DNA from: an uncultured Roseateles sp.
GTDB taxonomy: Bacteria; Pseudomonadota; Gammaproteobacteria; Burkholderiales; Burkholderiaceae_C
DNA: 64,000 nucleotides
Reading direction: 5' to 3'
Assembly: GCF_945956965.1 (NCBI RefSeq)
Contig: NZ_CAMFJS010000001.1
Location: forward strand, 248,001-312,000
The notes beneath the pieces were generated by a model that did no database searches, had not been told where the DNA came from, and was given only the letters and a program-made list of their open reading frames with translations. Every line of letters starts with the position of its first letter. The stretch's first letter is position 1. Shown in pieces: positions 1 through 64,000 of the stretch. The position numbers and the translations under genes were made by a program.

Positions 1-237
1 CGTGCCGGTGGTCAGGCCTTCATAAACGCCGGACAGAATTTCCACCGCATCGGGCTCATTGCGCTGGGTGACGTGGCGCGAGGTGCCGGGGCGGCGGCGG
101 TCGAGTTCGGGCTGGATATCGGCCTCGCTCAGGGCCAAGCCGGGGGGGCAACCGTCGATCACACAGCCGATGGCCGGGCCATGGCTTTCGCCGAAATTGG
201 TGACACGAAACAACTCGCCGAAAGTGCTGCCTGACAT
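1..237 (-). CDS. aroC: Chorismate synthase, N-terminal part (runs off the window)
   Basis: Only the first 79 codons are present; the gene continues beyond position 1. Chorismate synthase converts EPSP to chorismate, the last step of the shikimate pathway, in the cytoplasm with reduced FMN. The start ATG is at 237-235. Residues 16-20 read GESHG, the family's N-terminal signature with its conserved His, and the arginine-rich RRRPGTSR stretch follows near residue 47. The reading frame is intact up to the window edge. A hairpin terminator for the upstream gene lies just in front of it, so aroC probably has its own promoter in the short gap. The family assignment is close to certain; nothing can be said about the C-terminal part. 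Confidence 0.95.
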
Positions 238-287
238 GGGGACCTTATTTGCCTGCTGAGACTCAGGGATTCATTCTATCGGGGCAT

Positions 288-311
288 AAAAAAACGGCCC
301 TCGCGGGCCGC
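288..311 (-). terminator. Rho-independent terminator after the CBS-domain gene
   Basis: A perfect 6-bp stem (CGGCCC/GGGCCG, 295-300 and 305-310) with a 4-nt loop is followed on the minus strand by seven T residues (294-288). It lies between the stop of the CBS-domain gene and the start of aroC. Four T residues on the other side could make it partly bidirectional. Confidence 0.75.
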
Positions 312-347
312 TTTTGCATCATGCCGATTCGGGCTGAATGACTGGCA

Positions 348-818
348 TCAGAGCTTGGATTCGCCCGCCGTTTCGGGGTTGTCTTCCACCGGCCAGTCGC
401 GGATATAGGCCTTGAGCATGCGGTTCTCGAAGTCCTGGCCATCGACCACGGCCTTGGCCACGTCGTAGAAGGAGATGACGCCCATCAGCGTGCGGCCGTT
501 CAGCACCGGCATATAGCGGGCATGGCGGCCCAGCATCATGCGGCGCACTTCGTCGATTTCGGTTTCAGGCGTGCAGGTCAGCGGGTGGTCGTCCATCACA
601 CTGCGCACCAGGCTGGTTCCGACCGAGCCGCCGTTGCGGGCGATCGCGGCAATCACCTCACGGAAGGTGAGCATGCCGACCAGATCGCCATGCTCCATCA
701 CCACCAGCGAACCAATGTCACGCTCCGACATGGTGGCCACGGCCTGGGCCAGGCCCTCATCGGGGGTCACGGTGAACAGCGTGCCGCCTTTGACGCGCAG
801 GATGTCGACGACTTTCAT
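348..818 (-). CDS. CBS-domain-pair protein
   Basis: This 156-residue cytoplasmic protein consists almost entirely of two CBS repeats, at about residues 15-70 and 80-140. Each ends in the typical G-(V/M)-(I/L)-(T/S) strand followed by a helix. Tandem CBS (Bateman) modules usually bind adenosyl ligands and act as energy or redox sensors. No catalytic domain is attached, so the partner is unknown. The start at 818 is supported by a GAGGAG ribosome binding site about 10 nt upstream. It is followed by its own terminator and diverges from metY; I infer no functional link with metY. Confidence 0.85.
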   Translation of the reverse strand: MKVVDILRVKGGTLFTVTPDEGLAQAVATMSERDIGSLVVMEHGDLVGMLTFREVIAAIARNGGSVGTSLVRSVMDDHPLTCTPETEIDEVRRMMLGRHARYMPVLNGRTLMGVISFYDVAKAVVDGQDFENRMLKAYIRDWPVEDNPETAGESKL

Positions 819-916
819 GGCTTGTTTACTCCTCTGAAATGGGCCTCAGCCCTGCAAGTCAAATACCGGTGAGAAACATAGCACACAATCTGCGCATCAA
901 ACAGGATGGAGACACC

Positions 917-2221
917 ATGGCCGGCTATGCGGACCCCGCTTTTGACACCTTGGCGCTACACGCCGGGGCTGCCCCCGATCCGACAACGGGCGCGCGCGCC
1001 ACGCCCTTGCACCTGACGACCTCTTTCGTCTTCGACAGCGCCGAGCACGCTTCCTCGCTATTCAATCTGGAACGCGCCGGCCATGTCTACAGCCGCATCT
1101 CCAACCCGACCACCGCCGTATTCGAAGAACGCGTGGCGGCCCTGGAGGGCGGCGTTGGCGCCATTGCCACCAGCAGCGGCCAAGCGGCCTTGCATCTGGC
1201 CATTGCCACGCTGGCGGGCGCCGGCTCGCACATCGTGGCCAGCAGCGCGCTTTACGGTGGCTCGCACAATCTGCTGCACTACACCCTGAGCCGCTTCGGC
1301 ATTGCCACCACCTTTGTGCGCCCCGGCGATATCGATGGCTGGAAGGCCGCGATTCGCCCCAACACCAAGCTGCTGTTCGGGGAAACCTTGGGCAACCCCG
1401 GCCTGGACGTGTTGGACATCCCGCGCATTGCCGACATCGCCCACAGCGCCGGCCTGCCCTTGTTGGTGGATGCCACCCTGACCACGCCATATCTGCAGCG
1501 CCCCTTCGAGCATGGCGCCGATCTGGTCTACCACTCGGCCACCAAATTTCTGAGCGGCCACGGCACCGTGGTGGGCGGCGTGCTGGTCGACAGCGGCAAC
1601 TTTGATTGGGAGGCCGCCCATGCCCGCCACGGCCTCTTCCCCGAATTGTGCGAGCCCTATGCCGGCTTCCACGGCATGGTGTTCAGCGAGGAAAGCACGG
1701 TCGGCGCCTTCTTGCTGCGCGCCCGCCGCGAAGGCTTGCGCGACTTCGGTGCCTGCATGAGCCCGCACACCGCCTGGCTCATTCTGCAAGGCATAGAGAC
1801 CCTGTCGCTGCGCATGCAGCGCCATGTGCAGAACGCGCTGAAAGTGGCCGAGTTTCTGGCTGGCCAGCCTGGCGTCGCCCGCGTGGGCTACCCCGGCCTG
1901 AGCAGCCACCCCGACCACGCACTGGCCCAGCAGTTGTTGCCGCGCGGCTGTGGCTCGGTGTTCAGCTTTGATTTGAAGGGCACGCGGGAACAAGGCAAAA
2001 CCTTCATCGAAGCGCTGAAGATCTTTTCCCATCTGGCCAATGTGGGTGACTGCCGCTCACTGGTCATCCATCCCGCCTCCACCACGCATTTCCGCATGGA
2101 CGATGCAGCGCTGGCGCAAGCGGGCATCACGCCCGGCACCATTCGCCTGTCGATCGGCCTGGAAGATGCCGACGATTTGATCGACGACTTGAAGCGGGCC
2201 CTCAAGCTCGCCTCCAAGTGA
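917..2221 (+). CDS. metY: O-acetylhomoserine sulfhydrylase (aminocarboxypropyltransferase)
   Basis: A 434-residue PLP enzyme of the Cys/Met metabolism family. It uses sulfide (or methanethiol) with O-acetyl-homoserine to give homocysteine (or methionine). The PLP-binding Lys is Lys210 in the HSATKFLSG motif, with Asp185 of the VDAT segment contacting the pyridine nitrogen. Length and the C-terminal LVIHPASTTH block fit the MetY branch better than the shorter MetB/MetC enzymes. The open frame extends upstream to 839, but the ATG at 917 is preceded by GGAG and begins where family members begin. O-succinylhomoserine specificity (MetZ) cannot be excluded from sequence alone. An alpha/beta hydrolase follows after 24 bp, probably in the same transcript. 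Confidence 0.92.
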   Translation: MAGYADPAFDTLALHAGAAPDPTTGARATPLHLTTSFVFDSAEHASSLFNLERAGHVYSRISNPTTAVFEERVAALEGGVGAIATSSGQAALHLAIATLAGAGSHIVASSALYGGSHNLLHYTLSRFGIATTFVRPGDIDGWKAAIRPNTKLLFGETLGNPGLDVLDIPRIADIAHSAGLPLLVDATLTTPYLQRPFEHGADLVYHSATKFLSGHGTVVGGVLVDSGNFDWEAAHARHGLFPELCEPYAGFHGMVFSEESTVGAFLLRARREGLRDFGACMSPHTAWLILQGIETLSLRMQRHVQNALKVAEFLAGQPGVARVGYPGLSSHPDHALAQQLLPRGCGSVFSFDLKGTREQGKTFIEALKIFSHLANVGDCRSLVIHPASTTHFRMDDAALAQAGITPGTIRLSIGLEDADDLIDDLKRALKLASK

Positions 2222-2245
2222 AGCCAGTGAATCGAGAACAGCACG

Positions 2246-3046
2246 ATGAAATTGAGCGTTAACGGACATCAGGCCTATGCCTACACCGGCGGCAAGCCCC
2301 TGGACCCCAGCCTGCCCTGCGTCGTCTTCATCCACGGCGCCTTGAACGACCACAGCGTGTGGACCCTGCTGGCGCGCTGGTTCGCCCATCACGGGTACAG
2401 CGCTTTGGCGGTGGACCTGCCCGGCCATGGCCGTAGCGAGGGCGCGGTGCTGAACGATATTCCCGCCCTGGGCGCTTGGGTCTGGCAGTTGCTGGACGCA
2501 GCCGGCCTGAGCCAAGCCGCCCTGGTGGGGCACAGCATGGGCTCGCTGATCGCGCTCGAAGCCGCTGCCCAAGCGCCCGAGCGCTGCAGCCACTTGGCCA
2601 TGCTGGGAACGGCCTACCCGATGAAGGTCTCGGAAGCGCTGCTGAATATCGCCCGCGACACGCCTGAGCGCGCCATTCAAATGGTCAACGCCTTTTCATT
2701 CGCCAGCTGGGCCGCCAAGCCAGCCTACCCCGGCCCGGGCAGCTGGCTGCACGGCGGCGAGATTGCGCTCAAGCGCCGCATCCAGGGCAAGCAGACCGGC
2801 GTGAATCTGTTCGAGCACGACTTCCGCCTGTGCGACAGCTACGCGGGTGGTCTGGAGGCGGCGGCCAAGGTGCAATGCCCCGTCAGCTTCATCCTGGGTG
2901 ATCGTGACCAGATGACCGCGCCCAAGCAAAGCCAGGTGTTGGCCGAAGCCCTCAAGGCCAAGGTGAGCCGCCTGCCCTGCGGCCACTCGCTGATGGCCGA
3001 GGCGCCCGATGCTTTGCTGGCTGCCCTGCGGGTGGCTTTGGCCTGA
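2246..3046 (+). CDS. Alpha/beta hydrolase
   Basis: A 266-residue single-domain alpha/beta-hydrolase without signal peptide. The nucleophile elbow is GHSMG with Ser97. The oxyanion-side HG motif is at residues 30-31, Asp219 or Asp221 in GDRD is the candidate acid, and His247 in GHSLM completes the triad. The fold is sure but the substrate is not: esters, lactones or C-C hydrolase substrates are all possible. It lies 24 bp downstream of metY on the same strand and ends just before the convergent glycerate kinase gene, so co-transcription with metY is likely. Confidence 0.85.
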   Translation: MKLSVNGHQAYAYTGGKPLDPSLPCVVFIHGALNDHSVWTLLARWFAHHGYSALAVDLPGHGRSEGAVLNDIPALGAWVWQLLDAAGLSQAALVGHSMGSLIALEAAAQAPERCSHLAMLGTAYPMKVSEALLNIARDTPERAIQMVNAFSFASWAAKPAYPGPGSWLHGGEIALKRRIQGKQTGVNLFEHDFRLCDSYAGGLEAAAKVQCPVSFILGDRDQMTAPKQSQVLAEALKAKVSRLPCGHSLMAEAPDALLAALRVALA

Positions 3047-3052
3047 TGCGAA

Positions 3053-4354
3053 TCAGCGCAGGAGGATGGCGCGGAAGTCGTTGACGTTGGTGCGCGTCGG
3101 GCCGGTGACAACCAGATCGTCCAAGGCCTTGAAGAAGTGATAGGCGTCATTGCGCTGCAGATGGTCGGCAGCTGACAAGCCCAGGCTCGCTGCACGCTTC
3201 AAGCTGGCGGGGCTCAGCAGCGCGCCGGCATTGTCTTCCACGCCGTCAATGCCATCGGTGTCACAAGCCAGCGCATGCAGCTCGGGCACATCGGCGCCAC
3301 TCAGCGTCAAGGCCAGCAGAAACTCGGCATTGCGCCCACCACGGCCGTTGCCGCGCACCGTCACCGTCGTTTCACCGCCGCTGAGAATCACGCAAGGCGC
3401 CGCCACGGGTTGCTGGAACTGGCGGATCTGGCGGGCGATGCCGGCGTGGACAGCCGCCACATCGCGTGACTCGCCCTCCAGGCTGCCGCCCAGAATCAGC
3501 GGCAGCAAGCCATGCCGGCGCGCCAGCGCTGCGGCGGCCTCCAGGCTGGTCTGCGCCGTGGCCAGCACCTTGACCTCGCGCGGGCCTGACGCGAGTTGGC
3601 CTTGCGCGGGCGCCGCCGCCTGATTGCGCAGCAGGTGTTGGCGCACCGAGTCGGGAATATCAACGCCATGCCGCTGCAAGACCTCCAGTGCCAAAGCCGG
3701 CGTGCTGGAGCTTGGCAAGGTGGGGCCAGAAGCGACGACGGCGGGATCATCACCGGGTACGTCTGAGATCACCAGAGTCAGCAGCCGAGCCGCGCCGCAG
3801 GCCTCGCCCAGCTTGCCGCCCTTGATGGCCGAGAGCTGGCTGCGCACGCAGTTGATCTCGCTGATGGGCGCACCGCTTTTCAGCAACTGGGCGCAGACCT
3901 GACGTTTGTCCGCCGCACTGACACCCAGCGCAGGCAGGCTCAGCAAAGCCGAGCCGCCACCGGAGATCAGGGCGATCACCAAATCCTCGGCCCGCGCACT
4001 ACGAGCCAAGGACAGCATCTGCGTGGCAGCATCCGCGCTGGCGGAGTCGCTATGCGGATGACCGGCTTGTAAGACCTGGATGCGCTCGGTCACCTCGCCA
4101 TGGCCGTAGCGGGTCACCACCAGGCCGGAAACCGAAGCGCCGGGGGCCTGCGCAGGCCAGGCCTGCTCCAGGGCCAAGGCCATGCGCGCCGCCGCCTTGC
4201 CGGCGCCCAGCACAATCACCCGCCCCTGCTGCGGGCGCGGCGGCAAGGCCGGGCGGACCACCTGTAAGGGATCCACCGCGTTGACCGCGGCTTGAAACAG
4301 CTTGAGCAGGAGTTCGCGCTCGTCGAGCGCTTGGCTGGGGGCGTGCTGGGTCAT
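3053..4354 (-). CDS. Glycerate 2-kinase (MOFRL family)
   Basis: About 433 residues with the two-domain layout of class II glycerate kinases: a DUF4147 N-terminal Rossmann-like domain with GAGKAA near residue 50 and SGGGSALL near 130, then a C-terminal MOFRL domain with SGGETTVTV and a GRNAEF segment. These enzymes phosphorylate D-glycerate to 2-phosphoglycerate. Relatives were historically called hydroxypyruvate reductase (TtuD). The frame can be read from a TTG at 4375, but I prefer the ATG at 4354. Neither start has a clear ribosome binding site. No other glyoxylate or tartrate genes are adjacent, so the physiological source of glycerate is unclear. Confidence 0.88.
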   Translation of the reverse strand: MTQHAPSQALDERELLLKLFQAAVNAVDPLQVVRPALPPRPQQGRVIVLGAGKAAARMALALEQAWPAQAPGASVSGLVVTRYGHGEVTERIQVLQAGHPHSDSASADAATQMLSLARSARAEDLVIALISGGGSALLSLPALGVSAADKRQVCAQLLKSGAPISEINCVRSQLSAIKGGKLGEACGAARLLTLVISDVPGDDPAVVASGPTLPSSSTPALALEVLQRHGVDIPDSVRQHLLRNQAAAPAQGQLASGPREVKVLATAQTSLEAAAALARRHGLLPLILGGSLEGESRDVAAVHAGIARQIRQFQQPVAAPCVILSGGETTVTVRGNGRGGRNAEFLLALTLSGADVPELHALACDTDGIDGVEDNAGALLSPASLKRAASLGLSAADHLQRNDAYHFFKALDDLVVTGPTRTNVNDFRAILLR

Positions 4355-4436
4355 GGTGGCGATCAGTGGGTTCAAACGGGTCGATAAAAAGGAGCGTACT
4401 CACAAGGCGGCTGCAAGCCAGCCCATGCAAGAAGAC

Positions 4437-5375
4437 TCAGTTCCGATAGCCTATCCCCATATTGAAGCCATAGCCGTAGCGCCGCTCAGTCAGCGGGCTT
4501 GCCGCAGCGGGCCCCAGCAAGCTCATCGCCCCAGCGTTGGCATTGAATATCCAACGCGGCGTCAGGGCGCGGATATAGGACAGGCTCAGGTCCAACTCAT
4601 GGAGACCTGCCCCGGGCATATAGCTCTGGCCCAGGCGCTGTGCGGCCGGGCTGTCGGGCGGCACGCCGAAATAGCTAAGCATGTAGCGGCTATCGCTGGC
4701 ACTCAGGCCCAGTCCGGCCATCAGCTCGCTGCTGCTGGAGCGGAACAAGCGGCAGGCCAGATTCACATCGAAGTTGGCGCCGCCCTGGCGACCCAGGGCA
4801 TCCTGGCTCCAGGCGGCGGACAGCTGCCACTCGGGTGTCAGCACATAGCTGGCATAAAAGCGCAGGCGCACGGTGCGCGGCACATCGGGCAGGCCTTCGG
4901 TGTAGGCGGCCGCCTGGCTGTCGCGGCCATTGTCCAAACGCAAGCTCAGGCCCAGACGCAGCTTCTCGCTGCGCAACAAATCTCGGCTAGCGCCCGAGCC
5001 TGGGCCGATGGATTCAAGCCCGAAGCCCATCAAGCCCGCGCCGCCGGAGCTGGACAAACGCCACTTACCCCAGCTTGCGGCCCACATGGGCTTCAAGCCT
5101 GCCGACATGCGCCGGGCGCCCGCGTACTCGGGGTTGTAGCTGGCACTGGCACCGATCAGGTAATGGAAGTCATCGCCTGGCATCGTGAACCAAGAGGGTT
5201 CTTGCGCAGAGGTGACTGCGGGCGTCGTGGGGGCTTCTGAGCTAGGCGCTGGGGCCTTTGTCAGGTCGGGCCGGGCCGCTACCTCGGCCGGGGTCAGGGC
5301 TTGCCCCAGCGCCAAGCTGGGCTGAATCGCAGCCAAGCCGAGAAGCCAAACCAGCGGCAGATTGAAGGGGGCCAT
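4437..5375 (-). CDS. MipA/OmpV family outer-membrane protein
   Basis: A 312-residue protein with a Sec signal peptide (hydrophobic LPLVWLLGLAAI core, likely cleavage after ALG near residue 24). It has a Pro/Thr-rich linker at about 25-55 and then a beta-barrel with alternating hydrophobic strands ending in an aromatic residue two from the C-terminus (GIGYRN). The FHYLIGASASYNPEYAG opening strand and RWIFNANAG segment match the MipA/OmpV family, proposed as murein-hydrolase scaffolds or porins. The ATG at 5375 was chosen because it starts the signal peptide; the longer frame to 5513 runs into the tdh gene. Function in this organism is not evident. Confidence 0.82.
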   Translation of the reverse strand: MAPFNLPLVWLLGLAAIQPSLALGQALTPAEVAARPDLTKAPAPSSEAPTTPAVTSAQEPSWFTMPGDDFHYLIGASASYNPEYAGARRMSAGLKPMWAASWGKWRLSSSGGAGLMGFGLESIGPGSGASRDLLRSEKLRLGLSLRLDNGRDSQAAAYTEGLPDVPRTVRLRFYASYVLTPEWQLSAAWSQDALGRQGGANFDVNLACRLFRSSSSELMAGLGLSASDSRYMLSYFGVPPDSPAAQRLGQSYMPGAGLHELDLSLSYIRALTPRWIFNANAGAMSLLGPAAASPLTERRYGYGFNMGIGYRN

Positions 5376-5431
5376 ACGCCTCAGCTTAGCTGGCTTTGGC
5401 GCCAGAAACCATAACCCCCTACAAAAGCGGA

Positions 5432-6376
5432 TCAGGCCCGGGACAGTGCAGCCAGTTCCTTGAGCATATCGGCCACGATGGCGCGCAAGTCGTACTTGAG
5501 CTGCCAGCCCCAATCCTTGCTGGCCTCGCTATCGTCGATGCGCTGCGGCCAGCTGGCGGCAATGGCTTGGCGGAAATCGGGCGCGTAGCTGATCTCAAAA
5601 GTCGGCAGATGCTCGCGGATGGCAGCGGCCATCTGCGCCGGCGTGAAGCTCACGCCGGCCAGGTTGTAAGAGCCGCGCTGCTTGATCGCCTCCGCAGGCG
5701 CTTCCATCAACTCGATGGTGGCACGCAGCGCGTCGGGCATGTACATCATCGGCAAGCCCTGACCCTCTTCCAGGAAGCAGCTATAGCTGCCGGTCTTGAG
5801 GGCGTGGTGGAAGATGTCCACCGCGTAGTCGGTGGTGCCGCCACCGGGCGGGGTTTTGTAGCTGATCAGGCCGGGGTAGCGCAGGCTGCGCACGTCCACA
5901 CCGTGGTTGGCGTGGTACCAGGCACACCAGCGCTCACCCGCGAGCTTGGAGATGCCGTAGACCGTGGTCGGGTCCATCACGCAGGTTTGTGGCGTGCCAT
6001 GCGCAGGCGTCGAGGGGCCGAAGGCGGCAATGGAGCTGGGCCAGAAAATGCGCTCCAGCTTTTGTACCCGGGCCAGTTCCAGCACATTGAGCAAGCCCTT
6101 CATGTTCAGGTCCCAGGCCCACATCGGATGCTTCTCGCCGGTGGCCGACAAGGCGGCCGCCAGGTGATAGATCTGCGTGATGCCGTGGCGCTTGACCACG
6201 GTGGCCAGCGCGGCGGCGTCGGTGACGTCCAGCATCTCGTGCACCAGTTGCGGCACCCGGCCTTGCGGGGCCAGGTCGCTGGTGATGATGTTGGCGTCGC
6301 CGTGACGCAGGGCCAGCTCTTGGGCCAGTTCAGAGCCGATCTGGCCGTTGGCACCGATGATGAGGATCTTGGTCAT
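5432..6376 (-). CDS. tdh: L-threonine 3-dehydrogenase, SDR (epimerase-like) type
   Basis: A 314-residue extended short-chain dehydrogenase. It has the NAD-binding GANGQIG motif at residues 8-14, an acidic Asp34 after beta-2, and the catalytic Tyr140-xxx-Lys144 (YGISK). This is the UDP-galactose-epimerase-like threonine dehydrogenase family, not the zinc MDR enzyme of E. coli. It oxidises threonine to 2-amino-3-ketobutyrate, which Kbl then cleaves with CoA. The gene lies 44 bp downstream of kbl on the same strand, which makes the substrate assignment strong. An epimerase function is the alternative but is unlikely next to kbl. Confidence 0.92.
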   Translation of the reverse strand: MTKILIIGANGQIGSELAQELALRHGDANIITSDLAPQGRVPQLVHEMLDVTDAAALATVVKRHGITQIYHLAAALSATGEKHPMWAWDLNMKGLLNVLELARVQKLERIFWPSSIAAFGPSTPAHGTPQTCVMDPTTVYGISKLAGERWCAWYHANHGVDVRSLRYPGLISYKTPPGGGTTDYAVDIFHHALKTGSYSCFLEEGQGLPMMYMPDALRATIELMEAPAEAIKQRGSYNLAGVSFTPAQMAAAIREHLPTFEISYAPDFRQAIAASWPQRIDDSEASKDWGWQLKYDLRAIVADMLKELAALSRA

Positions 6377-6420
6377 GTCTTTGAAACTGCTTGCTGACTT
6401 GCTACTGCTGAAGAATGGGC

Positions 6421-7626
6421 TCAGGCCTTGATCAGGCCCAATTCGCGGCCGGCCTGGGTAAAGGCGGCCACGGCTTTTTCGAGATGTTCACGCTCATGGC
6501 CGGCGGACACCTGCACGCGGATGCGCGCCTGGCCCTTGGGCACCACGGGGAAGAAGAAGCCCACGGCGTAAATGCCCAGCTCCAGAATGCGGGCACTGAG
6601 GCGCTGCGCCATCACCGCGTCGTAGACCATGATGGGCACAATGGGGTGAGTGCCGGGCTTGATCTCAAAGCCGGCGGCCTGGATGGCTTCGCGGAAGTAG
6701 GCGGTATTGGCTTCGAGCTTGTCGCGCAGGGCGGTGGAGCTTTCCAGCAGATCCAACACGGCGATCGACGCGCCCACAATGCTGGGCGCCACGGTGTTGC
6801 TAAACAAATAAGGGCGCGAGCGCTGGCGCAGCAACTCGATCACTTCCTTGCGGCCCGAAGTGAAGCCGCCCGAAGCGCCGCCCAGGGCCTTGCCCAGGGT
6901 GCCGGTGATGATGTCGATCTTGCCAAACACACCGCGGTACTCATGCGTGCCACGCCCGGTTTTGCCCAGAAAGCCGCTGGCGTGGCATTCATCAATGCCC
7001 AGCAGCGCGCCGTACTGGTCGCACAGGGCGCGGATCTTGTCCAACTGAGCGATGGTGCCGTCCATCGAGAACACGCCGTCGGTGAAGACCAGGGTGTGGC
7101 GGGCGCCGGCGGCCTTGGCCGCTTCCAGCTGGGCGTGCAGATCGGTCAGATCGTTGTGCTTGTAGCGGAAGCGCTTGGCCTTGCACAGGCGGATGCCGTC
7201 GATGATGGAGGCGTGGTTCAGCTCGTCGCTGATGATGGCGTCTTGCTCGCCCAGCAGGGGCTCGAACAGGCCGCCATTGGCGTCAAAGGCTGCGGCGTAG
7301 AGGATGGTGTCCTCGGTGCCCAGGAACTTGGCCAGACGCTGCTCCAGCGTCTTGTGCAGATCTTGCGTGCCGCAGATGAAGCGCACGGAAGACAGGCCGT
7401 AGCCATGCGTGCGCAAGGCCTCATGCGCCGCTTCGATCACTTGCGGGTGCGATGACAAGCCCAGGTAGTTGTTGGCACAGAGATTGATGACCTCGCGGCC
7501 ATCATTCGTGTGCACCACCGCGCCTTGCGCGCCGGTGATGATGCGCTCGCTCTTGTAAAGCCCCGCCTCGCGGATGCCGGCCAATTCGGCCTGGATATGG
7601 GCGTAAAAGTCTTGCGTGCTGGCCAT
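6421..7626 (-). CDS. kbl: 2-amino-3-ketobutyrate coenzyme A ligase (glycine C-acetyltransferase)
   Basis: A 401-residue alpha-oxoamine synthase that cleaves 2-amino-3-ketobutyrate with CoA into glycine and acetyl-CoA. The PLP Lys is Lys246 in TGTLGKALGG, with DECHASG (Asp212) and HGYG near residue 75, all at positions expected from E. coli Kbl. The ATG at 7626 has a GGGAG ribosome binding site. The longer frame to 7656 has none. It is the first gene of a kbl-tdh operon that diverges from an XRE-cupin regulator gene; a promoter and a palindrome lie in the gap. Confidence 0.96.
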   Translation of the reverse strand: MASTQDFYAHIQAELAGIREAGLYKSERIITGAQGAVVHTNDGREVINLCANNYLGLSSHPQVIEAAHEALRTHGYGLSSVRFICGTQDLHKTLEQRLAKFLGTEDTILYAAAFDANGGLFEPLLGEQDAIISDELNHASIIDGIRLCKAKRFRYKHNDLTDLHAQLEAAKAAGARHTLVFTDGVFSMDGTIAQLDKIRALCDQYGALLGIDECHASGFLGKTGRGTHEYRGVFGKIDIITGTLGKALGGASGGFTSGRKEVIELLRQRSRPYLFSNTVAPSIVGASIAVLDLLESSTALRDKLEANTAYFREAIQAAGFEIKPGTHPIVPIMVYDAVMAQRLSARILELGIYAVGFFFPVVPKGQARIRVQVSAGHEREHLEKAVAAFTQAGRELGLIKA

Positions 7627-7677
7627 GGCTTGTCTCCCGCTGTGCGCTTGATGCACAATTCACTAAATTGAACACAG

Positions 7678-7691
7678 TTCGATATATCGAA
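7678..7691. promoter_or_regulatory. Candidate operator palindrome between kbl and the XRE-cupin gene
   Basis: TTCGATATATCGAA is a perfect 14-bp palindrome in the 105-bp divergent gap. It sits immediately downstream of the transcription start predicted from the kbl promoter, a position suited to repression. A second, weaker inverted repeat, CAATT-N5-AATTG, lies at 7656-7670. Binding by the neighbouring regulator is inferred from position only. Confidence 0.5.
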
Positions 7692-7700
7692 TTCGTGTGC

Positions 7701-7729
7701 AGTATCCAGGATTTCAAAACCAAGGTCAA
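7701..7729 (-). promoter_or_regulatory. Predicted sigma-70 promoter of kbl-tdh
   Basis: On the minus strand TTGACC (7729-7724) and GATACT (7706-7701) are separated by 17 nt. The expected start near 7694 leaves a 5' leader of about 70 nt before the kbl ATG. The -35 element overlaps the region just upstream of the regulator start codon. Confidence 0.45.
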
Positions 7730-7731
7730 GC

Positions 7732-8310
7732 ATGTCGCTCACGAATCCAGAGAGTCTCGAGCCCCCCAAAGTGGGCGCCACTTTGCAAGCGCTGCGGCAA
7801 GCGCAGGGCTTGTCGCTGGACGAACTCTCGCGCCGCGCTGGGGTGTCCAAGTCCATGTTGTCGCAGATTGAACGCAATCAGGCAAACCCGACCGTCGCGG
7901 TGGTTTGGCGCCTGGCCAATGCCCTGCGCGTGGAGTTGACGGAGCTGCTGGGCGGCGAGCGCAGCGCGCCGCCGGCCATCGAAACCGTGCCCGCCCACGC
8001 CACGCCGGGCATGAGCAGCCCGGACGGACTGTGCCAGTTGCGCATCCTCGGCCCCATCGATTTGGCCGGGCAATTCGAGTGGTATGAGCTGACGGTGCAG
8101 CCCGGCGGCGCGCTGGAATCAGCCGCCCATCAGCCCGGCTCGCGCGAGCACCTGAGTGTGCTCAAAGGCCATTTGGTGGTCAGCGCCGGCGGGGCTTCAC
8201 AGACCCTGAATGCCGGCGAGACTGCGCGTTATGCGGTGGACGGGCCGCATGCCATTCGCAATACCAGCAAGCAGCCAGCCGTGGCCTTGCTGGTGGTGCT
8301 TCACGCCTGA
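7732..8310 (+). CDS. XRE-family regulator with C-terminal cupin domain
   Basis: A 192-residue protein. Residues about 12-66 form a lambda-repressor-like helix-turn-helix (LSLDELSRRAGVSKSMLSQIE is the HTH core) and residues about 110-190 a cupin_2 barrel, the usual small-ligand sensing unit of this family (SutR/PuuR type). It is divergent from kbl-tdh across 105 bp holding a palindrome, so it is the obvious candidate regulator of threonine degradation; that role is inferred. Its stop region overlaps the convergent yihY-like gene by 10 bp. Confidence 0.88.
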   Translation: MSLTNPESLEPPKVGATLQALRQAQGLSLDELSRRAGVSKSMLSQIERNQANPTVAVVWRLANALRVELTELLGGERSAPPAIETVPAHATPGMSSPDGLCQLRILGPIDLAGQFEWYELTVQPGGALESAAHQPGSREHLSVLKGHLVVSAGGASQTLNAGETARYAVDGPHAIRNTSKQPAVALLVVLHA

Positions 8311-9581
8311 GGGACGCCCTGCGGCTCAGCGAGCAAATCAGCCAGCGTCAAACGATCCCAATCACTGCGCTGCCACAAAGACGCCAGGCCGGCACTGTGC
8401 TCGGCCAGCATGGCATTGAGCAGGCGCTTTGCCGGCGTCAGGCTGGGCTGGCAGAGCAGCACCAAGCGCTGTGCCCCGCCCTCCTCCAAGCGGCCGACCC
8501 AGTCCAGGCTCACCAAGCTGTCCAGCACGCCCTCCAACTGCAGCGGATCCACACGGATCGCATGGGCCAGCTGCGAGCTGGCAAGGCCGCCTTGGCCCCT
8601 GCCCTGCACGCGCCACAACTCACGCAGCACATCCAAGGCCAAGGCAAAGCCCACACCGGGTGCATCGGGCCGGCGCGGCATGCCGCCGCCCAAGCTGGGC
8701 GCATTGGCCGCCAGCACGGCGCCGATCAGCATGATCACCCAGCCCAGGTAGAGCCAGATCAGGAAGATGGGCACGATGGCAAAGGCGCCGTAGAGCGTGG
8801 AGTAAGTCGGCACCGCCTTCAAATACCAGGCCAGGCCCGACTTGGCCGCCGTGAAGGCCAAGGCCACAAACAGGCCGCCCACCGCCGCATGGCGCCAGCG
8901 CACATGGGTATTGGGCACATAGTGGAACAAGCCCGCCACGCCGCCCGCCAGGATCAAGATTTGAACCACATTAAAGCCGAAGGACCAGTTGCCGGCCAAG
9001 TCCCCCAGCAAATCACGCCCCGTGGTGACGGCATAGCTGGTCAGCGCAATGCTGCCGCCCAGGATCAAAGGGCCCAGGGTCAAAGCCGCCCAGTAAACCA
9101 GCACGCGCTGCGCCAAGGGGCGTGGCCGTTTGACCCGCCAGATCAAGTTGAGGGTGCGGTCTATGGTCAGCATCAAGGCCAAGGCGGTGATGCCCAGAAA
9201 AGCCAGACCCATGGCGCCCAGGCCCTTGGCCTTCATGGCGAACTGGGTGAGGCCCGTCATCACCGGGCGGGCGATATTGACCGGAATCAGGTTTTGCAGA
9301 AAGTACTTCTCCAAGGCCCCCTGAAAAGAGGAAAACATGGGGAAGGCGGTGAACAAGGCCAGCATCACGGTGATCAGGGGCACCAGCGAAATCAGCGTCG
9401 TGAAAGTCAGGCTGCCGGCGGTGAGGCCCAGGTGCTCTTCCAGAAAACGGGTGCGCAAATTGACCAAAACCAACCACAGACGGCTGCTGCGAATGCGATC
9501 GAAATGGCGGCTGGACACGGAGGCGGAATTGCTGATGACAGGGCGCAAGCTCTGGCCCTTGGACGGTGAAGAAATGCTCAT
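8301..9581 (-). CDS. YihY/BrkB family inner-membrane protein
   Basis: A 426-residue protein with about six transmembrane segments between residues 45 and 300, including the family motif LTAGSLTFTTLISLVPL near residue 52. A cytoplasmic C-terminal tail of roughly 130 residues looks like a winged-helix fold. The family was once called RNase BN, but that activity belongs to another protein, and its biochemical role is unsettled. The ATG at 9581 was chosen over upstream in-frame codons, which would run into the divergent gene. It converges on the XRE-cupin gene with overlapping stop codons. Confidence 0.82.
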   Translation of the reverse strand: MSISSPSKGQSLRPVISNSASVSSRHFDRIRSSRLWLVLVNLRTRFLEEHLGLTAGSLTFTTLISLVPLITVMLALFTAFPMFSSFQGALEKYFLQNLIPVNIARPVMTGLTQFAMKAKGLGAMGLAFLGITALALMLTIDRTLNLIWRVKRPRPLAQRVLVYWAALTLGPLILGGSIALTSYAVTTGRDLLGDLAGNWSFGFNVVQILILAGGVAGLFHYVPNTHVRWRHAAVGGLFVALAFTAAKSGLAWYLKAVPTYSTLYGAFAIVPIFLIWLYLGWVIMLIGAVLAANAPSLGGGMPRRPDAPGVGFALALDVLRELWRVQGRGQGGLASSQLAHAIRVDPLQLEGVLDSLVSLDWVGRLEEGGAQRLVLLCQPSLTPAKRLLNAMLAEHSAGLASLWQRSDWDRLTLADLLAEPQGVPQA

Positions 9582-9599
9582 GCTGGCTATGATGCCAGC

Positions 9600-10034
9600 A
9601 TGTCGTCCACCACGCCCCTCACACCCACCTCCCGCACCCAAGCCAGCCAGCGCGAGGCGCAAACGCGCCTGCTGGCCCTGGGCGCGCTGATTGCCCTGTT
9701 CCTACTCTGCTTAGCCTGGGAGTTATGGCTAGCGCCCACGGGCCGCGGCACCCTGGCCATCAAGGCTTTGCCCCTGCTGCTGCCCATGCTGGGCTTGTGG
9801 CGCTACCGGCTCTACACCTTCCGCTGGCTGAGCCTGATGATCTGGCTTTACTTCGCCGAAGGCGCCGTGCGCGCCACCAGCGAAGCCGGCCCTGCGGTGT
9901 GGCTGGGCACCTTGGAAGTGTTGCTAAGTGTGTTGGTTTTTGTGGCCTGCGCCATGCATGTGCGCTTGCGCATTGCGGCGGCCAAGGCGGCAAACGCGAA
10001 CAACGCCAACAGCACTGAGCCTGCAGGCGCATGA
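9600..10034 (+). CDS. DUF2069 membrane protein
   Basis: A 144-residue protein with four predicted transmembrane helices (about residues 25-47, 52-68, 75-92 and 103-122) and a short Ala/Asn-rich tail, matching the proteobacterial DUF2069 family of unknown function. It starts only 18 bp from the divergent yihY-like start codon. It overlaps the following FAD dehydrogenase gene by 4 bp (ATGA), so the two are translationally coupled. No function is assigned. Confidence 0.78.
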   Translation: MSSTTPLTPTSRTQASQREAQTRLLALGALIALFLLCLAWELWLAPTGRGTLAIKALPLLLPMLGLWRYRLYTFRWLSLMIWLYFAEGAVRATSEAGPAVWLGTLEVLLSVLVFVACAMHVRLRIAAAKAANANNANSTEPAGA

Positions 10035-11461
10035 GTCAAACGCCACTGCTGACGGCGCTGCGCGACGTGCTCGGCGAGGCGGGCCTGCGTGTCGGATGGA
10101 CTACTGATGGCAGCGCCGAAGATCTGTCGGCGTTTGAGAAGGACTGGCGTGGCCGCTACCAAGGCCGCGCACTGGCCGTGGCCAGCCCCAGCAGCACCGA
10201 ACAAGTCGCCGCCGTGGTGCGCCTGTGCGCTGCGCATGGGGTGAGCATCGTGCCGCAAGGCGGCAATACCGGGCTGGTGGGGGGCGGCGTGCCGGACAGC
10301 AGCGGCAGCCAGCTCTTGCTGAGCCTGCGGCGCCTGCACGCCGTGCGTGAACTCGATGCGGCCAACCTGACCCTGACAGTGGAGGCCGGCTGCAGCTTGC
10401 AAGCGGTGCAAGACGCTGCAGCCGCGAAAGGCCTGCTCTTCCCCTTAAGCCTGGCCTCAGAAGGCAGTTGCACCATAGGCGGCAATCTCGCCAGCAATGC
10501 CGGTGGCACGCAAGTGCTGCGTTATGGCAATGCCCGCGAGCTGTGCCTGGGCCTGGAAGTGGTGACAGCCAGCGGCGACATCTGGTCCGGCCTGAGCGGC
10601 CTGCGCAAAGACAACACCGGCTACGACTTGCGCCACTTATTCATCGGCAGCGAGGGCACGCTGGGCATCATCACCGCGGCCACGCTCAAGCTCTATCCGG
10701 CCCCGAAGGCGCAGCTGACGGCCCTAGCCGCTTGCGCCGATCTGGATGCCACGCTCGCCTTGCTGGCCCTGGCACAAGCACAGGTGGGCGCTTCGCTGAC
10801 GGCGTTTGAGTTGATGAACGACGCGTCAATGGCCTTGCTGCGCCGCCATCTGCCGCAGCTGGTTCAGCCACTCGCGCCCAGCGCCTGGACGGTCTTGCTG
10901 GAACTCTCAGACAGTGAAAGCGAAGCCCATGCGCAAGCGCAGCTGGAGCAGCTGCTGAGCGAAGCGGTGGACCGCGGCCTGGTGCAAGACGCCGCTGTGG
11001 CGCAGAGCCTGGCGCAGAGCCACACCATGTGGCAGCTGCGGGAGTCCATCTCCATGGCGCAGAGCAAGGAGGGGCTCAATATCAAGCACGACATCGCCCT
11101 GCCCGTCTCACGCATCCCCGCCTTTGTGGCGGGCACCGATGCAGCCTTGCGGGGCGGCTTTCCGGGCGTGCGCTTGATCACCTTTGGCCATCTGGGCGAC
11201 GGCAATCTGCACTACAACGTGCAAGCACCCGAAGGTGTCAGCGCGGCGGAATTCTTGGCCACGCGAGAGCCTGCCATCAACAGCCTGGTCTACGACGCGG
11301 TGCAGCGCTTTGGCGGCTCGATCTCGGCCGAGCACGGCATCGGCCAGCTCAAGCGCGAAGAGTTGGCGCAGCGCAAAGACCCCATTGCCCTGGCCTTGAT
11401 GCGGTCTATCAAGTCGGCGCTGGACCCGCAAGGTCTCTTCAATCCGGGGCGCTTGTTATAG
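10031..11461 (+). CDS. FAD-binding 2-hydroxyacid dehydrogenase (GlcD/D2HGDH-like)
   Basis: A 476-residue flavoprotein with an N-terminal FAD_binding_4 (PCMH/VAO) domain at about 40-220 and a C-terminal FAD-oxidase_C domain. Diagnostic segments are the PQGGNTGLVGGGVP pyrophosphate loop near residue 75, GSEGTLGIIT near 210, GHLGDGNLHYN near 390 and the terminal EHGIGQLKREEL. These enzymes oxidise D-2-hydroxyacids such as 2-hydroxyglutarate, lactate or glycolate and pass electrons to quinone or ETF. The exact substrate cannot be read from the sequence. It is coupled to DUF2069 by a 4-bp overlap. Confidence 0.85.
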   Translation: MSQTPLLTALRDVLGEAGLRVGWTTDGSAEDLSAFEKDWRGRYQGRALAVASPSSTEQVAAVVRLCAAHGVSIVPQGGNTGLVGGGVPDSSGSQLLLSLRRLHAVRELDAANLTLTVEAGCSLQAVQDAAAAKGLLFPLSLASEGSCTIGGNLASNAGGTQVLRYGNARELCLGLEVVTASGDIWSGLSGLRKDNTGYDLRHLFIGSEGTLGIITAATLKLYPAPKAQLTALAACADLDATLALLALAQAQVGASLTAFELMNDASMALLRRHLPQLVQPLAPSAWTVLLELSDSESEAHAQAQLEQLLSEAVDRGLVQDAAVAQSLAQSHTMWQLRESISMAQSKEGLNIKHDIALPVSRIPAFVAGTDAALRGGFPGVRLITFGHLGDGNLHYNVQAPEGVSAAEFLATREPAINSLVYDAVQRFGGSISAEHGIGQLKREELAQRKDPIALALMRSIKSALDPQGLFNPGRLL

Positions 11462-11493
11462 GTCTCAGCGGCCGCCATGCGGCAACTGAGACC
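11461..11493. terminator. Strong stem-loop between convergent genes
   Basis: GGTCTCAG (11461-11468) pairs with CTGAGACC (11486-11493). Inside, GCCGC (471-475) pairs with GCGGC (479-483) around a CAT loop, giving 13 base pairs with a 2x2 internal loop. There is no clear T tract on either side, so it may act as a 3'-end structure rather than a classical intrinsic terminator. It begins at the stop codon of the FAD dehydrogenase and faces the RND gene. Confidence 0.4.
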
Positions 11494-11528
11494 GGCCCTT
11501 CAGACCTCGTCGCGAGCGCTAGCGCCGC

Positions 11529-14500
11529 TTAGCGCCCCAAGACCGCGCGCTGGCCCGTCAAACGGCCCAGCAAACGAGTCGCCAAGCGCCACACCAGGCG
11601 CAGCATCAGCACCGTCAGCAGCGCTTCGCCCAAGGTCAGGCTGAAGGCCACAAAGCTGCCCCAGCGCGGTTCACGGCGGTGGAACTTGGCGATGGCGCGG
11701 TCGCGCGCTTGCTCAATGCTGTCGTAAAAGCTGGGCACCACCAACAAGGTCAGCAGAGTCGAGGTGATGGTTCCGCCGATGATGGCCACGGCCATGGGGC
11801 GATAGAACTCGCCACCCTCGCCCACGCCAATGGCCACGGGCATCATGCCGGCGATCAGGGCGAAGGTGGTCATCAAGATGGGGCGCAAGCGCTTGCGGCC
11901 GGCCTGCATCAACGCCTCTTCCCGGTCCACGCCTTCGGCTTCAAGCTGGCGCGCGGCATCCAGCAAAAGGATGGCGTTCTTGGCCACCAAGCCCATCAAC
12001 ATGATGACGCCGATGAAGCTCATCAGATTGAGCGTACCCTTGGTCAGCAACAAGGCCAGCACCACGCCGATCAGAGAGAGCGGCAAGGACAGCATCACCG
12101 CCAGCGGCGCGGTGAAAGAGCTGAACTGCATCACCAGAATCAGATACATCAGGCCGATGCCGCTGATCAAGGCAATGCCCATGGCGCCAAACACTTCCTC
12201 CTGCTCACGCGAAGAGCCTTCCAGGTCGATGCCGAAGCCGGGCGGGTAGCTCATGGCTTTAGCGATCTTCATCGCGTCGGCGGTCACTTCGCCGGCCGAG
12301 CGGTCTTGCGCATTGGCGGCCACGGTGATGGTGCGTTTGCCGTCGGCATGCTCGATCTTGGAGGGGCCACGGCCCATGCTGACCGTGGCGATCTGCTCCA
12401 GCGGCACCATTTGATTGGTGCCGTTCACCGCGATGGGCAGACGTTCGATATTGCTCAGATCCACCCGGTCGTCGGGGTGCAGGCGCACGGCCACATCGCG
12501 GGCTTCACCGGTTGGGTCGACCCAATCCCCCACTTCCACGCCAGCAAAAGCCACGCGCAAAGCCTGCGCCGCGTCACCCACCGAGATGCCCAGGGAATTG
12601 GCAAGGCCTCGGTTCAGCTCGATCTGCAGCTCATTCTGCGGATCTTGCTCCGACAAGCCCACATCCACCGCGCCCTTGACCTGGCGCAGCTTGGCCATGA
12701 AGTCGGTGGTGATCTCCTGCAGCTTGCGGGAGTCAGGCCCGGAGAAGCGGATCTGCACCGGCTTTTGCGCGCCGTTGTTGAAGTCGTCCAGCACCACATA
12801 TTCGGCGCCGACCAAGCGGGCGACCTTGCCGCGCAGGTCAACGGCAATCTCGGCAGCGGACCGCTTGCGCTCGGTGCTCTTGCCGATGTCCACATAAATA
12901 CGGCCGCCGCCCGAGTTCACATTGCTATTGGTGGCCACCACTTCCGGGATGCTGCGCGCCAGGACGGCTGCGCCTTCAAGCTTGCGGCGGGAATACTCCA
13001 GATTGCTGCTGGCGGGCGTGCGCACATCAATGGCCAACATGCCGTTGTCGGATGCCGGCAAGAAGCTGGAGCCGCCCAGCTTGGCTTGCATCACGATGGC
13101 CGCAATCAGGCTCAGCACCGCAAAGGCCGCCATCCAACGCCGGTGATGCAAAGCCCAGGCGATGACGTTGCCGTAGCGGTCGCTTTGATGGTCAAACCAA
13201 TCATTGAAGCGCGCCAGCTGCTTGGAGATGCCGGTTTTGGGCGCATGGTGATGGCCCGGTGGGTCACCCCAATAGGCCGACAACATGGGATCCAGAGTGA
13301 AGGAGATGAACAAGCTCACCAGCACCGAGGCCACCACGGTGACCGCGAAGGGCCGGAACCACTCCCCCGCACCGCCGGGCATGAAGGCCACAGGCACAAA
13401 CACCGCCACGATGGAGAAAGTGGTGGCGGCCACGGCCAGACCGATTTCAGCGGTGCCGTTCAAGGCTGCGCTGCGGCGGTCGGCACCGCGCTCCATATGG
13501 CGCACGATGTTCTCCCGCACCACGATGGCATCGTCAATCAAGACGCCGATGGCCAGGGACAAGCCCAACAAGCTCATGAAATTGAGCGTGAAGCCACACA
13601 ACCAAACGGCGATGAAAGCGGCGATCACCGAGGTCGGCAAGCTCAGCGCCGTGATCAAGGTGGAGCGCCAGGAGTTGAGGAAGATGTAAACCACAAAAAT
13701 GGTCAGGCCCGCGCCGAAGACGAGCGCGTGAATCACGTTATTGAGGTTGTCTTCCGCTTCCTTGCCGCCGTCGCGGGTGATTTCCAGCTTGGTGCCCTTG
13801 GGCAATGTGGCGTTCAGATCATCAATCAGCTTGCGCACTTGATTGGCCACAGTGACGGTAGAGGCGTCACGGGCGCGGTTGATGGACAAGCCCACATTGG
13901 GGTGGCCATTGCGCACGCTGAAGCCGCTGAGCTCGGCAAAGCCGTCGCTGATCAAAGCCACTTGGCCGAGGCGGATCAACTCATTGCCGCTGCGGCGAAT
14001 GACGATTTGCTGAAACTCCTCGGGGCTTTCAATGCGACCGGCCAGGCGGATGCTTTGATCCTCCAGCGTGCCGCGCACTTTGCCCACCGGGGCGCTGACG
14101 TTCTGGCTGCGCAAGGCATTCACCACCTCGGAGACCGAGACGCGGTATTCCCGCAACTTCTCGGCCCGCAGCAGCACGCTCAACTCACGTTTGAGCGCAC
14201 CGTTCACATAGACCACCGAAACGCCTGGGATGCCACGGAATTTATCCGCCAATTGGTCCTCCGCCAGGCGCGAGATTTCCGCATGGGTTTGCGCGGTGCT
14301 GGACAAGGCCAGCTGCATGATGGGCTCGGCGCTGGGGTCGATGCGCTCGATCACCGGCTCGCGGATCTCAATCGGCAGCTTGTAACGCACCGTGGCGATG
14401 GCGTTGCGCACCTCCTCGGCCGCTTCGATCATGTTCTTCTTGAAATTGAAGATCAGGAAGAAGCTGGCATTGCCCTCACGCGCGGTGGCTCGCACGCGGC

Positions 14501-14732
14501 TGATGCCGGAAATGCTTTGCAGCGATTTCTCGATGCGGTTGAGCACCTCGCGCTCCACCGTCTCGGGTGAGGCGCCGGGGTAATTGATGTTGATCACCAA
14601 CATCGGCTCCTGCACATCCGGGATCTGGTTGACGCGCAAATTCTTCAGGGCCAGCAGCCCCAAGCACATCAAGGAAATGATGATGACCAGGGCCGCAATG
14701 GGCTTTTTGATACTGAAGTCTGAGAGGAACAT
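11529..14732 (-). CDS. RND-family efflux pump inner-membrane subunit (HAE1 type)
   Basis: A 1067-residue protein with the duplicated RND layout: TM1 at about 12-30, a periplasmic pore/docking loop, TMs 2-6 near 335-540, a second loop, and TMs 8-12 near 860-1040. The GVLIDDAIVVREN motif in TM4 carries the two proton-relay Asp residues. The start MFLSDFSIKKP is typical; a longer frame to 14813 overlaps the adaptor gene. It exports a hydrophobic or amphiphilic substrate by proton antiport, but specificity is unknown. The adaptor gene lies 4 bp upstream; no outer-membrane channel gene is in the window. Confidence 0.93.
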   Translation of the reverse strand: MFLSDFSIKKPIAALVIIISLMCLGLLALKNLRVNQIPDVQEPMLVININYPGASPETVEREVLNRIEKSLQSISGISRVRATAREGNASFFLIFNFKKNMIEAAEEVRNAIATVRYKLPIEIREPVIERIDPSAEPIMQLALSSTAQTHAEISRLAEDQLADKFRGIPGVSVVYVNGALKRELSVLLRAEKLREYRVSVSEVVNALRSQNVSAPVGKVRGTLEDQSIRLAGRIESPEEFQQIVIRRSGNELIRLGQVALISDGFAELSGFSVRNGHPNVGLSINRARDASTVTVANQVRKLIDDLNATLPKGTKLEITRDGGKEAEDNLNNVIHALVFGAGLTIFVVYIFLNSWRSTLITALSLPTSVIAAFIAVWLCGFTLNFMSLLGLSLAIGVLIDDAIVVRENIVRHMERGADRRSAALNGTAEIGLAVAATTFSIVAVFVPVAFMPGGAGEWFRPFAVTVVASVLVSLFISFTLDPMLSAYWGDPPGHHHAPKTGISKQLARFNDWFDHQSDRYGNVIAWALHHRRWMAAFAVLSLIAAIVMQAKLGGSSFLPASDNGMLAIDVRTPASSNLEYSRRKLEGAAVLARSIPEVVATNSNVNSGGGRIYVDIGKSTERKRSAAEIAVDLRGKVARLVGAEYVVLDDFNNGAQKPVQIRFSGPDSRKLQEITTDFMAKLRQVKGAVDVGLSEQDPQNELQIELNRGLANSLGISVGDAAQALRVAFAGVEVGDWVDPTGEARDVAVRLHPDDRVDLSNIERLPIAVNGTNQMVPLEQIATVSMGRGPSKIEHADGKRTITVAANAQDRSAGEVTADAMKIAKAMSYPPGFGIDLEGSSREQEEVFGAMGIALISGIGLMYLILVMQFSSFTAPLAVMLSLPLSLIGVVLALLLTKGTLNLMSFIGVIMLMGLVAKNAILLLDAARQLEAEGVDREEALMQAGRKRLRPILMTTFALIAGMMPVAIGVGEGGEFYRPMAVAIIGGTITSTLLTLLVVPSFYDSIEQARDRAIAKFHRREPRWGSFVAFSLTLGEALLTVLMLRLVWRLATRLLGRLTGQRAVLGR

Positions 14733-14736
14733 GGCT

Positions 14737-15987
14737 TTACCTCGCTGCGCTGGCGGCCGAGGCTGCGCGGGCTGGCGCCGTCTTGCCCACCAAGGTGACG
14801 GCCTGGCCGTCACGCAGATTGGAGCCGGGGTTGCGCAGAATCATGTCGCCCTCGGCCAGGCCGGAGCGCAAGGCGTAATCGCCGCGGCGGCTATCGCGCT
14901 CGCCCAATTCCAGCTTCACCTTGGAGACCTTGCCGTCCTTGACGCGCCAGGCATAGCTGGCATCACCCACGCGCAGCAAAGCCGCTTCGGGCAGCATCAG
15001 GCTCTTGACCGAGCTGGCTTCCACCCGCCCTTCGGCATAGAGACCTGAGACCTCGGGGCCTTTGCCGCCGTCGAAGTCCACCAACACCTCGACCTGGCGG
15101 GTGGTGGCATTGGCGGCGGCATCCACCCGGCGGATCTTGCCTTGGAAATCGCTCTTGGCGTAACCGTTGACGCGGAAGTTCACCGTTTGGCCAACCTGCA
15201 GCTCTTGCATACGATCGGCCGACACCAGGCCTTCAAAGCGCATGCTGCGCGGGTCGATCACTTTGACCAGCTCCTTGCCGATCTGGGCCGTGTCGCCGAT
15301 GGAGACCTTGCGTTCGCTCACGACCCCATCAAACGGTGCCCGCACTTCGGTGCGCGTCAGCAATTGGCGGGCGGTGACCACGCGCGCCTTGGCCGCGACC
15401 AGATCGCTCTGCGCGTTATTGCGGCGCAATTCGGCATCTTCGAGCGATTGCATGGAGCTCATGCCCTGCCCCTGCAAAGTCTTCTGACGCTGGTATTGGC
15501 GCTCGGCCTGCTCAAAGCTTTGGCCGGCAGCGCGGGCGGCTTCGTTGGCCGAGGTCAGGCCATCGCGGATGGCCGTGTCATCCAGATGCACCAGCAATTC
15601 ACCGCGCCGCACCGCCTGACCGTTTTCCTTGAGCACTTGCTGCACCACGGCGGACACCTCGGCGCGCAGATCAGCCTTTCTCTCCGGTTGGATCGAGCCC
15701 GTGATGACAGGCCCGACGGCATAAGCCCCCACCCGCAGGCTAAGCAGGTCCTCAGGCGCGATCAACAAAGTGGCTGCTGAGCCATCCGCAGCGCTAGCCC
15801 CACTGGCGGCGGAGGACGCCGCTGCCGCCTTGCCATCCCCCGGCTTGCCGCAGGCGCTCAAGGCCAACACGCCCACCGTCATCAAAGTGGCCGTCAAAGC
15901 GCGAATGCGGAAAGCGTTGGTGGCCGACGCCGGCAAGCTGCGCGAGCGATCGGTCGAGAAAGAAGGCAAGAAACTGGCGGGGGACAT
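14737..15987 (-). CDS. RND periplasmic adaptor lipoprotein (MFP family)
   Basis: A 416-residue membrane-fusion protein. A lipobox (L43-S-A-C46) predicts lipid anchoring to the inner membrane. It is followed by an Ala/Ser-rich linker, then a barrel-sandwich hybrid split by an alpha-helical hairpin at about 150-210, and beta-barrel and membrane-proximal domains to about 400. It links the RND pump, encoded 4 bp downstream, to a TolC-like channel. The unusually long N-region before the lipoprotein core hints that translation could begin at an internal codon, but the ATG at 15987 has a GGAG motif upstream. Confidence 0.9.
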   Translation of the reverse strand: MSPASFLPSFSTDRSRSLPASATNAFRIRALTATLMTVGVLALSACGKPGDGKAAAASSAASGASAADGSAATLLIAPEDLLSLRVGAYAVGPVITGSIQPERKADLRAEVSAVVQQVLKENGQAVRRGELLVHLDDTAIRDGLTSANEAARAAGQSFEQAERQYQRQKTLQGQGMSSMQSLEDAELRRNNAQSDLVAAKARVVTARQLLTRTEVRAPFDGVVSERKVSIGDTAQIGKELVKVIDPRSMRFEGLVSADRMQELQVGQTVNFRVNGYAKSDFQGKIRRVDAAANATTRQVEVLVDFDGGKGPEVSGLYAEGRVEASSVKSLMLPEAALLRVGDASYAWRVKDGKVSKVKLELGERDSRRGDYALRSGLAEGDMILRNPGSNLRDGQAVTLVGKTAPARAASAASAAR

Positions 15988-16070
15988 CGGGCGAACTCCG
16001 AACTATTGTTTTGGCCCGCGAGCTTATCCTGAATCAACGTCCCTGCCGTTGGTCATGCACTTCTTTGCCC

Positions 16071-16628
16071 CTATTGCAGAGGACCCTTCAGGCTTAGCGG
16101 CAAGGGCAGCGCGAGGACCTCAATGCCCTCGTCCAGCAAAGCAGCGGTCTCGTCGGCACTGGCTTGGCCGCGAATGCCACGCTGTTGCGCCTCACCATAA
16201 TGGATGCGACGCGCCTCTTCAGCGAATTGCGTGCCCACATCCTCGGTATTGGCCAAAACCTGCTGGACCGCTTGCAGCAACTGCGCTTGCAAGCCCTGCA
16301 GCGCATCTGCGGATTGATCTTGCGCCTGCGCCGCCTGCGATGGAGCCGCTACCGGCAGCACGGCCTTGCCATCAGCAACGCGGCTGGGCGCACTCGCTGC
16401 TGCGGACTCAGGCTCTGCCGTTTGAGGCGCAACATGATGGCCCGCCTTCGCGGCACGCAAATGAGATACGTTGAGATGCGGCGCCGTAGGCATGCGGCTG
16501 ATGCGCTGGTCGCCGCACATGGGGCAGCTCAGCAAACCGCTGGCGGTCTGCGACTCGAAATCGGCAGATGAGCCAAACCAGCCTTCAAAACGATGATCGT
16601 GGCCGCAAGCCAGATTGAGAACGAGCAT
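16071..16628 (-). CDS. DUF1178 family protein
   Basis: A 185-residue soluble protein whose first 55 residues match DUF1178. It has an N-terminal strand with CGHDHRFEGWF followed by a CPMCG knuckle near residue 35; Cys and His residues here could bind zinc. The middle (about 60-115) is Ala/Pro-rich and poorly conserved. The C-terminal part contains a long helix and a short hydrophobic end. Function is unknown. It is the third gene after nuoN, separated from the Nudix gene by 25 bp, and probably ends the transcript. Confidence 0.82.
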   Translation of the reverse strand: MLVLNLACGHDHRFEGWFGSSADFESQTASGLLSCPMCGDQRISRMPTAPHLNVSHLRAAKAGHHVAPQTAEPESAAASAPSRVADGKAVLPVAAPSQAAQAQDQSADALQGLQAQLLQAVQQVLANTEDVGTQFAEEARRIHYGEAQQRGIRGQASADETAALLDEGIEVLALPLPLSLKGPLQ

Positions 16629-16653
16629 GTCAAAGAAAGATGGGCAGGTGCGC

Positions 16654-17286
16654 TCAGGCCACCGCGGCTTGCCAGTCGAGCGCCCAAGCGCCCGCTTGCC
16701 AGCGCTGCAGCCACAAGAGGCCGATCAGAGTCTTGGCGTCGGTCAGGCTGCCATCGGCCGCCCAGGCTTCCAGTTCGGCCGGGCTGTGCCTGACCAACTC
16801 CAGGAACTCGCCCTCATCCAGATCTTGCTGCCCGGCCACTAGGCCGCGCGCGAAGAAGATCTCGATGCCTTCGTCGGAATAGGCGATGGCGTTGTGCAGG
16901 ACGCCGGCATGGGCCCATTCGCGCGCCCGGTAGCCGGTTTCCTCCAGCAGCTCACGCTGCGCGCAGAGCAAGGGAGCCTCGCCAGCATCGAGCTTGCCGG
17001 CCGGAAACTCGAGCATCACCCGGCCCATGGGATAACGGAACTGGCGCTCCAGCAGCAAGCGGCCGTCGTCCAGCAAGGGCACGATCATCACGGCACCAGG
17101 GTGGCGGATGTATTCGCGTGTGGCGACTCGGCCATCAGGCAGGCGCACATGGTCACGCTGCACCTTGAGGAAATGACCGTCGAAGACTTTTTCGCCTTGG
17201 ACGAAGTGCTCGCGCAGATGGGCGTCTTGAGCGTCTTGAGCGGCAGTGCCCTCGCCCTGCCTTTCCACTTGCCAGTCAGTCGCCAT
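16654..17286 (-). CDS. Nudix hydrolase, ADP-ribose pyrophosphatase-like
   Basis: A 210-residue protein with a complete Nudix box at residues 97-119 (GKLDAGE...RELLEETGY), including Glu112, Glu115 and Glu116 for metal binding. The preceding HPGAVMIVPLLDDG strand and the overall length fit the ADP-ribose/NDP-sugar pyrophosphatase group (NudF-like). It hydrolyses ADP-ribose to AMP and ribose-5-phosphate in the cytoplasm if the family assignment holds. The ATG at 17286 lies inside the end of the DUF2818 gene (11-bp overlap), so the two are coupled. It lies downstream of the NADH dehydrogenase operon. Confidence 0.87.
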   Translation of the reverse strand: MATDWQVERQGEGTAAQDAQDAHLREHFVQGEKVFDGHFLKVQRDHVRLPDGRVATREYIRHPGAVMIVPLLDDGRLLLERQFRYPMGRVMLEFPAGKLDAGEAPLLCAQRELLEETGYRAREWAHAGVLHNAIAYSDEGIEIFFARGLVAGQQDLDEGEFLELVRHSPAELEAWAADGSLTDAKTLIGLLWLQRWQAGAWALDWQAAVA

Positions 17287-17587
17287 GACGACGGCGGCGC
17301 AGATAGCACCACACAAACCCCGGGAAGCCCAGGGTGATGAAGAGGCAGAAGGCCGCGGCGTAGAACTCCCAGCCCTGCGGCTGCCGCTGGCCGAGCCGTG
17401 CTTCGAGCGCGAAGCCAAGTGCCAGGCTCAAGCCCGCCATCAGCGCCAATTCCAACAGGCGCCAGCCCACGGGCTTGCGCGCCTGGTCCGGGCCAAAGAA
17501 GAAAAAGATGCGCTCGGAAAAGTAAGGCAGGTTGGCGGCCAGCATAGCCGCCGCCAACACCAGCCAAACGGCTGTGGTCTGATCCAT
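17276..17587 (-). CDS. DUF2818 small membrane protein
   Basis: A 103-residue protein with three predicted transmembrane segments (about 6-24, 42-62 and 75-95) and a basic C-terminus (RRRRHGD), matching DUF2818. It starts 10 bp after nuoN and overlaps the Nudix gene by 11 bp, so it is almost certainly co-transcribed with nuo. Its function is not known. Position suggests a complex I-associated or assembly role, which is inference. Confidence 0.8.
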   Translation of the reverse strand: MDQTTAVWLVLAAAMLAANLPYFSERIFFFFGPDQARKPVGWRLLELALMAGLSLALGFALEARLGQRQPQGWEFYAAAFCLFITLGFPGFVWCYLRRRRHGD

Positions 17588-17597
17588 CAGCAGGAAA

Positions 17598-19076
17598 TCA
17601 GGTGGCCAGGGTCTTCACGATGGCTTGCGCGCACCAGGCCATCAGGCCACCAGGCAGCAAACCGAAGACCAACACAGCGGCGCCGTTCAGCGACATCACC
17701 AGGCGGACATCGCCAGGCGCGCTCAGCGGTGCGCGGTCGGTAGGTTCGTCAAAGAACATCACCTTCACCACACGCAGGTAGTAGAAAGCACCGATCAGGG
17801 ACACCACCACCGCGAACACAGCCAGGTACAGATAGGCCTGCACATTGCTGGACACCAGGGCCTGCAGCACCGACAGCTTGGCATAGAAGCCGGCTGTAGG
17901 CGGAATGCCGGCGAGCGAGAACATGAAGATGCTCATCACAGCGGCGTACCAGGGGCTGCGCTTGGCCAAACCAGCCAGATCGCGGATTTCCTCAGCTTCA
18001 TGGCCTTGACGCGAGAGCAGCAAAATCATGCCGAAGCTGCCCAAGGTGGTCATCACATAGATGACGGCATAGAACATCGCCGAGCTGTAGGCATTGGCGG
18101 CGGACAAGGTGTTGTCATTGACCACGCCCGAAACCAGACCCAGCAGCATGAAGCCCATTTGAGCGATGGTCGAGTAGGCCAACATGCGCTTCAGATTGGT
18201 CTGCGCGATCGCAGCCAAACTGACCAGCAAGGACATGATGGACAGCACCACCAGCATCTGCTGCCAGTCAACAGCCAGGCCGATCATGCCTTCCACCAGC
18301 AGGCGGATGGTGATGGCAAAAGCAGCGAGCTTAGGCGCAGCACCCAGCAGCAAGGTCACTGCCGTGGGCGAGCCTTGATAGATGTCAGGCACCCACATAT
18401 GGAAAGGCGCGGCGCCGAGCTTGAATGCCAGGCCGGCAGTGACAAAGACCAGGCCGAACACCAGCACCGACTTGTTGGCTGCACCCGTGCTGATGACCTT
18501 GAACACCTCAGGGATAGACAGCGAACCGGTAGCGCCGTACATCATGGACAGGCCGTAGAGCAAGAAGCCGCTGGCCAGCGCGCCCAGCACGAAGTACTTC
18601 ATTGCGGCTTCGGTGGCATTGGCGTTATCACGACGCAGGGCAACCAAGGCGTACAGCGACAAGCTCATCAACTCCAGGCCCAGATAGATGACCAGGAAGT
18701 TGTTGGCCGACAGCATCACGAAAATGCCCAGCAAAGAGAACAGCGTCAGGCTGAACAGCTCACCTTTGAGCAGCTCGCGCGAAGCGGCATAAGGGCGGGC
18801 ATAAACCAAGGTGACGATGGTGGCCACGCAGGCGAAGAAGGCCAGCAAATGCCCCATCGGATCAGACACCACCATGCCTTGCATGGCGTAGACCGTATCA
18901 CCAGCACTGAAGTAAGACAGATGCATGGTGCCCACAACGGCCACCGTCAGCTGCGTCAGCCAGTAGGTCGGGCGGCGCTGGGAGTCAGTCACAAACAGAT
19001 CCACGATGGCGATGACGCAGGTCATGGCCAGGAGGATGATTTCGGGATAAACCGCGAGCCAGTTCATATTGTTCAT
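17598..19076 (-). CDS. nuoN: NADH-quinone oxidoreductase subunit N
   Basis: A 492-residue antiporter-like proton-pumping subunit of complex I with about 14 transmembrane helices. The LELMSLSLYALVA segment carries the conserved TM5 Glu, and the KLGAAPFHMWVPDIYQGSP segment the TM7 Lys and TM8 region. It is the last of the 14 nuo genes, 17 bp after nuoM. An internal ATG three codons in (MNWLAVYP) matches the usual family start equally well. Confidence 0.96.
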   Translation of the reverse strand: MNNMNWLAVYPEIILLAMTCVIAIVDLFVTDSQRRPTYWLTQLTVAVVGTMHLSYFSAGDTVYAMQGMVVSDPMGHLLAFFACVATIVTLVYARPYAASRELLKGELFSLTLFSLLGIFVMLSANNFLVIYLGLELMSLSLYALVALRRDNANATEAAMKYFVLGALASGFLLYGLSMMYGATGSLSIPEVFKVISTGAANKSVLVFGLVFVTAGLAFKLGAAPFHMWVPDIYQGSPTAVTLLLGAAPKLAAFAITIRLLVEGMIGLAVDWQQMLVVLSIMSLLVSLAAIAQTNLKRMLAYSTIAQMGFMLLGLVSGVVNDNTLSAANAYSSAMFYAVIYVMTTLGSFGMILLLSRQGHEAEEIRDLAGLAKRSPWYAAVMSIFMFSLAGIPPTAGFYAKLSVLQALVSSNVQAYLYLAVFAVVVSLIGAFYYLRVVKVMFFDEPTDRAPLSAPGDVRLVMSLNGAAVLVFGLLPGGLMAWCAQAIVKTLAT

Positions 19077-19093
19077 TTGTTCTCGGCCCTTGA

Positions 19094-20641
19094 TCAGTTA
19101 GCGCTGGCCGCCGAAGCGGCTGGCTCTGCCACGACTTCAGCCGCTGCAGCAGCCGGCACTGCAACTAGCGTAGGCAGCTTGGAGGTGCCCACATGCTTGA
19201 GCAACTGGCTGACCGACTTGTCCATCACATCGGTGAAGGGCTTGGGATAGATACCCATGTAAAGCACAGCAATCGCCAGCACAGCCATCATGCCGAACTC
19301 ACGGGCATTGATGTCGCTCAGGCTCTTGACGTTGTCATTCGTGACCGGGCCGAAGTAGACGCGCTTGTACATCCACAGCGAGTAGGCGGCGCCGAAGATC
19401 AACGCTGTCGAGGCAATCGCGCCCAGCCAGAAGCTGTACTTCACGGTACCCAGAATCACCATCCACTCACCGACGAAGCCGGCGGTAGCGGGCAGGCCGC
19501 AATTGGCCATGGTGAAGAACAGGGCGAAGGCCGCGAACTTGGGCATGGTGTTCACCACACCGCCGTAGGCTGCAATTTCACGCGAGTGAACGCGGTCGTA
19601 CAGCACGCCGATGCTCAGGAACATGGCGCCCGACACAAAGCCGTGGGAAATCATCTGCACCAGGCCGCCGGAAACACCCAGGTCGTTGAAGATGAAGAAG
19701 CCCAGGGTCACAAAACCCATGTGCGCGATGGACGAATAGGCCACCAACTTCTTCATGTCCTGCTGCACCAGCGCAACCAGGCCGATATAGACCACAGCGA
19801 TCAGGGACATGGCGATGATCAGCCAAGACCAGTGATGCGCAGCATCCGGAGCGATGGGCAGCGAAAAGCGCAGGAAGCCATAAGCACCCAGCTTCAACAT
19901 GATGGCAGCCAGCACCACCGAACCGCCTGTGGGCGCCTCAACGTGGGCGTCGGGCAGCCAGGTGTGCACCGGCCACATCGGCACCTTGACCGAGAAAGCG
20001 GCCAGGAAGGCGAAGAACAGCAGCGTCTGCGTGTGCATCGGCAGCGGCAGCTTGTGCCAGGTCTGAATGTCGAAGCTGCCTGCAGCTGCGAAGTACAGAT
20101 ACAGCAAGGCAATCAGCATCAAAAGCGAGCCGGCCAGCGTGTAGAGGAAGAACTTGAACGCTGCGTAGACCCGGTTCGGGCCGCCCCACACGCCGATGAT
20201 GATGTACATCGGGATCAGCGTGGCTTCGAAGAAGACATAGAACAGCATGCCGTCCAGGGCCGAGAACACGCCGATCATCAGACCCGACAGCACCAGGAAG
20301 GCGCCCATGTACTGATTGACACGCTTCTCGATCACTTCCCAAGCGGCCACCACAACGATCACGGTGATGAATGCCGTCAGCGGCACGAACCACATCGAGA
20401 TGCCGTCCACGCCCAGGTGGTAGCGGATATTGAAGCGTTCGATCCAGGGCTGGTTCTCGACGAACTGCATCGCCGCGCTGGCATTGTCGAAACCGCCGAT
20501 CAGCGGCAAGGTCACAGCAAAGCTGATCAGTGCAGCCAGCAGCGCAAGCCAGCGCACGGCCTTGACCTGATCATCACGGCCAAGGGCCAGCAGAATCAGG
20601 CCGAACGCGATGGGCAGGAAGATTGAAAGACTAAGCAACAT
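19094..20641 (-). CDS. nuoM: NADH-quinone oxidoreductase subunit M
   Basis: A 515-residue antiporter-like membrane subunit of complex I with about 14 helices. Visible family features are FEATLIPMYIIIGVWGG (conserved Glu in TM5) and KVPMWPVHTWLPDAHVEAP (Lys in TM7 and the loop into TM8). The C-terminal tail of about 35 residues is Ala-rich. It is 21 bp downstream of nuoL. It takes part in proton translocation and quinone reduction coupling in the inner membrane. Confidence 0.97.
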   Translation of the reverse strand: MLLSLSIFLPIAFGLILLALGRDDQVKAVRWLALLAALISFAVTLPLIGGFDNASAAMQFVENQPWIERFNIRYHLGVDGISMWFVPLTAFITVIVVVAAWEVIEKRVNQYMGAFLVLSGLMIGVFSALDGMLFYVFFEATLIPMYIIIGVWGGPNRVYAAFKFFLYTLAGSLLMLIALLYLYFAAAGSFDIQTWHKLPLPMHTQTLLFFAFLAAFSVKVPMWPVHTWLPDAHVEAPTGGSVVLAAIMLKLGAYGFLRFSLPIAPDAAHHWSWLIIAMSLIAVVYIGLVALVQQDMKKLVAYSSIAHMGFVTLGFFIFNDLGVSGGLVQMISHGFVSGAMFLSIGVLYDRVHSREIAAYGGVVNTMPKFAAFALFFTMANCGLPATAGFVGEWMVILGTVKYSFWLGAIASTALIFGAAYSLWMYKRVYFGPVTNDNVKSLSDINAREFGMMAVLAIAVLYMGIYPKPFTDVMDKSVSQLLKHVGTSKLPTLVAVPAAAAAEVVAEPAASAASAN

Positions 20642-20662
20642 ATTTTTGTTCTCCGCCCCAGG

Positions 20663-22720
20663 TCACAGGCCCAGACCCATCAGGGTCTTGAATTGAGGAC
20701 CGATATAGGGCCACAGCTGCCAGGTCATCAAGCCAATGACACCCAACATCATCACCAAGGCATACCAGTACAGATGGCCGGTTTGCACGCGTCGCACCAG
20801 GCCTGCCACGCCACCAACGGTGCGGGCCGAGCCATTGATGATGACGCCGTCGATCAAGCCCACATCGCCGCCCTTCCAGAAGGCCAGGCCCAAGCCACGC
20901 GCGGCCTTGGCCAGCACGTTCTCGTTGAACCAGTCCATGTAGTACTTGTTCTCCAAGATATTGACCAGAGGACGCAGCGCGCGGGCCAATGTCGCCGGGA
21001 TGCTAGGAGCAACCATGTAGAACACATAAGCTGTGACCACACCACCCAGAGCCAGCCAGAACGGCAGCGACATCAAGCCATGGCTGGCCATTGCAGCGGC
21101 GCCGTGGAACTCAGACTTCAGCTCTTCCATCGCGTGATGCAACTCGTGGTTCACCACGATGGCACCGTTGAAGAAGTCACCATGCAGCATGGGGCCGATG
21201 GTCAGGTAGCCGATTGCCACCGAGGGGATAGCCAGCAGAACCAGCGGTGCCGTCACCACCCAAGGCGACTCGTGCGGCACGTGTGGCTCATGATGGCCAT
21301 GGTCGTCATGATGATCATGCTCGCCAGGGAATGGCTTGTGACGGAAGTTCTCCTTGCCGTGGAAGACCAGGAAGTACATCCGGAAGGAATAGAAGGCTGT
21401 GACGAAGACACCTGCGGTCACCGCGAAGATGGCGAACTGTGCGCCCGGCAGATGGCTGGCGTGCACGGCTTCGATGATGCTGTCCTTGGAGTAGAAACCC
21501 GAGAACAGCGGTGTGCCGATCAGTGCCAAGGAGCCCAGCAAGGACGTGATCCAGGTGATGGGCATGTACTTGCGCAGGCCGCCCATATTGCGGATGTCCT
21601 GGTCATGGTGCATGCCGATGATCACCGAGCCAGCGCCGAGGAACAACAAGGCCTTGAAGAAGGCGTGCGTCATCAGGTGGAACACGGCCACCGAGTAAGC
21701 CGATACGCCCAGCGCCACGGTCATATAGCCCAGCTGCGACAAGGTCGAATAAGCCACCACGCGCTTGATGTCGTTCTGGATGATGCCCATGAAGCCCATG
21801 AACAGCGCCGTGATCGAGCCGATCACCAGCACGAAGTTCAAGGCCGTGTCCGACAACTCGAACAAGGGGCTCATGCGCGAGACCATGAAGATGCCAGCCG
21901 TCACCATGGTGGCAGCGTGGATCAGCGCAGAGATAGGCGTCGGGCCTTCCATCGAGTCAGGCAGCCAGACGTGCAAGGGGAACTGTGCGCTCTTGCCCAT
22001 GGCACCGATGAACAAGCAGATGCAAGCCACCGACAACATCATCCAGCCCTCACCCCACAGCGGCGCTGTAAAGGCGATCTGAGCCAGCTCGTCCTTCTTG
22101 GCGAACACTTCACCGTAGTTGAGCGAGCCGCTGTAGGCCACCAGCAAACCGATGCCCAGGATGAAACCGAAGTCACCGACACGGTTGACCAAGAAGGCCT
22201 TCATATTGGCGAAGATCGCGGTCGGCTTGGTGTACCAGAAACCGATCAGGAGATAACTCACCAGGCCCACGGCTTCCCAGCCGAAGAAGAGCTGCAGCAT
22301 ATTGTTGCTCATCACCAGCATCAACATGCTGAAGGTGAACAGCGAGATATAGCTGAAGAAGCGCTGGTAGCCCGGGTCCTCTTCCATATAGCCGATGGTG
22401 TAGATGTGCACCATCAGCGACACAAAGGTCACCACGCACATCATCATCGCCGTCAGGCTATCGACCAAAAAGCCGACTTCCATCTTCAGGCCGCCGACCA
22501 CCATCCATTCGTAAATGGTCTGGTTGAAACGCGCACCGTCATTGACGACGGCGTTGAGCGTCATCGCAGACAGGATGAAGGAGATCAGCACGCCGAGGAT
22601 GGTCACGCTGTGGGCGCCACGACGGCCCACTTGCTTGCCGAAGAAACCCGCGACCACGGCGCCAACCAGCGGTGCCAGCGGCACCGCCAGCAACATGTTT
22701 TGAGAAAGTTGTGCAGACAT
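20663..22720 (-). CDS. nuoL: NADH-quinone oxidoreductase subunit L
   Basis: A 685-residue distal antiporter-like subunit of complex I. It has the GWEAVGLVSYLLIGFW motif, SAQFPLHVWLPDSMEGPTP, and a C-terminal extension with the long lateral helix (about 560-640) that runs along NuoM and NuoN. A His-rich stretch (EHDHHDDHGHHEPH, near residue 470) lies in a loop and is unusual in density, though such loops vary in the family. It is 7 bp downstream of nuoK. Confidence 0.97.
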   Translation of the reverse strand: MSAQLSQNMLLAVPLAPLVGAVVAGFFGKQVGRRGAHSVTILGVLISFILSAMTLNAVVNDGARFNQTIYEWMVVGGLKMEVGFLVDSLTAMMMCVVTFVSLMVHIYTIGYMEEDPGYQRFFSYISLFTFSMLMLVMSNNMLQLFFGWEAVGLVSYLLIGFWYTKPTAIFANMKAFLVNRVGDFGFILGIGLLVAYSGSLNYGEVFAKKDELAQIAFTAPLWGEGWMMLSVACICLFIGAMGKSAQFPLHVWLPDSMEGPTPISALIHAATMVTAGIFMVSRMSPLFELSDTALNFVLVIGSITALFMGFMGIIQNDIKRVVAYSTLSQLGYMTVALGVSAYSVAVFHLMTHAFFKALLFLGAGSVIIGMHHDQDIRNMGGLRKYMPITWITSLLGSLALIGTPLFSGFYSKDSIIEAVHASHLPGAQFAIFAVTAGVFVTAFYSFRMYFLVFHGKENFRHKPFPGEHDHHDDHGHHEPHVPHESPWVVTAPLVLLAIPSVAIGYLTIGPMLHGDFFNGAIVVNHELHHAMEELKSEFHGAAAMASHGLMSLPFWLALGGVVTAYVFYMVAPSIPATLARALRPLVNILENKYYMDWFNENVLAKAARGLGLAFWKGGDVGLIDGVIINGSARTVGGVAGLVRRVQTGHLYWYALVMMLGVIGLMTWQLWPYIGPQFKTLMGLGL

Positions 22721-22727
22721 ACAGCGA

Positions 22728-23045
22728 TCAGCCCTTCAGCGAGTCGAGTTCATCGACATTGATGGTGGCGCGGTTACGGAACAGCACGACCAGAATGGCC
22801 AGGCCGATCGCCGACTCGGCCGCCGCCACGGTCAGGATGAAGAACACGAAAACTTGACCCTGCATATCGCCCAGATAGTGCGAGAAGGCCACGAAATTCA
22901 AATTCACCGCCAGCAGCATCAATTCGATCGCCATCAAGAGCACGATCAAGTTCTTGCGGTTCATGAAGATGCCCACCACAGACAGGGCGAACAAAACCGC
23001 GCCCAGCGTCAGGAAATGGCCCAATGTAATTGCGGCACCCATCAT
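22728..23045 (-). CDS. nuoK: NADH-quinone oxidoreductase subunit K
   Basis: A 105-residue protein with three transmembrane helices. The [14 protein letters not shown] helix carries the conserved membrane Glu, and [13 protein letters not shown] the second one. It begins with two consecutive ATG codons (23045 and 23042). The first overlaps the nuoJ stop as ATGA, so coupling with nuoJ is expected. Confidence 0.96.
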
Positions 23046-23692
23046 GCAGCTCCCTTGCTGTTCTCGGCCGCTGCCGTTGCCTCAACGGGCGGCACTTCCA
23101 CTGTCGGCGCCATCTTCACAACGCGCAGACGATCAGCCTTCTTGACCTTGACCTGCTCACCAGGGTTCTGGCTACGCGAATCCTTGCGGCCACGCAGCGT
23201 CAGCGCGATGGCAGAAATGATGGCCACCAAGAGCAAGACCGCTGCAATTTCCAGCGGATACAGGTATTGCGTGTAGATCGCGATGCCCAGCAGCTTGGTA
23301 TTGCCCAATTGCAAAGCCAGTGCGCTCGGTTCCGGCGCGGCGTTCAGGCGGAAGCCGCCCATCAGCACAGCAGCCATTTCCAGCGCCGCGAAGGCGCCAA
23401 CCAAACCACCCAGAGGCAGATGTTTCCAGAAACCTTGGCGGACCTTGTCGCTATTGATGTCAAGCATCATCACCACGAACAAGAACAGCACCATGACGGC
23501 GCCGATGTAGACCAGCACCAAGGTGATGGCCAAGAACTCGGCTTTCAAAAGCATCCAGATACAGGCTGCATTGAAGAAGCCCAGAATCAGGAACAAGGCA
23601 GCGTGCACGGTGCTTGGCGCCGTGATCACACGGAAAGCCGAACCCAGCAACACGGCCGAGAAGATGTAGAACAAGACGGTTGTGATATCCAT
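23042..23692 (-). CDS. nuoJ: NADH-quinone oxidoreductase subunit J
   Basis: A 216-residue membrane subunit with five transmembrane helices in the first 165 residues, including the [18 protein letters not shown] helix (pi-bulge TM3 of the family). A hydrophilic tail rich in Lys, Pro and Ala is not conserved. The start ATG at 23692 (MDITTVLFY) matches family starts; upstream in-frame codons would lengthen it by six residues without support. It overlaps nuoK by 4 bp. Confidence 0.95.
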
Positions 23693-23751
23693 GCGATTCC
23701 TGCAAGTCAACCACTAAGGCAAGACCTGACCCCAAGGATCAGGTTCGGGCT

Positions 23752-24249
23752 TCAGCGGTACTTGGCGTCGGCCTCCTTTTGGGCTGCGATCTCGGGTTCG
23801 AACTTGTCACCCACAGCCAGGAGCATGTCCTTGGTGAAGTACAGGTCGCCACGCTTCTCGCCGTGGTATTCGAAGATATTGGTTTCAACGATCGAATCAA
23901 CCGGGCAGCTCTCTTCGCAGAAGCCACAGAAGATGCACTTAGTCAGGTCGATGTCGTAGCGCGTGGTGCGGCGTGAACCATCATCCCGCACATCGGATTC
24001 AATCGTGATCGCCATCGCCGGGCAAACCGCTTCGCAAAGCTTGCAAGCGATGCACCGCTCTTCGCCGTTTTCATAACGGCGCAGCGCATGCAAACCCCGG
24101 AAACGCGGCGACAGCGGCGTCTTCTCTTCCGGGAATTGCACCGTGATGTTGCGGCTAAAGAAGTGTCGACCCGTCAGGGCCAGGCCCTTGAACAGTTCGA
24201 TGAGCAAAAAGCTCTTGAAGAAATTAACGGAGGAACTCACTGCAGACAT
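23752..24249 (-). CDS. nuoI: NADH-quinone oxidoreductase subunit I
   Basis: A 165-residue ferredoxin-like subunit carrying two [4Fe-4S] clusters (N6a and N6b). The motifs [12 protein letters not shown] and [12 protein letters not shown] are complete. The amphipathic N-terminal helix docks it to the membrane arm. It passes electrons from NuoG towards NuoB. It is 13 bp downstream of nuoH. Confidence 0.97.
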
Positions 24250-24262
24250 GTTTGGCCTCAGC

Positions 24263-25321
24263 TCACTTCCAAATATTCATAGGAGACTGAATCCACAGGC
24301 CGATCACGACCAGCCAGACCAGAGTCACAGGGATGAAGATCTTCCAGCCCAGACGCATGATCTGGTCATAGCGGTAGCGCGGGAATGAGGCGCGAACCCA
24401 CAGGAAGACGGTAACGACCAAGAAAGTCTTGATGCCAAGCCAGATCCAGCCGGGAATGAAGTCCAGCGCCGCGAACGGTGACAGCCAGCCGCCCAAGAAG
24501 AGCGTGACGGTCAGGATAGACACCAAAATCATATTGGCGTATTCAGCCAAGAAGAACATGGCGAAGGACATGCCCGAGTACTCGACCATATGGCCGGCCA
24601 CGATTTCCGATTCGCCTTCCACGACGTCAAAGGGGTGGCGATTGGTTTCAGCCAGACCCGAGATGAAGAAGACCACGAAGATCGGCAGCAGCGGCAGCCA
24701 GTTCCAGGACAAGAAGCCCAGGCCCATATTGGCGAAAGTGCCCTGCCCTTGCTGAACCACGATGGCGCTCAAATTCATCGTGCCGCTGATCATCAGCACC
24801 ACCACCAGGCAGAAGCCCATGGCGATTTCGTAACTGATCATCTGTGCGGAAGCGCGCAGCGCGCCGAGGAAGGCGTACTTCGAGTTCGATGCCCAGCCGG
24901 CGATGATGACGCCGTAGACCTCGATCGAAGTGATTGCCATCAAGAGCAGCAAGCCGGCATTGACATTGGCCAGCACCACATCGGGGCCGAAGGGCACCAC
25001 CGCCCAAGCGGCCAGAGCCGGCATGATGGTCATGATGGGGCCCAGGAAGAACAGGCCCTTATTGGCCGCCGTGGGGCGGATGATCTCCTTGAAGATCAGC
25101 TTGACCGCATCAGCGATGGGGGTGAGCAGACCGTAAGGGCCAACGCGGTTGGGGCCGGGACGAATCTGTGTCCAGCCGATGGCCTTGCGTTCCCACAAGG
25201 TCAGGTAAGCCACACAAATCATCAGCGGCGCCACCACCGCGATAATTTTGATCAGCGCCCAGACGACGGGCCAAGCGCCGCCGAGCAAGCCAGCGCCAGA
25301 TTGGTAGAGGGTTTCAATCAT
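24263..25321 (-). CDS. nuoH: NADH-quinone oxidoreductase subunit H
   Basis: A 352-residue membrane subunit with about eight transmembrane helices that forms the quinone chamber with NuoB and NuoD. Conserved segments include [18 protein letters not shown] near residue 50 and [19 protein letters not shown] near 225, whose acidic residues couple quinone reduction to proton pumping. It is located 13 bp after nuoG. Confidence 0.97.
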
Positions 25322-25334
25322 TGCTGTTATTACC

Positions 25335-27668
25335 TCAGGCCTTGGTCACATTCAGGCTGCCGAAGGCAGCGCCCAGGGCCGCTGTTTCGGGCAGGCCAGC
25401 AGGCACCCGCACCACATTGGATGGCAGCTTGGCGTCCAGCTTGGCGGGCAATTGAACGGTGCCGGCGTCATCTTGACTGACACGCACCTGGTCACCCACA
25501 CTCAGGCCCAGCTGTGTCCACAAGCCTTGAGGCAAAGTGGCGACGGCAGCTTCGCGGGCATCACTGCTGAGCTGCAGCGAGCTGGCATTGCGGACCAGCG
25601 CATCGGTCGCATAGATCGGCAGATCGGCCAGACGCTCGAGTGCAGTAGCTGGAGCCGCACCGGTTTGAACCGCAGCGCTGCCGCCATTATTCAGACGGGC
25701 CGACAGGTTCAGATCAACACCGAGTGCCTCGGCACGCACCTGCTCCGAGCTCTCTTGCTGGAAGCCATTCAGGGCCAACAAATTGCCGAGCACGCGCAGA
25801 ATCTTCCAGCCGGGACGGGTTTCGCCCAAGGGCTTGGCCACGCCGACAAAGCTCTGGGCGCGGCCCTCGGCATTGACGAAGGTGCCCGAAGTTTCGGTGA
25901 ACGGCGCAGTAGGCAACAGCACGTCGGCGTAGTCCAAACCGGTCTTGAACGGGCTCATCACAACGACCATGTCGATGGCAGCCAATGCCTTTGCCGCAGC
26001 AGCCGGGTTGGCAGCATCGAGCACCGGATCGGTGTTCAACAGCAGCAAGCCCTTCAGCGGCGAACCAGCGGACAACATTTGCGCGGCGTTCAAACCACCG
26101 TTGGCCGTTTGAGCGCCAACCAGCTGTGCACCCACCGTATTTGCAGCGGCAGTGAGATAACCCACTGTGGCGCCGGTTTGTGCGCCGATCCAGTTGGCCA
26201 AGCTCAGCAGGCTCGAAGCCTGCGGATGTTGTGCAGCGGCGTTGCCCAGCAGAATCGCTTTGCGCTGACCCGACAGCAGCGAGGCCGCAATAGCTTGCGC
26301 CTCATCGGTGGCAGTGCCAGCTGTAGGAGCAGGCACGCCGTTGGCAGCAGCCACGGCAGCAGCCACATCGGCCAAGGTCTGCACCCAGGCGCTAGGCGCC
26401 ACGGTGGCGCGGGCGCGAACCGGCAGCAGCCAATCGTCGGCATTGGCGTGAATGCTACTGATTTGCGCACCACGACGAGCGGCCTGACGCAGACGCTGAG
26501 CAAACAGCGGGTGATCCTTGCGCAGCGAGGAGCCGATCACCAGCGCGCGATCCAATTCGGACAGCGAAGCGATCGAGCGGCCGAGCCAATGGGCTTGGCC
26601 AGCAGGTGCAGCATTGCTGAAGTCGGCTTGACGCAGGCGGTAGTCGATGTTCTCGCTACCCAGGCCACGCACCAAGGCGGCCAGCAGATGCAGTTCTTCA
26701 ACCGTGCTGTGCGCAGAAGCCAATGCGCCGACGCCATTGGCGCCATGTTCGGCCTTGATGACCTTGATGCCGTTGGCGATGTATTCCAGTGCGGCCGTCC
26801 AGTCCACCGTCTTCCAAGCGCCGCCCTGCTTGATCATGGGCTGAGTCAGGCGTTGCTCGCTGTTCAGGGCTTCGTAGGAGAAGCGGTCGCGGTCAGCGAT
26901 CCAGCATTCGTTCACAGCGTCGTTTTCCAGCGGGACCACGCGCATGACCTGGTTGTTCTTGACCTGAACGATCAAATTCGCGCCGGTCGAATCATGCGGG
27001 CTGACGCTCTTGCGGCGCGCCAGTTCCCAGGTGCGAGCGCTATAGCGGAAGGGCTTGCTGGTCAGCGCCCCGACCGGGCAGATGTCGATCATATTGCCCG
27101 ACAGCTCGGAGTCGACCGTGCGGCCGACAAAGGTCTGGATCTCGGCATGCTCACCGCGGTGGGCCATGCCCAGCTCCATCACGCCGGCAATCTCTTGGCC
27201 GAAGCGGACGCAGCGGGTGCAATGAATGCAGCGGCTCATTTCCTGCATGGAAATCAGCGGGCCGACATTCTTCTGGAAAACCACACGCTTTTCTTCGGTG
27301 TAGCGCGACTTGCTGCCACCGTAGCCCACGGCCAAATCTTGCAACTGGCACTCGCCGCCTTGGTCGCAAATCGGGCAATCCAGGGGGTGGTTGATGAGCA
27401 AAAACTCCATCACGCCTTGCTGCGCCTTCAGAGCCTTGTCGCTCTTGGTGCGCACGATCATGCCTTGCGTGACCGGCGTAGCGCAGGCTGGCATGGGCTT
27501 AGGCGCCTTCTCCACATCCACCAGGCACATACGGCAGTTGGCGGCGATGGAGAGCTTCTTGTGATAGCAGAAGTGCGGGATGTAGGTACCGGCCTTTTCA
27601 GCGGCATGCATGACCATGCTGCCTTCCTGGACCTCTACCTTTTGGCCGTCGAGTTCGATTTCAATCAT
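25335..27668 (-). CDS. nuoG: NADH-quinone oxidoreductase subunit G
   Basis: A 777-residue peripheral-arm subunit. An N-terminal [2Fe-2S] ferredoxin domain (residues 1-80) is followed by a His-Cys [4Fe-4S] segment ([18 protein letters not shown], near 95) and a second cluster ([13 protein letters not shown], near 145). The rest is a molybdopterin-oxidoreductase-like fold without cofactor motifs. It relays electrons from NuoF/E to NuoI. The C-terminal half is Ala-rich, as in other betaproteobacteria. It is 25 bp downstream of nuoF. Confidence 0.96.
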
Positions 27669-27693
27669 TGCTTGTTCGTCCTGTCCTGCTGCT

Positions 27694-29046
27694 TCAGACC
27701 GCGGCCGGCACGAGAGGCGTCTTGTGTTCGATCAGGTGAACGAACTCGTGTTTGAAGTTCTTGATCATCGCGCGCACCGGCATCGCGGCGGCATCACCCA
27801 AGGCGCAGATCGTGCGGCCCTGAATGTTGTCTGCCACCGAGTTGAGCAGGTCGATGTCTTCGGGCTTGCCTTGGCCGTTGGCGATGCGCTCAACGACGCG
27901 GTGCATCCAGCCCGTGCCTTCGCGGCAAGGCGTGCACTGGCCACAACTTTCGTGGGCGTAGAAGTAGCTCAGTCGCAGCAGGCTCTTGACCATGCAACGC
28001 GAGTCATCCATCACGATCACGGCACCCGAACCCAGCATGGACCCGGCCTTGGCGATCGAGTCGTAGTCCATGGTGCAGTTCATCATGACTTCGGCAGTCA
28101 AGACCGGCGAAGAGGAACCCCCAGGGATGACAGCCTTCAGCGTGCGACCCTTGCGGACACCACCGGCCAACTCCAAGAGCTTGGAGAACGGTGTGCCCAG
28201 GGGAATCTCATAGTTACCGGGGCGCTCAACGTCGCCAGACACCGAGAACAGCTTGGTGCCGCCATTATTGGGCTTACCGATTTCCAGATAGGCCTGGCCG
28301 CTGTTGCGGATGATCCAAGGCACTGCGGCAAAGGTTTCGGTGTTGTTGATGGTCGTCGGGCGGCCATACAAACCAAAGCTGGCGGGGAACGGCGGCTTGA
28401 AGCGCGGTTGGCCCTTCTTGCCTTCGAGCGACTCCAACAGCGCCGTTTCTTCGCCGCAGATGTAGGCGCCGAAACCATGGTGAGCATGGAGTTGGAAGCT
28501 GAAGCCCGAGCCCAAGATGTTGTCACCCAGGAATCCAGCAGCGCGAGCCTCCTCCAAAGCAGCTTCGAAGCGGTCATAGACCTCGAAAATCTCGCCGTGG
28601 ATGTAGTTGTAGCCCGTCTTGATGCCCATCGCGAAGGCGGCAATGATCATGCCTTCGATGACGATGTGCGGATTGAACATCAAGATGTCGCGGTCCTTGC
28701 ACGTGCCCGGCTCGCCCTCGTCGGAGTTGCAAACGAGGTACTTGTCGCCAGGGAACTGGCGCGGCATGAAGCTCCACTTCAGGCCGGTTGGGAAACCCGC
28801 GCCACCACGACCACGCAGGCCGGAGGTCTTCACCTCGGCTATTACTTGGTCCTGGGTCAGCGGCGCACCGTCGGGCGCGCCCTCGCCTTTCAGAATCTTG
28901 CGCAGCGCGGCATAGCCGCCACGGGCGACATAGTCCTGCAAACGCCAATTCTTGCCGTCCAGGCCGGCAAAAATCTGGGCGCCGATATGGCGATCATGGA
29001 AACAGGTCTCTTGACCCGTGGACTGAAATTTGGAGAGATCCAGCAT
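27694..29046 (-). CDS. nuoF: NADH-quinone oxidoreductase subunit F
   Basis: A 450-residue NADH-binding subunit. It has a glycine-rich NADH motif ([16 protein letters not shown], near residue 65), an FMN-binding region ([14 protein letters not shown], near 185), and the N3 [4Fe-4S] motif [12 protein letters not shown] near 360. The start at 29046 (MLDLSKFQ) is preceded by a GGTGGAA-like ribosome binding site; five more codons are open upstream. It is 18 bp after nuoE. Confidence 0.97.
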
Positions 29047-29064
29047 GCTTGTTCTTTCCACCCG

Positions 29065-29577
29065 TCAGTTCTTGGCAGCGTGAGCTTTGAGCACGTCCAC
29101 CAACTCGTCCAGCCGCTCATGGCTCATGAAGCTGCACATCTGGCGGTCGTTGACCAGCATCACCGGGGAGTCGGCGCAAGCGCCCAGGCACTCGCTCTTT
29201 TGCACGGTGAACAGGCCGTCAGCGGTCGTACCGCCCTCTTCCACACCCAGCTTCTCGCACAGGTGGTTGAGCGCTTTTTGACCATCGCGCAACTGGCAAG
29301 GCAAGTTGGTGCAGACGTTCAGCTTGAACTGACCCAGCTTGCGCTGGTTGTACATGTTGTAGAAGGTCGTGACTTCGTAGACGGCAATGGGCGGCATGCC
29401 CAGATACTCAGCAATCACGTCCTCGCTCGCACGCGAGACAAAGCCAATTTCCTGCTGCACGATGGCCAAGCAGGCCATCACGGCCGAAGATTTTTGATCG
29501 GCCGGATACTTGGCGACTTCGCGGGCAAAGCGTGCGGCCGTGGCCTCGCTCAATTGATAGGTTTCAGTACTCATCAT
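29065..29577 (-). CDS. nuoE: NADH-quinone oxidoreductase subunit E
   Basis: A 170-residue thioredoxin-like [2Fe-2S] subunit (cluster N1a). Its Cys ligands are in CTNLPCQLR and CLGACADSPV. Two adjacent ATG codons (29577 and 29574) can serve as start. It lies 18 bp downstream of nuoD and forms the NADH dehydrogenase module with NuoF and NuoG. Confidence 0.96.
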   Translation of the reverse strand: MMSTETYQLSEATAARFAREVAKYPADQKSSAVMACLAIVQQEIGFVSRASEDVIAEYLGMPPIAVYEVTTFYNMYNQRKLGQFKLNVCTNLPCQLRDGQKALNHLCEKLGVEEGGTTADGLFTVQKSECLGACADSPVMLVNDRQMCSFMSHERLDELVDVLKAHAAKN

Positions 29578-29595
29578 CGTTTTTCGCTGGTTGCC

Positions 29596-30849
29596 TCAAC
29601 GATCAATCTCGCCGAACACGATGTCCATGGTGCCGATGATGGCCACCGCGTCTGCAATCATGTGGCCACGGCCCATTTCGTCCAGCGCCGCCAGATGCGA
29701 GAAGCCAGGCGCACGGATCTTCAGGCGATAAGGCTTGTTGGCTCCGTCGCTGACCATATAGATGCCGAACTCACCCTTGGGGTGTTCAACAGCCGCGTAG
29801 GCCTCGCCTTCGGGCACGTGGAAGCCTTCGGTGAAGAGTTTGAAATGGTGGATCAACTCCTCCATATTCGACTTCATGTCCACACGCGATGGTGGCGCCA
29901 CCTTGTGGTTGTCGGTGATCACCGGGCCGGGATTGGCACGCAGCCAAGCCACGCATTGCTGGATGATGCGATTGCTCTGGCGCATTTCCTCGACGCGCAC
30001 CAGATAGCGGTCATAGGTATCGCCGTTCGTGCCGACTGGCACATCGAAGTCCATCTTCGCGTAAGCGTCGTAGGGCTGCTTTTTGCGCAAGTCCCAGGCG
30101 ATACCCGAACCACGCAACATTGGGCCGGAGAAGCCCAGATTCAGTGCCCGCTCAGGCGACACAACGCCAATGCCCACGGTACGCTGCTTCCAGATACGGT
30201 TATCGGTCAGCAGGGTTTCGTAGTCGTCAACGTTCTTCGGGAAACGGTTGCAGAAGTCTTCAATGAAGTCCAGCAGCGAGCCCGAGCGGTTCTCGTTCAA
30301 ACGCGCAATCGCCTTGGCGTTCTTGATCTTGCTGACCTTGTATTGCGGCATGCTGTCCGGCAGGTCGCGGTAGACACCACCCGGACGGAAGTAGGCGGCG
30401 TGCATGCGCGCACCCGACACAGCTTCATACATATCAAACAGATCTTCCCGCTCGCGGAAGCAGTAGATCAGGATGTTCATGGCGCCGCAGTCGATACCAT
30501 GCGCACCCAACCACAGCAGGTGGTTGAGCAAGCGGGTAATCTCAGCAAACATCACGCGGATGTATTGCGCGCGCATGGGCACTTCCAGGCCCAGCATCTT
30601 CTCGATGGCCAAGCAATAAGCCTGCTCATTGGCCATCATGGACACGTAATCCAGTCGGTCCATATAAGGCAGCGACTGGATATAGGTCTTGCTCTCGGCC
30701 AGCTTCTCGGTGGCGCGGTGCAACAAGCCGATGTGCGGGTCAGCGCGTTGGATGACTTCACCGTCCAGCTCAAGCACCAGACGCAACACACCGTGCGCAG
30801 CCGGGTGCTGGGGACCGAAGTTCAGCGTGTAGTTTTTGATTTCGGCCAT
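29596..30849 (-). CDS. nuoD: NADH-quinone oxidoreductase subunit D
   Basis: A 417-residue 49-kDa subunit related to hydrogenase large subunits; it binds quinone with NuoB. It contains [13 protein letters not shown] near the N-terminus (the His that contacts the quinone head group) and [14 protein letters not shown] near residue 40. The C-terminus DIVFGEIDR is typical. It is separate from nuoC by 3 bp, not fused as in E. coli. Confidence 0.97.
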
Positions 30850-30852
30850 AGC

Positions 30853-31446
30853 TCAAATACCGCCGTAATTTTCTTCGCGGATGATGCGCGGCGTGATTTC
30901 ACGCGGCTCAATCGACACGGGTTGATAGACCACTCGCTTGGTTTCAGCGTCATAACGCATTTCGACATGGCCCGAGGTCGGGAAGTCCTTGCGCATCGGG
31001 TGGCCAATAAAACCGTAGTCGGTCAGGATGCGACGCAGATCTTCGTGGCCATCAAAGATAATGCCGAACAGGTCAAAGGCCTCACGCTCAAACCAGTTGG
31101 CGGAGTTCCAGATCGGCGTCAGGGCTGCTACGCAAGGAAAGCTGTCGTCGGGGCAAAACACCTTCAGACGCAGACGCCAGTTCTTGTTGACCGACATGAG
31201 GTGACTCACCACCGCATAGCGCTGACCTTCGTAAGCGCCGTCCTTGTAGGTGCTGAAATCGAGACCGCAAAGGTCGATCAATTGCTCGAAGCGCAGTTCC
31301 GAGTGGTCGCGCAGGATCTTCGCAACCGCCAAATAGTCGGCGGCGGCAACCTGCAAAGTGACCTCACCGAATTCGGTCTTGAGGTTTTGAATCTTCCCGC
31401 CAAGCGCTGACTCCAAGGCCAGCTTCAGGGTGTCAAGTTTGCTCAT
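30853..31446 (-). CDS. nuoC: NADH-quinone oxidoreductase subunit C
   Basis: A 197-residue 30-kDa subunit. The signature ERE(A)[20 protein letters not shown] block is near residue 125. It stabilises the peripheral arm next to NuoD. It is unfused to nuoD, as usual for betaproteobacteria. It lies 18 bp after nuoB. Confidence 0.96.
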
Positions 31447-31464
31447 CAGTTCAGACCCTTGGCG

Positions 31465-31941
31465 TCAACGTGCAATGGTGTTTTCGCGGCGAATCTTGGC
31501 TTGCAGCTGCAAGATGCCGTACAGCAGGGCTTCCGCGGTGGGCGGGCAGCCGGGCACATAGACGTCGACCGGCACGATGCGGTCGCAACCACGTACGACC
31601 GAGTAACTGTAGTGGTAGTAGCCACCACCATTGGCGCAGGAGCCCATGGACAGCACCCAGCGCGGCTCAGCCATCTGGTCGTAGACGCGGCGCAGGGCCG
31701 GCGCCATCTTGTTGCACAGCGTGCCGGCCACGATCATCAAATCGCTCTGACGCGGACTGGGACGGAACAACATGCCGAAGCGGTCGATGTCATAACGAGC
31801 CGCACCCGCGTGCATCATCTCCACCGCACAGCAGGCCAGACCGAAGGTCATGGGCCACAGAGAACCGGTCTTGGACCAGTTGATGAGCTTGTCGACCGAG
31901 GTGGTGACAAAGCCTTCTTTCAATACGCCTTCAATACCCAT
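31465..31941 (-). CDS. nuoB: NADH-quinone oxidoreductase subunit B
   Basis: A 158-residue subunit carrying the terminal [4Fe-4S] cluster N2. Visible ligands are the tandem Cys of [10 protein letters not shown], the Cys of MGSCANGG and the Cys of VPGCPP. The ATG at 31941 ([10 protein letters not shown]) matches family starts; the longer frame to 31977 is unlikely. The gap to nuoA is 110 bp, the longest within the operon. Confidence 0.97.
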
Positions 31942-32051
31942 TGCAAGCTTCCAATCGTTCGGGCCGCGCCGGGCCAACCCATCGGCCAGCCAACAGGCTG
32001 GCAGTCCCTCAAGGAGTCACCCGACACATAGGCCGGGCGAGGGGCATTATT

Positions 32052-32411
32052 TCATTCCCAATCCAGGGCACCCTTTTTCCACTCGTAGATAAAACCTACG
32101 ACCAGAATGCCCAGGAAAATCATCATCGCCCAGAAACCTGCCGCACCAATTTCCTTCAGCGTTACCGCCCAAGGGAACAGGAAAGCAATTTCCAGGTCAA
32201 ACAAAATGAACAAAATGGCCACGAGGTAGTAGCGCACGTCGAACTTCATTCGCGCGTCTTCAAAGGCCTCAAAGCCACATTCGTAGGGGGAGTTTTTCGC
32301 CGCGTCAGGGCGATTAGGGCCGAGCAGAAAGCCGAGCACCTGAGGCGCCACGCCGACGCCCGCGCCGACCAGGATGAAGAGGATGACGGGTAGGTACTGA
32401 TCCAAGTTCAT
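32052..32411 (-). CDS. nuoA: NADH-quinone oxidoreductase subunit A
   Basis: A 119-residue membrane subunit with three transmembrane helices and the conserved loop [20 protein letters not shown], whose Cys and acidic residues lie near the quinone tunnel. It is the first gene of the 14-gene nuo cluster. The 216 bp between it and the tRNA-Leu hold no other gene, and I saw no convincing separate promoter there, so nuo may share the upstream transcript. Confidence 0.97.
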
Positions 32412-32627
32412 GGGTGACGCTCTCTCAGAGCTGCTTCAGGCCTCCAAGCCCTCCACAGCGATTTCCACAAAAGCAACGGGCGCGCCGCCAGCGAATTCTT
32501 TCGCCTACGGACTGCGCCCGCCTGTTCCCCTGCTCATTTGCCCGAAAGACATTTCGAACAACTCCGCTTCGGGGCGCTTTGGCCAATATTCCACGGGCTC
32601 CCACCCTTGGATACTAACCGATGTATC

Positions 32628-32712
32628 TGGTGCCGTCGGCGAGACTCGAACTCGCACAGCTTTCGCCACTACCCCCTCAAGATAGCGTGTCTACCAATTT
32701 CACCACGACGGC
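32628..32712 (-). tRNA. tRNA-Leu (anticodon GAG)
   Basis: An 85-nt class II tRNA. The acceptor stem pairs GCCGTCG (5' end at 32712) with CGACGGC, followed by discriminator A and an encoded CCA (32630-32628). The D-loop has GGTAGACAC. The anticodon loop is TTGAGGG (anticodon GAG) on a CTATC/GGTAG stem. A long variable arm precedes the GTTCGAGTC T-loop. Its position between secG and nuoA is conserved in betaproteobacteria and resembles leuU after secG in E. coli. Confidence 0.96.
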
Positions 32713-32789
32713 TATATTCAAATTTCTTGGCCTGAACCAAGTAAGACTAACTAGAGTTGCGTGAGGACTTGCTATCTAGTCAGCCTCGA

Positions 32790-32795
32790 ATTCTA
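32790..32795 (-). promoter_or_regulatory. Possible -10 element upstream of tRNA-Leu
   Basis: TAGAAT on the minus strand lies about 75 nt upstream of the tRNA 5' end, in the 199-bp secG-tRNA gap. No good -35 hexamer is found at 16-18 nt, so this is a weak call. Confidence 0.3.
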
Positions 32796-32869
32796 TACCG
32801 AAAATTTCACGCCTTTAGCGAACTCAAGACAAATTCTGCTTTTTTGACGCGCAATGATCGCCAAGCTAC

Positions 32870-32899
32870 GTCGCTCACAAGACACAGCTTGCGAGCGAC
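32870..32899 (-). terminator. Stem-loop just after secG
   Basis: GTCGCTC (32870-32876) and CAAG (878-881) pair with CTTG (888-891) and GAGCGAC (893-899), an 11-bp stem with one mismatch, starting 12 nt after the secG stop. There is no adjacent T run, so it may be a 3'-end protecting structure or partial terminator rather than a full intrinsic terminator. Confidence 0.35.
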
Positions 32900-32911
32900 A
32901 CCCCCAGTCAT

Positions 32912-33283
32912 TTACTTCGAAGCAGCCACCGCAGGCGCTTCAACAGCCACCGGCGCAGCACCAGGGATGGCGGCAGCACCGGAAGCAGTTGGTGCGGCAG
33001 GCGCAGCCTTGTCCAGAATCGTCTCGGTCGTCGATGCGCCGGTACGGCTATTCGACATATAGGCCAGGCCCAAAGTGCAGACGAAAAATACGGTGGCGCA
33101 GATGGCCGTGCTGCGCGACAAGAAGTTGGCGCTGCCTGTAGCGCCGAACAAGCTGCCGGAAGCGCCGCTGCCGAAGGACGCGCCCATATCGGCGCCCTTG
33201 CCGTGCTGCACCAGCACCAGGCCAATCATCACCAGGGCGCTCAGCAACTGCACCACCAACACCAAATTCATCCAGAATTGCAT
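32912..33283 (-). CDS. secG: Preprotein translocase subunit SecG
   Basis: A 123-residue protein with two transmembrane helices (about 3-22 and 55-75). Between them is the conserved cytoplasmic loop VLVQHGKGADMGASFGSGASGS. The Ala/Pro-rich tail is typical of betaproteobacterial SecG. It belongs to the SecYEG channel and assists SecA cycling. The ATG at 33283 has a GGAG site 12 nt upstream. It is 45 bp downstream of tpiA and upstream of tRNA-Leu. Confidence 0.95.
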   Translation of the reverse strand: MQFWMNLVLVVQLLSALVMIGLVLVQHGKGADMGASFGSGASGSLFGATGSANFLSRSTAICATVFFVCTLGLAYMSNSRTGASTTETILDKAAPAAPTASGAAAIPGAAPVAVEAPAVAASK

Positions 33284-33328
33284 CTCAAAAGCTCCAAAAA
33301 TCTCAGGCAAAAAACAAAACGATTGCGA

Positions 33329-34069
33329 TCAAGCTGCCGCGCGGCAGATCACACTGAAGTCGCCAGCCTTCAAGGCCGCGCCACCAATCAAACCACCATC
33401 AATGTCGGGCATGGCAAAAAGCTGGGCCGCGTTATCCGGCTTGACACTGCCGCCATAAAGAATTCGCATGGCATCAGCTTTTTGCGTGGCCGCCTGCAAC
33501 TGCTTGCGCAGCACGGCATGCACAGACTGCGCCTGCTCAGGGCTGGCCGTCAGACCGGTTCCGATGGCCCACACCGGCTCATAAGCCAACACGATTTCAC
33601 CGATGCAATGGGTCAAGGTATGAATGACCGCAGCCAATTGGCGCTTGACCACCGTTTCGGTTTGACCCGCCTCCCGCTCAGCCAAGGTTTCGCCCACACA
33701 CACGATGGGCGTCACGCCATGCGCCAGCGCGGCCTTGGCCTTGTCGGCCACCAGCTGATCGCTTTCAGCATGAAAAGCGCGGCGCTCCGAGTGGCCAACG
33801 ATGACATAGCGGCAACCCAAATCAGCCAACATGGCCGAGGACACTTCACCGGTGAACGCACCCTGCTCATGCGCCGAGCAGTCTTGCGCACCGAAGGCAA
33901 TCGCCTGCCCCGTCAAGGCCAGGGCCGTTTCAGCGATGTAAGGAAACGGCACGCAGACCGCCACATCGGCGCTCCACGGACCCGCCTCACGCAAACCCGC
34001 CAACAAGGCGGCGTTGCTGGCGCGATTGCCGTGCATCTTCCAATTTCCGACCACCAGTTTCTTACGCAT
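33329..34069 (-). CDS. tpiA: Triose-phosphate isomerase
   Basis: A 246-residue TIM barrel interconverting dihydroxyacetone phosphate and glyceraldehyde-3-phosphate. Catalytic residues are visible: Lys11 in GNWKMHG, His93 in VGHSERR and Glu164 in [10 protein letters not shown], followed by the mobile loop. I chose the ATG at 34069; the frame also has a TTG two codons upstream. It lies 9 bp after the quinone oxidoreductase gene, so they are probably co-transcribed. Confidence 0.97.
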
Positions 34070-34078
34070 ACTCAAATC

Positions 34079-35074
34079 TCACTCCCTACCCCAGCTCAGG
34101 ACAATCTTGCCCACATGCTCGCCAGACTCCATCAAGGCATGCGCAGCCGCTGCTTGATCGCCCGCCAACTCACGGTAAATCACCGGCTTGATCTGGCGCT
34201 CAAGCAACTTGGGCCAAACGCGCTCACGCAGCTGCGCCCCAATACCCGCCTTGAAGGCGAGGGAGCGCGGCCTCAGGGTTGATCCGCTGATGGTCAGACG
34301 ACGACGCAGCACCGCACCAGCATCAAAACGCGCATCCAAGCCACCCTGCACAGCGATGATGACCATGCGGCCATCGTCGGCCAGGCATTGAACGCCGCGC
34401 TCGACATAGGGGCCGGCTACCATGTCCAAAATCACGTCGACACCGCACCCCGCCGTGGCAGCCTTGGCCTCGACCACAAAGTCCTGGGACTTGTAATTGA
34501 TGGCCACGTCCGCCCCCAATTGCAGGCAGGCCGCAGCCTTGTCGTCGCTACCGACGGTAACGATGACCTTGGCACCAAAGGCCTTGGCCAGTTGAATCGC
34601 CGTCACACCAATACCGCTGCTGCCGCCATGCACCAAGAGCGTTTCGCCAGCCTTCAGACCAGCCCGCTCAAACACATTCGACCAGACGGTGAAAAAGGTT
34701 TCAGGCAGGCTCGCCGCCTCGGCCATGGTCCAGCCTGCTGGCACCGGCAAGCACTGCGCCACGGGCGCCGTACACAACTCGGCATAACCGCCGCCCGCCA
34801 CCAAGGCGCAGACTGCGTCACCAAGTTTCAAGCCGGCCGCAGCCAACTCCGCCACATCGCCCGACACAATGCGCCCCGCCACTTCCAGGCCCGGCAAATC
34901 ACTGGCCCCGGGAGGTGGCGGATAAGCACCCTTGCGCTGCAAGACGTCGGGACGGTTGATGCCGTAAGCCTCGACAGCGATCAGGCACTCACCCACGCCC
35001 GCCACGGGGTCCGGCCGCTCGACGAGCTGCAAAACCTCGGGGCCGCCGGGCTGGCTAATAGCAATGGCTTTCAT
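34079..35074 (-). CDS. NAD(P)H quinone oxidoreductase, zinc-independent MDR family (PIG3-like)
   Basis: A 331-residue medium-chain dehydrogenase/reductase of the QOR/PIG3 group. The N-terminal GroES-like domain includes YGINRPDVLQRKGAYPPPPGA near residue 35. The Rossmann domain has GGSSGIGVTAIQLAKAFGA near 150 for NADPH. Zinc ligands of alcohol dehydrogenases are absent. These enzymes reduce quinones or enals. It lies between pnp (21 bp) and tpiA (9 bp) on the same strand. The physiological substrate is not known. Confidence 0.87.
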   Translation of the reverse strand: MKAIAISQPGGPEVLQLVERPDPVAGVGECLIAVEAYGINRPDVLQRKGAYPPPPGASDLPGLEVAGRIVSGDVAELAAAGLKLGDAVCALVAGGGYAELCTAPVAQCLPVPAGWTMAEAASLPETFFTVWSNVFERAGLKAGETLLVHGGSSGIGVTAIQLAKAFGAKVIVTVGSDDKAAACLQLGADVAINYKSQDFVVEAKAATAGCGVDVILDMVAGPYVERGVQCLADDGRMVIIAVQGGLDARFDAGAVLRRRLTISGSTLRPRSLAFKAGIGAQLRERVWPKLLERQIKPVIYRELAGDQAAAAHALMESGEHVGKIVLSWGRE

Positions 35075-35095
35075 GCCTGATCCTGTGCGAAGAAC

Positions 35096-37234
35096 TTACT
35101 GCTGAGCTTCTGCGTCAGCAGCAGGCACAGCTTGAGCCGCGTCACGGTCGATCAGCGCCTTCATCGACAGCTTGATACGACCCTTCTCGTCGGTTTCCAT
35201 GACCTTGACCTTGACGATCTGACCTTCCTTGAGGAAGTCGGTCACCTTCTCGACGCGCTGGTGAGCGATCTGACTGATGTGCAGCAGACCATCCTTGCCA
35301 GGCAGCAGGTTCACGAGTGCACCGAAGTCCAGGATCTTGGTGATCGGGCCTTCGTAGACCTTGCCGATTTCAACTTCAGCCGTGATCTCTTCGATGCGCT
35401 TCTTGGCGTACTCGGCCTTTTCAGCGTCGGTCGAAGCGATGGTGATGGTGCCGTCTTCGCCGATGTCAATCGTGGTGCCGGTTTCTTCGGTCAGCGCACG
35501 GATGGTGGCGCCGCCCTTGCCGATGACGTCACGGATCTTCTCGGGGTTGATCTTCATGGTGTACAGGCGAGGCGCGAATTGCGACACCTCGGTGTTGGCC
35601 GTGCCCATGGCCTCAACCATCTTGCCCAGGATGTGCAGACGCGCTTCCTTGGCCTGCGCCAGGGCTACCTGCATGATTTCCTTGGTGATGCCCTGGATCT
35701 TGATATCCATCTGCAGCGCAGTGATGCCGCCGGTAGTACCGGCCACCTTGAAGTCCATATCGCCAAGGTGATCTTCGTCACCCAGGATGTCGGTCAGCAC
35801 GGCAAAGCGGTTGCCGTCCTTGATCAGGCCCATGGCAATGCCGGCCACGTGCGCCTTCATGGGCACGCCAGCGTCCATCAAAGCCAGGCAGCCACCGCAA
35901 ACGGAAGCCATCGACGAGGAGCCATTGCTTTCCGTGATTTCCGACACCACACGCATGGTGTAAGGGAAGTCCTCCTTGTTCGGCAAGGCGGCGATCAGGG
36001 CACGCTTGGCCAGACGGCCGTGGCCGATTTCGCGGCGCTTCGGGCTGCCCACGCGACCAGTTTCGCCAGTGGCGAAAGGAGGCATGTTGTAGTGCAGCAT
36101 GAAGCGGTCTTCGAACTCACCAGCCAGCGCGTCGATGCGCTGCGCATCACGGTCAGTGCCCAAGGTCGCAACGACCAGCGCTTGCGTTTCGCCACGAGTG
36201 AACAGGGCCGAGCCGTGGGTACGCGGCAGCAGGCTGTTGCGGATTTCGATCGGGCGCACGGTGCGGGTGTCGCGGCCGTCGATACGGGGCTCGCCGGCCA
36301 GGATCTGACCACGCACGATGCGGGCTTCGATCTCGAACAGCAGGCTTTCCACTTCGACCTTGTCGAAAGCCACGCCTTCGTCGGTCAGTGCCTTGAAGAC
36401 GTTAGCGGTCACGGCACGGCAGGCTTGCGTACGCGCTTGCTTGTTGCGGATCTGATAGGCAGCAGCCAGGGCTTCGTCGGCCAGCGCGCCCACCTTGGCG
36501 ATCAGCGGCTCGTTCTTGGCAGGCGGCGTCCAGTCCCAGCTCGGCTTGCCAGCATCACGCACCAGATCATTGATGGCGGCGATGGCCACATTGCCTTGCT
36601 CGTGGCCGTAGACCACGGCGCCCAGCATGATTTCTTCGCTCAGGCCATCGGCTTCCGATTCCACCATCAGCACGGCAGCTTGGGTGCCGGCAACCACCAG
36701 ATCCATCTTGCTGTTGACCAGCTCGGTCTTGCCTGGGTTCAGGATGTATTCGCCATTGACATAACCCACGCGTGCGGCGCCGATCGGGCCATTGAAGGGA
36801 ATGCCCGAGACAGCCAGTGCGGCGCTCGACGCGATCAAGGCGGCGATGTCGGCTTGCACTTCAGGATTCAAGGACAGGACGTGAACCACGACCTGGACTT
36901 CGTTGTAGAAGCCTTCAGGGAACAGCGGGCGGATCGGGCGGTCGATCAGGCGGCTGGTCAGGGTCTCCAGCTCGCTGGGGCGACCTTCGCGCTTGAAGAA
37001 GCTGCCGGGGATCTTGCCGGCGGCGTAGGTCTTTTCCAGGTAGTCAACCGTCAGCGGGAAGAAGTCCTGGCCAGCCTTGGCTTCGGTCTTGGCAACCACA
37101 GTGGCCAGCACCACGGTGCCTTCGATGTCAACAACGACGGCGCCGCTGGACTGACGAGCGATTTCGCCGGTTTCCATGGTGACGGCGTGGTTGCCCCACT
37201 GGAAGCTCTTGGTGACTTTATTGAACAAACCCAT
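35096..37234 (-). CDS. pnp: Polyribonucleotide nucleotidyltransferase (PNPase)
   Basis: A 712-residue phosphorolytic 3'-5' exoribonuclease. It has two RNase PH domains (about 5-210 and 320-540) joined by an all-alpha linker, then a KH domain (about 555-610, [16 protein letters not shown]) and an S1 domain (about 622-690). The start at 37234 has a strong AAGGAG site; the longer frame to 37273 lacks support. It follows rpsO, as in most proteobacteria, and its leader carries a long hairpin that could be a processing site. Confidence 0.97.
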
Positions 37235-37345
37235 GTATCTCTCCTTTATGCCCGTGGCCCGCACATGCGGCACCCGAGGCTATTTACTAAAGCGGCTTGT
37301 CGGCCCGCCTCAAAACCGGGAGTGAGTCTGGGTTTGGCGGGATGC

Positions 37346-37393
37346 CATTCCAGTGCGTCTGAGCAACTCAGCAGTTGCAGAAGCGTTGGAATG
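37346..37393 (-). promoter_or_regulatory. Long imperfect hairpin in the pnp leader
   Basis: A 48-nt inverted repeat in the 5' untranslated region of pnp. CATTCCA pairs with TGGAATG at the base, with shorter paired blocks inside, and GCAACT pairs with AGTTGC at the tip. On the transcript about 18 pairs form, interrupted by small internal loops. In E. coli an RNase III-cleaved leader hairpin drives pnp autoregulation; a similar role here is inferred from position and shape. Confidence 0.5.
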
Positions 37394-37443
37394 ACACAGC
37401 AGCGCCACGTCAGCTCAACTCCAAACAATCAAACTCTCAAGGG

Positions 37444-37489
37444 ACAAAAAACAAAGAGCCTGTGCAGGTGCAATACCCAGACAGGCTCT
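37444..37489 (-). terminator. Terminator between rpsO and pnp
   Basis: On the minus strand AGAGCCTGT (37489-37481) pairs with ACAGGCTCT (37463-37455). It is followed by TTGTTTTTTG. The 9-bp stem is 28 nt after the rpsO stop. Partial read-through into pnp is expected from the known rpsO-pnp arrangement. Confidence 0.75.
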
Positions 37490-37517
37490 GTTGTTTCACG
37501 CGTTGTTCACGCGTTCA

Positions 37518-37787
37518 TTACTTACGCAGACCCAGCTTCTGAATCAGGTCGGTGTAACGCACTGCGTCCTTGGACTTCAGGTAGGCCAGCAGGCTCTTAC
37601 GAGTGTTGACCATCTTCAGCAAACCACGACGGCTGTGGTGATCCTTCATGTTTGCCTTGAAGTGAGGCATCAGTGCATTGATGCGAGCGGTCAGCAGAGC
37701 CACTTGGACTTCCGGCGAACCGGTGTCATTGGCGCTACGGGCGTTCGACTTGACGATGTCTGCTTTGTTGATATCGGCGACTGACAT
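37518..37787 (-). CDS. rpsO: 30S ribosomal protein S15
   Basis: An 89-residue protein with the S15 signature [22 protein letters not shown] region, of standard length. It binds the central domain of 16S rRNA early in 30S assembly. The ATG is at 37787. It is preceded by a good sigma-70 promoter about 200 nt upstream, leaving a long leader, as in other bacteria where S15 represses its own translation. It is followed by a terminator and pnp. Confidence 0.98.
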
Positions 37788-37995
37788 GTTTGCGTTCCTA
37801 GATATCGGAAGCCGCCGGGCTGCGCGAATCGCAGCTCACAAACGGTTTCCAGGTTTTTGACTTGCGGCCAAGGGTGAAACCGACCCTTGCCGTGCTCTTT
37901 CAGTGGCACTAAACACTTTCCAACTGCTTGGTCAGTGCTTGTCGCCACTTCTTGCCCTGCCACTCCCGGTGGACCAGAAGCAACAAAACCCGCTG

Positions 37996-38024
37996 ATTAT
38001 AGACCAGATTCCTTGGCCGCCCAA
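37996..38024 (-). promoter_or_regulatory. Sigma-70 promoter of rpsO
   Basis: A perfect TATAAT (38001-37996 on the minus strand) lies 17 nt from TTGGGC (38024-38019). The start near 37989 gives a leader of about 200 nt before rpsO. Confidence 0.6.
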
Positions 38025-38101
38025 TGGCTTGCCGGGCAGCGAAGTCATCTGGAGACGATTGCCGCACTTCCAAGCTAGGGTTTGAAGAAATTTTTTTCGG
38101 A

Positions 38102-38129
38102 CTTGAATCAGCCGCAGGCAGGCCAATTT
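38102..38129 (+). promoter_or_regulatory. Candidate sigma-32 promoter of the small heat-shock gene
   Basis: CTTGAA (38102-38107), the exact sigma-32 -35 core, is followed after 14 nt by GCCAATTT (38122-38129), close to the CCCCATNT -10 consensus. The expected start is about 75 nt before the ATG of the Hsp20 gene, which fits its heat-shock role. Confidence 0.5.
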
Positions 38130-38211
38130 GGCAAAGCATGGGACGGCAATGCAGCCACACGCAAACCCCGGCAGCCAGCGTCCTTCACCTTGACACCCTC
38201 AGGAGCCCCGC

Positions 38212-38688
38212 ATGTTTGTTCTGCCCATCAACACCCTGTCACGCCACGCTCAACGACTCTCGCAACACCAGGCCAGCGAATTCTCGCGCCATCTGGAGCG
38301 CATGTTTCACGCTGATGCGGAGCAGGCCATGACCCTGCGCAGCCCGGCGCTGGATATCAGTGAAACCGCGAACGCCTACACTTTGCAGCTGGATATGCCT
38401 GGCGTCAGCAAAGAGGCCATCAAGATCAGCATTGAAGGCCGCCGCGTGAGCATTGATGCCGAACAGCCCAAGCCCGTCTCGGCCACAACAGGCGATGCAG
38501 ATGGCAAGCAAATGCCGAGCGCTCAACTGCTTTACCGCGAACGCGCCCTGACCCGCTACTCGCGCAGCGTCAGCCTGCCACAGGAAGTCAATCAGGCCGA
38601 CTCGAATGCCAAGCTGGAAAACGGCGTGCTGACCCTGACTCTGGTGAAGCGCCAAGCGGCGGGCGCCAGCCATTTGACGGTCAGCTGA
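38212..38688 (+). CDS. Small heat-shock protein (Hsp20/alpha-crystallin family)
   Basis: A 158-residue chaperone with an alpha-crystallin domain at about residues 45-150. It contains the family's [11 protein letters not shown] strand, here preceded by the A-x-x-x-N-G-V-L motif ([10 protein letters not shown]). The N-terminal arm has the FSRHLERMF segment seen in proteobacterial IbpA-like proteins. It holds unfolded proteins without ATP. AGGAG lies 7 nt before the ATG and a sigma-32-type promoter upstream. The gene overlaps the convergent tsaD by 8 bp. Confidence 0.92.
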
Positions 38689-39736
38689 TCGCCCCCAGCG
38701 GCCAGCGCGGCTTGATCTCAAACCCGCCGGCGCCCTGCCCCGTCGGCGGCAAGATGGCCATGCCGCGCTGCAAGCGCATAGCGGCGGCCATGGCGATCAT
38801 GGCGCCGTTGTCGGTACACAGGCTCAGCTCGGGGTAATGCACACGCACACCGCGTTTGGCGCAAGCCGCATTGAGTTGTTCTCGAAGGACGCTGTTGGCG
38901 CCCACGCCACCGGCCACAACCAGACGCTTGAGCCCCGTCATTTTCAGAGCCAGCATGGATTTTTTGACCAGCACCTCGACGATCGCGGCCTGAGTCGCCG
39001 CGGCCAAATCCGCCTTTTGCAGATCAGTCGGCGCCTCACCCAAGCGCTTGACCTGGGTGAGCACCGCTGTTTTCAGGCCCGCAAAGCTGAAATCGGGCTT
39101 GCCGCTGTGCAGCAGCGGGCGCGGCAAATCAAAGGCCGTCGGGTCGCCACCCAGCGCCAACTTGGCCAGATGCGGGCCGCCGGGATAAGGCAGGCCCAAG
39201 AGCTTGGCGCTCTTGTCGAAGGCTTCACCGGCCGCATCGTCAATCGTTTCGCCGAGGATCTCGTACTGCCCCACCTCGGTGACCCGCATCAGCTGGGTGT
39301 GCCCACCCGAAACCAACAAGGCCACAAATGGGAACTCGGGCGCATCCGCCGACAAAAAGGGCGACAACAGATGCCCTTCCAGATGATGGATACCCAGAGT
39401 CGGCTTTTCCAACGCTGCCGCCAGCGACACCGCCACGCCCGCACCCACCAGCAAGGCGCCGGCAAGACCTGGCCCCTGGGTGAAGGCGATCAGATCCACA
39501 TCCGCCAAGGCGATGCCTGCCCCGGCCAAAACTTCACGTGTCAGCGGAATGACCCGGCGAATGTGGTCACGCGAGGCCAACTCAGGCACCACGCCGCCAT
39601 AGGCTTGGTGCATGCTGATCTGGCTGTGCAAGGCCTGGGCCAGCAACTGCGGCGCTTCAGATGAACCCGGTGCAGGCACCCGCACCAAGGCCACGCCTGT
39701 TTCATCGCAAGAGGATTCGAATCCGAGAACCAGCAT
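38681..39736 (-). CDS. tsaD: tRNA N6-adenosine threonylcarbamoyltransferase TsaD
   Basis: A 351-residue ASKHA-fold metalloprotein that transfers threonylcarbamoyl to A37 of ANN-decoding tRNAs together with TsaB and TsaE. The metal-binding HxxxH motif is at His118-His122 (HHLEGH). [12 protein letters not shown] opens the protein and CTDNGAMIA near residue 310 supplies the third metal ligand. It lies 12 bp downstream of fdx, so it appears to be transcribed with the isc cluster. Confidence 0.97.
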
Positions 39737-39748
39737 GGCGCCGCGAAC

Positions 39749-40087
39749 TCAGTGGTTTTCTTTGGCGTGATTGATCGAGTACTTGGGGATCTCGATCGTC
39801 ACATCCTGCTGGCCCAGAATCGCCTGGCAACTCAGGCGCGAGTCAGGCTCCAGACCCCAGGCGCGGTCCAGCATGTCTTCCTCGGACTCCTCCATCTCGG
39901 ACAGCGAACGCATGCCCGCTCGCACGATGACGTGGCAGGTGGTGCAAGCACTGACCATATCGCAGGCGTGCTCGATGGCGATCTTGTTGTCCAGCAACGC
40001 CTCGCAAATGGAGGTGCCGGCGGGCGCGCTGACCGTGGTGCCCTCGGGGCAGTATTCGGCGTGGGGCAGGATTTTGATGATGGGCAT
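39749..40087 (-). CDS. fdx: ISC-type [2Fe-2S] ferredoxin
   Basis: A 112-residue ferredoxin of the iron-sulfur cluster assembly pathway. The four cluster ligands are Cys42, Cys48, Cys51 and Cys87, the same positions as in E. coli Fdx. It donates electrons during cluster assembly on IscU. It is 17 bp downstream of hscA and upstream of tsaD. Confidence 0.96.
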   Translation of the reverse strand: MPIIKILPHAEYCPEGTTVSAPAGTSICEALLDNKIAIEHACDMVSACTTCHVIVRAGMRSLSEMEESEEDMLDRAWGLEPDSRLSCQAILGQQDVTIEIPKYSINHAKENH

Positions 40088-40104
40088 GATGCGAGGCCGT
40101 CCGA

Positions 40105-41961
40105 CTAAATTTGTTCGATGCTGCGGCCGGTCAAGGCCTTGTGGATGCCGCGATTCATGCGCGCGGCGGCGAAGGCTTCGGTGCCATCGGCCAGGGCTTT
40201 GACAGCGGCGTCAATCGCATCGGCGTCCTCGCCTTGCGCGGTATCGGCCAAAGTTTGCTGCAGCGCCGCCAGGTCGGCGCGCTCAGCCGCGCTGAGCAAA
40301 TCACCATCGGCCGCCAGGGCAGATTGGGTGGCCAGAATCATGCGCTCGGCCTCAACCCGCGCCTCGCGCAGCTTGCGTGCCGTCATATCGGTTTCGGCGC
40401 TGGCAAAGCCGTCTTTGAGCATATTGGCAATGGCGTCATCGGACAAACCATAGCTGGGCTTGACCGTGATGGCCGCCTCGACGCCCGAGACCATTTCCTT
40501 GGCCGACACACTCAGCAAACCATCCGCATCCACCTGGAAGGTCACCCGGATGCGCGCCGCACCGGCCACCATCGGCGGAATGCCGCGCAACTCAAAACGC
40601 GCCAAAGAGCGGCACTCGCTGACCAATTCGCGCTCACCCTGCAACACGTGAAGGGCCAAGGCGGTTTGCCCGTCTTTGAAGGTGGTGAAGTCTTGCGCCT
40701 GGGCGACCGGAATGGTGGCATTGCGCTCAATGATGCGCTCGACCAAGCCGCCCATGGTTTCCAGACCCAGCGAGAGCGGGATCACGTCCAGCAGCAAGAT
40801 CTCGCCATCGGCCGCATTGCCGGCCAACTGATTGGCCTGGATGGCAGCGCCCTGCGCCACCACCTCGTCGGGGTTCAGATTGATCAAGACCTCGCGGCCA
40901 AACAAAGCACTGACCGCAGCGCGCACGCAAGGCATGCGCGTGGAGCCGCCCACCATCACCGTGCCCTGCACCTCCTCGGCTTTGACCTTGGCGTCGCGCA
41001 GCACACGCCGCACGGACGCCAGAGTCTTGGCGATCAATGACTGAGCGAGCTCGTCAAACTGCGCACGGCTGATGGCAACGTCTAAGGCACCGATGTTCAA
41101 GCTGGCTTGCAGGTGCACCTGGTCTTGGCTGGACAGCAATTCCTTGGCGGCGCGTGCCGCCACCAGCACCGCGCGTTTGTCATGCGCCGTCTCGGGCGCT
41201 AGGCCCGCTTGAGCCAAGGCCCAGTCGGCCAAAAGGCGGTCGAAATCATCACCACCCAGGGCCGCATCACCGCCGGTGGCGACCACTTCAAAAACGCCAC
41301 GGCTCAAGCGCAGCAGCGAGATGTCGAAGGTGCCGCCGCCCAGGTCGTAAACGGCATAAAGCCCTTCACTGGCGTTATCCAAGCCATAGGCGATGGCCGC
41401 AGCCGTGGGCTCATTGATCAGGCGCAGCACATTCAGGCCGGCCATCTGCGCGGCATCCTTGGTGGCTTGACGCTGGGCGTCGTCGAAATAGGCCGGCACG
41501 GTGATGACCGCACCGAATACATCGTCCGCAAAAGTATCTTCAGCCCGGAAACGCAACGTGGCCAAAATTTCGGCCGAAATCTCCACCGGCGATTTGGCGC
41601 CGTGGCGAGTATTCAGCGACACCATGCCAGGCGTGTCTTCAAAGCGGTAAGGAAGCTTGCCCGCTTCGGCAATATCCGCCAGGCGCCGGCCCATAAAACG
41701 CTTAACCGAGACCACGGTGTTTTCGGGGTCCTCAGCCTGCGCCGCCAAAGCCTCGGCGCCGATTTGCCGGCGCCCTTCGGCCAGATAGCGCACTGCCGAA
41801 GGCAGGATCACCGCGCCCTGCTCGTCCGGCAGACACTCGGCCACGCCGTGGCGCACCGCGGCCACCAGGGAATGCGTGGTGCCCAGGTCGATGCCCACGG
41901 CAATGCGCCGCTCATGCGGATTGGGCGATTGGCCAGGTTCGGAAATTTGCAAAAGTGCCAT
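40105..41961 (-). CDS. hscA: Fe-S assembly Hsp70-type chaperone HscA
   Basis: A 618-residue Hsp70 homologue. Its ATPase domain begins with [12 protein letters not shown] near residue 22 and contains [11 protein letters not shown] near 205; a substrate-binding domain starts near 395. It is the specialised chaperone that binds the LPPVK motif of IscU and, with HscB, drives cluster transfer. Gene order hscB-hscA-fdx and slightly shorter length distinguish it from DnaK. It follows hscB by 4 bp. Confidence 0.96.
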
Positions 41962-41965
41962 GTTT

Positions 41966-42517
41966 TTATTGTCCTAAGGCGTCTAGCCGGCGGTCGATAT
42001 CGGCGCGGAAGCGGTTGATGAACATCAACGCGCGCACCTGCTCGGCGGCCGCGGCCGCGTCATTTTTTTCGTCCAGCAATTGCTGGACCGTGTTCAAAAT
42101 GTCAGCCTCGCGCTGAGCCACCTCGGCATCAATGGCTTGCACCTCGGCCTCGTTATCGGCCTCGTCCAGGCCTTCACGCCAAGCCATCTGCTCCATCAAG
42201 AACGCCGCCGGCATGCGTGTATTGCTCTCGGCCTGCAGCGGCACGCCGCGCAACTCGCACAGATAGGCGGCGCGTTTGAGCGGGTCGCGCAAGCGCTGCT
42301 GCGCCTCATTGACCCGCATCGCCCACTGCATGGCTAAACGTTGCGCCGCCGCACCCTCGGCCACAAATTTGTCGGGGTGGACCTTGGCCTGCAGTGCTTT
42401 CCAGCGGGCGTCGATATCGGCGCGGTCCTGGGCCTGCTGCTGAGGCAGGCCGAACAAGCTGAAATCGTCGTCGCTGAGTTGCATGAGGGAGAGACTGCGT
42501 TGAAGTTCAGAAGTCAT
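41966..42517 (-). CDS. hscB: Fe-S assembly J-type co-chaperone HscB
   Basis: A 183-residue protein with an N-terminal J domain (HPDKF near residue 48) and a C-terminal helical domain (about 90-180) that binds IscU. It stimulates HscA ATPase. The start at 42517 and an internal ATG at 42484 (MQLSDDDF) are both possible; neither has a clear ribosome binding site. It lies 48 bp after iscA. Confidence 0.95.
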
Positions 42518-42565
42518 GAAAAAGGCGCGGACACCAGGCCGCGCCTCTACACAAGGAGCGGCACT

Positions 42566-42889
42566 TTACACGCGGAAGGACTCACCGCAGCCGCAACGAT
42601 CTTTCTCGCGCGGATTGCGGAATTTGAATCCTTCGTTGAGGCCTTCGCGAACGAAATCGAGCTCGGTGCCCTCCAAATAGGGCAGGCTTTTCGGGTCGAT
42701 CAGAATCTTCACGCCGTGACCTTCAAACACCACGTCTTCGGCCGCCACCGCGTCGGCGTACTCGAGCTTGTAGGCCAGGCCGGAGCAACCTGTGGTCTTC
42801 ACACCCAGGCGCACACCCACGCCGCTGCCGCGTTTAGCGATGTAACGCGTCACATGGCGCGCTGCCGCTTCGGTCAAGGTCACTGACAT
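42566..42889 (-). CDS. iscA: A-type iron-sulfur carrier protein IscA
   Basis: A 107-residue A-type carrier with the three invariant Cys residues Cys35 (TTGCSG), Cys99 and Cys101 (CGCGESF). It carries or supplies iron or clusters to apo-targets. It is 41 bp downstream of iscU. Confidence 0.96.
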
Positions 42890-42930
42890 GCAGACTCCTT
42901 CTTCTTGTTTTTACTCAGTCGCCCGAAGGC

Positions 42931-43326
42931 TTACTGTGCCGCCGCACCGTGCTTGGCGCGGTAGTCATCCACGGCGGCCTTGATGGCGTCTTCAGCCAAG
43001 ATGGAGCAGTGGATCTTCACCGGCGGCAGGGCCAGCTCTTCGGCGATTTGCGTGTTCTTGATGTCCAGAGCCTGGTCCAGGGACTTGCCCTTGACCCATT
43101 CCGTGACCAGCGAGCTCGACGCAATCGCCGAGCCGCAGCCATAGGTCTTGAATTTCGCGTCTTCGATCAAACCGGTGACCGGGTTGACCTTGATCTGCAG
43201 CTTCATCACATCGCCGCAGGCCGGTGCGCCGACCATGCCGGTGCCAACCGTGTCGTCGCCCTTTTCAAAAGCGCCGACGTTGCGGGGGTTTTCGTAGTGG
43301 TCAACAACCTTGTCGCTGTAAGCCAT
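42931..43326 (-). CDS. iscU: Iron-sulfur cluster scaffold IscU
   Basis: A 131-residue scaffold. The cluster ligands Cys37, Cys64 and Cys107 and the conserved Asp39 are present. LPPVK at residues 100-104 is the HscA recognition motif. AGGAG precedes the ATG at 43326. The 89-bp gap to iscS is larger than the other gaps in the cluster and contains two hairpins. Confidence 0.97.
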   Translation of the reverse strand: MAYSDKVVDHYENPRNVGAFEKGDDTVGTGMVGAPACGDVMKLQIKVNPVTGLIEDAKFKTYGCGSAIASSSLVTEWVKGKSLDQALDIKNTQIAEELALPPVKIHCSILAEDAIKAAVDDYRAKHGAAAQ

Positions 43327-43341
43327 GATGTTCTCCTAGTA

Positions 43342-43404
43342 GTTGGCAGCTGGGCGGCGCGCTCGCCACCCAACCTGCCCACCGCGGACATGAGTCCGCA
43401 GTGG
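43342..43404 (-). promoter_or_regulatory. Two hairpins in the iscS-iscU intercistronic region
   Basis: On the transcript the first hairpin pairs CCACTGCGGAC with GTCCGCGGTGG (43404-43379; 11 pairs including one G-U, loop TCAT). The second, nearer iscU, pairs GTTGG with CCAAC and GGCG with CGCC (43374-43342) and ends just before the iscU ribosome binding site. They could set mRNA stability or limit iscU translation; no function is shown by sequence alone. Confidence 0.45.
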
Positions 43405-43415
43405 AATCTCGTCTA

Positions 43416-44630
43416 TCAGTGGGCAGCCCACTGGATGGTGCTGATATCGATGCCGTCCTTGTACATATCCCACAGGGGCGACAACTCACGCAGCTTGGCC
43501 ACACGATCCTTCAGCGTGGCAATGGCGTAATCGATTTCTTCTTCGGTGGTGAAGCGGCCAATCGTCATGCGCAGGCTGCTATGCGCCAACTCATCGCTGC
43601 GACCCAGGGCGCGCAAGACATAGCTGGGCTCCAGGCTGGCCGAGGTGCAGGCCGAGCCGGAAGACACGGCCAAGCCCTTCACGCCCATGATCAGCGATTC
43701 GCCTTCCACATAGTTGAAGGAGATGTTCAGGTTGTGCGGCACGCGGCGCTCCAGGTCGCCGTTGACGAAAACCTGCTCGATGTCTTGCAGACCGTTCAGC
43801 AAGCGTTTGTGCAGGGCCAGGATGCGGGCGTTGTCCACCGCCATCTCTTCCTTGGCAATGCGGAAGGCCTCACCCATGCCAACGATCTGGTGCGTGGCCA
43901 AAGTGCCCGAACGCATACCACGCTCATGACCGCCACCATGCATCTGCGCTTCCAGGCGGATACGCGGCTTGCGGCGCACAAACAGCGCGCCGATACCCTT
44001 GGGACCATAAGTCTTGTGCGAAGCCAGGCTCATCAAATCGATGGGCAACTGAGCCACATCAATCTCGATCTTGCCGGTGGCTTGGGCCGCATCGACGTGG
44101 AAGATGATGCCGCGCTCGCGGCACAGATTGCCGATGCTCACCACGTCTTGAATGACGCCGATTTCGTTATTGACGAAGAGCACCGAAGCCAAGATGGTGT
44201 CCGGGCGGATCGCCGCCTTGAACTTATCGAGGTCCAGCAGACCGTTTTCTTCAACGTCGAGGTAGGTCACCTCAAAGCCCTGACGCTCCAGCTCACGGCA
44301 GGTATCCAGCACCGCCTTGTGCTCGGTGCGCAGAGTGATGATGTGTTTGCCGCGGGTCTTGTAGAAGTGCGCGGCACCCTTGATGGCGAGATTGATGGAC
44401 TCGGTCGCACCCGAGGTCCAGACGATTTCACGCGGGTCAGCGCCAATCAAGGCCGCCACATGCTCGCGCGACTTTTCAACAATCGCCTCAGCCTCCCAGC
44501 CCCAGGCATGGCTGCGCGACGCTGGGTTGCCGAAATGCTCGCTCAACCAGGGCACCATGGCGCTCACAACGCGCGGGTCAACCGGCGTCGTTGCGCCGTA
44601 GTCCATATAGATGGGGAAATGCGGTGTCAT
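43416..44630 (-). CDS. iscS: Cysteine desulfurase IscS
   Basis: A 404-residue PLP enzyme that removes sulfur from cysteine to form a persulfide for Fe-S clusters and tRNA thiolation. The PLP Lys is Lys206 (SHKTYGPKG) and the persulfide-forming Cys is Cys328 ([13 protein letters not shown]), both at the E. coli IscS positions. It is 29 bp after iscR. Confidence 0.97.
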
Positions 44631-44659
44631 CTTTTTATGCCAGAAAAGGGGGTCAGATT

Positions 44660-45193
44660 TTATTTGGTGAAAGCATTGCCCAGGGCGAAGACCGAATTCG
44701 GCGCCGTGATGCGGATGGGCTTGAGTACAGGCTGCGTGGAGATGGCGCGCTTGATCGACGCTTCTTCGATGGTCACACCCTTGGCCAACTGGTCTTCAAC
44801 CAGCTTGCGCAGGGACACGGAGTCGAGGTACTCGATCATTTTTGCGTTCAGGCTGGTCCAAAGCTCATGCGTGATGCATTTGCCGGTGTTCTCGCCCATG
44901 CAGTTCTCGTGGCCGCCACAGCCCGTGGCATCCAGCGGTTCATCGACGGCGACGATGATGTCGGCCACCGTGATCTCGCTGGACTTGCGACCCAGCGAAT
45001 AACCGCCGCCCGGGCCGCGCGTGCTTTCCACCAGTTCGTGACGACGCAGCTTGCCGAACAATTGCTCGAGGTAAGACAAAGAGATCTGCTGCCGCTGACT
45101 GATGGCCGCCAAGGCGACTGGGCCGCCGTTTTCACGCAGGGCCAAATCAATCATCGCGGTGACGGCAAAACGACCTTTGGTGGTAAGGCGCAT
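44660..45193 (-). CDS. iscR: Rrf2-family Fe-S regulator IscR
   Basis: A 177-residue winged-helix regulator that senses Fe-S status. The DNA-binding domain spans about residues 1-75. Cluster ligand candidates are Cys92, Cys98, Cys106 and His109. The Cys98-Cys106 spacing is two residues longer than in E. coli IscR (Cys98-Cys104-His107), a variation worth noting. It is the first gene of the isc operon and has an IscR type-1-like site about 100 bp upstream of its start, so autoregulation is expected. Confidence 0.95.
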
Positions 45194-45293
45194 CGAACTC
45201 TCCTTCGCTCAACAAAACCCGGGCGCGAAGATCTCGTTACGGCGCGCCTTGGGAGTCACTCGCGGCACGATAGTCGCGCGTTAACCCTGGGTT

Positions 45294-45318
45294 ATTTCCG
45301 ACTATTTTACTCAATTAC
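45294..45318 (-). promoter_or_regulatory. Candidate IscR type-1 binding site upstream of iscR
   Basis: On the minus strand this 25-bp stretch contains TTGAGTAAAATAGTCGG and, by my alignment, matches 20 of 25 positions of the E. coli type-1 consensus ATASYYGACTRWWWYAGTCRRSTAT. It is about 100 bp upstream of the iscR ATG. An adjacent inverted repeat TAACCC-T-GGGTTA lies at 45282-45294. I did not find a clear -10 at ideal spacing. Confidence 0.6.
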
Positions 45319-45376
45319 TGCTGCGCTTGCTGCCACCCCGATTCCACCGCACCGGAACTAGGGCTTTTAGCGCCCG

Positions 45377-45401
45377 GCTCGGCGACCCGGCATCGCCGAG
45401 C
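45377..45401 (-). terminator. Stem-loop downstream of uvrB
   Basis: GCTCGGCGA pairs with TCGCCGAGC (9 bp, 7-nt loop), starting 26 nt after the uvrB stop on its coding strand. No T tract follows, so it may be a Rho-dependent or transcript-stabilising structure rather than a full intrinsic terminator. Confidence 0.4.
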
Positions 45402-45426
45402 TCACGCTCAAGCCGCCAAGCGTCGT

Positions 45427-47529
45427 TCAGCTTTGAATATGGTCATGCACCACCGCACCAAAAGCCTGTTCACGCAGTTGTGCCAACTGATCCCGCACGC
45501 GCGCCGCCTTTTCAAACTCAAGATTGCGCGCATGTTCGAGCATCTGCTTCTCCAGCAAGGCCATGCGTTTGCTGAGGTCTTTCTCCGACATCTCCTCCAC
45601 CGCTGCCACTTGCAGCAGTTTTTGGTCATCGCGCCCCGACTTCTCGGAGTAAACGCCGTCGATCATGTCCTTGATGCGCTTGACGATAGAGCGCGGCGTG
45701 ATGCCATTGGCCTCGTTGAAGGCGAGTTGCTTGGCACGCCGGCGTTCGGTCTCGCCCATGGCCTTGCGCATGGAGTCGGTGATGCGGTCGGCATACAGAA
45801 TCGCCTTACCGCGCAGATTTCGGGCCGAGCGGCCGATGGTTTGGATCAGGCTGCGCTCGCTGCGCAAAAAGCCTTCCTTGTCGGCATCCAGAATCGCCAC
45901 CAGTGACACTTCCGGAATATCCAAGCCCTCGCGCAGCAAATTGATGCCCACCAGCACATCGAAAGCGCCCAGGCGCAGGTCACGCAGGATTTCCACCCGT
46001 TCGACGGTGTCCACATCGGAGTGCAAATACCGCACCTTGACGCCGTTATCGCTGAGGTAGTCGGTGAGCTGCTCAGCCATGCGCTTGGTCAAGGTGGTGA
46101 TCAGCACCCGCTCGTTGAGCTCCACCCGCTCGCGGATTTCCTGCAACACATCATCAACCTGATGAGTGGCCGGGCGCACCTCAACAACCGGGTCCACCAG
46201 GCCAGTAGGCCGCACCACTTGCTCCACCACCTGGCCCGAATTCTCTTGCTCGTAGGCTGCCGGCGTGGCGGTCACGAAAACGGCTTGGCGCATCTTGCGC
46301 TCAAACTCGGCAAACTTGAGCGGCCGGTTATCCAGGGCCGATGGCAGGCGGAAGCCGTATTCCACCAGGGTTGATTTGCGCGCCCTGTCGCCGTTATACA
46401 TGCCGCCGAATTGGCCGATGAGCACATGGCTTTCGTCCAAGAACATCAGGGCATCGGTCGGCAAATAATCGATCAGCGTGGGGGGCGCTTCACCTGGCTG
46501 GGCGCCACTGAGGTGGCGGGTGTAGTTCTCAATGCCTTTGCAATGCCCGACTTCCTGCAGCATCTCGAGGTCGAAGCGGGTGCGCTGCTCGATGCGCTGG
46601 GCTTCTACCAGCTTGCCATCGCGCACAAACTCACCCAGCCGGGTGCGCAACTCTTCCTTGATGCCGTCCATTGCCGCCAGCACCCGCTCACGCGGGGTGA
46701 CGTAATGGCTGCTGGGGTAGACGGTGAAGCGCGGAATTTTCTGGCGGATCTTGCCGGTCAGCGGGTCGAAGAGTTGCAGGCTCTCCACTTCGTCATCGAA
46801 CAACTCAATGCGCAGGGCCAGTTCCGAATGCTCGGCCGGGAAGACATCGATGGTGTCCCCGCGCACGCGGAAGGCGCCCCGGCTGAACTCAACCTCGTTG
46901 CGGGTGTACTGCATGCGGATCAGCTGCGCGATCACATCGCGCTGACCCATCTTGTCGCCATGGCGCAGGGTCATCACCATCTGGTGATAGTCAGCCGGGT
47001 TGCCGATACCGTAGATGGCTGACACGGAGGCCACGATCACTACATCGCGCCGCTCCATCAAGCTCTTGGTGGCGGACAGGCGCAGCTGCTCGATGTGCTC
47101 GTTGATGGCGCTGTCCTTCTCAATGAAGAGATCGCGCTGCGGCACATAGGCCTCGGGCTGGTAGTAGTCGTAGTAGCTAACGAAATACTCCACCGCATTG
47201 TTCGGAAAGAAGTCCCGGAACTCGCTGTAGAGCTGGGCGGCCAAGGTCTTGTTGGGCGCGAAGATAATGGCCGGGCGCCCCAGGCGCGCGATCACATTGG
47301 CCATGGTGAAGGTCTTGCCCGAGCCCGTCACGCCGAGCAGGGTTTGAAAACTCAGGCCGTCGTTGATGCCCTCGCACAGCTGCGCAATCGCCGTGGGCTG
47401 ATCGCCGGCGGGCGGAAAAGGCTGAAAAAGCTGAAAGGGCGAACCCTCGAAGGACACGAATTCGCCCTTGGGGCGCTCGGCCAATTCATTGGCTTCGTCC
47501 ACGAGCTTGACGGATGAGGAATCTTGCAT
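45427..47529 (-). CDS. uvrB: Excinuclease ABC subunit B
   Basis: A 700-residue nucleotide-excision-repair helicase. Walker A is GVTGSGKT at residues 66-73. The beta-hairpin [12 protein letters not shown] follows near 120, with DESH near 350. Helicase motifs V and VI ([13 protein letters not shown] and QTIGRSARN) come near 520-570, and a C-terminal UVR domain (about 650-685) binds UvrC. All hallmarks are intact. It is divergent from the aminotransferase gene, with a LexA-like sequence in the gap. Confidence 0.97.
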
Positions 47530-47602
47530 GCTGGGTCCCGGGAATCACGGCCAGTCCGGCAAGTGGCCGGGCTGGCGTCGCCGCAGCCCGTAAAATCGTG
47601 GC

Positions 47603-47618
47603 GCTGCGCAACCCGACA
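47603..47618. promoter_or_regulatory. Weak LexA-box-like sequence upstream of uvrB
   Basis: CTGCGCAACCCGACAG has the CTG-N10-CAG frame of proteobacterial SOS boxes, 74-89 bp upstream of the uvrB start in the 188-bp divergent gap. The centre lacks the usual AT-rich alternation, and one such match is expected by chance about once in 4 kb, so the call is tentative. Confidence 0.2.
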
Positions 47619-47717
47619 GATTAGCGCAGACTGGCGCGGCCCGCTTGCGCGAGTCGTCCAGCCCCAAGATCTGCCGTCCCTCCTTCCGTTCACGCCAACG
47701 TCCCGTCAGGAACTTCC

Positions 47718-48920
47718 ATGTCTTTGTTTGCCGCCGTCGAAATGGCCCCCCGCGACCCCATCTTGGGTCTCAACGAGCAATTCAATGCCGACACCAACCC
47801 CGCCAAGGTCAATCTGGGCGTGGGCGTGTATTTCGACGCCAATGGCAAGCTGCCCTTGCTGCGCTGCGTGGCCGAGGCGGAAGCCGCCATGCAAGCCGAC
47901 CCCAAGGCACGCGGCTACTTGCCCATCGACGGCATCGCCGCCTATGACAAGGCCGTGCAAGGCCTGGTATTTGGCGCCGACAGCGCCGTGGTGCAAGCCA
48001 AGCGTGTGGCCACGGTGCAAGCCATTGGCGGCACCGGCGGCCTGAAGATCGGCGCGGATTTCATCAAGCGACTGAGCCCTAACGCCACGGTCTTGATCTC
48101 TGACCCCAGTTGGGAAAACCACCGCGCGCTGTTCACCAATGCTGGCTTCACCGTGGGAACTTATCCCTACTACGACGCCGACAAGCTGGGCATCAACTTC
48201 GACGCCATGCTGGCCGGCCTGAACGCCGCCGCTGCCGGCACCGTGGTCGTGCTGCACGCCTGCTGCCACAACCCGACCGGCTATGACCTCAGCCCCGCCC
48301 AGTGGGACCAGGTGGTCGCCACCGTCAAGGCGCGCGGCCTGGTGCCCTTCCTGGACATGGCCTACCAAGGCTTTGGCGAAGGCATTGCCGAAGACGGCGC
48401 GGTGATCCAGCAATTCCTGGCCGCTGGCCTGGACTTCTTTGTGTCCACCAGCTTCTCCAAGAGCTTCTCGCTCTACGGCGAGCGCGTCGGCGCGCTGAGC
48501 GTGGTTTGCGCCTCGGCCGAGGAATGCAGCCGCGTGCTGAGCCAGCTCAAGATCGTCATCCGCACCAACTACTCCAACCCACCGACCCACGGTGCTCAGG
48601 TGGTGGCCAATGTGCTGAGCAATCCGAGCCTGCGCGCGCTGTGGGAAGACGAGCTGGCCGGCATGCGCCTGCGCATCCGCGCCATGCGCACCGCCTTGGT
48701 GGCCGCCTTGCAAGCCGCCGGCGTCACCCAAGACCTCAGCTTCGTCACACGCCAAAAAGGCATGTTCAGCTACTCCGGCCTGAATGCTGCCCAAATGCAG
48801 CGCCTGCGTGCCGAGTTCGGCATCTACGGCGTGGACTCAGGCCGCATCTGCGTGGCAGCTCTGAATGAGCAAAACCTGCCCGCCGTCGCCAAGGCCATGG
48901 CCGCCGTGATGCGCGGCTAA
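47718..48920 (+). CDS. Aromatic/aspartate aminotransferase (class I)
   Basis: A 400-residue PLP aminotransferase of the AspC/TyrB subfamily. The PLP Lys is Lys248 in SFSKSFSLYGERVG. The ACCHNPTG segment near residue 185 holds the conserved Asn-Pro, and Tyr/Arg substrate residues are in place. It transfers amino groups between aspartate or aromatic amino acids and 2-oxoglutarate. Specificity between AspC and TyrB cannot be fixed from sequence; TyrB-like proteins are common next to uvrB in betaproteobacteria. Confidence 0.92.
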   Translation: MSLFAAVEMAPRDPILGLNEQFNADTNPAKVNLGVGVYFDANGKLPLLRCVAEAEAAMQADPKARGYLPIDGIAAYDKAVQGLVFGADSAVVQAKRVATVQAIGGTGGLKIGADFIKRLSPNATVLISDPSWENHRALFTNAGFTVGTYPYYDADKLGINFDAMLAGLNAAAAGTVVVLHACCHNPTGYDLSPAQWDQVVATVKARGLVPFLDMAYQGFGEGIAEDGAVIQQFLAAGLDFFVSTSFSKSFSLYGERVGALSVVCASAEECSRVLSQLKIVIRTNYSNPPTHGAQVVANVLSNPSLRALWEDELAGMRLRIRAMRTALVAALQAAGVTQDLSFVTRQKGMFSYSGLNAAQMQRLRAEFGIYGVDSGRICVAALNEQNLPAVAKAMAAVMRG

Positions 48921-48933
48921 TTGCCCAGGCAAG

Positions 48934-48955
48934 CGCCAAACCCGCAAGTTTGGCG
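48934..48955 (+). terminator. Stem-loop after the aminotransferase gene
   Basis: CGCCAAAC (48934-48941) pairs with GTTTGGCG (48948-48955) with a 6-nt loop, 14 nt after the stop codon. No T tract follows, so termination efficiency is uncertain. Confidence 0.4.
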
Positions 48956-49162
48956 TAAGAAATCGGCAGATTTGATTCCGTTACGGTTTTTGCGGAGTGA
49001 CGGGATCAGATTTGCCGGTTAGCCTTCAATCTACGTCAAGCAATCCGCCCTCCGCTTCCAGTCAAAGACAGGCGGTGATCGGCCCCTTGTCGAAATTGCT
49101 GCACCGCACAATTTCTGGCATGATGGCCTCACTTCCCCCATCCGAAAACGCGAGTCAAACCC

Positions 49163-50476
49163 ATGCTGTATCAACTTTTTGAAACCCAGCGCGCCCTGAT
49201 GAGCCCCTTCTCGGAGTTCGCCAGTGCCTCGGCCAAGCTCTACAGCCACCCGCTGTCGCCCTTTGCGCATTCACCGATGTCGCAGCGCGTGTCCGCCGGT
49301 TTGGATTTGATGCACCGCCTGGCCAAGGACTATGAAAAGCCCGAATTTGGCATTCGCGGCGTGGAAGTGGACGGCGTCGAAGTGGCGGTGCAGGAGCTGA
49401 TCCCCATCACCAAGCCTTTCTGCCGCCTGCTGCGCTTCAAGCGCTACACCGACGACCCCGCGGTGCTGCTGAAGATGAAGGACCAGCCCACCGTCTTGGT
49501 GGTCGCGCCCCTGTCCGGCCACCACAGCACCTTGCTGCGCGACACCGTGCGCCAATTGCTGAAGGACCACAAGGTCTTCATCACCGACTGGACCGATGCC
49601 CGCATGGTGCCGCTCGAAGAAGGCGCCTTCCATCTGGACGACTACATCAGCTATGTGCAGGACTTCATCCGCCACGTCGGCCCGGATTGCCATGTGATCT
49701 CCGTCTGCCAGCCCACCGTGCCGGTGCTGGCCGCCATTTCGCTGATGGCCTCTGCCGGAGAAAAGACCCCGCGCAGCATGACCATGATGGGCGGCCCCAT
49801 CGACGCCCGCAAGAGCCCGACCGCCGTCAACAATCTGGCCATGAACCGCAGCTATAGCTGGTTCGAAAACAATGTGATTTACCGCGTGCCGACCAACTTC
49901 CCTGCGGCCGGCCGCGCGGTCTACCCCGGCTTCTTGCAGCACACCGGTTTCGTGGCCATGAACCCGGACCGCCACCTGAGCTCGCACTACGACTACTTCC
50001 TCGACCTGGTGCGCGGTGACGATGACAGCGCCGACTCGCACCGCCAGTTCTACGACGAGTACAACGCCGTGCTGGACATGCCGGCCGAGTACTACCTCGA
50101 CACCATCCGCGTCGTCTTTCAAGATTTCTCGCTGGTCAATGGCACCTGGGATGTGAACGGCCAGCGTGTGCGCCCGCAGGACATCACAGGCACCGCCTTG
50201 CTGACCATCGAAGGCGAGTTGGACGACATCTCCGGTGCCGGCCAGACGCGTGCCGCGCACGGCCTGTGCTCAGGCATTGCGGCGGAACACCAGTACCACT
50301 ACGACGCCATTGGCGCCGGTCACTACGGCATCTTTGCCGGCCGCCGCTGGCGCGACAATGTCTACCCCGAGGTGAAGAACTTCATCCTGAAATACGACCG
50401 GCCAGATGCGCTGAGCCAGCCCCGCAGCGCCAACGCCGCCGCCCCCCGCAACAGTCGAAGCAAGAAGAGCGCTTGA
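49163..50476 (+). CDS. phaZ: Intracellular polyhydroxyalkanoate depolymerase
   Basis: A 437-residue enzyme that mobilises stored poly(3-hydroxybutyrate) granules. It has no signal peptide. The lipase-box equivalent VCQPT carries Cys182, matching the Cys nucleophile (Cys183) described for Ralstonia eutropha PhaZ1. Asp and His partners lie in the C-terminal PHB_depo_C region, with the His in the GAGHYG segment near residue 388. Its stop codon overlaps a TTG start of the following ferredoxin-like gene. A 242-bp gap precedes it. Confidence 0.94.
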
Positions 50477-51195
50477 CCCCTCACAGCCCCACCAGCCCCG
50501 CCACGTCCACCAGCCCTGAAGGCGCTGCCCACAGCATCACCCTCGCGCTGGCGGAACGTATTGACGCGGCCCTGCCGCAAACCCAGTGCACCCGTTGCGG
50601 CTACCCAGACTGCCGCAGCTACGCCCAGGCCGTGGCCGAGGGCAGCGCCGAGATCAACCAATGCCCGCCGGGCGGCGCCGAAGGTGTGGCGCGCTTAGCC
50701 GCACTGACCGGGCGCCCTGCCCTGCCCCTCAACCCGGACTTTGGCAGCGAAGGCCCGCGCCTGCTGGCCATCATTGACGAAGCCTGGTGCATTGGCTGCA
50801 CCTTGTGCATCAAAGCCTGCCCGGTGGACTGCATCGTCGGCGCGCCCAAAGCCATGCATGTGATCGTCGATGCCCAGTGCACAGGCTGCGAGCTTTGCAT
50901 CCCAGCCTGCCCGGTGGACTGCATCAGCATGGTCAATGTCAGCGGCGAGCAAACCGCCTGGAACGCTTGGAGTGCGCCGCAGGCCGAGCAGGCAAGGCAA
51001 CGCCACGACTTCCACCACAAGCGCATGGCCCGCGAGCCGGGTGAAAACAGCCTGCGCCTGCAAGCCAAGGCCGAGGCCAAGCTGGCCGATCTGGCCGCCG
51101 CCTCCAAGCTGACCGCGCCCAGCGATCTGGAACGCAAGCGCGCCGTGATCGAGGCTGCTTTGGCCCGCGCCAGAGCACAGCGCCAGGGCAGCTGA
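50473..51195 (+). CDS. RnfB-like iron-sulfur protein (RsxB family), stand-alone
   Basis: A 240-residue protein with an N-terminal Fe-S domain, Cys39-xx-Cys42-xxxx-Cys47 plus Cys64 (TRCGYPDC...NQCPPGG). It is followed by two [4Fe-4S] ferredoxin motifs ([15 protein letters not shown] and [15 protein letters not shown], about 100-145) and a charged helical tail. The membrane helix of true RnfB is absent from the N-terminus, and no other rnf genes are present. No ATG precedes the conserved part; the TTG at 50473, overlapping the phaZ stop, is the only plausible start. The exact electron partner is unknown. Confidence 0.86.
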
Positions 51196-51225
51196 CGGCA
51201 ATTCAGCGCGGCAAGGCGGGCGCAA

Positions 51226-52032
51226 TCAGGCCAGCGGCCAATCCTCGCTCATGCCCAGTTGCACGCCCAGGCTGGCCAGCAGTTCGCCAGCCTCGCCGCT
51301 GAGCCAGAACTGGCGCTCGCGCATCCGCGCGGCACGGATCGGGTCTGGCCTGGTTTGGGTGCCACCGGCGCGACCCGGGTGCGTCATCATCAAGCCCCCA
51401 TCGGGCAGTGAAGCCAGCCAACCCGCCACCCACTCGGCGAAGCTGATCGCTTCATCAAAACCGTAGACGCCCGCGAAGTCGGTATTGCAGCGCAGCCCTG
51501 CCCGACGCGCCCCGCGGCGCAGCGCTGCGGCGCCCAGGCTGGAAATCACGGCAGCCTTAGTCCCGCGCCAAGTCTGGTTACGCGTCGAGCGCAGTGCGCA
51601 GGCCTGGCCATAACGCGCCGTCACGGCTGACAGCAGTTCCTCGCGAATCAGCGGCAACTGGTGCACATGCTGGTGCCCATCGACATAGCTAGGCGCCTGT
51701 TTCATCTGAGCTTCGAAGGCGTCGAGCTGGCTGGCAATCCAATCCCGCACCGCCCCGCGCGGCAACTGGCGGAAATAGCTCAGTCGGATCCAATCCGACA
51801 ACCCGCGCTCTGGCGCATAAGGCGCAAACTCATTCACATCCAGATGCAGGCCGTAGTCGGCGGCGCCCTGGCGTTCACGCAGGGCGCCAGCCCAGGTGGG
51901 CCAGGCAGGCGACAAGACCATGCAGCTGGTCGCACTCAGCCTCCCGGCGTCTATGCACTCCAAAATGCCTTGGCTGACGGCATCGTCAAAGCCAAAGTCA
52001 TCCGCGCAGATCTGGATTCGCTTGGCGCTCAT
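51226..52032 (-). CDS. ChbG/HpnK (YdjC-like) family carbohydrate deacetylase, NaxD-like
   Basis: A 268-residue metal-dependent deacetylase. Metal and catalytic residues are visible: Asp11-Asp12 in CADDFG, His63 in GLHLDVN, and the His cluster DGHQHVHQLP at 118-127. The family removes N-acetyl groups from sugars. NaxD of Francisella and the Bordetella homologue deacetylate an undecaprenyl-phosphate-linked N-acetylhexosamine. The ATG overlaps the GtrA stop (ATGA). With the three genes upstream it fits a lipid A modification pathway; chitooligosaccharide deacetylation is the alternative. Confidence 0.86.
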   Translation of the reverse strand: MSAKRIQICADDFGFDDAVSQGILECIDAGRLSATSCMVLSPAWPTWAGALRERQGAADYGLHLDVNEFAPYAPERGLSDWIRLSYFRQLPRGAVRDWIASQLDAFEAQMKQAPSYVDGHQHVHQLPLIREELLSAVTARYGQACALRSTRNQTWRGTKAAVISSLGAAALRRGARRAGLRCNTDFAGVYGFDEAISFAEWVAGWLASLPDGGLMMTHPGRAGGTQTRPDPIRAARMRERQFWLSGEAGELLASLGVQLGMSEDWPLA

Positions 52033-52412
52033 CCTGCCGCCAGCTTGTTGCGAAAAGCCCAGAAGCGGCTCAAGACCCAAGTCATCGCGGCCACCGCGAC
52101 CAAGACGATCAGCAACGCGAGACGGTATTCCAGGCCCAAGCCCAACAAGACCGCATAGAGCAGCTCATTGCAAACAAAACCCAGCACCGCCACCAGGGCA
52201 AAGCGCGGCAAGGCGGACTTCACCGAGGCCTGCTGCGCCGCAAAGCTGAGGCGGTGATGGCCTAAGAAGCTGACGCCAAACGCGATCAGAAATCCCGCCA
52301 CATTGGCCGCCAGTGCAGGCAGCTGCCATTGGGAGACCAAGAGCCAGACGACCGAGAAATGCACCGCCGCAGCACTGGCCCCAACGAGGCCAAACCAGAG
52401 CAGCGAACTCAC
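52029..52412 (-). CDS. GtrA-family membrane protein
   Basis: A 127-residue protein with four predicted transmembrane helices (about 5-25, 35-52, 70-92 and 98-118). The motif NVAGFLIAFGVSFLGHHRLSF and the terminal SRFWAFRNK match GtrA, a family proposed to flip undecaprenyl-phosphate-linked sugars across the inner membrane. The GTG start overlaps the stop of the glycosyltransferase gene (GTGA), with GGAGG just upstream. It also overlaps the deacetylase by 4 bp, so the three are tightly coupled. Confidence 0.85.
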   Translation of the reverse strand: MSSLLWFGLVGASAAAVHFSVVWLLVSQWQLPALAANVAGFLIAFGVSFLGHHRLSFAAQQASVKSALPRFALVAVLGFVCNELLYAVLLGLGLEYRLALLIVLVAVAAMTWVLSRFWAFRNKLAAG

Positions 52413-53443
52413 AACTCCTCCGGGCCACTCAAGGGCGGCGTCAGCTCTTGCACGAGATAGAGCGGGCGCTGCTTGACCTCGTCGAAGACCCGGCCCAGGT
52501 ATTCCGCAATGATGCCCAAGCAAATCAGCTGCACGCCGGCCAGGAACGTGATCGACGCCGCCAAGGTGGCAAAGCCCGAGACCGGATTACCCAGGAACAC
52601 CTTCTCCAGAATGATCCAGATGGCAAAGAAGACCGAGAACACCGACACCACCATGCCCAACATCGACACCATGCGCAACGGCACTTTGCTGAAAGCCGTC
52701 AGCCCCACCACGGCCAAAGACAGCAGGCGCATGAAATTGAAGCTGGTCTCACCATGCGCACGCGCATCCGGCACGAACTCAATCGCCTTGGACTTGAAGC
52801 CCACCCAGGCGAACAAGCCCTTCATATAACGCGCCCGCTCGGGCAGGCTGCGCAAGGCCAGCACCACGCGGCGGTCCAGCAAGCGGAAGTCGCCCGCATC
52901 CGAGGGCAGCTCAAAGCGCGAGTCGCGCTGCATCAGCCAGTAAAAGAATTTGGTGTAGCTGCGCCGCGCGAGCGACTGCGACTCTCGCCGCCCGGTCTGC
53001 ACGCCGTAAACCACGTCGTACCCAGCACGCCACAGCGGCAGCATGGCCAAGACGGTGGCAATCGGATGCTGCCCATCCGCATCCATGCTCAGCACCACAT
53101 CGCCTTCCGCCGCATCCAGGCCGGCCGACAGTGCGGCCTCCTTGCCGAAATTGCGCGACAAGCGCAGCAGCCGCACCGGCAAGCCCTGCTGGATCAAGCT
53201 GTGCACCACCAGGGCGGTGCCGTCCTTGCTGCCGTCGTCCACCACCAACAATTCCAGCCGCCGCGCCTCGCCGCCCAATTTGGCTGCCAACTCGGGCAAA
53301 AACCAAGCCAGATTGGCGGCTTCGTTGAAGGCCGGCAGCACCACCGACAGGAGACCCGGCTGGGCGCGCTCCGGCGCGGCCATACCCTGTGAGGTGGCTA
53401 GGGAAGTATTCAAGGTCGTGGTCGAAAGAGAGGTCTGTTGCAT
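52409..53443 (-). CDS. Family 2 glycosyltransferase, polyprenyl-phosphate type (ArnC/DPM1-like)
   Basis: A 344-residue GT-A enzyme. It has the nucleotide-sugar motif VVDDGSKDGT (Asp69-Asp70) and the metal motif Asp121-Ala-Asp123 (MDADGQHP). Two C-terminal transmembrane helices at about 240-300 are typical of enzymes that load a sugar on undecaprenyl phosphate (ArnC, GtrB, FlmF2). The start ATG overlaps the stop of the upstream ArnT-like gene by one base (TGATG). By analogy with Francisella FlmF2 it may make undecaprenyl-phosphate N-acetylhexosamine; the donor sugar cannot be read from sequence. Confidence 0.87.
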   Translation of the reverse strand: MQQTSLSTTTLNTSLATSQGMAAPERAQPGLLSVVLPAFNEAANLAWFLPELAAKLGGEARRLELLVVDDGSKDGTALVVHSLIQQGLPVRLLRLSRNFGKEAALSAGLDAAEGDVVLSMDADGQHPIATVLAMLPLWRAGYDVVYGVQTGRRESQSLARRSYTKFFYWLMQRDSRFELPSDAGDFRLLDRRVVLALRSLPERARYMKGLFAWVGFKSKAIEFVPDARAHGETSFNFMRLLSLAVVGLTAFSKVPLRMVSMLGMVVSVFSVFFAIWIILEKVFLGNPVSGFATLAASITFLAGVQLICLGIIAEYLGRVFDEVKQRPLYLVQELTPPLSGPEEL

Positions 53444-54888
53444 CAGCGTTTGGATCCTGCGACGCCGTCGTCGCGCAGCAAGCATTGTTCCTTGTTGCAG
53501 GCCAATGCTGCACTGGGGCGGGAAGATTTTTTCGGCACCGGCACGACGATATAGGCGGCCGCGCCAGGCTGCCCCGGAATGCCCTCATACAGGCGGCCAG
53601 CAGTATAGAAAAAGGCCGAATACGGCGGCTTGGCCTGATAAGTCAGGCGGCAATCCTGGGCCGGGCAAGCCGCTTGATAAGCCTGAATCAGCGGCAGGTC
53701 CGAGTGTTGGCGCCCCACTTCGGGCAGTTTGATGAAGAAGGCCCAGGCATAGATCAGGCCCAAAACCCCGGCCAGGCCCCAGGCCGGCGCACGCGCCCAA
53801 GACTTCGCCGGCAGAACCATCACGGCCAAAATGGCCAGCCCCGGCAAGGCCGTCATTGCATAGGTGAAGATCAGATTGCGGGCCATGCTGAACAAGAGCA
53901 GCGGCGCCAGGGCGATGCAAACGGCATAGCAAGCCAGCTCCACCCCGCCAGAACTGCGCAGCTGCGCCAGCACCGCGCCCTTGCCTTGGCGCAGGCGCAG
54001 CAGGGGCAGGCGCGTCAACAGCAGCAGCACGGCCGGCAAAGCGGCCACTGCAGTAAAGGCCCAGATGATGCCCAAGGGTTGCGCATGGGCGAAGCCGTAG
54101 CGGTCGCCCTTCCAGCCGGGCTGCAAGAAGCGCATGACATGCTCACCAAGCACGAAATACTGCAAGAAGCCCGGCGTCTTGAGTTCCGCCACGATGTACC
54201 AGGGCAGCGATAGCCCCAGGCAGATCAGCCACACCGAGGGCATGCGCAAGACCGTCCACACCAGCGCCCAATGGCCGCGCCATCCCGCGTGCATCAAGAT
54301 GGGCAGCAAGGCCAGCACGGCAGCCGCCGGGCCCTTGGTCAACAAGGCCAGCGCCATGCCAAATCCCAGCACTCGGGCCGCCAGTACTCGCGCTTGACCC
54401 TCGCTTTGCAAGACTCGCCACCAGGCGGCCTGGACCAGCATCACGCAAGCGCCCAGGGTCGCGTCCGTCATCACCGCCCCGGCACTGATAAAAAACAAGG
54501 GGCTCAAACTCAAAATTGCCAGACCGGCCCACAGCTGTACGCGGCTCAGGCTGATGTTCAGCATCCAAGCCAGTGCCGCCAGACTCAGCACGCTCCAGCC
54601 CACGGCCGGCAAGCGTGCCGCCCATTCGCTGACGCCAAACACCTCAATCGACAAGGCCTGACCCCAGGTGGACAGCGGCGGCTTGGCCCAGAACACCTCG
54701 CTGGGCGTGATGTGCGGGCTGATCCAGTCGCCCAGGCTGACCATCAGGCGGGCAATCTCCGCGTAGCGCGCCTCGGTGTGATCGGTCAGCGGCATGGTGG
54801 CCAGGCTGAACAAGCGCAGCAGCAGCAAGAAGCCCAGCAAAATAATCCAGGGGCGTGCGGCGGAGCGATTCTCGGAAGGCAGGTTCAT
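53443..54888 (-). CDS. ArnT-like lipid A glycosyltransferase (GT83/PMT family)
   Basis: A 481-residue integral membrane protein with about 11-12 transmembrane helices. The first periplasmic loop carries DHTEARYAEIAR (Asp36, Glu39, Arg41), the catalytic-acid motif of ArnT/PMT enzymes. LTKGPAAAVLALLP near residue 205 and a soluble C-terminal domain of about 90 residues follow. It would transfer an aminosugar from undecaprenyl phosphate to lipid A in the periplasm. The ATG at 54888 was chosen because it immediately precedes TM1. It is the first gene of a four-gene coupled set and diverges from nth. Confidence 0.88.
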   Translation of the reverse strand: MNLPSENRSAARPWIILLGFLLLLRLFSLATMPLTDHTEARYAEIARLMVSLGDWISPHITPSEVFWAKPPLSTWGQALSIEVFGVSEWAARLPAVGWSVLSLAALAWMLNISLSRVQLWAGLAILSLSPLFFISAGAVMTDATLGACVMLVQAAWWRVLQSEGQARVLAARVLGFGMALALLTKGPAAAVLALLPILMHAGWRGHWALVWTVLRMPSVWLICLGLSLPWYIVAELKTPGFLQYFVLGEHVMRFLQPGWKGDRYGFAHAQPLGIIWAFTAVAALPAVLLLLTRLPLLRLRQGKGAVLAQLRSSGGVELACYAVCIALAPLLLFSMARNLIFTYAMTALPGLAILAVMVLPAKSWARAPAWGLAGVLGLIYAWAFFIKLPEVGRQHSDLPLIQAYQAACPAQDCRLTYQAKPPYSAFFYTAGRLYEGIPGQPGAAAYIVVPVPKKSSRPSAALACNKEQCLLRDDGVAGSKR

Positions 54889-54984
54889 GGGAAGCAAAAA
54901 ATGCGGGCGGTGATGAGGCAACAAGACAACGGGCGCCATCATGCCTGAGCTTTGAGGCCGATGGGCAGTGGACAATGCCGCCCC

Positions 54985-55629
54985 ATGAACAGCGCGCAAA
55001 TCCAAACCTTCTTCCACACCCTGCGCGCCGCCAACCCGTCGCCGCAGACTGAACTCGAATATGCCAGCGTGTTTGAGCTGCTCGCGGCCGTGTTGCTATC
55101 CGCCCAAGCCACCGATGTTGGCGTCAACAAGGCGACGCGGCGCTTGTTCCCGGTCGCCAACACGCCGCAGAAGATCGTCGACTTAGGCCTGGAGGGCTTG
55201 AGCGACTACATCCGCACCATCGGCCTCTACCGCAGCAAGGCAAAGCATCTGTATGCCACCTGCAAGATCCTGCTCGAACAATATGGCGGCCAAGTGCCGC
55301 GTACCCGCGAAGCGCTGGAGAGCCTCCCGGGTGTGGGCCGCAAGACCGCCAATGTGGTGCTGAACGTGGCTTTCGGCGAGCCGACCATGGCGGTGGACAC
55401 GCATTTGTTCCGCGTCAGCAATCGCACCGGTCTGGCGCCCGGCAAGACGCCTTTGGCAGTAGAACTCGGGCTGCTCAAGCGCATCCCAGCGGAATTCATG
55501 GTCGACGCCCATCATTGGTTGATCCTGCATGGGCGCTATGTCTGCAAGGCCAGGCAGCCTTTGTGCGCTGCCTGTGCTGTGGCCGCCCAGTGCGACCATG
55601 GTCGCCGCCTACAATCAGCAATTGATTAG
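54985..55629 (+). CDS. nth: Endonuclease III
   Basis: A 214-residue DNA glycosylase/AP lyase for oxidised pyrimidines. The helix-hairpin-helix LPGVGRKTANV holds the catalytic Lys120, and Asp138 follows in VDTHLFRV. The [4Fe-4S] ligands are Cys187, Cys194, Cys197 and Cys203, all at E. coli positions. The ATG at 54985 matches family starts; an in-frame ATG at 54961 would add eight residues. In many proteobacteria nth lies next to rnf genes; here the rnfB-like gene is separated from it by the four-gene glycosylation cassette. Confidence 0.96.
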   Translation: MNSAQIQTFFHTLRAANPSPQTELEYASVFELLAAVLLSAQATDVGVNKATRRLFPVANTPQKIVDLGLEGLSDYIRTIGLYRSKAKHLYATCKILLEQYGGQVPRTREALESLPGVGRKTANVVLNVAFGEPTMAVDTHLFRVSNRTGLAPGKTPLAVELGLLKRIPAEFMVDAHHWLILHGRYVCKARQPLCAACAVAAQCDHGRRLQSAID

Positions 55630-55645
55630 ATAGCCACGGGAAGCC

Positions 55646-55864
55646 ATGCCAAGCCTGACCGACCTGCTGGAACGCGTTGAGCGTTTGCTGCTGCGACACG
55701 ATGAACTGAAACGCACCAATGCCTTGCTGCAAGAGCAAGTGCAGCAATTGAGCCAGGAGCGCGACAGCCTGCGCTCGCGCTTGAACGCGGCACGCGCCCG
55801 CATCGATGCGCTGCTTGAGCGCCTGCCCGTCGACAACGATTCCGGAAAGAACCCTGCACCATGA
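55646..55864 (+). CDS. ZapB-like small coiled-coil protein
   Basis: A 72-residue protein that is almost one continuous coiled coil (residues about 3-60, heptads with Leu at a/d positions) followed by a short polar tail. Size, composition and position before zapA match the ZapB-like/TIGR02449 proteins linked to the division ring. The ATG at 55646 lies 17 bp after nth. Its stop overlaps the zapA start (ATGA). A direct role in Z-ring assembly is inferred from this coupling. Confidence 0.75.
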   Translation: MPSLTDLLERVERLLLRHDELKRTNALLQEQVQQLSQERDSLRSRLNAARARIDALLERLPVDNDSGKNPAP

Positions 55865-56175
55865 AGCAGATGGAAGTCACCATCATGGGACAAAGCTATT
55901 TGCTCGGCTGCCCCGAGGGCGGCGAGGCTGCGCTGGGCCAGGCCGTTAGCCAGGTGGACAAAGAGATGTGCGCCATCCGTGACTCCGGCCGCGTCAAGGC
56001 GCGCGAGCGCATTGCCGTGCTGGCCGCATTGAATCTGGCCTACCAATTGGCCGAAGGTGGTAACACGCAAGCCAAGCCCGCCAGCCCGAGCCCCATCGAG
56101 AGCAACTTGCCCGATTTGGCCGGCCTGATGCGCCGCCTGGATGAAGCCCTTGGGCATGACGGGCATTTGATCTGA
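55861..56175 (+). CDS. zapA: Cell division protein ZapA
   Basis: A 104-residue Z-ring-associated protein. The N-terminal globular part (EVTIMGQSYLLGCPEG) is followed by the dimerising helix with ARERIAVLAALNLAYQL, the conserved ZapA stretch. It crosslinks FtsZ filaments. It overlaps the ZapB-like gene by 4 bp and is followed directly by the 6S RNA gene, the arrangement known for proteobacterial zapA-ssrS. Confidence 0.93.
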   Translation: MKQMEVTIMGQSYLLGCPEGGEAALGQAVSQVDKEMCAIRDSGRVKARERIAVLAALNLAYQLAEGGNTQAKPASPSPIESNLPDLAGLMRRLDEALGHDGHLI

Positions 56176-56203
56176 GTGCCGGGTCGCTCACCGCGGCAGG
56201 CCT

Positions 56204-56209
56204 TAGAAT
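56204..56209 (+). promoter_or_regulatory. -10 element of 6S RNA
   Basis: TAGAAT ends 7 nt before the 5' end predicted from the 6S closing stem. A matching -35 hexamer is not obvious. Confidence 0.4.
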
Positions 56210-56216
56210 CCCACCC

Positions 56217-56390
56217 GTCCACTGCGTTTGCGTGAGTCCTATATTTCCTTGAACCAATGCGCAATGCGCCCGGGCTTGGAACATATCCTCTGCAGGTGTG
56301 ATCATCTCGCGTCAGATGAACCCGAAGCTTGGCTGACCTCGCCCACCTGAACCTCCGGTTCAGGAATGCGGCTCACGGCTCGCGGTGGAC
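56217..56390 (+). ncRNA. ssrS: 6S RNA
   Basis: A roughly 174-nt region with the 6S architecture. A closing stem pairs GTCCACTGCG (56217-56226) with CGCGGTGGAC (56381-56390). A second block pairs GTGAG (232-236) with CTCAC (372-376), then a large open bubble begins with CCTATATTTCCTTGAACC. The 3' bubble strand carries the conserved small hairpin CCTGAACC-TCC-GGTTCAGG (346-364). Location immediately after zapA is the canonical one. 6S RNA mimics an open promoter and sequesters sigma-70 RNA polymerase in stationary phase. The ends are approximate to a few nt. Confidence 0.86.
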
Positions 56391-56417
56391 ACCCTCTTGA
56401 ACTTTCAAAGCCGGGCC

Positions 56418-56888
56418 TTGAACTACTGGTTGATGAAGTCCGAGCCCGACGAGTGCTCGATTGACGATTTGGCGCGAGCACCGGCACAGACGCTGCCCTG
56501 GGTGGGCGTGCGCAACTACCAAGCCCGCAACTTCATGCGCGACGCGATGCGCGTCGGCGATGGGGTGCTGTTCTACCACTCGTCGTGCCCAAAGCCAGGC
56601 ATTGCCGGCTTTGCAGAAGTCGCCTCCGCGGCCTACGTCGATGCCACACAGTTCGAGCCCGGCAGCCCCTATTTCGACCCCAAGTCCTCTCCGGAAGCGC
56701 CGCGTTGGCTGCATGTGGATGTGCGTTATGTACGCAAGACCCAGCTACTGAGCTTGGCTGATTTGCGCGCCGAACCTCGGCTGCAAGGCTTGCGCATCTT
56801 GCAACCGGGCAGCCGCTTGTCCATCACGCCCGTTGAACCAGCAGACTGGACGCTGCTGCAAACCTTGTTGAAAGATTGCACCGCATGA
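56418..56888 (+). CDS. EVE domain protein (thymocyte nuclear protein 1-like)
   Basis: A protein of about 156 residues consisting of one EVE (DUF55, PUA-like) domain. It opens with YWLMKSEPDE and contains GVRNYQARNFMRDAM and GVLFYHSSCPKPGIAG, the conserved ligand-pocket segments. EVE domains bind modified bases in DNA or RNA; the cellular role is unknown. No ATG precedes the conserved start, so TTG at 56418 (MNYWLMKSEP) is chosen; in-frame GTG 56385 and TTG 56397 are alternatives, of which GTG 56385 would lie inside the 6S RNA 3' end. It overlaps the following permease gene (ATGA). Confidence 0.84.
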   Translation: MNYWLMKSEPDECSIDDLARAPAQTLPWVGVRNYQARNFMRDAMRVGDGVLFYHSSCPKPGIAGFAEVASAAYVDATQFEPGSPYFDPKSSPEAPRWLHVDVRYVRKTQLLSLADLRAEPRLQGLRILQPGSRLSITPVEPADWTLLQTLLKDCTA

Positions 56889-57697
56889 TCGATCCCTTGC
56901 TGCTGGTCGAACTATTGGCCCTGGGCCTGGTCTCGGGTTTTCTGGCCGGCTTGCTAGGCATTGGCGGCGGCATGCTGATGGTGCCCTGGTTGACCTGGAT
57001 TTTGTCCCAGCGCGGCGTGGAGGCCGGCATGTCGGTGAAGATGGCCATCGCCACCTCCATGGCGACCATCATGTTCACTTCGCTGTCGAGCGTGCGCGCG
57101 CATCACAAGCGCGGGGCCGTGCGCTGGGATTTAGTGCGCGGCCTGGCGCCCGGCATCTTGCTAGGCGGACTGCTTGGCGGGGCGGGCATATTCGCCCTGC
57201 TCAAGGGTCGTTCGCTAGCCCTGGTGTTCGCGGCCTTCGTAGGCTTTTCGGCCTTCCAGATGCTGCGCAATAAAAAGCCCAAGCCCAGCCGCGAGATGCC
57301 GGGCACCCTGGCCCAGATCGGCGTGGGCACCGGCATTGGCACTTTGTCGGGCTTGGTGGGCGCAGGCGGCGGCTTTGTCTCGGTCCCTTTCATGACTTGG
57401 TGCAATGTGGCCATGCATCAAGCTGTGGCCACCAGCGCTGCGCTGGGTTTTCCGATCGCATTGGCCAACACGGTGGGCTATATGGTCAGCGGTTGGCGCC
57501 TACCCAGCGCACTGCCTGGCGCTTTGGGCTATCTCTATTTGCCGGCCTTGCTGGTGATTGCCACGGCCAGCGTCAGCATGGCGCCGCTGGGGGCGCGGGC
57601 CGCGCACGCCATGAATGTGCAGCAACTCAAACGCGCGTTTGCCGGCCTGCTCATCCTGCTGGCGAGCTATATGCTCTACAAAGGCCTGCAAGCCTAA
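56885..57697 (+). CDS. TauE/SafE (TSUP) family membrane permease
   Basis: A 270-residue protein with about eight transmembrane helices in two repeated halves. Each half begins with a glycine-rich motif: GLLGIGGGMLMVPWL near residue 25 and GLVGAGGGFVSVPFM near 157. The family exports or imports sulfite, sulfoacetate or related organosulfur anions; the substrate here is unknown. The ATG at 56885 overlaps the EVE gene stop. An earlier in-frame start at 56876 is less likely. Confidence 0.87.
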   Translation: MIDPLLLVELLALGLVSGFLAGLLGIGGGMLMVPWLTWILSQRGVEAGMSVKMAIATSMATIMFTSLSSVRAHHKRGAVRWDLVRGLAPGILLGGLLGGAGIFALLKGRSLALVFAAFVGFSAFQMLRNKKPKPSREMPGTLAQIGVGTGIGTLSGLVGAGGGFVSVPFMTWCNVAMHQAVATSAALGFPIALANTVGYMVSGWRLPSALPGALGYLYLPALLVIATASVSMAPLGARAAHAMNVQQLKRAFAGLLILLASYMLYKGLQA

Positions 57698-57704
57698 AAA
57701 GCAA

Positions 57705-58727
57705 TCAAGCCTCGAATGGAATCGAGGCCAGGACCACCTGATTGCCGCCGCGGCGCTGCGCTTCAGCCACAGCCGCCTCGCTGGCGGCCTGCAACTCCTC
57801 CTTCTTGGAGGCCGTGTGCGGGAAGCTGGACACGCCCATGGACAGCGACAAGCCCATATCAAGACCATTGCTCACAATGATCTGTGTGGCACATTGGCGC
57901 CGCAACTGCTCCATCCGCGCATGGGCTGTGGCCAGCCCCACGCCCGAAAGCAAGACCGCAAACTGCGTCTCGCCGATACGGCATGCCGCATCCATGGCGC
58001 GGGTGTTCGCACGCAGCATCCGCCCCATGCCTTCAAGCAAGCGCTCATTGGCATCCGCGCTAACCTGTTGCACATTGGCCGGCAGAGGATCCAAGGCAAT
58101 GATGACCAACGCGAACTCGCGGTGCTCGCGCGTGGAGAGGTCAATTTCGCGCAAAAGCTGATCGTCAAATTGGGCACGCAGGTAAAGACCCGACAGATCA
58201 TCCCGGCCACTGCCCTGCTGCAACTCGCGCCGCACCTGTTCGAGACTTTTTTGCTGCTGCTCAATCTGCAACAAGGCGCGCTGCAAATGCGCTTCGCGGT
58301 GGCGCTCCTCGGTGCGCTCATGCCATACCGACAGCAAAAAGTCTTTGCTCAAGGCGATACGGGTGACGGTGAACTCCCGCCGGCGACCGCCCAACTCCAA
58401 GCGGTGCTCACTGACCACCACCGACTGCTGCGCCGTCACCGCTTGTTCCACCCGGCGAATGCTCACGGCCTCTTCGCCGCGCATCAAGTCACTGTCATTG
58501 CAGCCGACCAAACTGGCCTGTGCGAACATTTGCGCCAATCCTGCACTGGCAAAAACATAACGCCCTGTCACCAGTGACTTGACGGCCGCAAAATTATTCA
58601 AGGGCTCGATCAAGCCAACCCAAGCAGCGGCGGCGCCCTGAGCCAGTTCGGCATGCTCGCCGAGCCATTGCTGCAGGCTGCCCGGCGGGGGCGAAGTGTC
58701 ATCGCGCGAAAGGGCTGAAATGTCCAT
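57705..58727 (-). CDS. PAS plus degenerate GGDEF protein with intact I-site
   Basis: About 340 residues. A PAS-like sensory domain (about 32-140) is joined by a coiled-coil linker (140-172) to a GGDEF-fold domain (about 176-340, opening with DDLSGLYLRAQF). The active-site GGDEF is replaced by GETQF (252-256), so cyclase activity is not expected. The inhibitory-site motif RxxD (Arg243-Asp246) is at the canonical five-residue distance and complete, suggesting c-di-GMP binding. No membrane segment is present. The ATG at 58727 has GAGGA upstream; an in-frame ATG lies at 58748. Receptor function is inference. Confidence 0.78.
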   Translation of the reverse strand: MDISALSRDDTSPPPGSLQQWLGEHAELAQGAAAAWVGLIEPLNNFAAVKSLVTGRYVFASAGLAQMFAQASLVGCNDSDLMRGEEAVSIRRVEQAVTAQQSVVVSEHRLELGGRRREFTVTRIALSKDFLLSVWHERTEERHREAHLQRALLQIEQQQKSLEQVRRELQQGSGRDDLSGLYLRAQFDDQLLREIDLSTREHREFALVIIALDPLPANVQQVSADANERLLEGMGRMLRANTRAMDAACRIGETQFAVLLSGVGLATAHARMEQLRRQCATQIIVSNGLDMGLSLSMGVSSFPHTASKKEELQAASEAAVAEAQRRGGNQVVLASIPFEA

Positions 58728-59094
58728 GAATCCTCGAAAATTAGCCATGACAAACAAGTAGCCCTGCGGCAGCACCACACATCAGCAACCAACGCAGATC
58801 ACAACACAGCGAATGTAGACGGGCTCTCCTTGCCTGATCAAGAGACAAGGCGCTGTGGCGCGCACTTCCCCCCTAAGTTGGCACTGCCAAGAATGGTACC
58901 CACAAGATAGAACGTTAGCAGGCTAAAAAGCACAGCTTTTTACGCGTTTGACTGGCTTGTGGACCCGCAATCAAGGGGGATTTGCCCACTCTAGGCCAAG
59001 CCGAGCCCGCGCAAACAGCGAAGTGAGCTTTCGGCGGGACAATAGCAAGCCGCGCAACACGGGTTTGCGCGAACTGCCGGAAGAAATTTTGAAC
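58728..59094. other. Divergent intergenic region between the GGDEF-like and flavoprotein genes
   Basis: This 367-bp gap has no supported gene, although two in-frame extensions of its neighbours run into it. It contains a perfect inverted repeat TTGGCA-C-TGCCAA at 58878-58890, a possible operator. No strong promoter pair stands out by eye. Confidence 0.4.
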
Positions 59095-60306
59095 ATGCAA
59101 TTTGATTTGATCGTGGTTGGCGCAGGCGCGGCCGGCTTGTTTTGCGCCGGCATGGCGGGGCAGCGTGGCCAGCGCGTTTTGCTGATCGACCACGCCGAAA
59201 AGGTGGCGGAGAAGATCCGCATATCTGGTGGCGGGCGCTGCAACTTCACCAATCGCGATGTGGGACCGGGCAACTTTCTGTCCGACAACCCGAACTTCTG
59301 CCGCTCGGCCCTGGCTCGCTACAGCTCACAAGACTTCATCAGTCTGGTGCAAAAGCATGGCATTGCGTTTCACGAAAAGCACAAGGGCCAATTGTTTTGC
59401 GACGACTCGGCCGAGCAAATCATTGCCATGCTGTTGCGTGAATGCGAGTTGGGCAGCGTGCAACGCTGGCAGCCCTGCACCGTGGCCAGTGTCCAGCACA
59501 GTGCTGAGCGCGGCTTCGAGCTGGAAACCTCGCGCGGCCCGGTGCAGGCGCCACGCCTGGTTGTCGCCACAGGCGGCCTGCCGGTGCCCAAGATCGGCGC
59601 CAGCGACTGGGGCATGCGCTTGGCGCAACGCTTCGGACACAAGATTGTCGAGCCCCGCCCCGCCCTGGTGCCGCTGACTTTTGACGCCGAGGCTTGGGCG
59701 CCTTTCGCCAGCTTGTCGGGTTTGTCCCTCCCCGTCGCGGTCAGCACCGGCAAAGGCAAGGCCCAGGGTCGTTTTCTGGAAGATTTGCTGTTCACCCACC
59801 GCGGCTTGAGCGGCCCAGCCATTTTGCAGATCTCCAGCTTTTGGCAAGAAGGCCAGGCGCTGCGGATTGATCTAGCGCCAGAAACGGATTTGGGTGAGCA
59901 ACTGCAGGCCGCCAAGAGCGACTCCAAACGACAGCTCGGCAATGTGCTGGCTGGCCTGTTCCCGCAGCGTCTGGCACAAGCCTGGCTGGAACGCTTAGGG
60001 CTACAAGGCCAGCGGCCCATGCCGGAATGCAAGGACAAAGACCTGCAAACCCTGGCCACTCAGTTGCAAGCCTGGCAGCTCACGCCCAATGGCAGCGAGG
60101 GCTGGCGCAAGGCCGAAGTGATGCGCGGCGGGGTCGATACCCGCGAACTCAATTCCCAGAATATGGAGAGCAAACGGGTGCCTGGCCTCCACTTCATTGG
60201 CGAGGTGATGGATGTGACCGGCTGGCTGGGCGGCTATAACTTTCAATGGGCCTGGGCCAGTGCGGCGGCTTGTGCACGTTCACTGGAAGCAAATTTGTCA
60301 AATTGA
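59095..60306 (+). CDS. BaiN/HI0933-like FAD-dependent oxidoreductase
   Basis: A 403-residue flavoprotein. The dinucleotide-binding motif GAGAAGLFCAGMAG is at residues 9-22. The family signature ISGGGRCNFTN comes near 45, and the C-terminal block MRGGVDTRELNSQNMESK ... GEVMDVTGWLGGYNFQWAWASG-like ends with GGYNFQWAWAS. Members include the bile-acid reductase BaiN; most bacterial copies have unknown substrates. The ATG at 59095 is preceded by GGAAG; the longer frame to 58948 is unsupported. The rpsU promoter overlaps its last codons. Confidence 0.88.
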   Translation: MQFDLIVVGAGAAGLFCAGMAGQRGQRVLLIDHAEKVAEKIRISGGGRCNFTNRDVGPGNFLSDNPNFCRSALARYSSQDFISLVQKHGIAFHEKHKGQLFCDDSAEQIIAMLLRECELGSVQRWQPCTVASVQHSAERGFELETSRGPVQAPRLVVATGGLPVPKIGASDWGMRLAQRFGHKIVEPRPALVPLTFDAEAWAPFASLSGLSLPVAVSTGKGKAQGRFLEDLLFTHRGLSGPAILQISSFWQEGQALRIDLAPETDLGEQLQAAKSDSKRQLGNVLAGLFPQRLAQAWLERLGLQGQRPMPECKDKDLQTLATQLQAWQLTPNGSEGWRKAEVMRGGVDTRELNSQNMESKRVPGLHFIGEVMDVTGWLGGYNFQWAWASAAACARSLEANLSN

Positions 60307-60324
60307 TAAATTTCAGGCTACAAT
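60295..60324 (+). promoter_or_regulatory. Sigma-70 promoter of rpsU
   Basis: TTGTCA (60295-60300) and TACAAT (60319-60324) are separated by 18 nt. The -35 overlaps the end of the flavoprotein gene. The start near 60331 leaves a leader of about 170 nt before rpsU. Confidence 0.6.
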
Positions 60325-60500
60325 CTTCGTCTTTGCTGGCAAACCATGCGCGTCGATTCGCCACTGATCCAATTTAAATATTGGTTTGGTGCTGAGGCGG
60401 ATTTCCGGATAAGCCGTTTCAGACGCTTTTCAGAACGTAGTTCAATGTTCTAAAAAGTGACTGGCGAACACCGAGCGCTACTTGAAGGAATTACCTTTTC

Positions 60501-60713
60501 ATGACCACTATTCGCGTCAAAGAGAACGAGCCATTTGATGTGGCACTGCGCCGCTTCAAGCGCACTATCGAAAAACTGGGCTTGCTGACCGATCTGCGCG
60601 CCCGCGAGTTTTACGAGAAGCCCACGGCTGAGCGTAAGCGCAAGAAGGCTGCTGCCGTCAAGCGTCACTACAAGCGCGTGCGCAGCATGCAGCTGCCCAA
60701 GAAGCTGTACTGA
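60501..60713 (+). CDS. rpsU: 30S ribosomal protein S21
   Basis: A 70-residue basic protein with the S21 core ([18 protein letters not shown]) and a Lys/Arg-rich C-terminal half, of standard length. It takes part in translation initiation on the 30S subunit. GAAGGAAT lies upstream of the ATG. It has its own promoter and is followed by an intrinsic terminator, so it is probably mainly monocistronic; dnaG and rpoD are not adjacent. Confidence 0.97.
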
Positions 60714-60770
60714 TCCCTTCGATACTCGCAAGTTGCCCCGGCATCTTGCGAAGTTCAGAGATCTGCTAGA

Positions 60771-60810
60771 AAGAGCCCGCACAGGACGCTGTCGCGGGCT
60801 TTTTCTTTTA
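60771..60810 (+). terminator. Rho-independent terminator after rpsU
   Basis: AGCCCGC (60774-60780) pairs with GCGGGCT (60794-60800), extended by A-T/G-T pairs, and is followed by TTTTTCTTTT. It is 58 nt downstream of the rpsU stop. Confidence 0.85.
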
Positions 60811-60860
60811 CTCCCCCACCCTTTCCACCTATCACCTTCCCTCTCTGCCAAGGACTAGCC

Positions 60861-61307
60861 ATGAGCTTGAAAGACCGCATCACCGACGACATGAAGAACG
60901 CCATGCGCGCCAAGGAAGCCGACAAGCTGACCACCATCCGTGGCCTGCTGGCAGCCGTGAAGCAAAAGGAAGTGGATGAGCGTGTGGTGGTGGACGATGT
61001 GGCCTTGATCGCCATCGTCGACAAGCTGGTCAAGCAACGCAAGGATTCCATCACCCAATTCATCGCCGGTGGCCGCCAAGATTTGGCCGACAAGGAAGCC
61101 GCCGAGCTGAGCATCCTTGAAGCCTATCTGCCGCAACGCATGTCGGCCGAAGAAATCACGGCCGCCGTTGGCGCCATCGTGAGCGAGTTGGGCGCCAAGG
61201 GCCCGGCCGATATGGGCCGTGTGATGGCCGCAGTCAAGGCGCAGCTGGCAGGCAAGGCCGATATGGGCCTGGTGTCGGGCGCCGTCAAGCAAGCCCTCAG
61301 CAACTGA
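60861..61307 (+). CDS. GatB/YqeY domain protein
   Basis: A 148-residue all-helical protein of the YqeY family, related to the tail domain of GatB. It has the N-terminal RITDDMKNAMRAKEADKLTTIR stretch and a C-terminal MGRVMAAVKAQLAGKADM repeat-like helix pair near 113. It may act in tRNA-dependent transamidation, but no function is established. It usually sits next to rpsU, as here. Confidence 0.92.
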   Translation: MSLKDRITDDMKNAMRAKEADKLTTIRGLLAAVKQKEVDERVVVDDVALIAIVDKLVKQRKDSITQFIAGGRQDLADKEAAELSILEAYLPQRMSAEEITAAVGAIVSELGAKGPADMGRVMAAVKAQLAGKADMGLVSGAVKQALSN

Positions 61308-61332
61308 GTTCAAGCCAAGCGAGGTCTGCCCC

Positions 61333-61674
61333 ATGAGCCTACCTATCCAAGCCCTGACGCCTGAGCTGTGCGTGGCCCCGCAATTGGCGCCGCAAGCCAT
61401 GCAAGAAGCCGCAGACGCCGGCTTCAAGAGCGTGATCAACAATCGCCCTGATTTCGAGGGCGGCCCCGATCAGCCCACCAGCGCCGACATGGCCCAGGCC
61501 GCTGCGGCGGCGGGCCTCGCCTACCATCACCTGCCTGTGCAGGGCGGCTACCAGTCCCCGGAGGAAATCCAAGCCTTCCGCGAGCTGCTGGACAGCCTGC
61601 CCAAGCCGATTCTGGCTTTTTGCCGCTCGGGCGCGCGCTCAACGCGCCTGTTTGCCGCCGCCTCGGCACTCTGA
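61333..61674 (+). CDS. DUF442/Blh-like phosphatase (TIGR01244 family)
   Basis: A 113-residue protein with a dual-specificity-phosphatase-like fold. The signature loop CRSGARST lies near residue 97 (C-x4-R), preceded by VINNRPDFEG near 34. The family includes the N-terminal domain of beta-lactamase-hydrolase-like proteins and putative sulfur transferases. The natural substrate is unknown. It lies 25 bp after the YqeY gene and may be co-transcribed. Confidence 0.85.
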   Translation: MSLPIQALTPELCVAPQLAPQAMQEAADAGFKSVINNRPDFEGGPDQPTSADMAQAAAAAGLAYHHLPVQGGYQSPEEIQAFRELLDSLPKPILAFCRSGARSTRLFAAASAL

Positions 61675-61808
61675 TTCCTCGGTAGTTTCCCTGGATCAGC
61701 CGCGTTTTGCCCGGCAAGGGCAGCGCGCCTCGCTACAGTGACGCATCGGGCGCCTTGCGCCCTTCACTTTTTGTTGGTTTGGCACTTGCCGCCGGCAGAG
61801 GATGTGTC

Positions 61809-62413
61809 ATGAATGCCCTTCTTGCCCTTGCCCGGGCGATCGACCGACTCAGCGCCCGCTTTGGCCGCCTGGCCAGTTGGGCGGTGCTGCTGTCTTGCCT
61901 GATCAGCGCCGCCAATGCCCTGGTTCGCTATGGCTTTGACTACAGCGCCAACGCCTTCACCGAAATCCAGTGGTACCTCTTTGCTGCCTGCGTGATGCTG
62001 GGCGCGGCCGAGGTGCTCAAGCTCAACGAGCATGTGCGGGTGGACTTGCTCTACAGCCGCCTGTCCGGGCGCGGCAAGGTCTGGCTGGACTTATTGGGCC
62101 TGGTGTTTTTTCTGCTGCCCGTCATGGCTTACCTGGCCTGGCTGTCCGCAGATATGTTCTGGCTCAAGCTCAGCACCGGCATGCAGCCCGGCGATAGCGT
62201 GGCCAGCTTGGGCCTCGGGCCCTATCTGTGGAAGTTGCTCAGCAGCGGCGAAGTGTCAGCCAATGCCGGTGGACTGATCCGCTGGCCGGCTGCACTGCTG
62301 CTGCCGCTGGGCTTTGCACTCGTCGGCCTCCAAGGCCTGGCCGAGTTGATCAAGCGCATGGCCTGGCTGAACCATCGCCTAGAGATGGACATCCACTACG
62401 AACGGCCGCTGCA

Positions 62414-62417
<4 letters not shown>
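61809..62417 (+). CDS. TRAP transporter small permease (DctQ family)
   Basis: A 202-residue membrane protein with four predicted helices (about 18-38, 50-68, 90-112 and 155-180). The conserved FTEIQWYLFAACVMLGAAEVLKLNEHVRVDLL segment identifies DctQ. The insert around 120-150 is typical of the larger DctQ subgroup. The ATG at 61809 was chosen; the longer frame to 61707 lacks features. It overlaps the DctM gene (ATGA). The substrate-binding protein gene is not in the window. Confidence 0.9.
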
Positions 62418-63949
<1,532 letters not shown>

Positions 63950-64000
63950 GGCGAACCGGCTCCTTAACAATCAAGCTGGGCCGGCCGCGCCAACGCGATC

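Follow-up and report, generated by a model that had tools for sequence, protein, structure and literature searches.

Four closely packed genes in the genome of an uncultured Roseateles sp. raise the question of which sugar their products might transfer, and to which part of the cell envelope. The locus occupies positions 51226-54888 on the minus strand of the window, the 64,000-nucleotide stretch of contig NZ_CAMFJS010000001.1 (positions 248,001 to 312,000) that was analysed. It comprises four open genes for an ArnT-fold GT-C transferase, a GT2 enzyme, a GtrA protein and a YdjC deacetylase, each with its best Pfam match above the gathering cut-off (PMT_2, Glycos_transf_2, GtrA_DPMS_TM and YdjC, respectively). 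The features of the locus are as follows.

50266-51195, plus strand: RsxB-like ferredoxin ORF with unsettled true start, conserved neighbour at the opposite end of the cassette (ORF, neighbourhood comparison)
51226-52032, minus strand: NaxD-like deacetylase of the YdjC/ChbG superfamily, 268 aa (Pfam, scores, alignment)
51667-51675, minus strand: codons of H120-Q121-H122 of the YdjC protein (alignment)
52029-52412, minus strand: GtrA family membrane protein, candidate flippase, 127 aa, GTG start (ORF, Pfam)
52409-53443, minus strand: GT2 polyprenyl-phosphate sugar synthase, GtrB/sll0501-like, 344 aa, of the YdjC-linked clade (Pfam, scores, trees)
53443-54888, minus strand: ArnT-fold GT-C transferase of the 'TE' branch, 481 aa, PMT_2 (ORF, Pfam, tree, model)
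54763-54783, minus strand: codons of D36-H-T38-E39-A-R-Y42 of the transferase (alignment, model)
54889-54984, no strand: 96-bp intergenic stretch separating cassette from nth, presumably with the promoters of the two, without a ColR box
54985-55629, plus strand: nth (endonuclease III), conserved neighbour (neighbourhood comparison)

The cassette and nth lie head-to-head, diverging from the intergenic stretch (nth start 54985). Within the cassette the genes meet at a TGATG junction (1-nt overlap), followed by GTGA and ATGA junctions (4-nt overlaps), so that the coupled four-gene cassette described in the first-pass annotation is confirmed in full by open frames and Pfam. The claim that it forms one functional unit also gained support. 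In 17 hand-picked related cassettes, 44 of 51 junctions have a spacing of -1 or -4 nt and the remaining seven range from -14 to +19, a count biased to short distances by taking the start nearest the previous stop, and the four families co-occur across genera. This coupling and shared company exceed chance. Between them, the four gene products probably synthesise an amino sugar, trim it, flip it and link it to the cell envelope.

The joint presence of GtrA, a GtrB-type GT2 and a GT-C enzyme in one operon is the arrangement of the three-component Gtr systems. A GtrA protein as candidate flippase is indeed encoded, as the first-pass annotation had noted, but it is no special addition, since the naxD operon of A. 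baumannii and several sister cassettes carry one too. This PmrA-regulated operon served as the main reference; in the A. baumannii record used here the gene order is naxD-GT2-GtrA-GT39, and the first gene was taken as naxD because the exact printed naxD PmrA box lies 96 bp upstream of it.

The YdjC protein, encoded by the only such gene in the whole genome, is closer to NaxD (117 bits) than to ChbG (28 bits), with ChbG as the sole outgroup and the position of NaxD itself unstarred in the quick tree, from which pieces below 200 aa or 90 bits had been dropped and which carries SH-aLRT support only. Its active-site residues are intact: D11, D12, H63, D118, H120, H122 and H218, which from the family we take to have metal-binding or catalytic roles, are identical in 60 of 60 rows, and Q121 in 57 of 60. 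Moreover, 13 well-conserved positions are common to this protein and NaxD and differ in ChbG, among them C9, W44, G119, Q121, R130, K159 and D230. The expectation that a ChbG/NaxD-type deacetylase would fall on the NaxD side was thus borne out against this one outgroup. That the enzyme is instead a ChbG-like chitooligosaccharide or HpnK-like hopanoid deacetylase, placed beside a glycosylation operon by chance, is extremely unlikely. Two NCBIfam models do match it, HpnK with 50.7 bits and chitin disaccharide deacetylase with 44.7, far below their cut-offs of 232.6 and 227, and the A. baumannii NaxD candidate likewise yields just weak matches to these two. Against such a chance neighbour speak the NaxD-like residues, the 4-nt overlap with GtrA, which recurs in relatives, and the linkage to the GT2 gene described below; a ChbG or HpnK identity was rejected on scores and residues.

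The GT2 enzyme points to the same relatives, scoring 310.5 bits with the GT2 of the A. baumannii naxD operon, 227.6 with GtrB and 138.9 with ArnC; an identity as ArnC was rejected on these scores. In a quick tree with SH-aLRT support only, the window and A. baumannii GT2s share a clade of 47 rows (support 100), 46 of which are labelled YdjC-linked, although many rows of the tree had been fetched for carrying YdjC. The two are united again in a more careful tree, built from 58 rows selected out of 127, within a clade of 27 rows (100/99). For these comparisons, pieces below 250 aa or 180 bits and duplicates were dropped, the quick tree with the 47-row clade, the second that was computed, leaves out L195, L130 and E. 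coli ArnC, rows in which no transferase was found are shown with the DE group (defined below), and L107 and L139, GT2 rows with TE-type partners, are labelled YdjC-linked owing to a second cassette next door. A grouping of all GT2s that have TE partners was rejected (p-AU 0.0024), a test weakened by the group having been named after the quick tree was seen. Outside the main clade a second, smaller YdjC-linked group of GT2s is found.

Because the earlier loci had been fetched for carrying YdjC, a linkage test was added that starts from the GT2 and does not select for YdjC. A YdjC gene lies within 8 kb of 44 of 49 window-type GT2s, and for the adjoining score band the count is 4 of 19; of the five others among the 49, three have YdjC on another contig only and for two none was found. 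The GT2 tree yields a predictive rule for annotation: among the many GtrA-GT2-GT39 cassettes, those with a YdjC-linked GT2 should be the ones that handle amino sugars. The sugar itself could be GlcNAc, GalNAc or another HexNAc.

These findings favour, at the level of sequence, the N-acetylhexosamine route with deacetylation proposed in the first-pass annotation: both GT2 and YdjC are nearer to the naxD operon than to ArnC and ChbG, the GT2 falls into the naxD-operon clade, and it is linked to YdjC at most loci. The accompanying statement that aminoarabinose genes are missing was followed up for ArnA. Searched against the whole genome, E. coli ArnA was matched over residues 5-305 at 28% and, with an internal stop, over residues 283-556 at 27%, neither of which is a convincing ArnA; the Ara4N pathway was rejected on this ground.

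For the transferase, the structure prediction proposed in the first-pass annotation yielded a model with a pLDDT of 90.7, whose best match in the PDB is ArnT (5f15, TMq 0.73, E 4.6e-16). The designation as ArnT-like therefore holds for the fold. It does not hold for grouping with ArnT. Thr38 replaces Asp55 of CmArnT, directly before the modelled helix 39-52, and Asp36 lies two residues earlier. In ArnT, ALG6 and PglB this Asp is thought to serve as the base, and it is present in both E. coli ArnT and CmArnT, enzymes that act on the phosphates of lipid A. Enzymes with the Asp are referred to here as DE type and the window transferase and its relatives as TE type. The Asp55 position is Thr, Ser or Ala throughout the TE branch (57 of the 80 aligned rows) and in each of the 80 loci retained when genomes were scanned with a TE query; all of these have the Glu that follows and a D or E two residues before the Asp55 position. 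With the motif columns dropped, a branch with support 99* separates TE from DE enzymes, the latter including E. coli ArnT and the GT39 of the A. baumannii naxD operon, in a quick tree with SH-aLRT support only and E. coli ArnT on a long branch; the window transferase, lacking the Asp, thus lies outside the clade of these two. Glu84 of CmArnT was dropped as a discriminating residue, being absent from DE-type rows as well (His in 22 of 23).

A Thr where GT-C enzymes have their catalytic Asp might mean that the transferase is catalytically weak or dead and that the operon is degenerating or acts at a different step, and the more distant relative G322 does have a stop inside its transferase match. 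We consider this very unlikely, given that none of 14 strong matches from the genus contains an internal stop (one, G410, spanning residues 7-401 alone) and that Glu and the upstream acid are retained at every scan locus. The TE branch is widespread, little studied and devoid of the residue thought catalytic. Its members occur on chromosomes, on plasmids and in one phage record, many of them in cassettes without a deacetylase; three of five plasmid cassettes lie near metal-transport or metal-resistance genes, one with a ColR box resembling the box of P. putida PP0035-PP0033. The pMOL30 'gtrM', considered as a TE example, proved to be of DE type, so that cassettes called gtrABM include both kinds. 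Tentatively, TE transferases might form a distinct GT-C catalytic class without the base Asp, either because an acceptor such as phosphate needs no base or because the upstream acid (D36 here) took over, while plain or deacetylating donor modules and TE or DE transferases swap between cassettes, so that sugar and target evolve separately. A large ArnT-fold branch without the presumed catalytic base questions or refines the GT-C mechanism.

On balance, we favour a three-component GtrA/GtrB/GT-C envelope glycosylation system with its own carrier-level deacetylase, which would add an amino sugar most likely to a lipid A or LPS phosphate. At the cytoplasmic face, GT2 would use a UDP-sugar to load undecaprenyl phosphate with N-acetylhexosamine and YdjC would remove the acetyl group, GtrA would move Und-P-hexosamine across the membrane, and the ArnT-fold transferase would hand the amino sugar to a periplasmic envelope acceptor. 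Most likely, then, Und-P-HexNAc is made, deacetylated, flipped and passed to LPS, perhaps to a lipid A phosphate. Since we know of no TE-type transferase chemistry from a limited literature search, we infer lipid A as the acceptor from the fold and from the description of P. putida PP0033 as ArnT-like in the printed excerpts consulted; a cationic-peptide phenotype, as the first-pass annotation expected, is likewise a prediction for this cassette.

The same donor chemistry might serve another acceptor, such as LPS core, O-antigen or an envelope protein. GT2 and GtrA are of Gtr type, the target of the classical three-component systems is O-antigen (PMC11127046), TE transferases form a clade of their own, and PMC3056050 gives P. 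putida gtrM (PP0033) the label 'protein o-glycosylation'. This reading is possible but doubtful, as ArnT is the best fold match and A. baumannii NaxD is credited with a role in lipid A modification (PMC10927774 and PMC9431647). Counting against the preferred lipid A reading, PMC9431647 reports that no GalN was detected on lipid A of its A. baumannii isolates despite naxD, and the Asp kept by E. coli ArnT and CmArnT is missing here.

The cassette, for which we prefer transfer to a lipid A or LPS phosphate, can be set beside five known systems. It shares with the A. baumannii naxD operon the four adjacent families YdjC, GT2, GtrA and GT39 on one strand, GT2s of one clade and NaxD-like residues in YdjC, and differs in gene order and in having a TE-type transferase in place of the DE type (PDEGRYGD). 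The window cassette is thus a hybrid of a NaxD-type donor module and a TE-type transferase, and in A. baumannii the genes after naxD, encoding GT2, GtrA and an ArnT-like GT39, are obvious candidate partners of naxD.

The Lgm proteins of Bordetella (LgmA/B/C/D) and FlmF2/NaxD/FlmK of Francisella, compared by description alone, likewise combine glycosyltransferases with a deacetylase and place hexosamine on lipid A phosphates. The first-pass annotation noted a resemblance to these systems. Full membership, with all parts orthologous and GalN or GlcN on lipid A phosphates, would entail the same activities; in the excerpts consulted, lgmA-C are required and lgmD is non-essential (PMC4993483), and C55-P-GalN is the donor from which FlmK transfers GalN to the 1-phosphate of lipid A (PMC6581854). 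We regard it as unlikely, given the 99* split and the missing Asp, although FlmK and LgmB might themselves be of TE type; the 80 loci retained in the genome-contig scan include none labelled Bordetella or Francisella.

P. putida PP0035-PP0033 (gtrABM) encode a similar set of GtrA, ArnC-like and ArnT-like proteins, respond to ColR and zinc, and on loss lower the zinc MIC from 5 to 4 mM, according to excerpts of PMC2689224 and PMC4074579. The TE motif is shared as read in a P. putida plasmid relative (TSEARYAE) rather than in PP0033 of KT2440; this relative has a ColR box before gtrA, no deacetylase, and a GT2 whose long branch falls outside the clade of the window GT2. At the window cassette no ColR box was found, the sole match in the window lying at 29267-29282.

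With enterobacterial ArnBCADTEF the cassette shares the ArnT fold, but no convincing ArnA accompanies it, its GT2 is nearer to GtrB than to ArnC, YdjC and GtrA replace ArnD and ArnE/F, and the Asp55 position is Thr. With GtrA/GtrB/Gtr O-antigen glucosylation it shares the GT2 and GtrA families and the three-component logic, to which it adds an ArnT-like GT-C enzyme and a deacetylase.

The four genes form a real and coherent cassette, in which each junction is a stop/start overlap (TGATG, GTGA and ATGA):

From 54888, minus strand, first gene: membrane transferase, 481 aa
Minus strand, second gene: GT2 glycosyltransferase, 344 aa
Minus strand, third gene: GtrA protein, 127 aa
To 51226, minus strand, last gene: YdjC protein, 268 aa

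The divergent gene nth (start 54985) lies head to head with the cassette at a distance of 96 bp, and an ORF for an RsxB-like ferredoxin lies tail to tail with it. Within the window's genus, 14 of 18 searched genomes contain a transferase match of at least 599 bits, which adjoins nth in 11 and is found on a different contig in three (G297, G399 and G357); the DNA flanking the latter cassettes is common to all three and partly rearranged. No strong transferase match was found in the remaining four searched genomes, G401, G404, G402 (93% complete) and G405 (76% complete). In G401 and G404 the site is empty: RsxB matches and Nth matches lie on one strand, separated by about 50 and 40 bp. These two cassette-free RsxB-nth sites (loci L215 and L216) are set against window positions 50266–55629. 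The cassette is also located between RsxB and Nth in four more genera (loci L044; L045; L046, L096 and L097; L095), and its gene order is identical in Pseudogulbenkiania ferrooxidans (L189). In one cassette relative (L098, genome G322) the transferase match has an internal stop and YdjC is split over two frames, reflecting either decay or an assembly error.

AlphaFold models of the transferase (pLDDT 90.7, pTM 0.91) and of a relative (pLDDT 89.5, pTM 0.90) both find their best match in CmArnT, with TMq values of 0.73 and 0.76, respectively. In the sequence alignment, Thr38 of the window transferase occupies the position of Asp55 of CmArnT, and since the modelled helix begins at residue 39, Thr38 is placed at the helix tip. 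In PMC12041525, the helix-apex Asp is described as catalytic in ALG6, ArnT and PglB. Among 80 ArnT-like proteins, collected with this transferase as query or for YdjC, this column holds Thr in 47, Ser in 7, Ala in 3 and Asp in 23, followed by an invariant Glu. The Thr/Ser/Ala-Glu (TE) and Asp-Glu (DE) types are separated by a single split in a quick tree of this set calculated without the motif columns (SH-aLRT support 99), with E. coli ArnT and the GT39 protein of A. baumannii on the DE side. Two residues before the TE position, the 57 TE rows carry Asp (48), Glu (2), Gly (6) or Ser (1), so that an acid which might substitute is frequent there without being present in every row. In a genome scan, at least 541 of 591 stretches were relatives among the matches listed, and all 80 loci kept from these have Thr, Ser or Ala at the position and Asp or Glu two residues earlier; since query and patterns were of the TE type, the scan shows the spread of this branch and not its share.

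Within 4 kb of the TE transferase and on the same strand, the 80 scan loci listed contain GT2 in at least 63, GtrA in at least 17 and YdjC in at least 7, which are lower bounds, given the small size and divergence of GtrA and the early ends of some contigs. Three of five plasmid-borne TE cassettes read are near metal genes: in Pantoea the cassette follows a CusA/CzcA efflux operon, in P. putida pKF715B its surroundings include heavy-metal regulators as well as a lipid A phosphoethanolamine transferase, and in Marinobacter, where a two-component system follows it, transporters for Mn and Co/Ni are located a few kb away. These GtrA-GT2-GT39 cassettes, with genes of metal efflux or metal sensing close by, span L224 7226–10130, L228 5555–8371 and L225 5586–8473. 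No metal-gene neighbourhood was seen for the other two (L231 and L232), one of which is flanked by transposases and a LysE translocator, the other by a two-component system. On pKF715B a ColR box, with a chance expectation of none, is situated 23 bp upstream of gtrA. According to the respective reports, ColR activates P. putida PP0035 (PMC2689224), zinc activates PP0035 and deletion of PP0035-PP0033 lowers the zinc MIC from 5 to 4 mM (PMC4074579), and these genes are given as gtrABM within a metal-resistance cluster (PMC3056050). These relatives support a role of the transferase in LPS or envelope modification; they say nothing for the sugar. A partial TE transferase (motif DTTEARYGE) in the record of Pseudomonas phage Y11 (OQ572412.1, marked UNVERIFIED; L226 5001–5918) may belong to a surface-modification function carried by the phage, or may be DNA of the host. 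In Rhodoferax (L129 and L139) a TE cassette adjoins a YdjC/DE cassette, a setting that could permit exchange of parts.

The window GT2 is nearer to the GtrB-type protein sll0501 (E 6e-79) than to ArnC (E 2e-39), and in trees it groups with GT2s adjoining YdjC genes, whose partner transferases are of either type. Because many tree loci had been chosen for carrying YdjC, 150 genomes were searched with the GT2 alone. For matches of at least 285 bits, YdjC was located within 8 kb in 44 of 49, on another contig in three and not found in two, whereas for matches of 200–285 bits it was nearby in 4 of 19 (Fisher p 9e-8, for relatives that are not independent). This linkage is the strongest evidence that the deacetylase would act on the GT2 product. 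The GT2 rows of Pseudomonas abyssi (L186) and Vreelandella aquamarina (L187) are identical, due to either recent transfer or contamination.

The naxD operon of A. baumannii serves as anchor for the donor module. In record CP040041 the genes for GT2, GtrA and GT39 come after a ChbG/HpnK gene, and the spacing of the YdjC and GT39 matches, about 2 kb, is equal in all four A. baumannii records matched. The PmrA box given for naxD in PMC9431647, CTTAAG-AAAAC-TTTAAG, is found exactly at 6894–6910 of this locus (L223), where the annotated gene starts at 7007; only exact identity counts here, because the loose consensus matches three times against 0.85 expected. The window GT2 and that of the A. baumannii operon share a 47-row clade (support 100), 46 rows of which are YdjC-linked. 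The presumed metal-binding and catalytic residues of YdjC are unchanged across a 60-row alignment, and 13 well-conserved positions are common to the window protein and NaxD and different in ChbG, the sole outgroup. Against this anchor stands that GalN-lipid A was not found in the A. baumannii isolates of PMC9431647. No literature treating naxD together with GtrA in an Acinetobacter operon was found in the collection searched.

In the proposed pathway, the GT2 would join UDP-HexNAc and Und-P, YdjC would deacetylate the carrier-linked sugar, GtrA would flip it across the membrane and the TE transferase would transfer it to an envelope acceptor. Because the transferase has the fold of ArnT and the donor module is of naxD type, lipid A phosphate is the first choice as putative acceptor, ahead of O-antigen, core or protein. 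A phosphate acceptor might let the enzyme do without a base, a weak argument since E. coli ArnT and CmArnT likewise act on phosphate yet keep the Asp.

The first-pass annotation had proposed lipid A hexosamine modification of FlmF2/NaxD/FlmK or Lgm type. Its donor half is borne out by the YdjC-linked GT2 clade shared with the naxD operon and by the NaxD-like residues of YdjC, whereas its transferase half, as tested, does not hold, with E. coli ArnT and A. baumannii GT39 across the TE/DE split. In A. baumannii itself, L223 (CP040041.1) encodes naxD, GT2, GtrA and GT39 in this order (7007–10814); the steps of GalN transport and attachment are called unidentified in PMC9431647, and the three genes after naxD are candidates for them.
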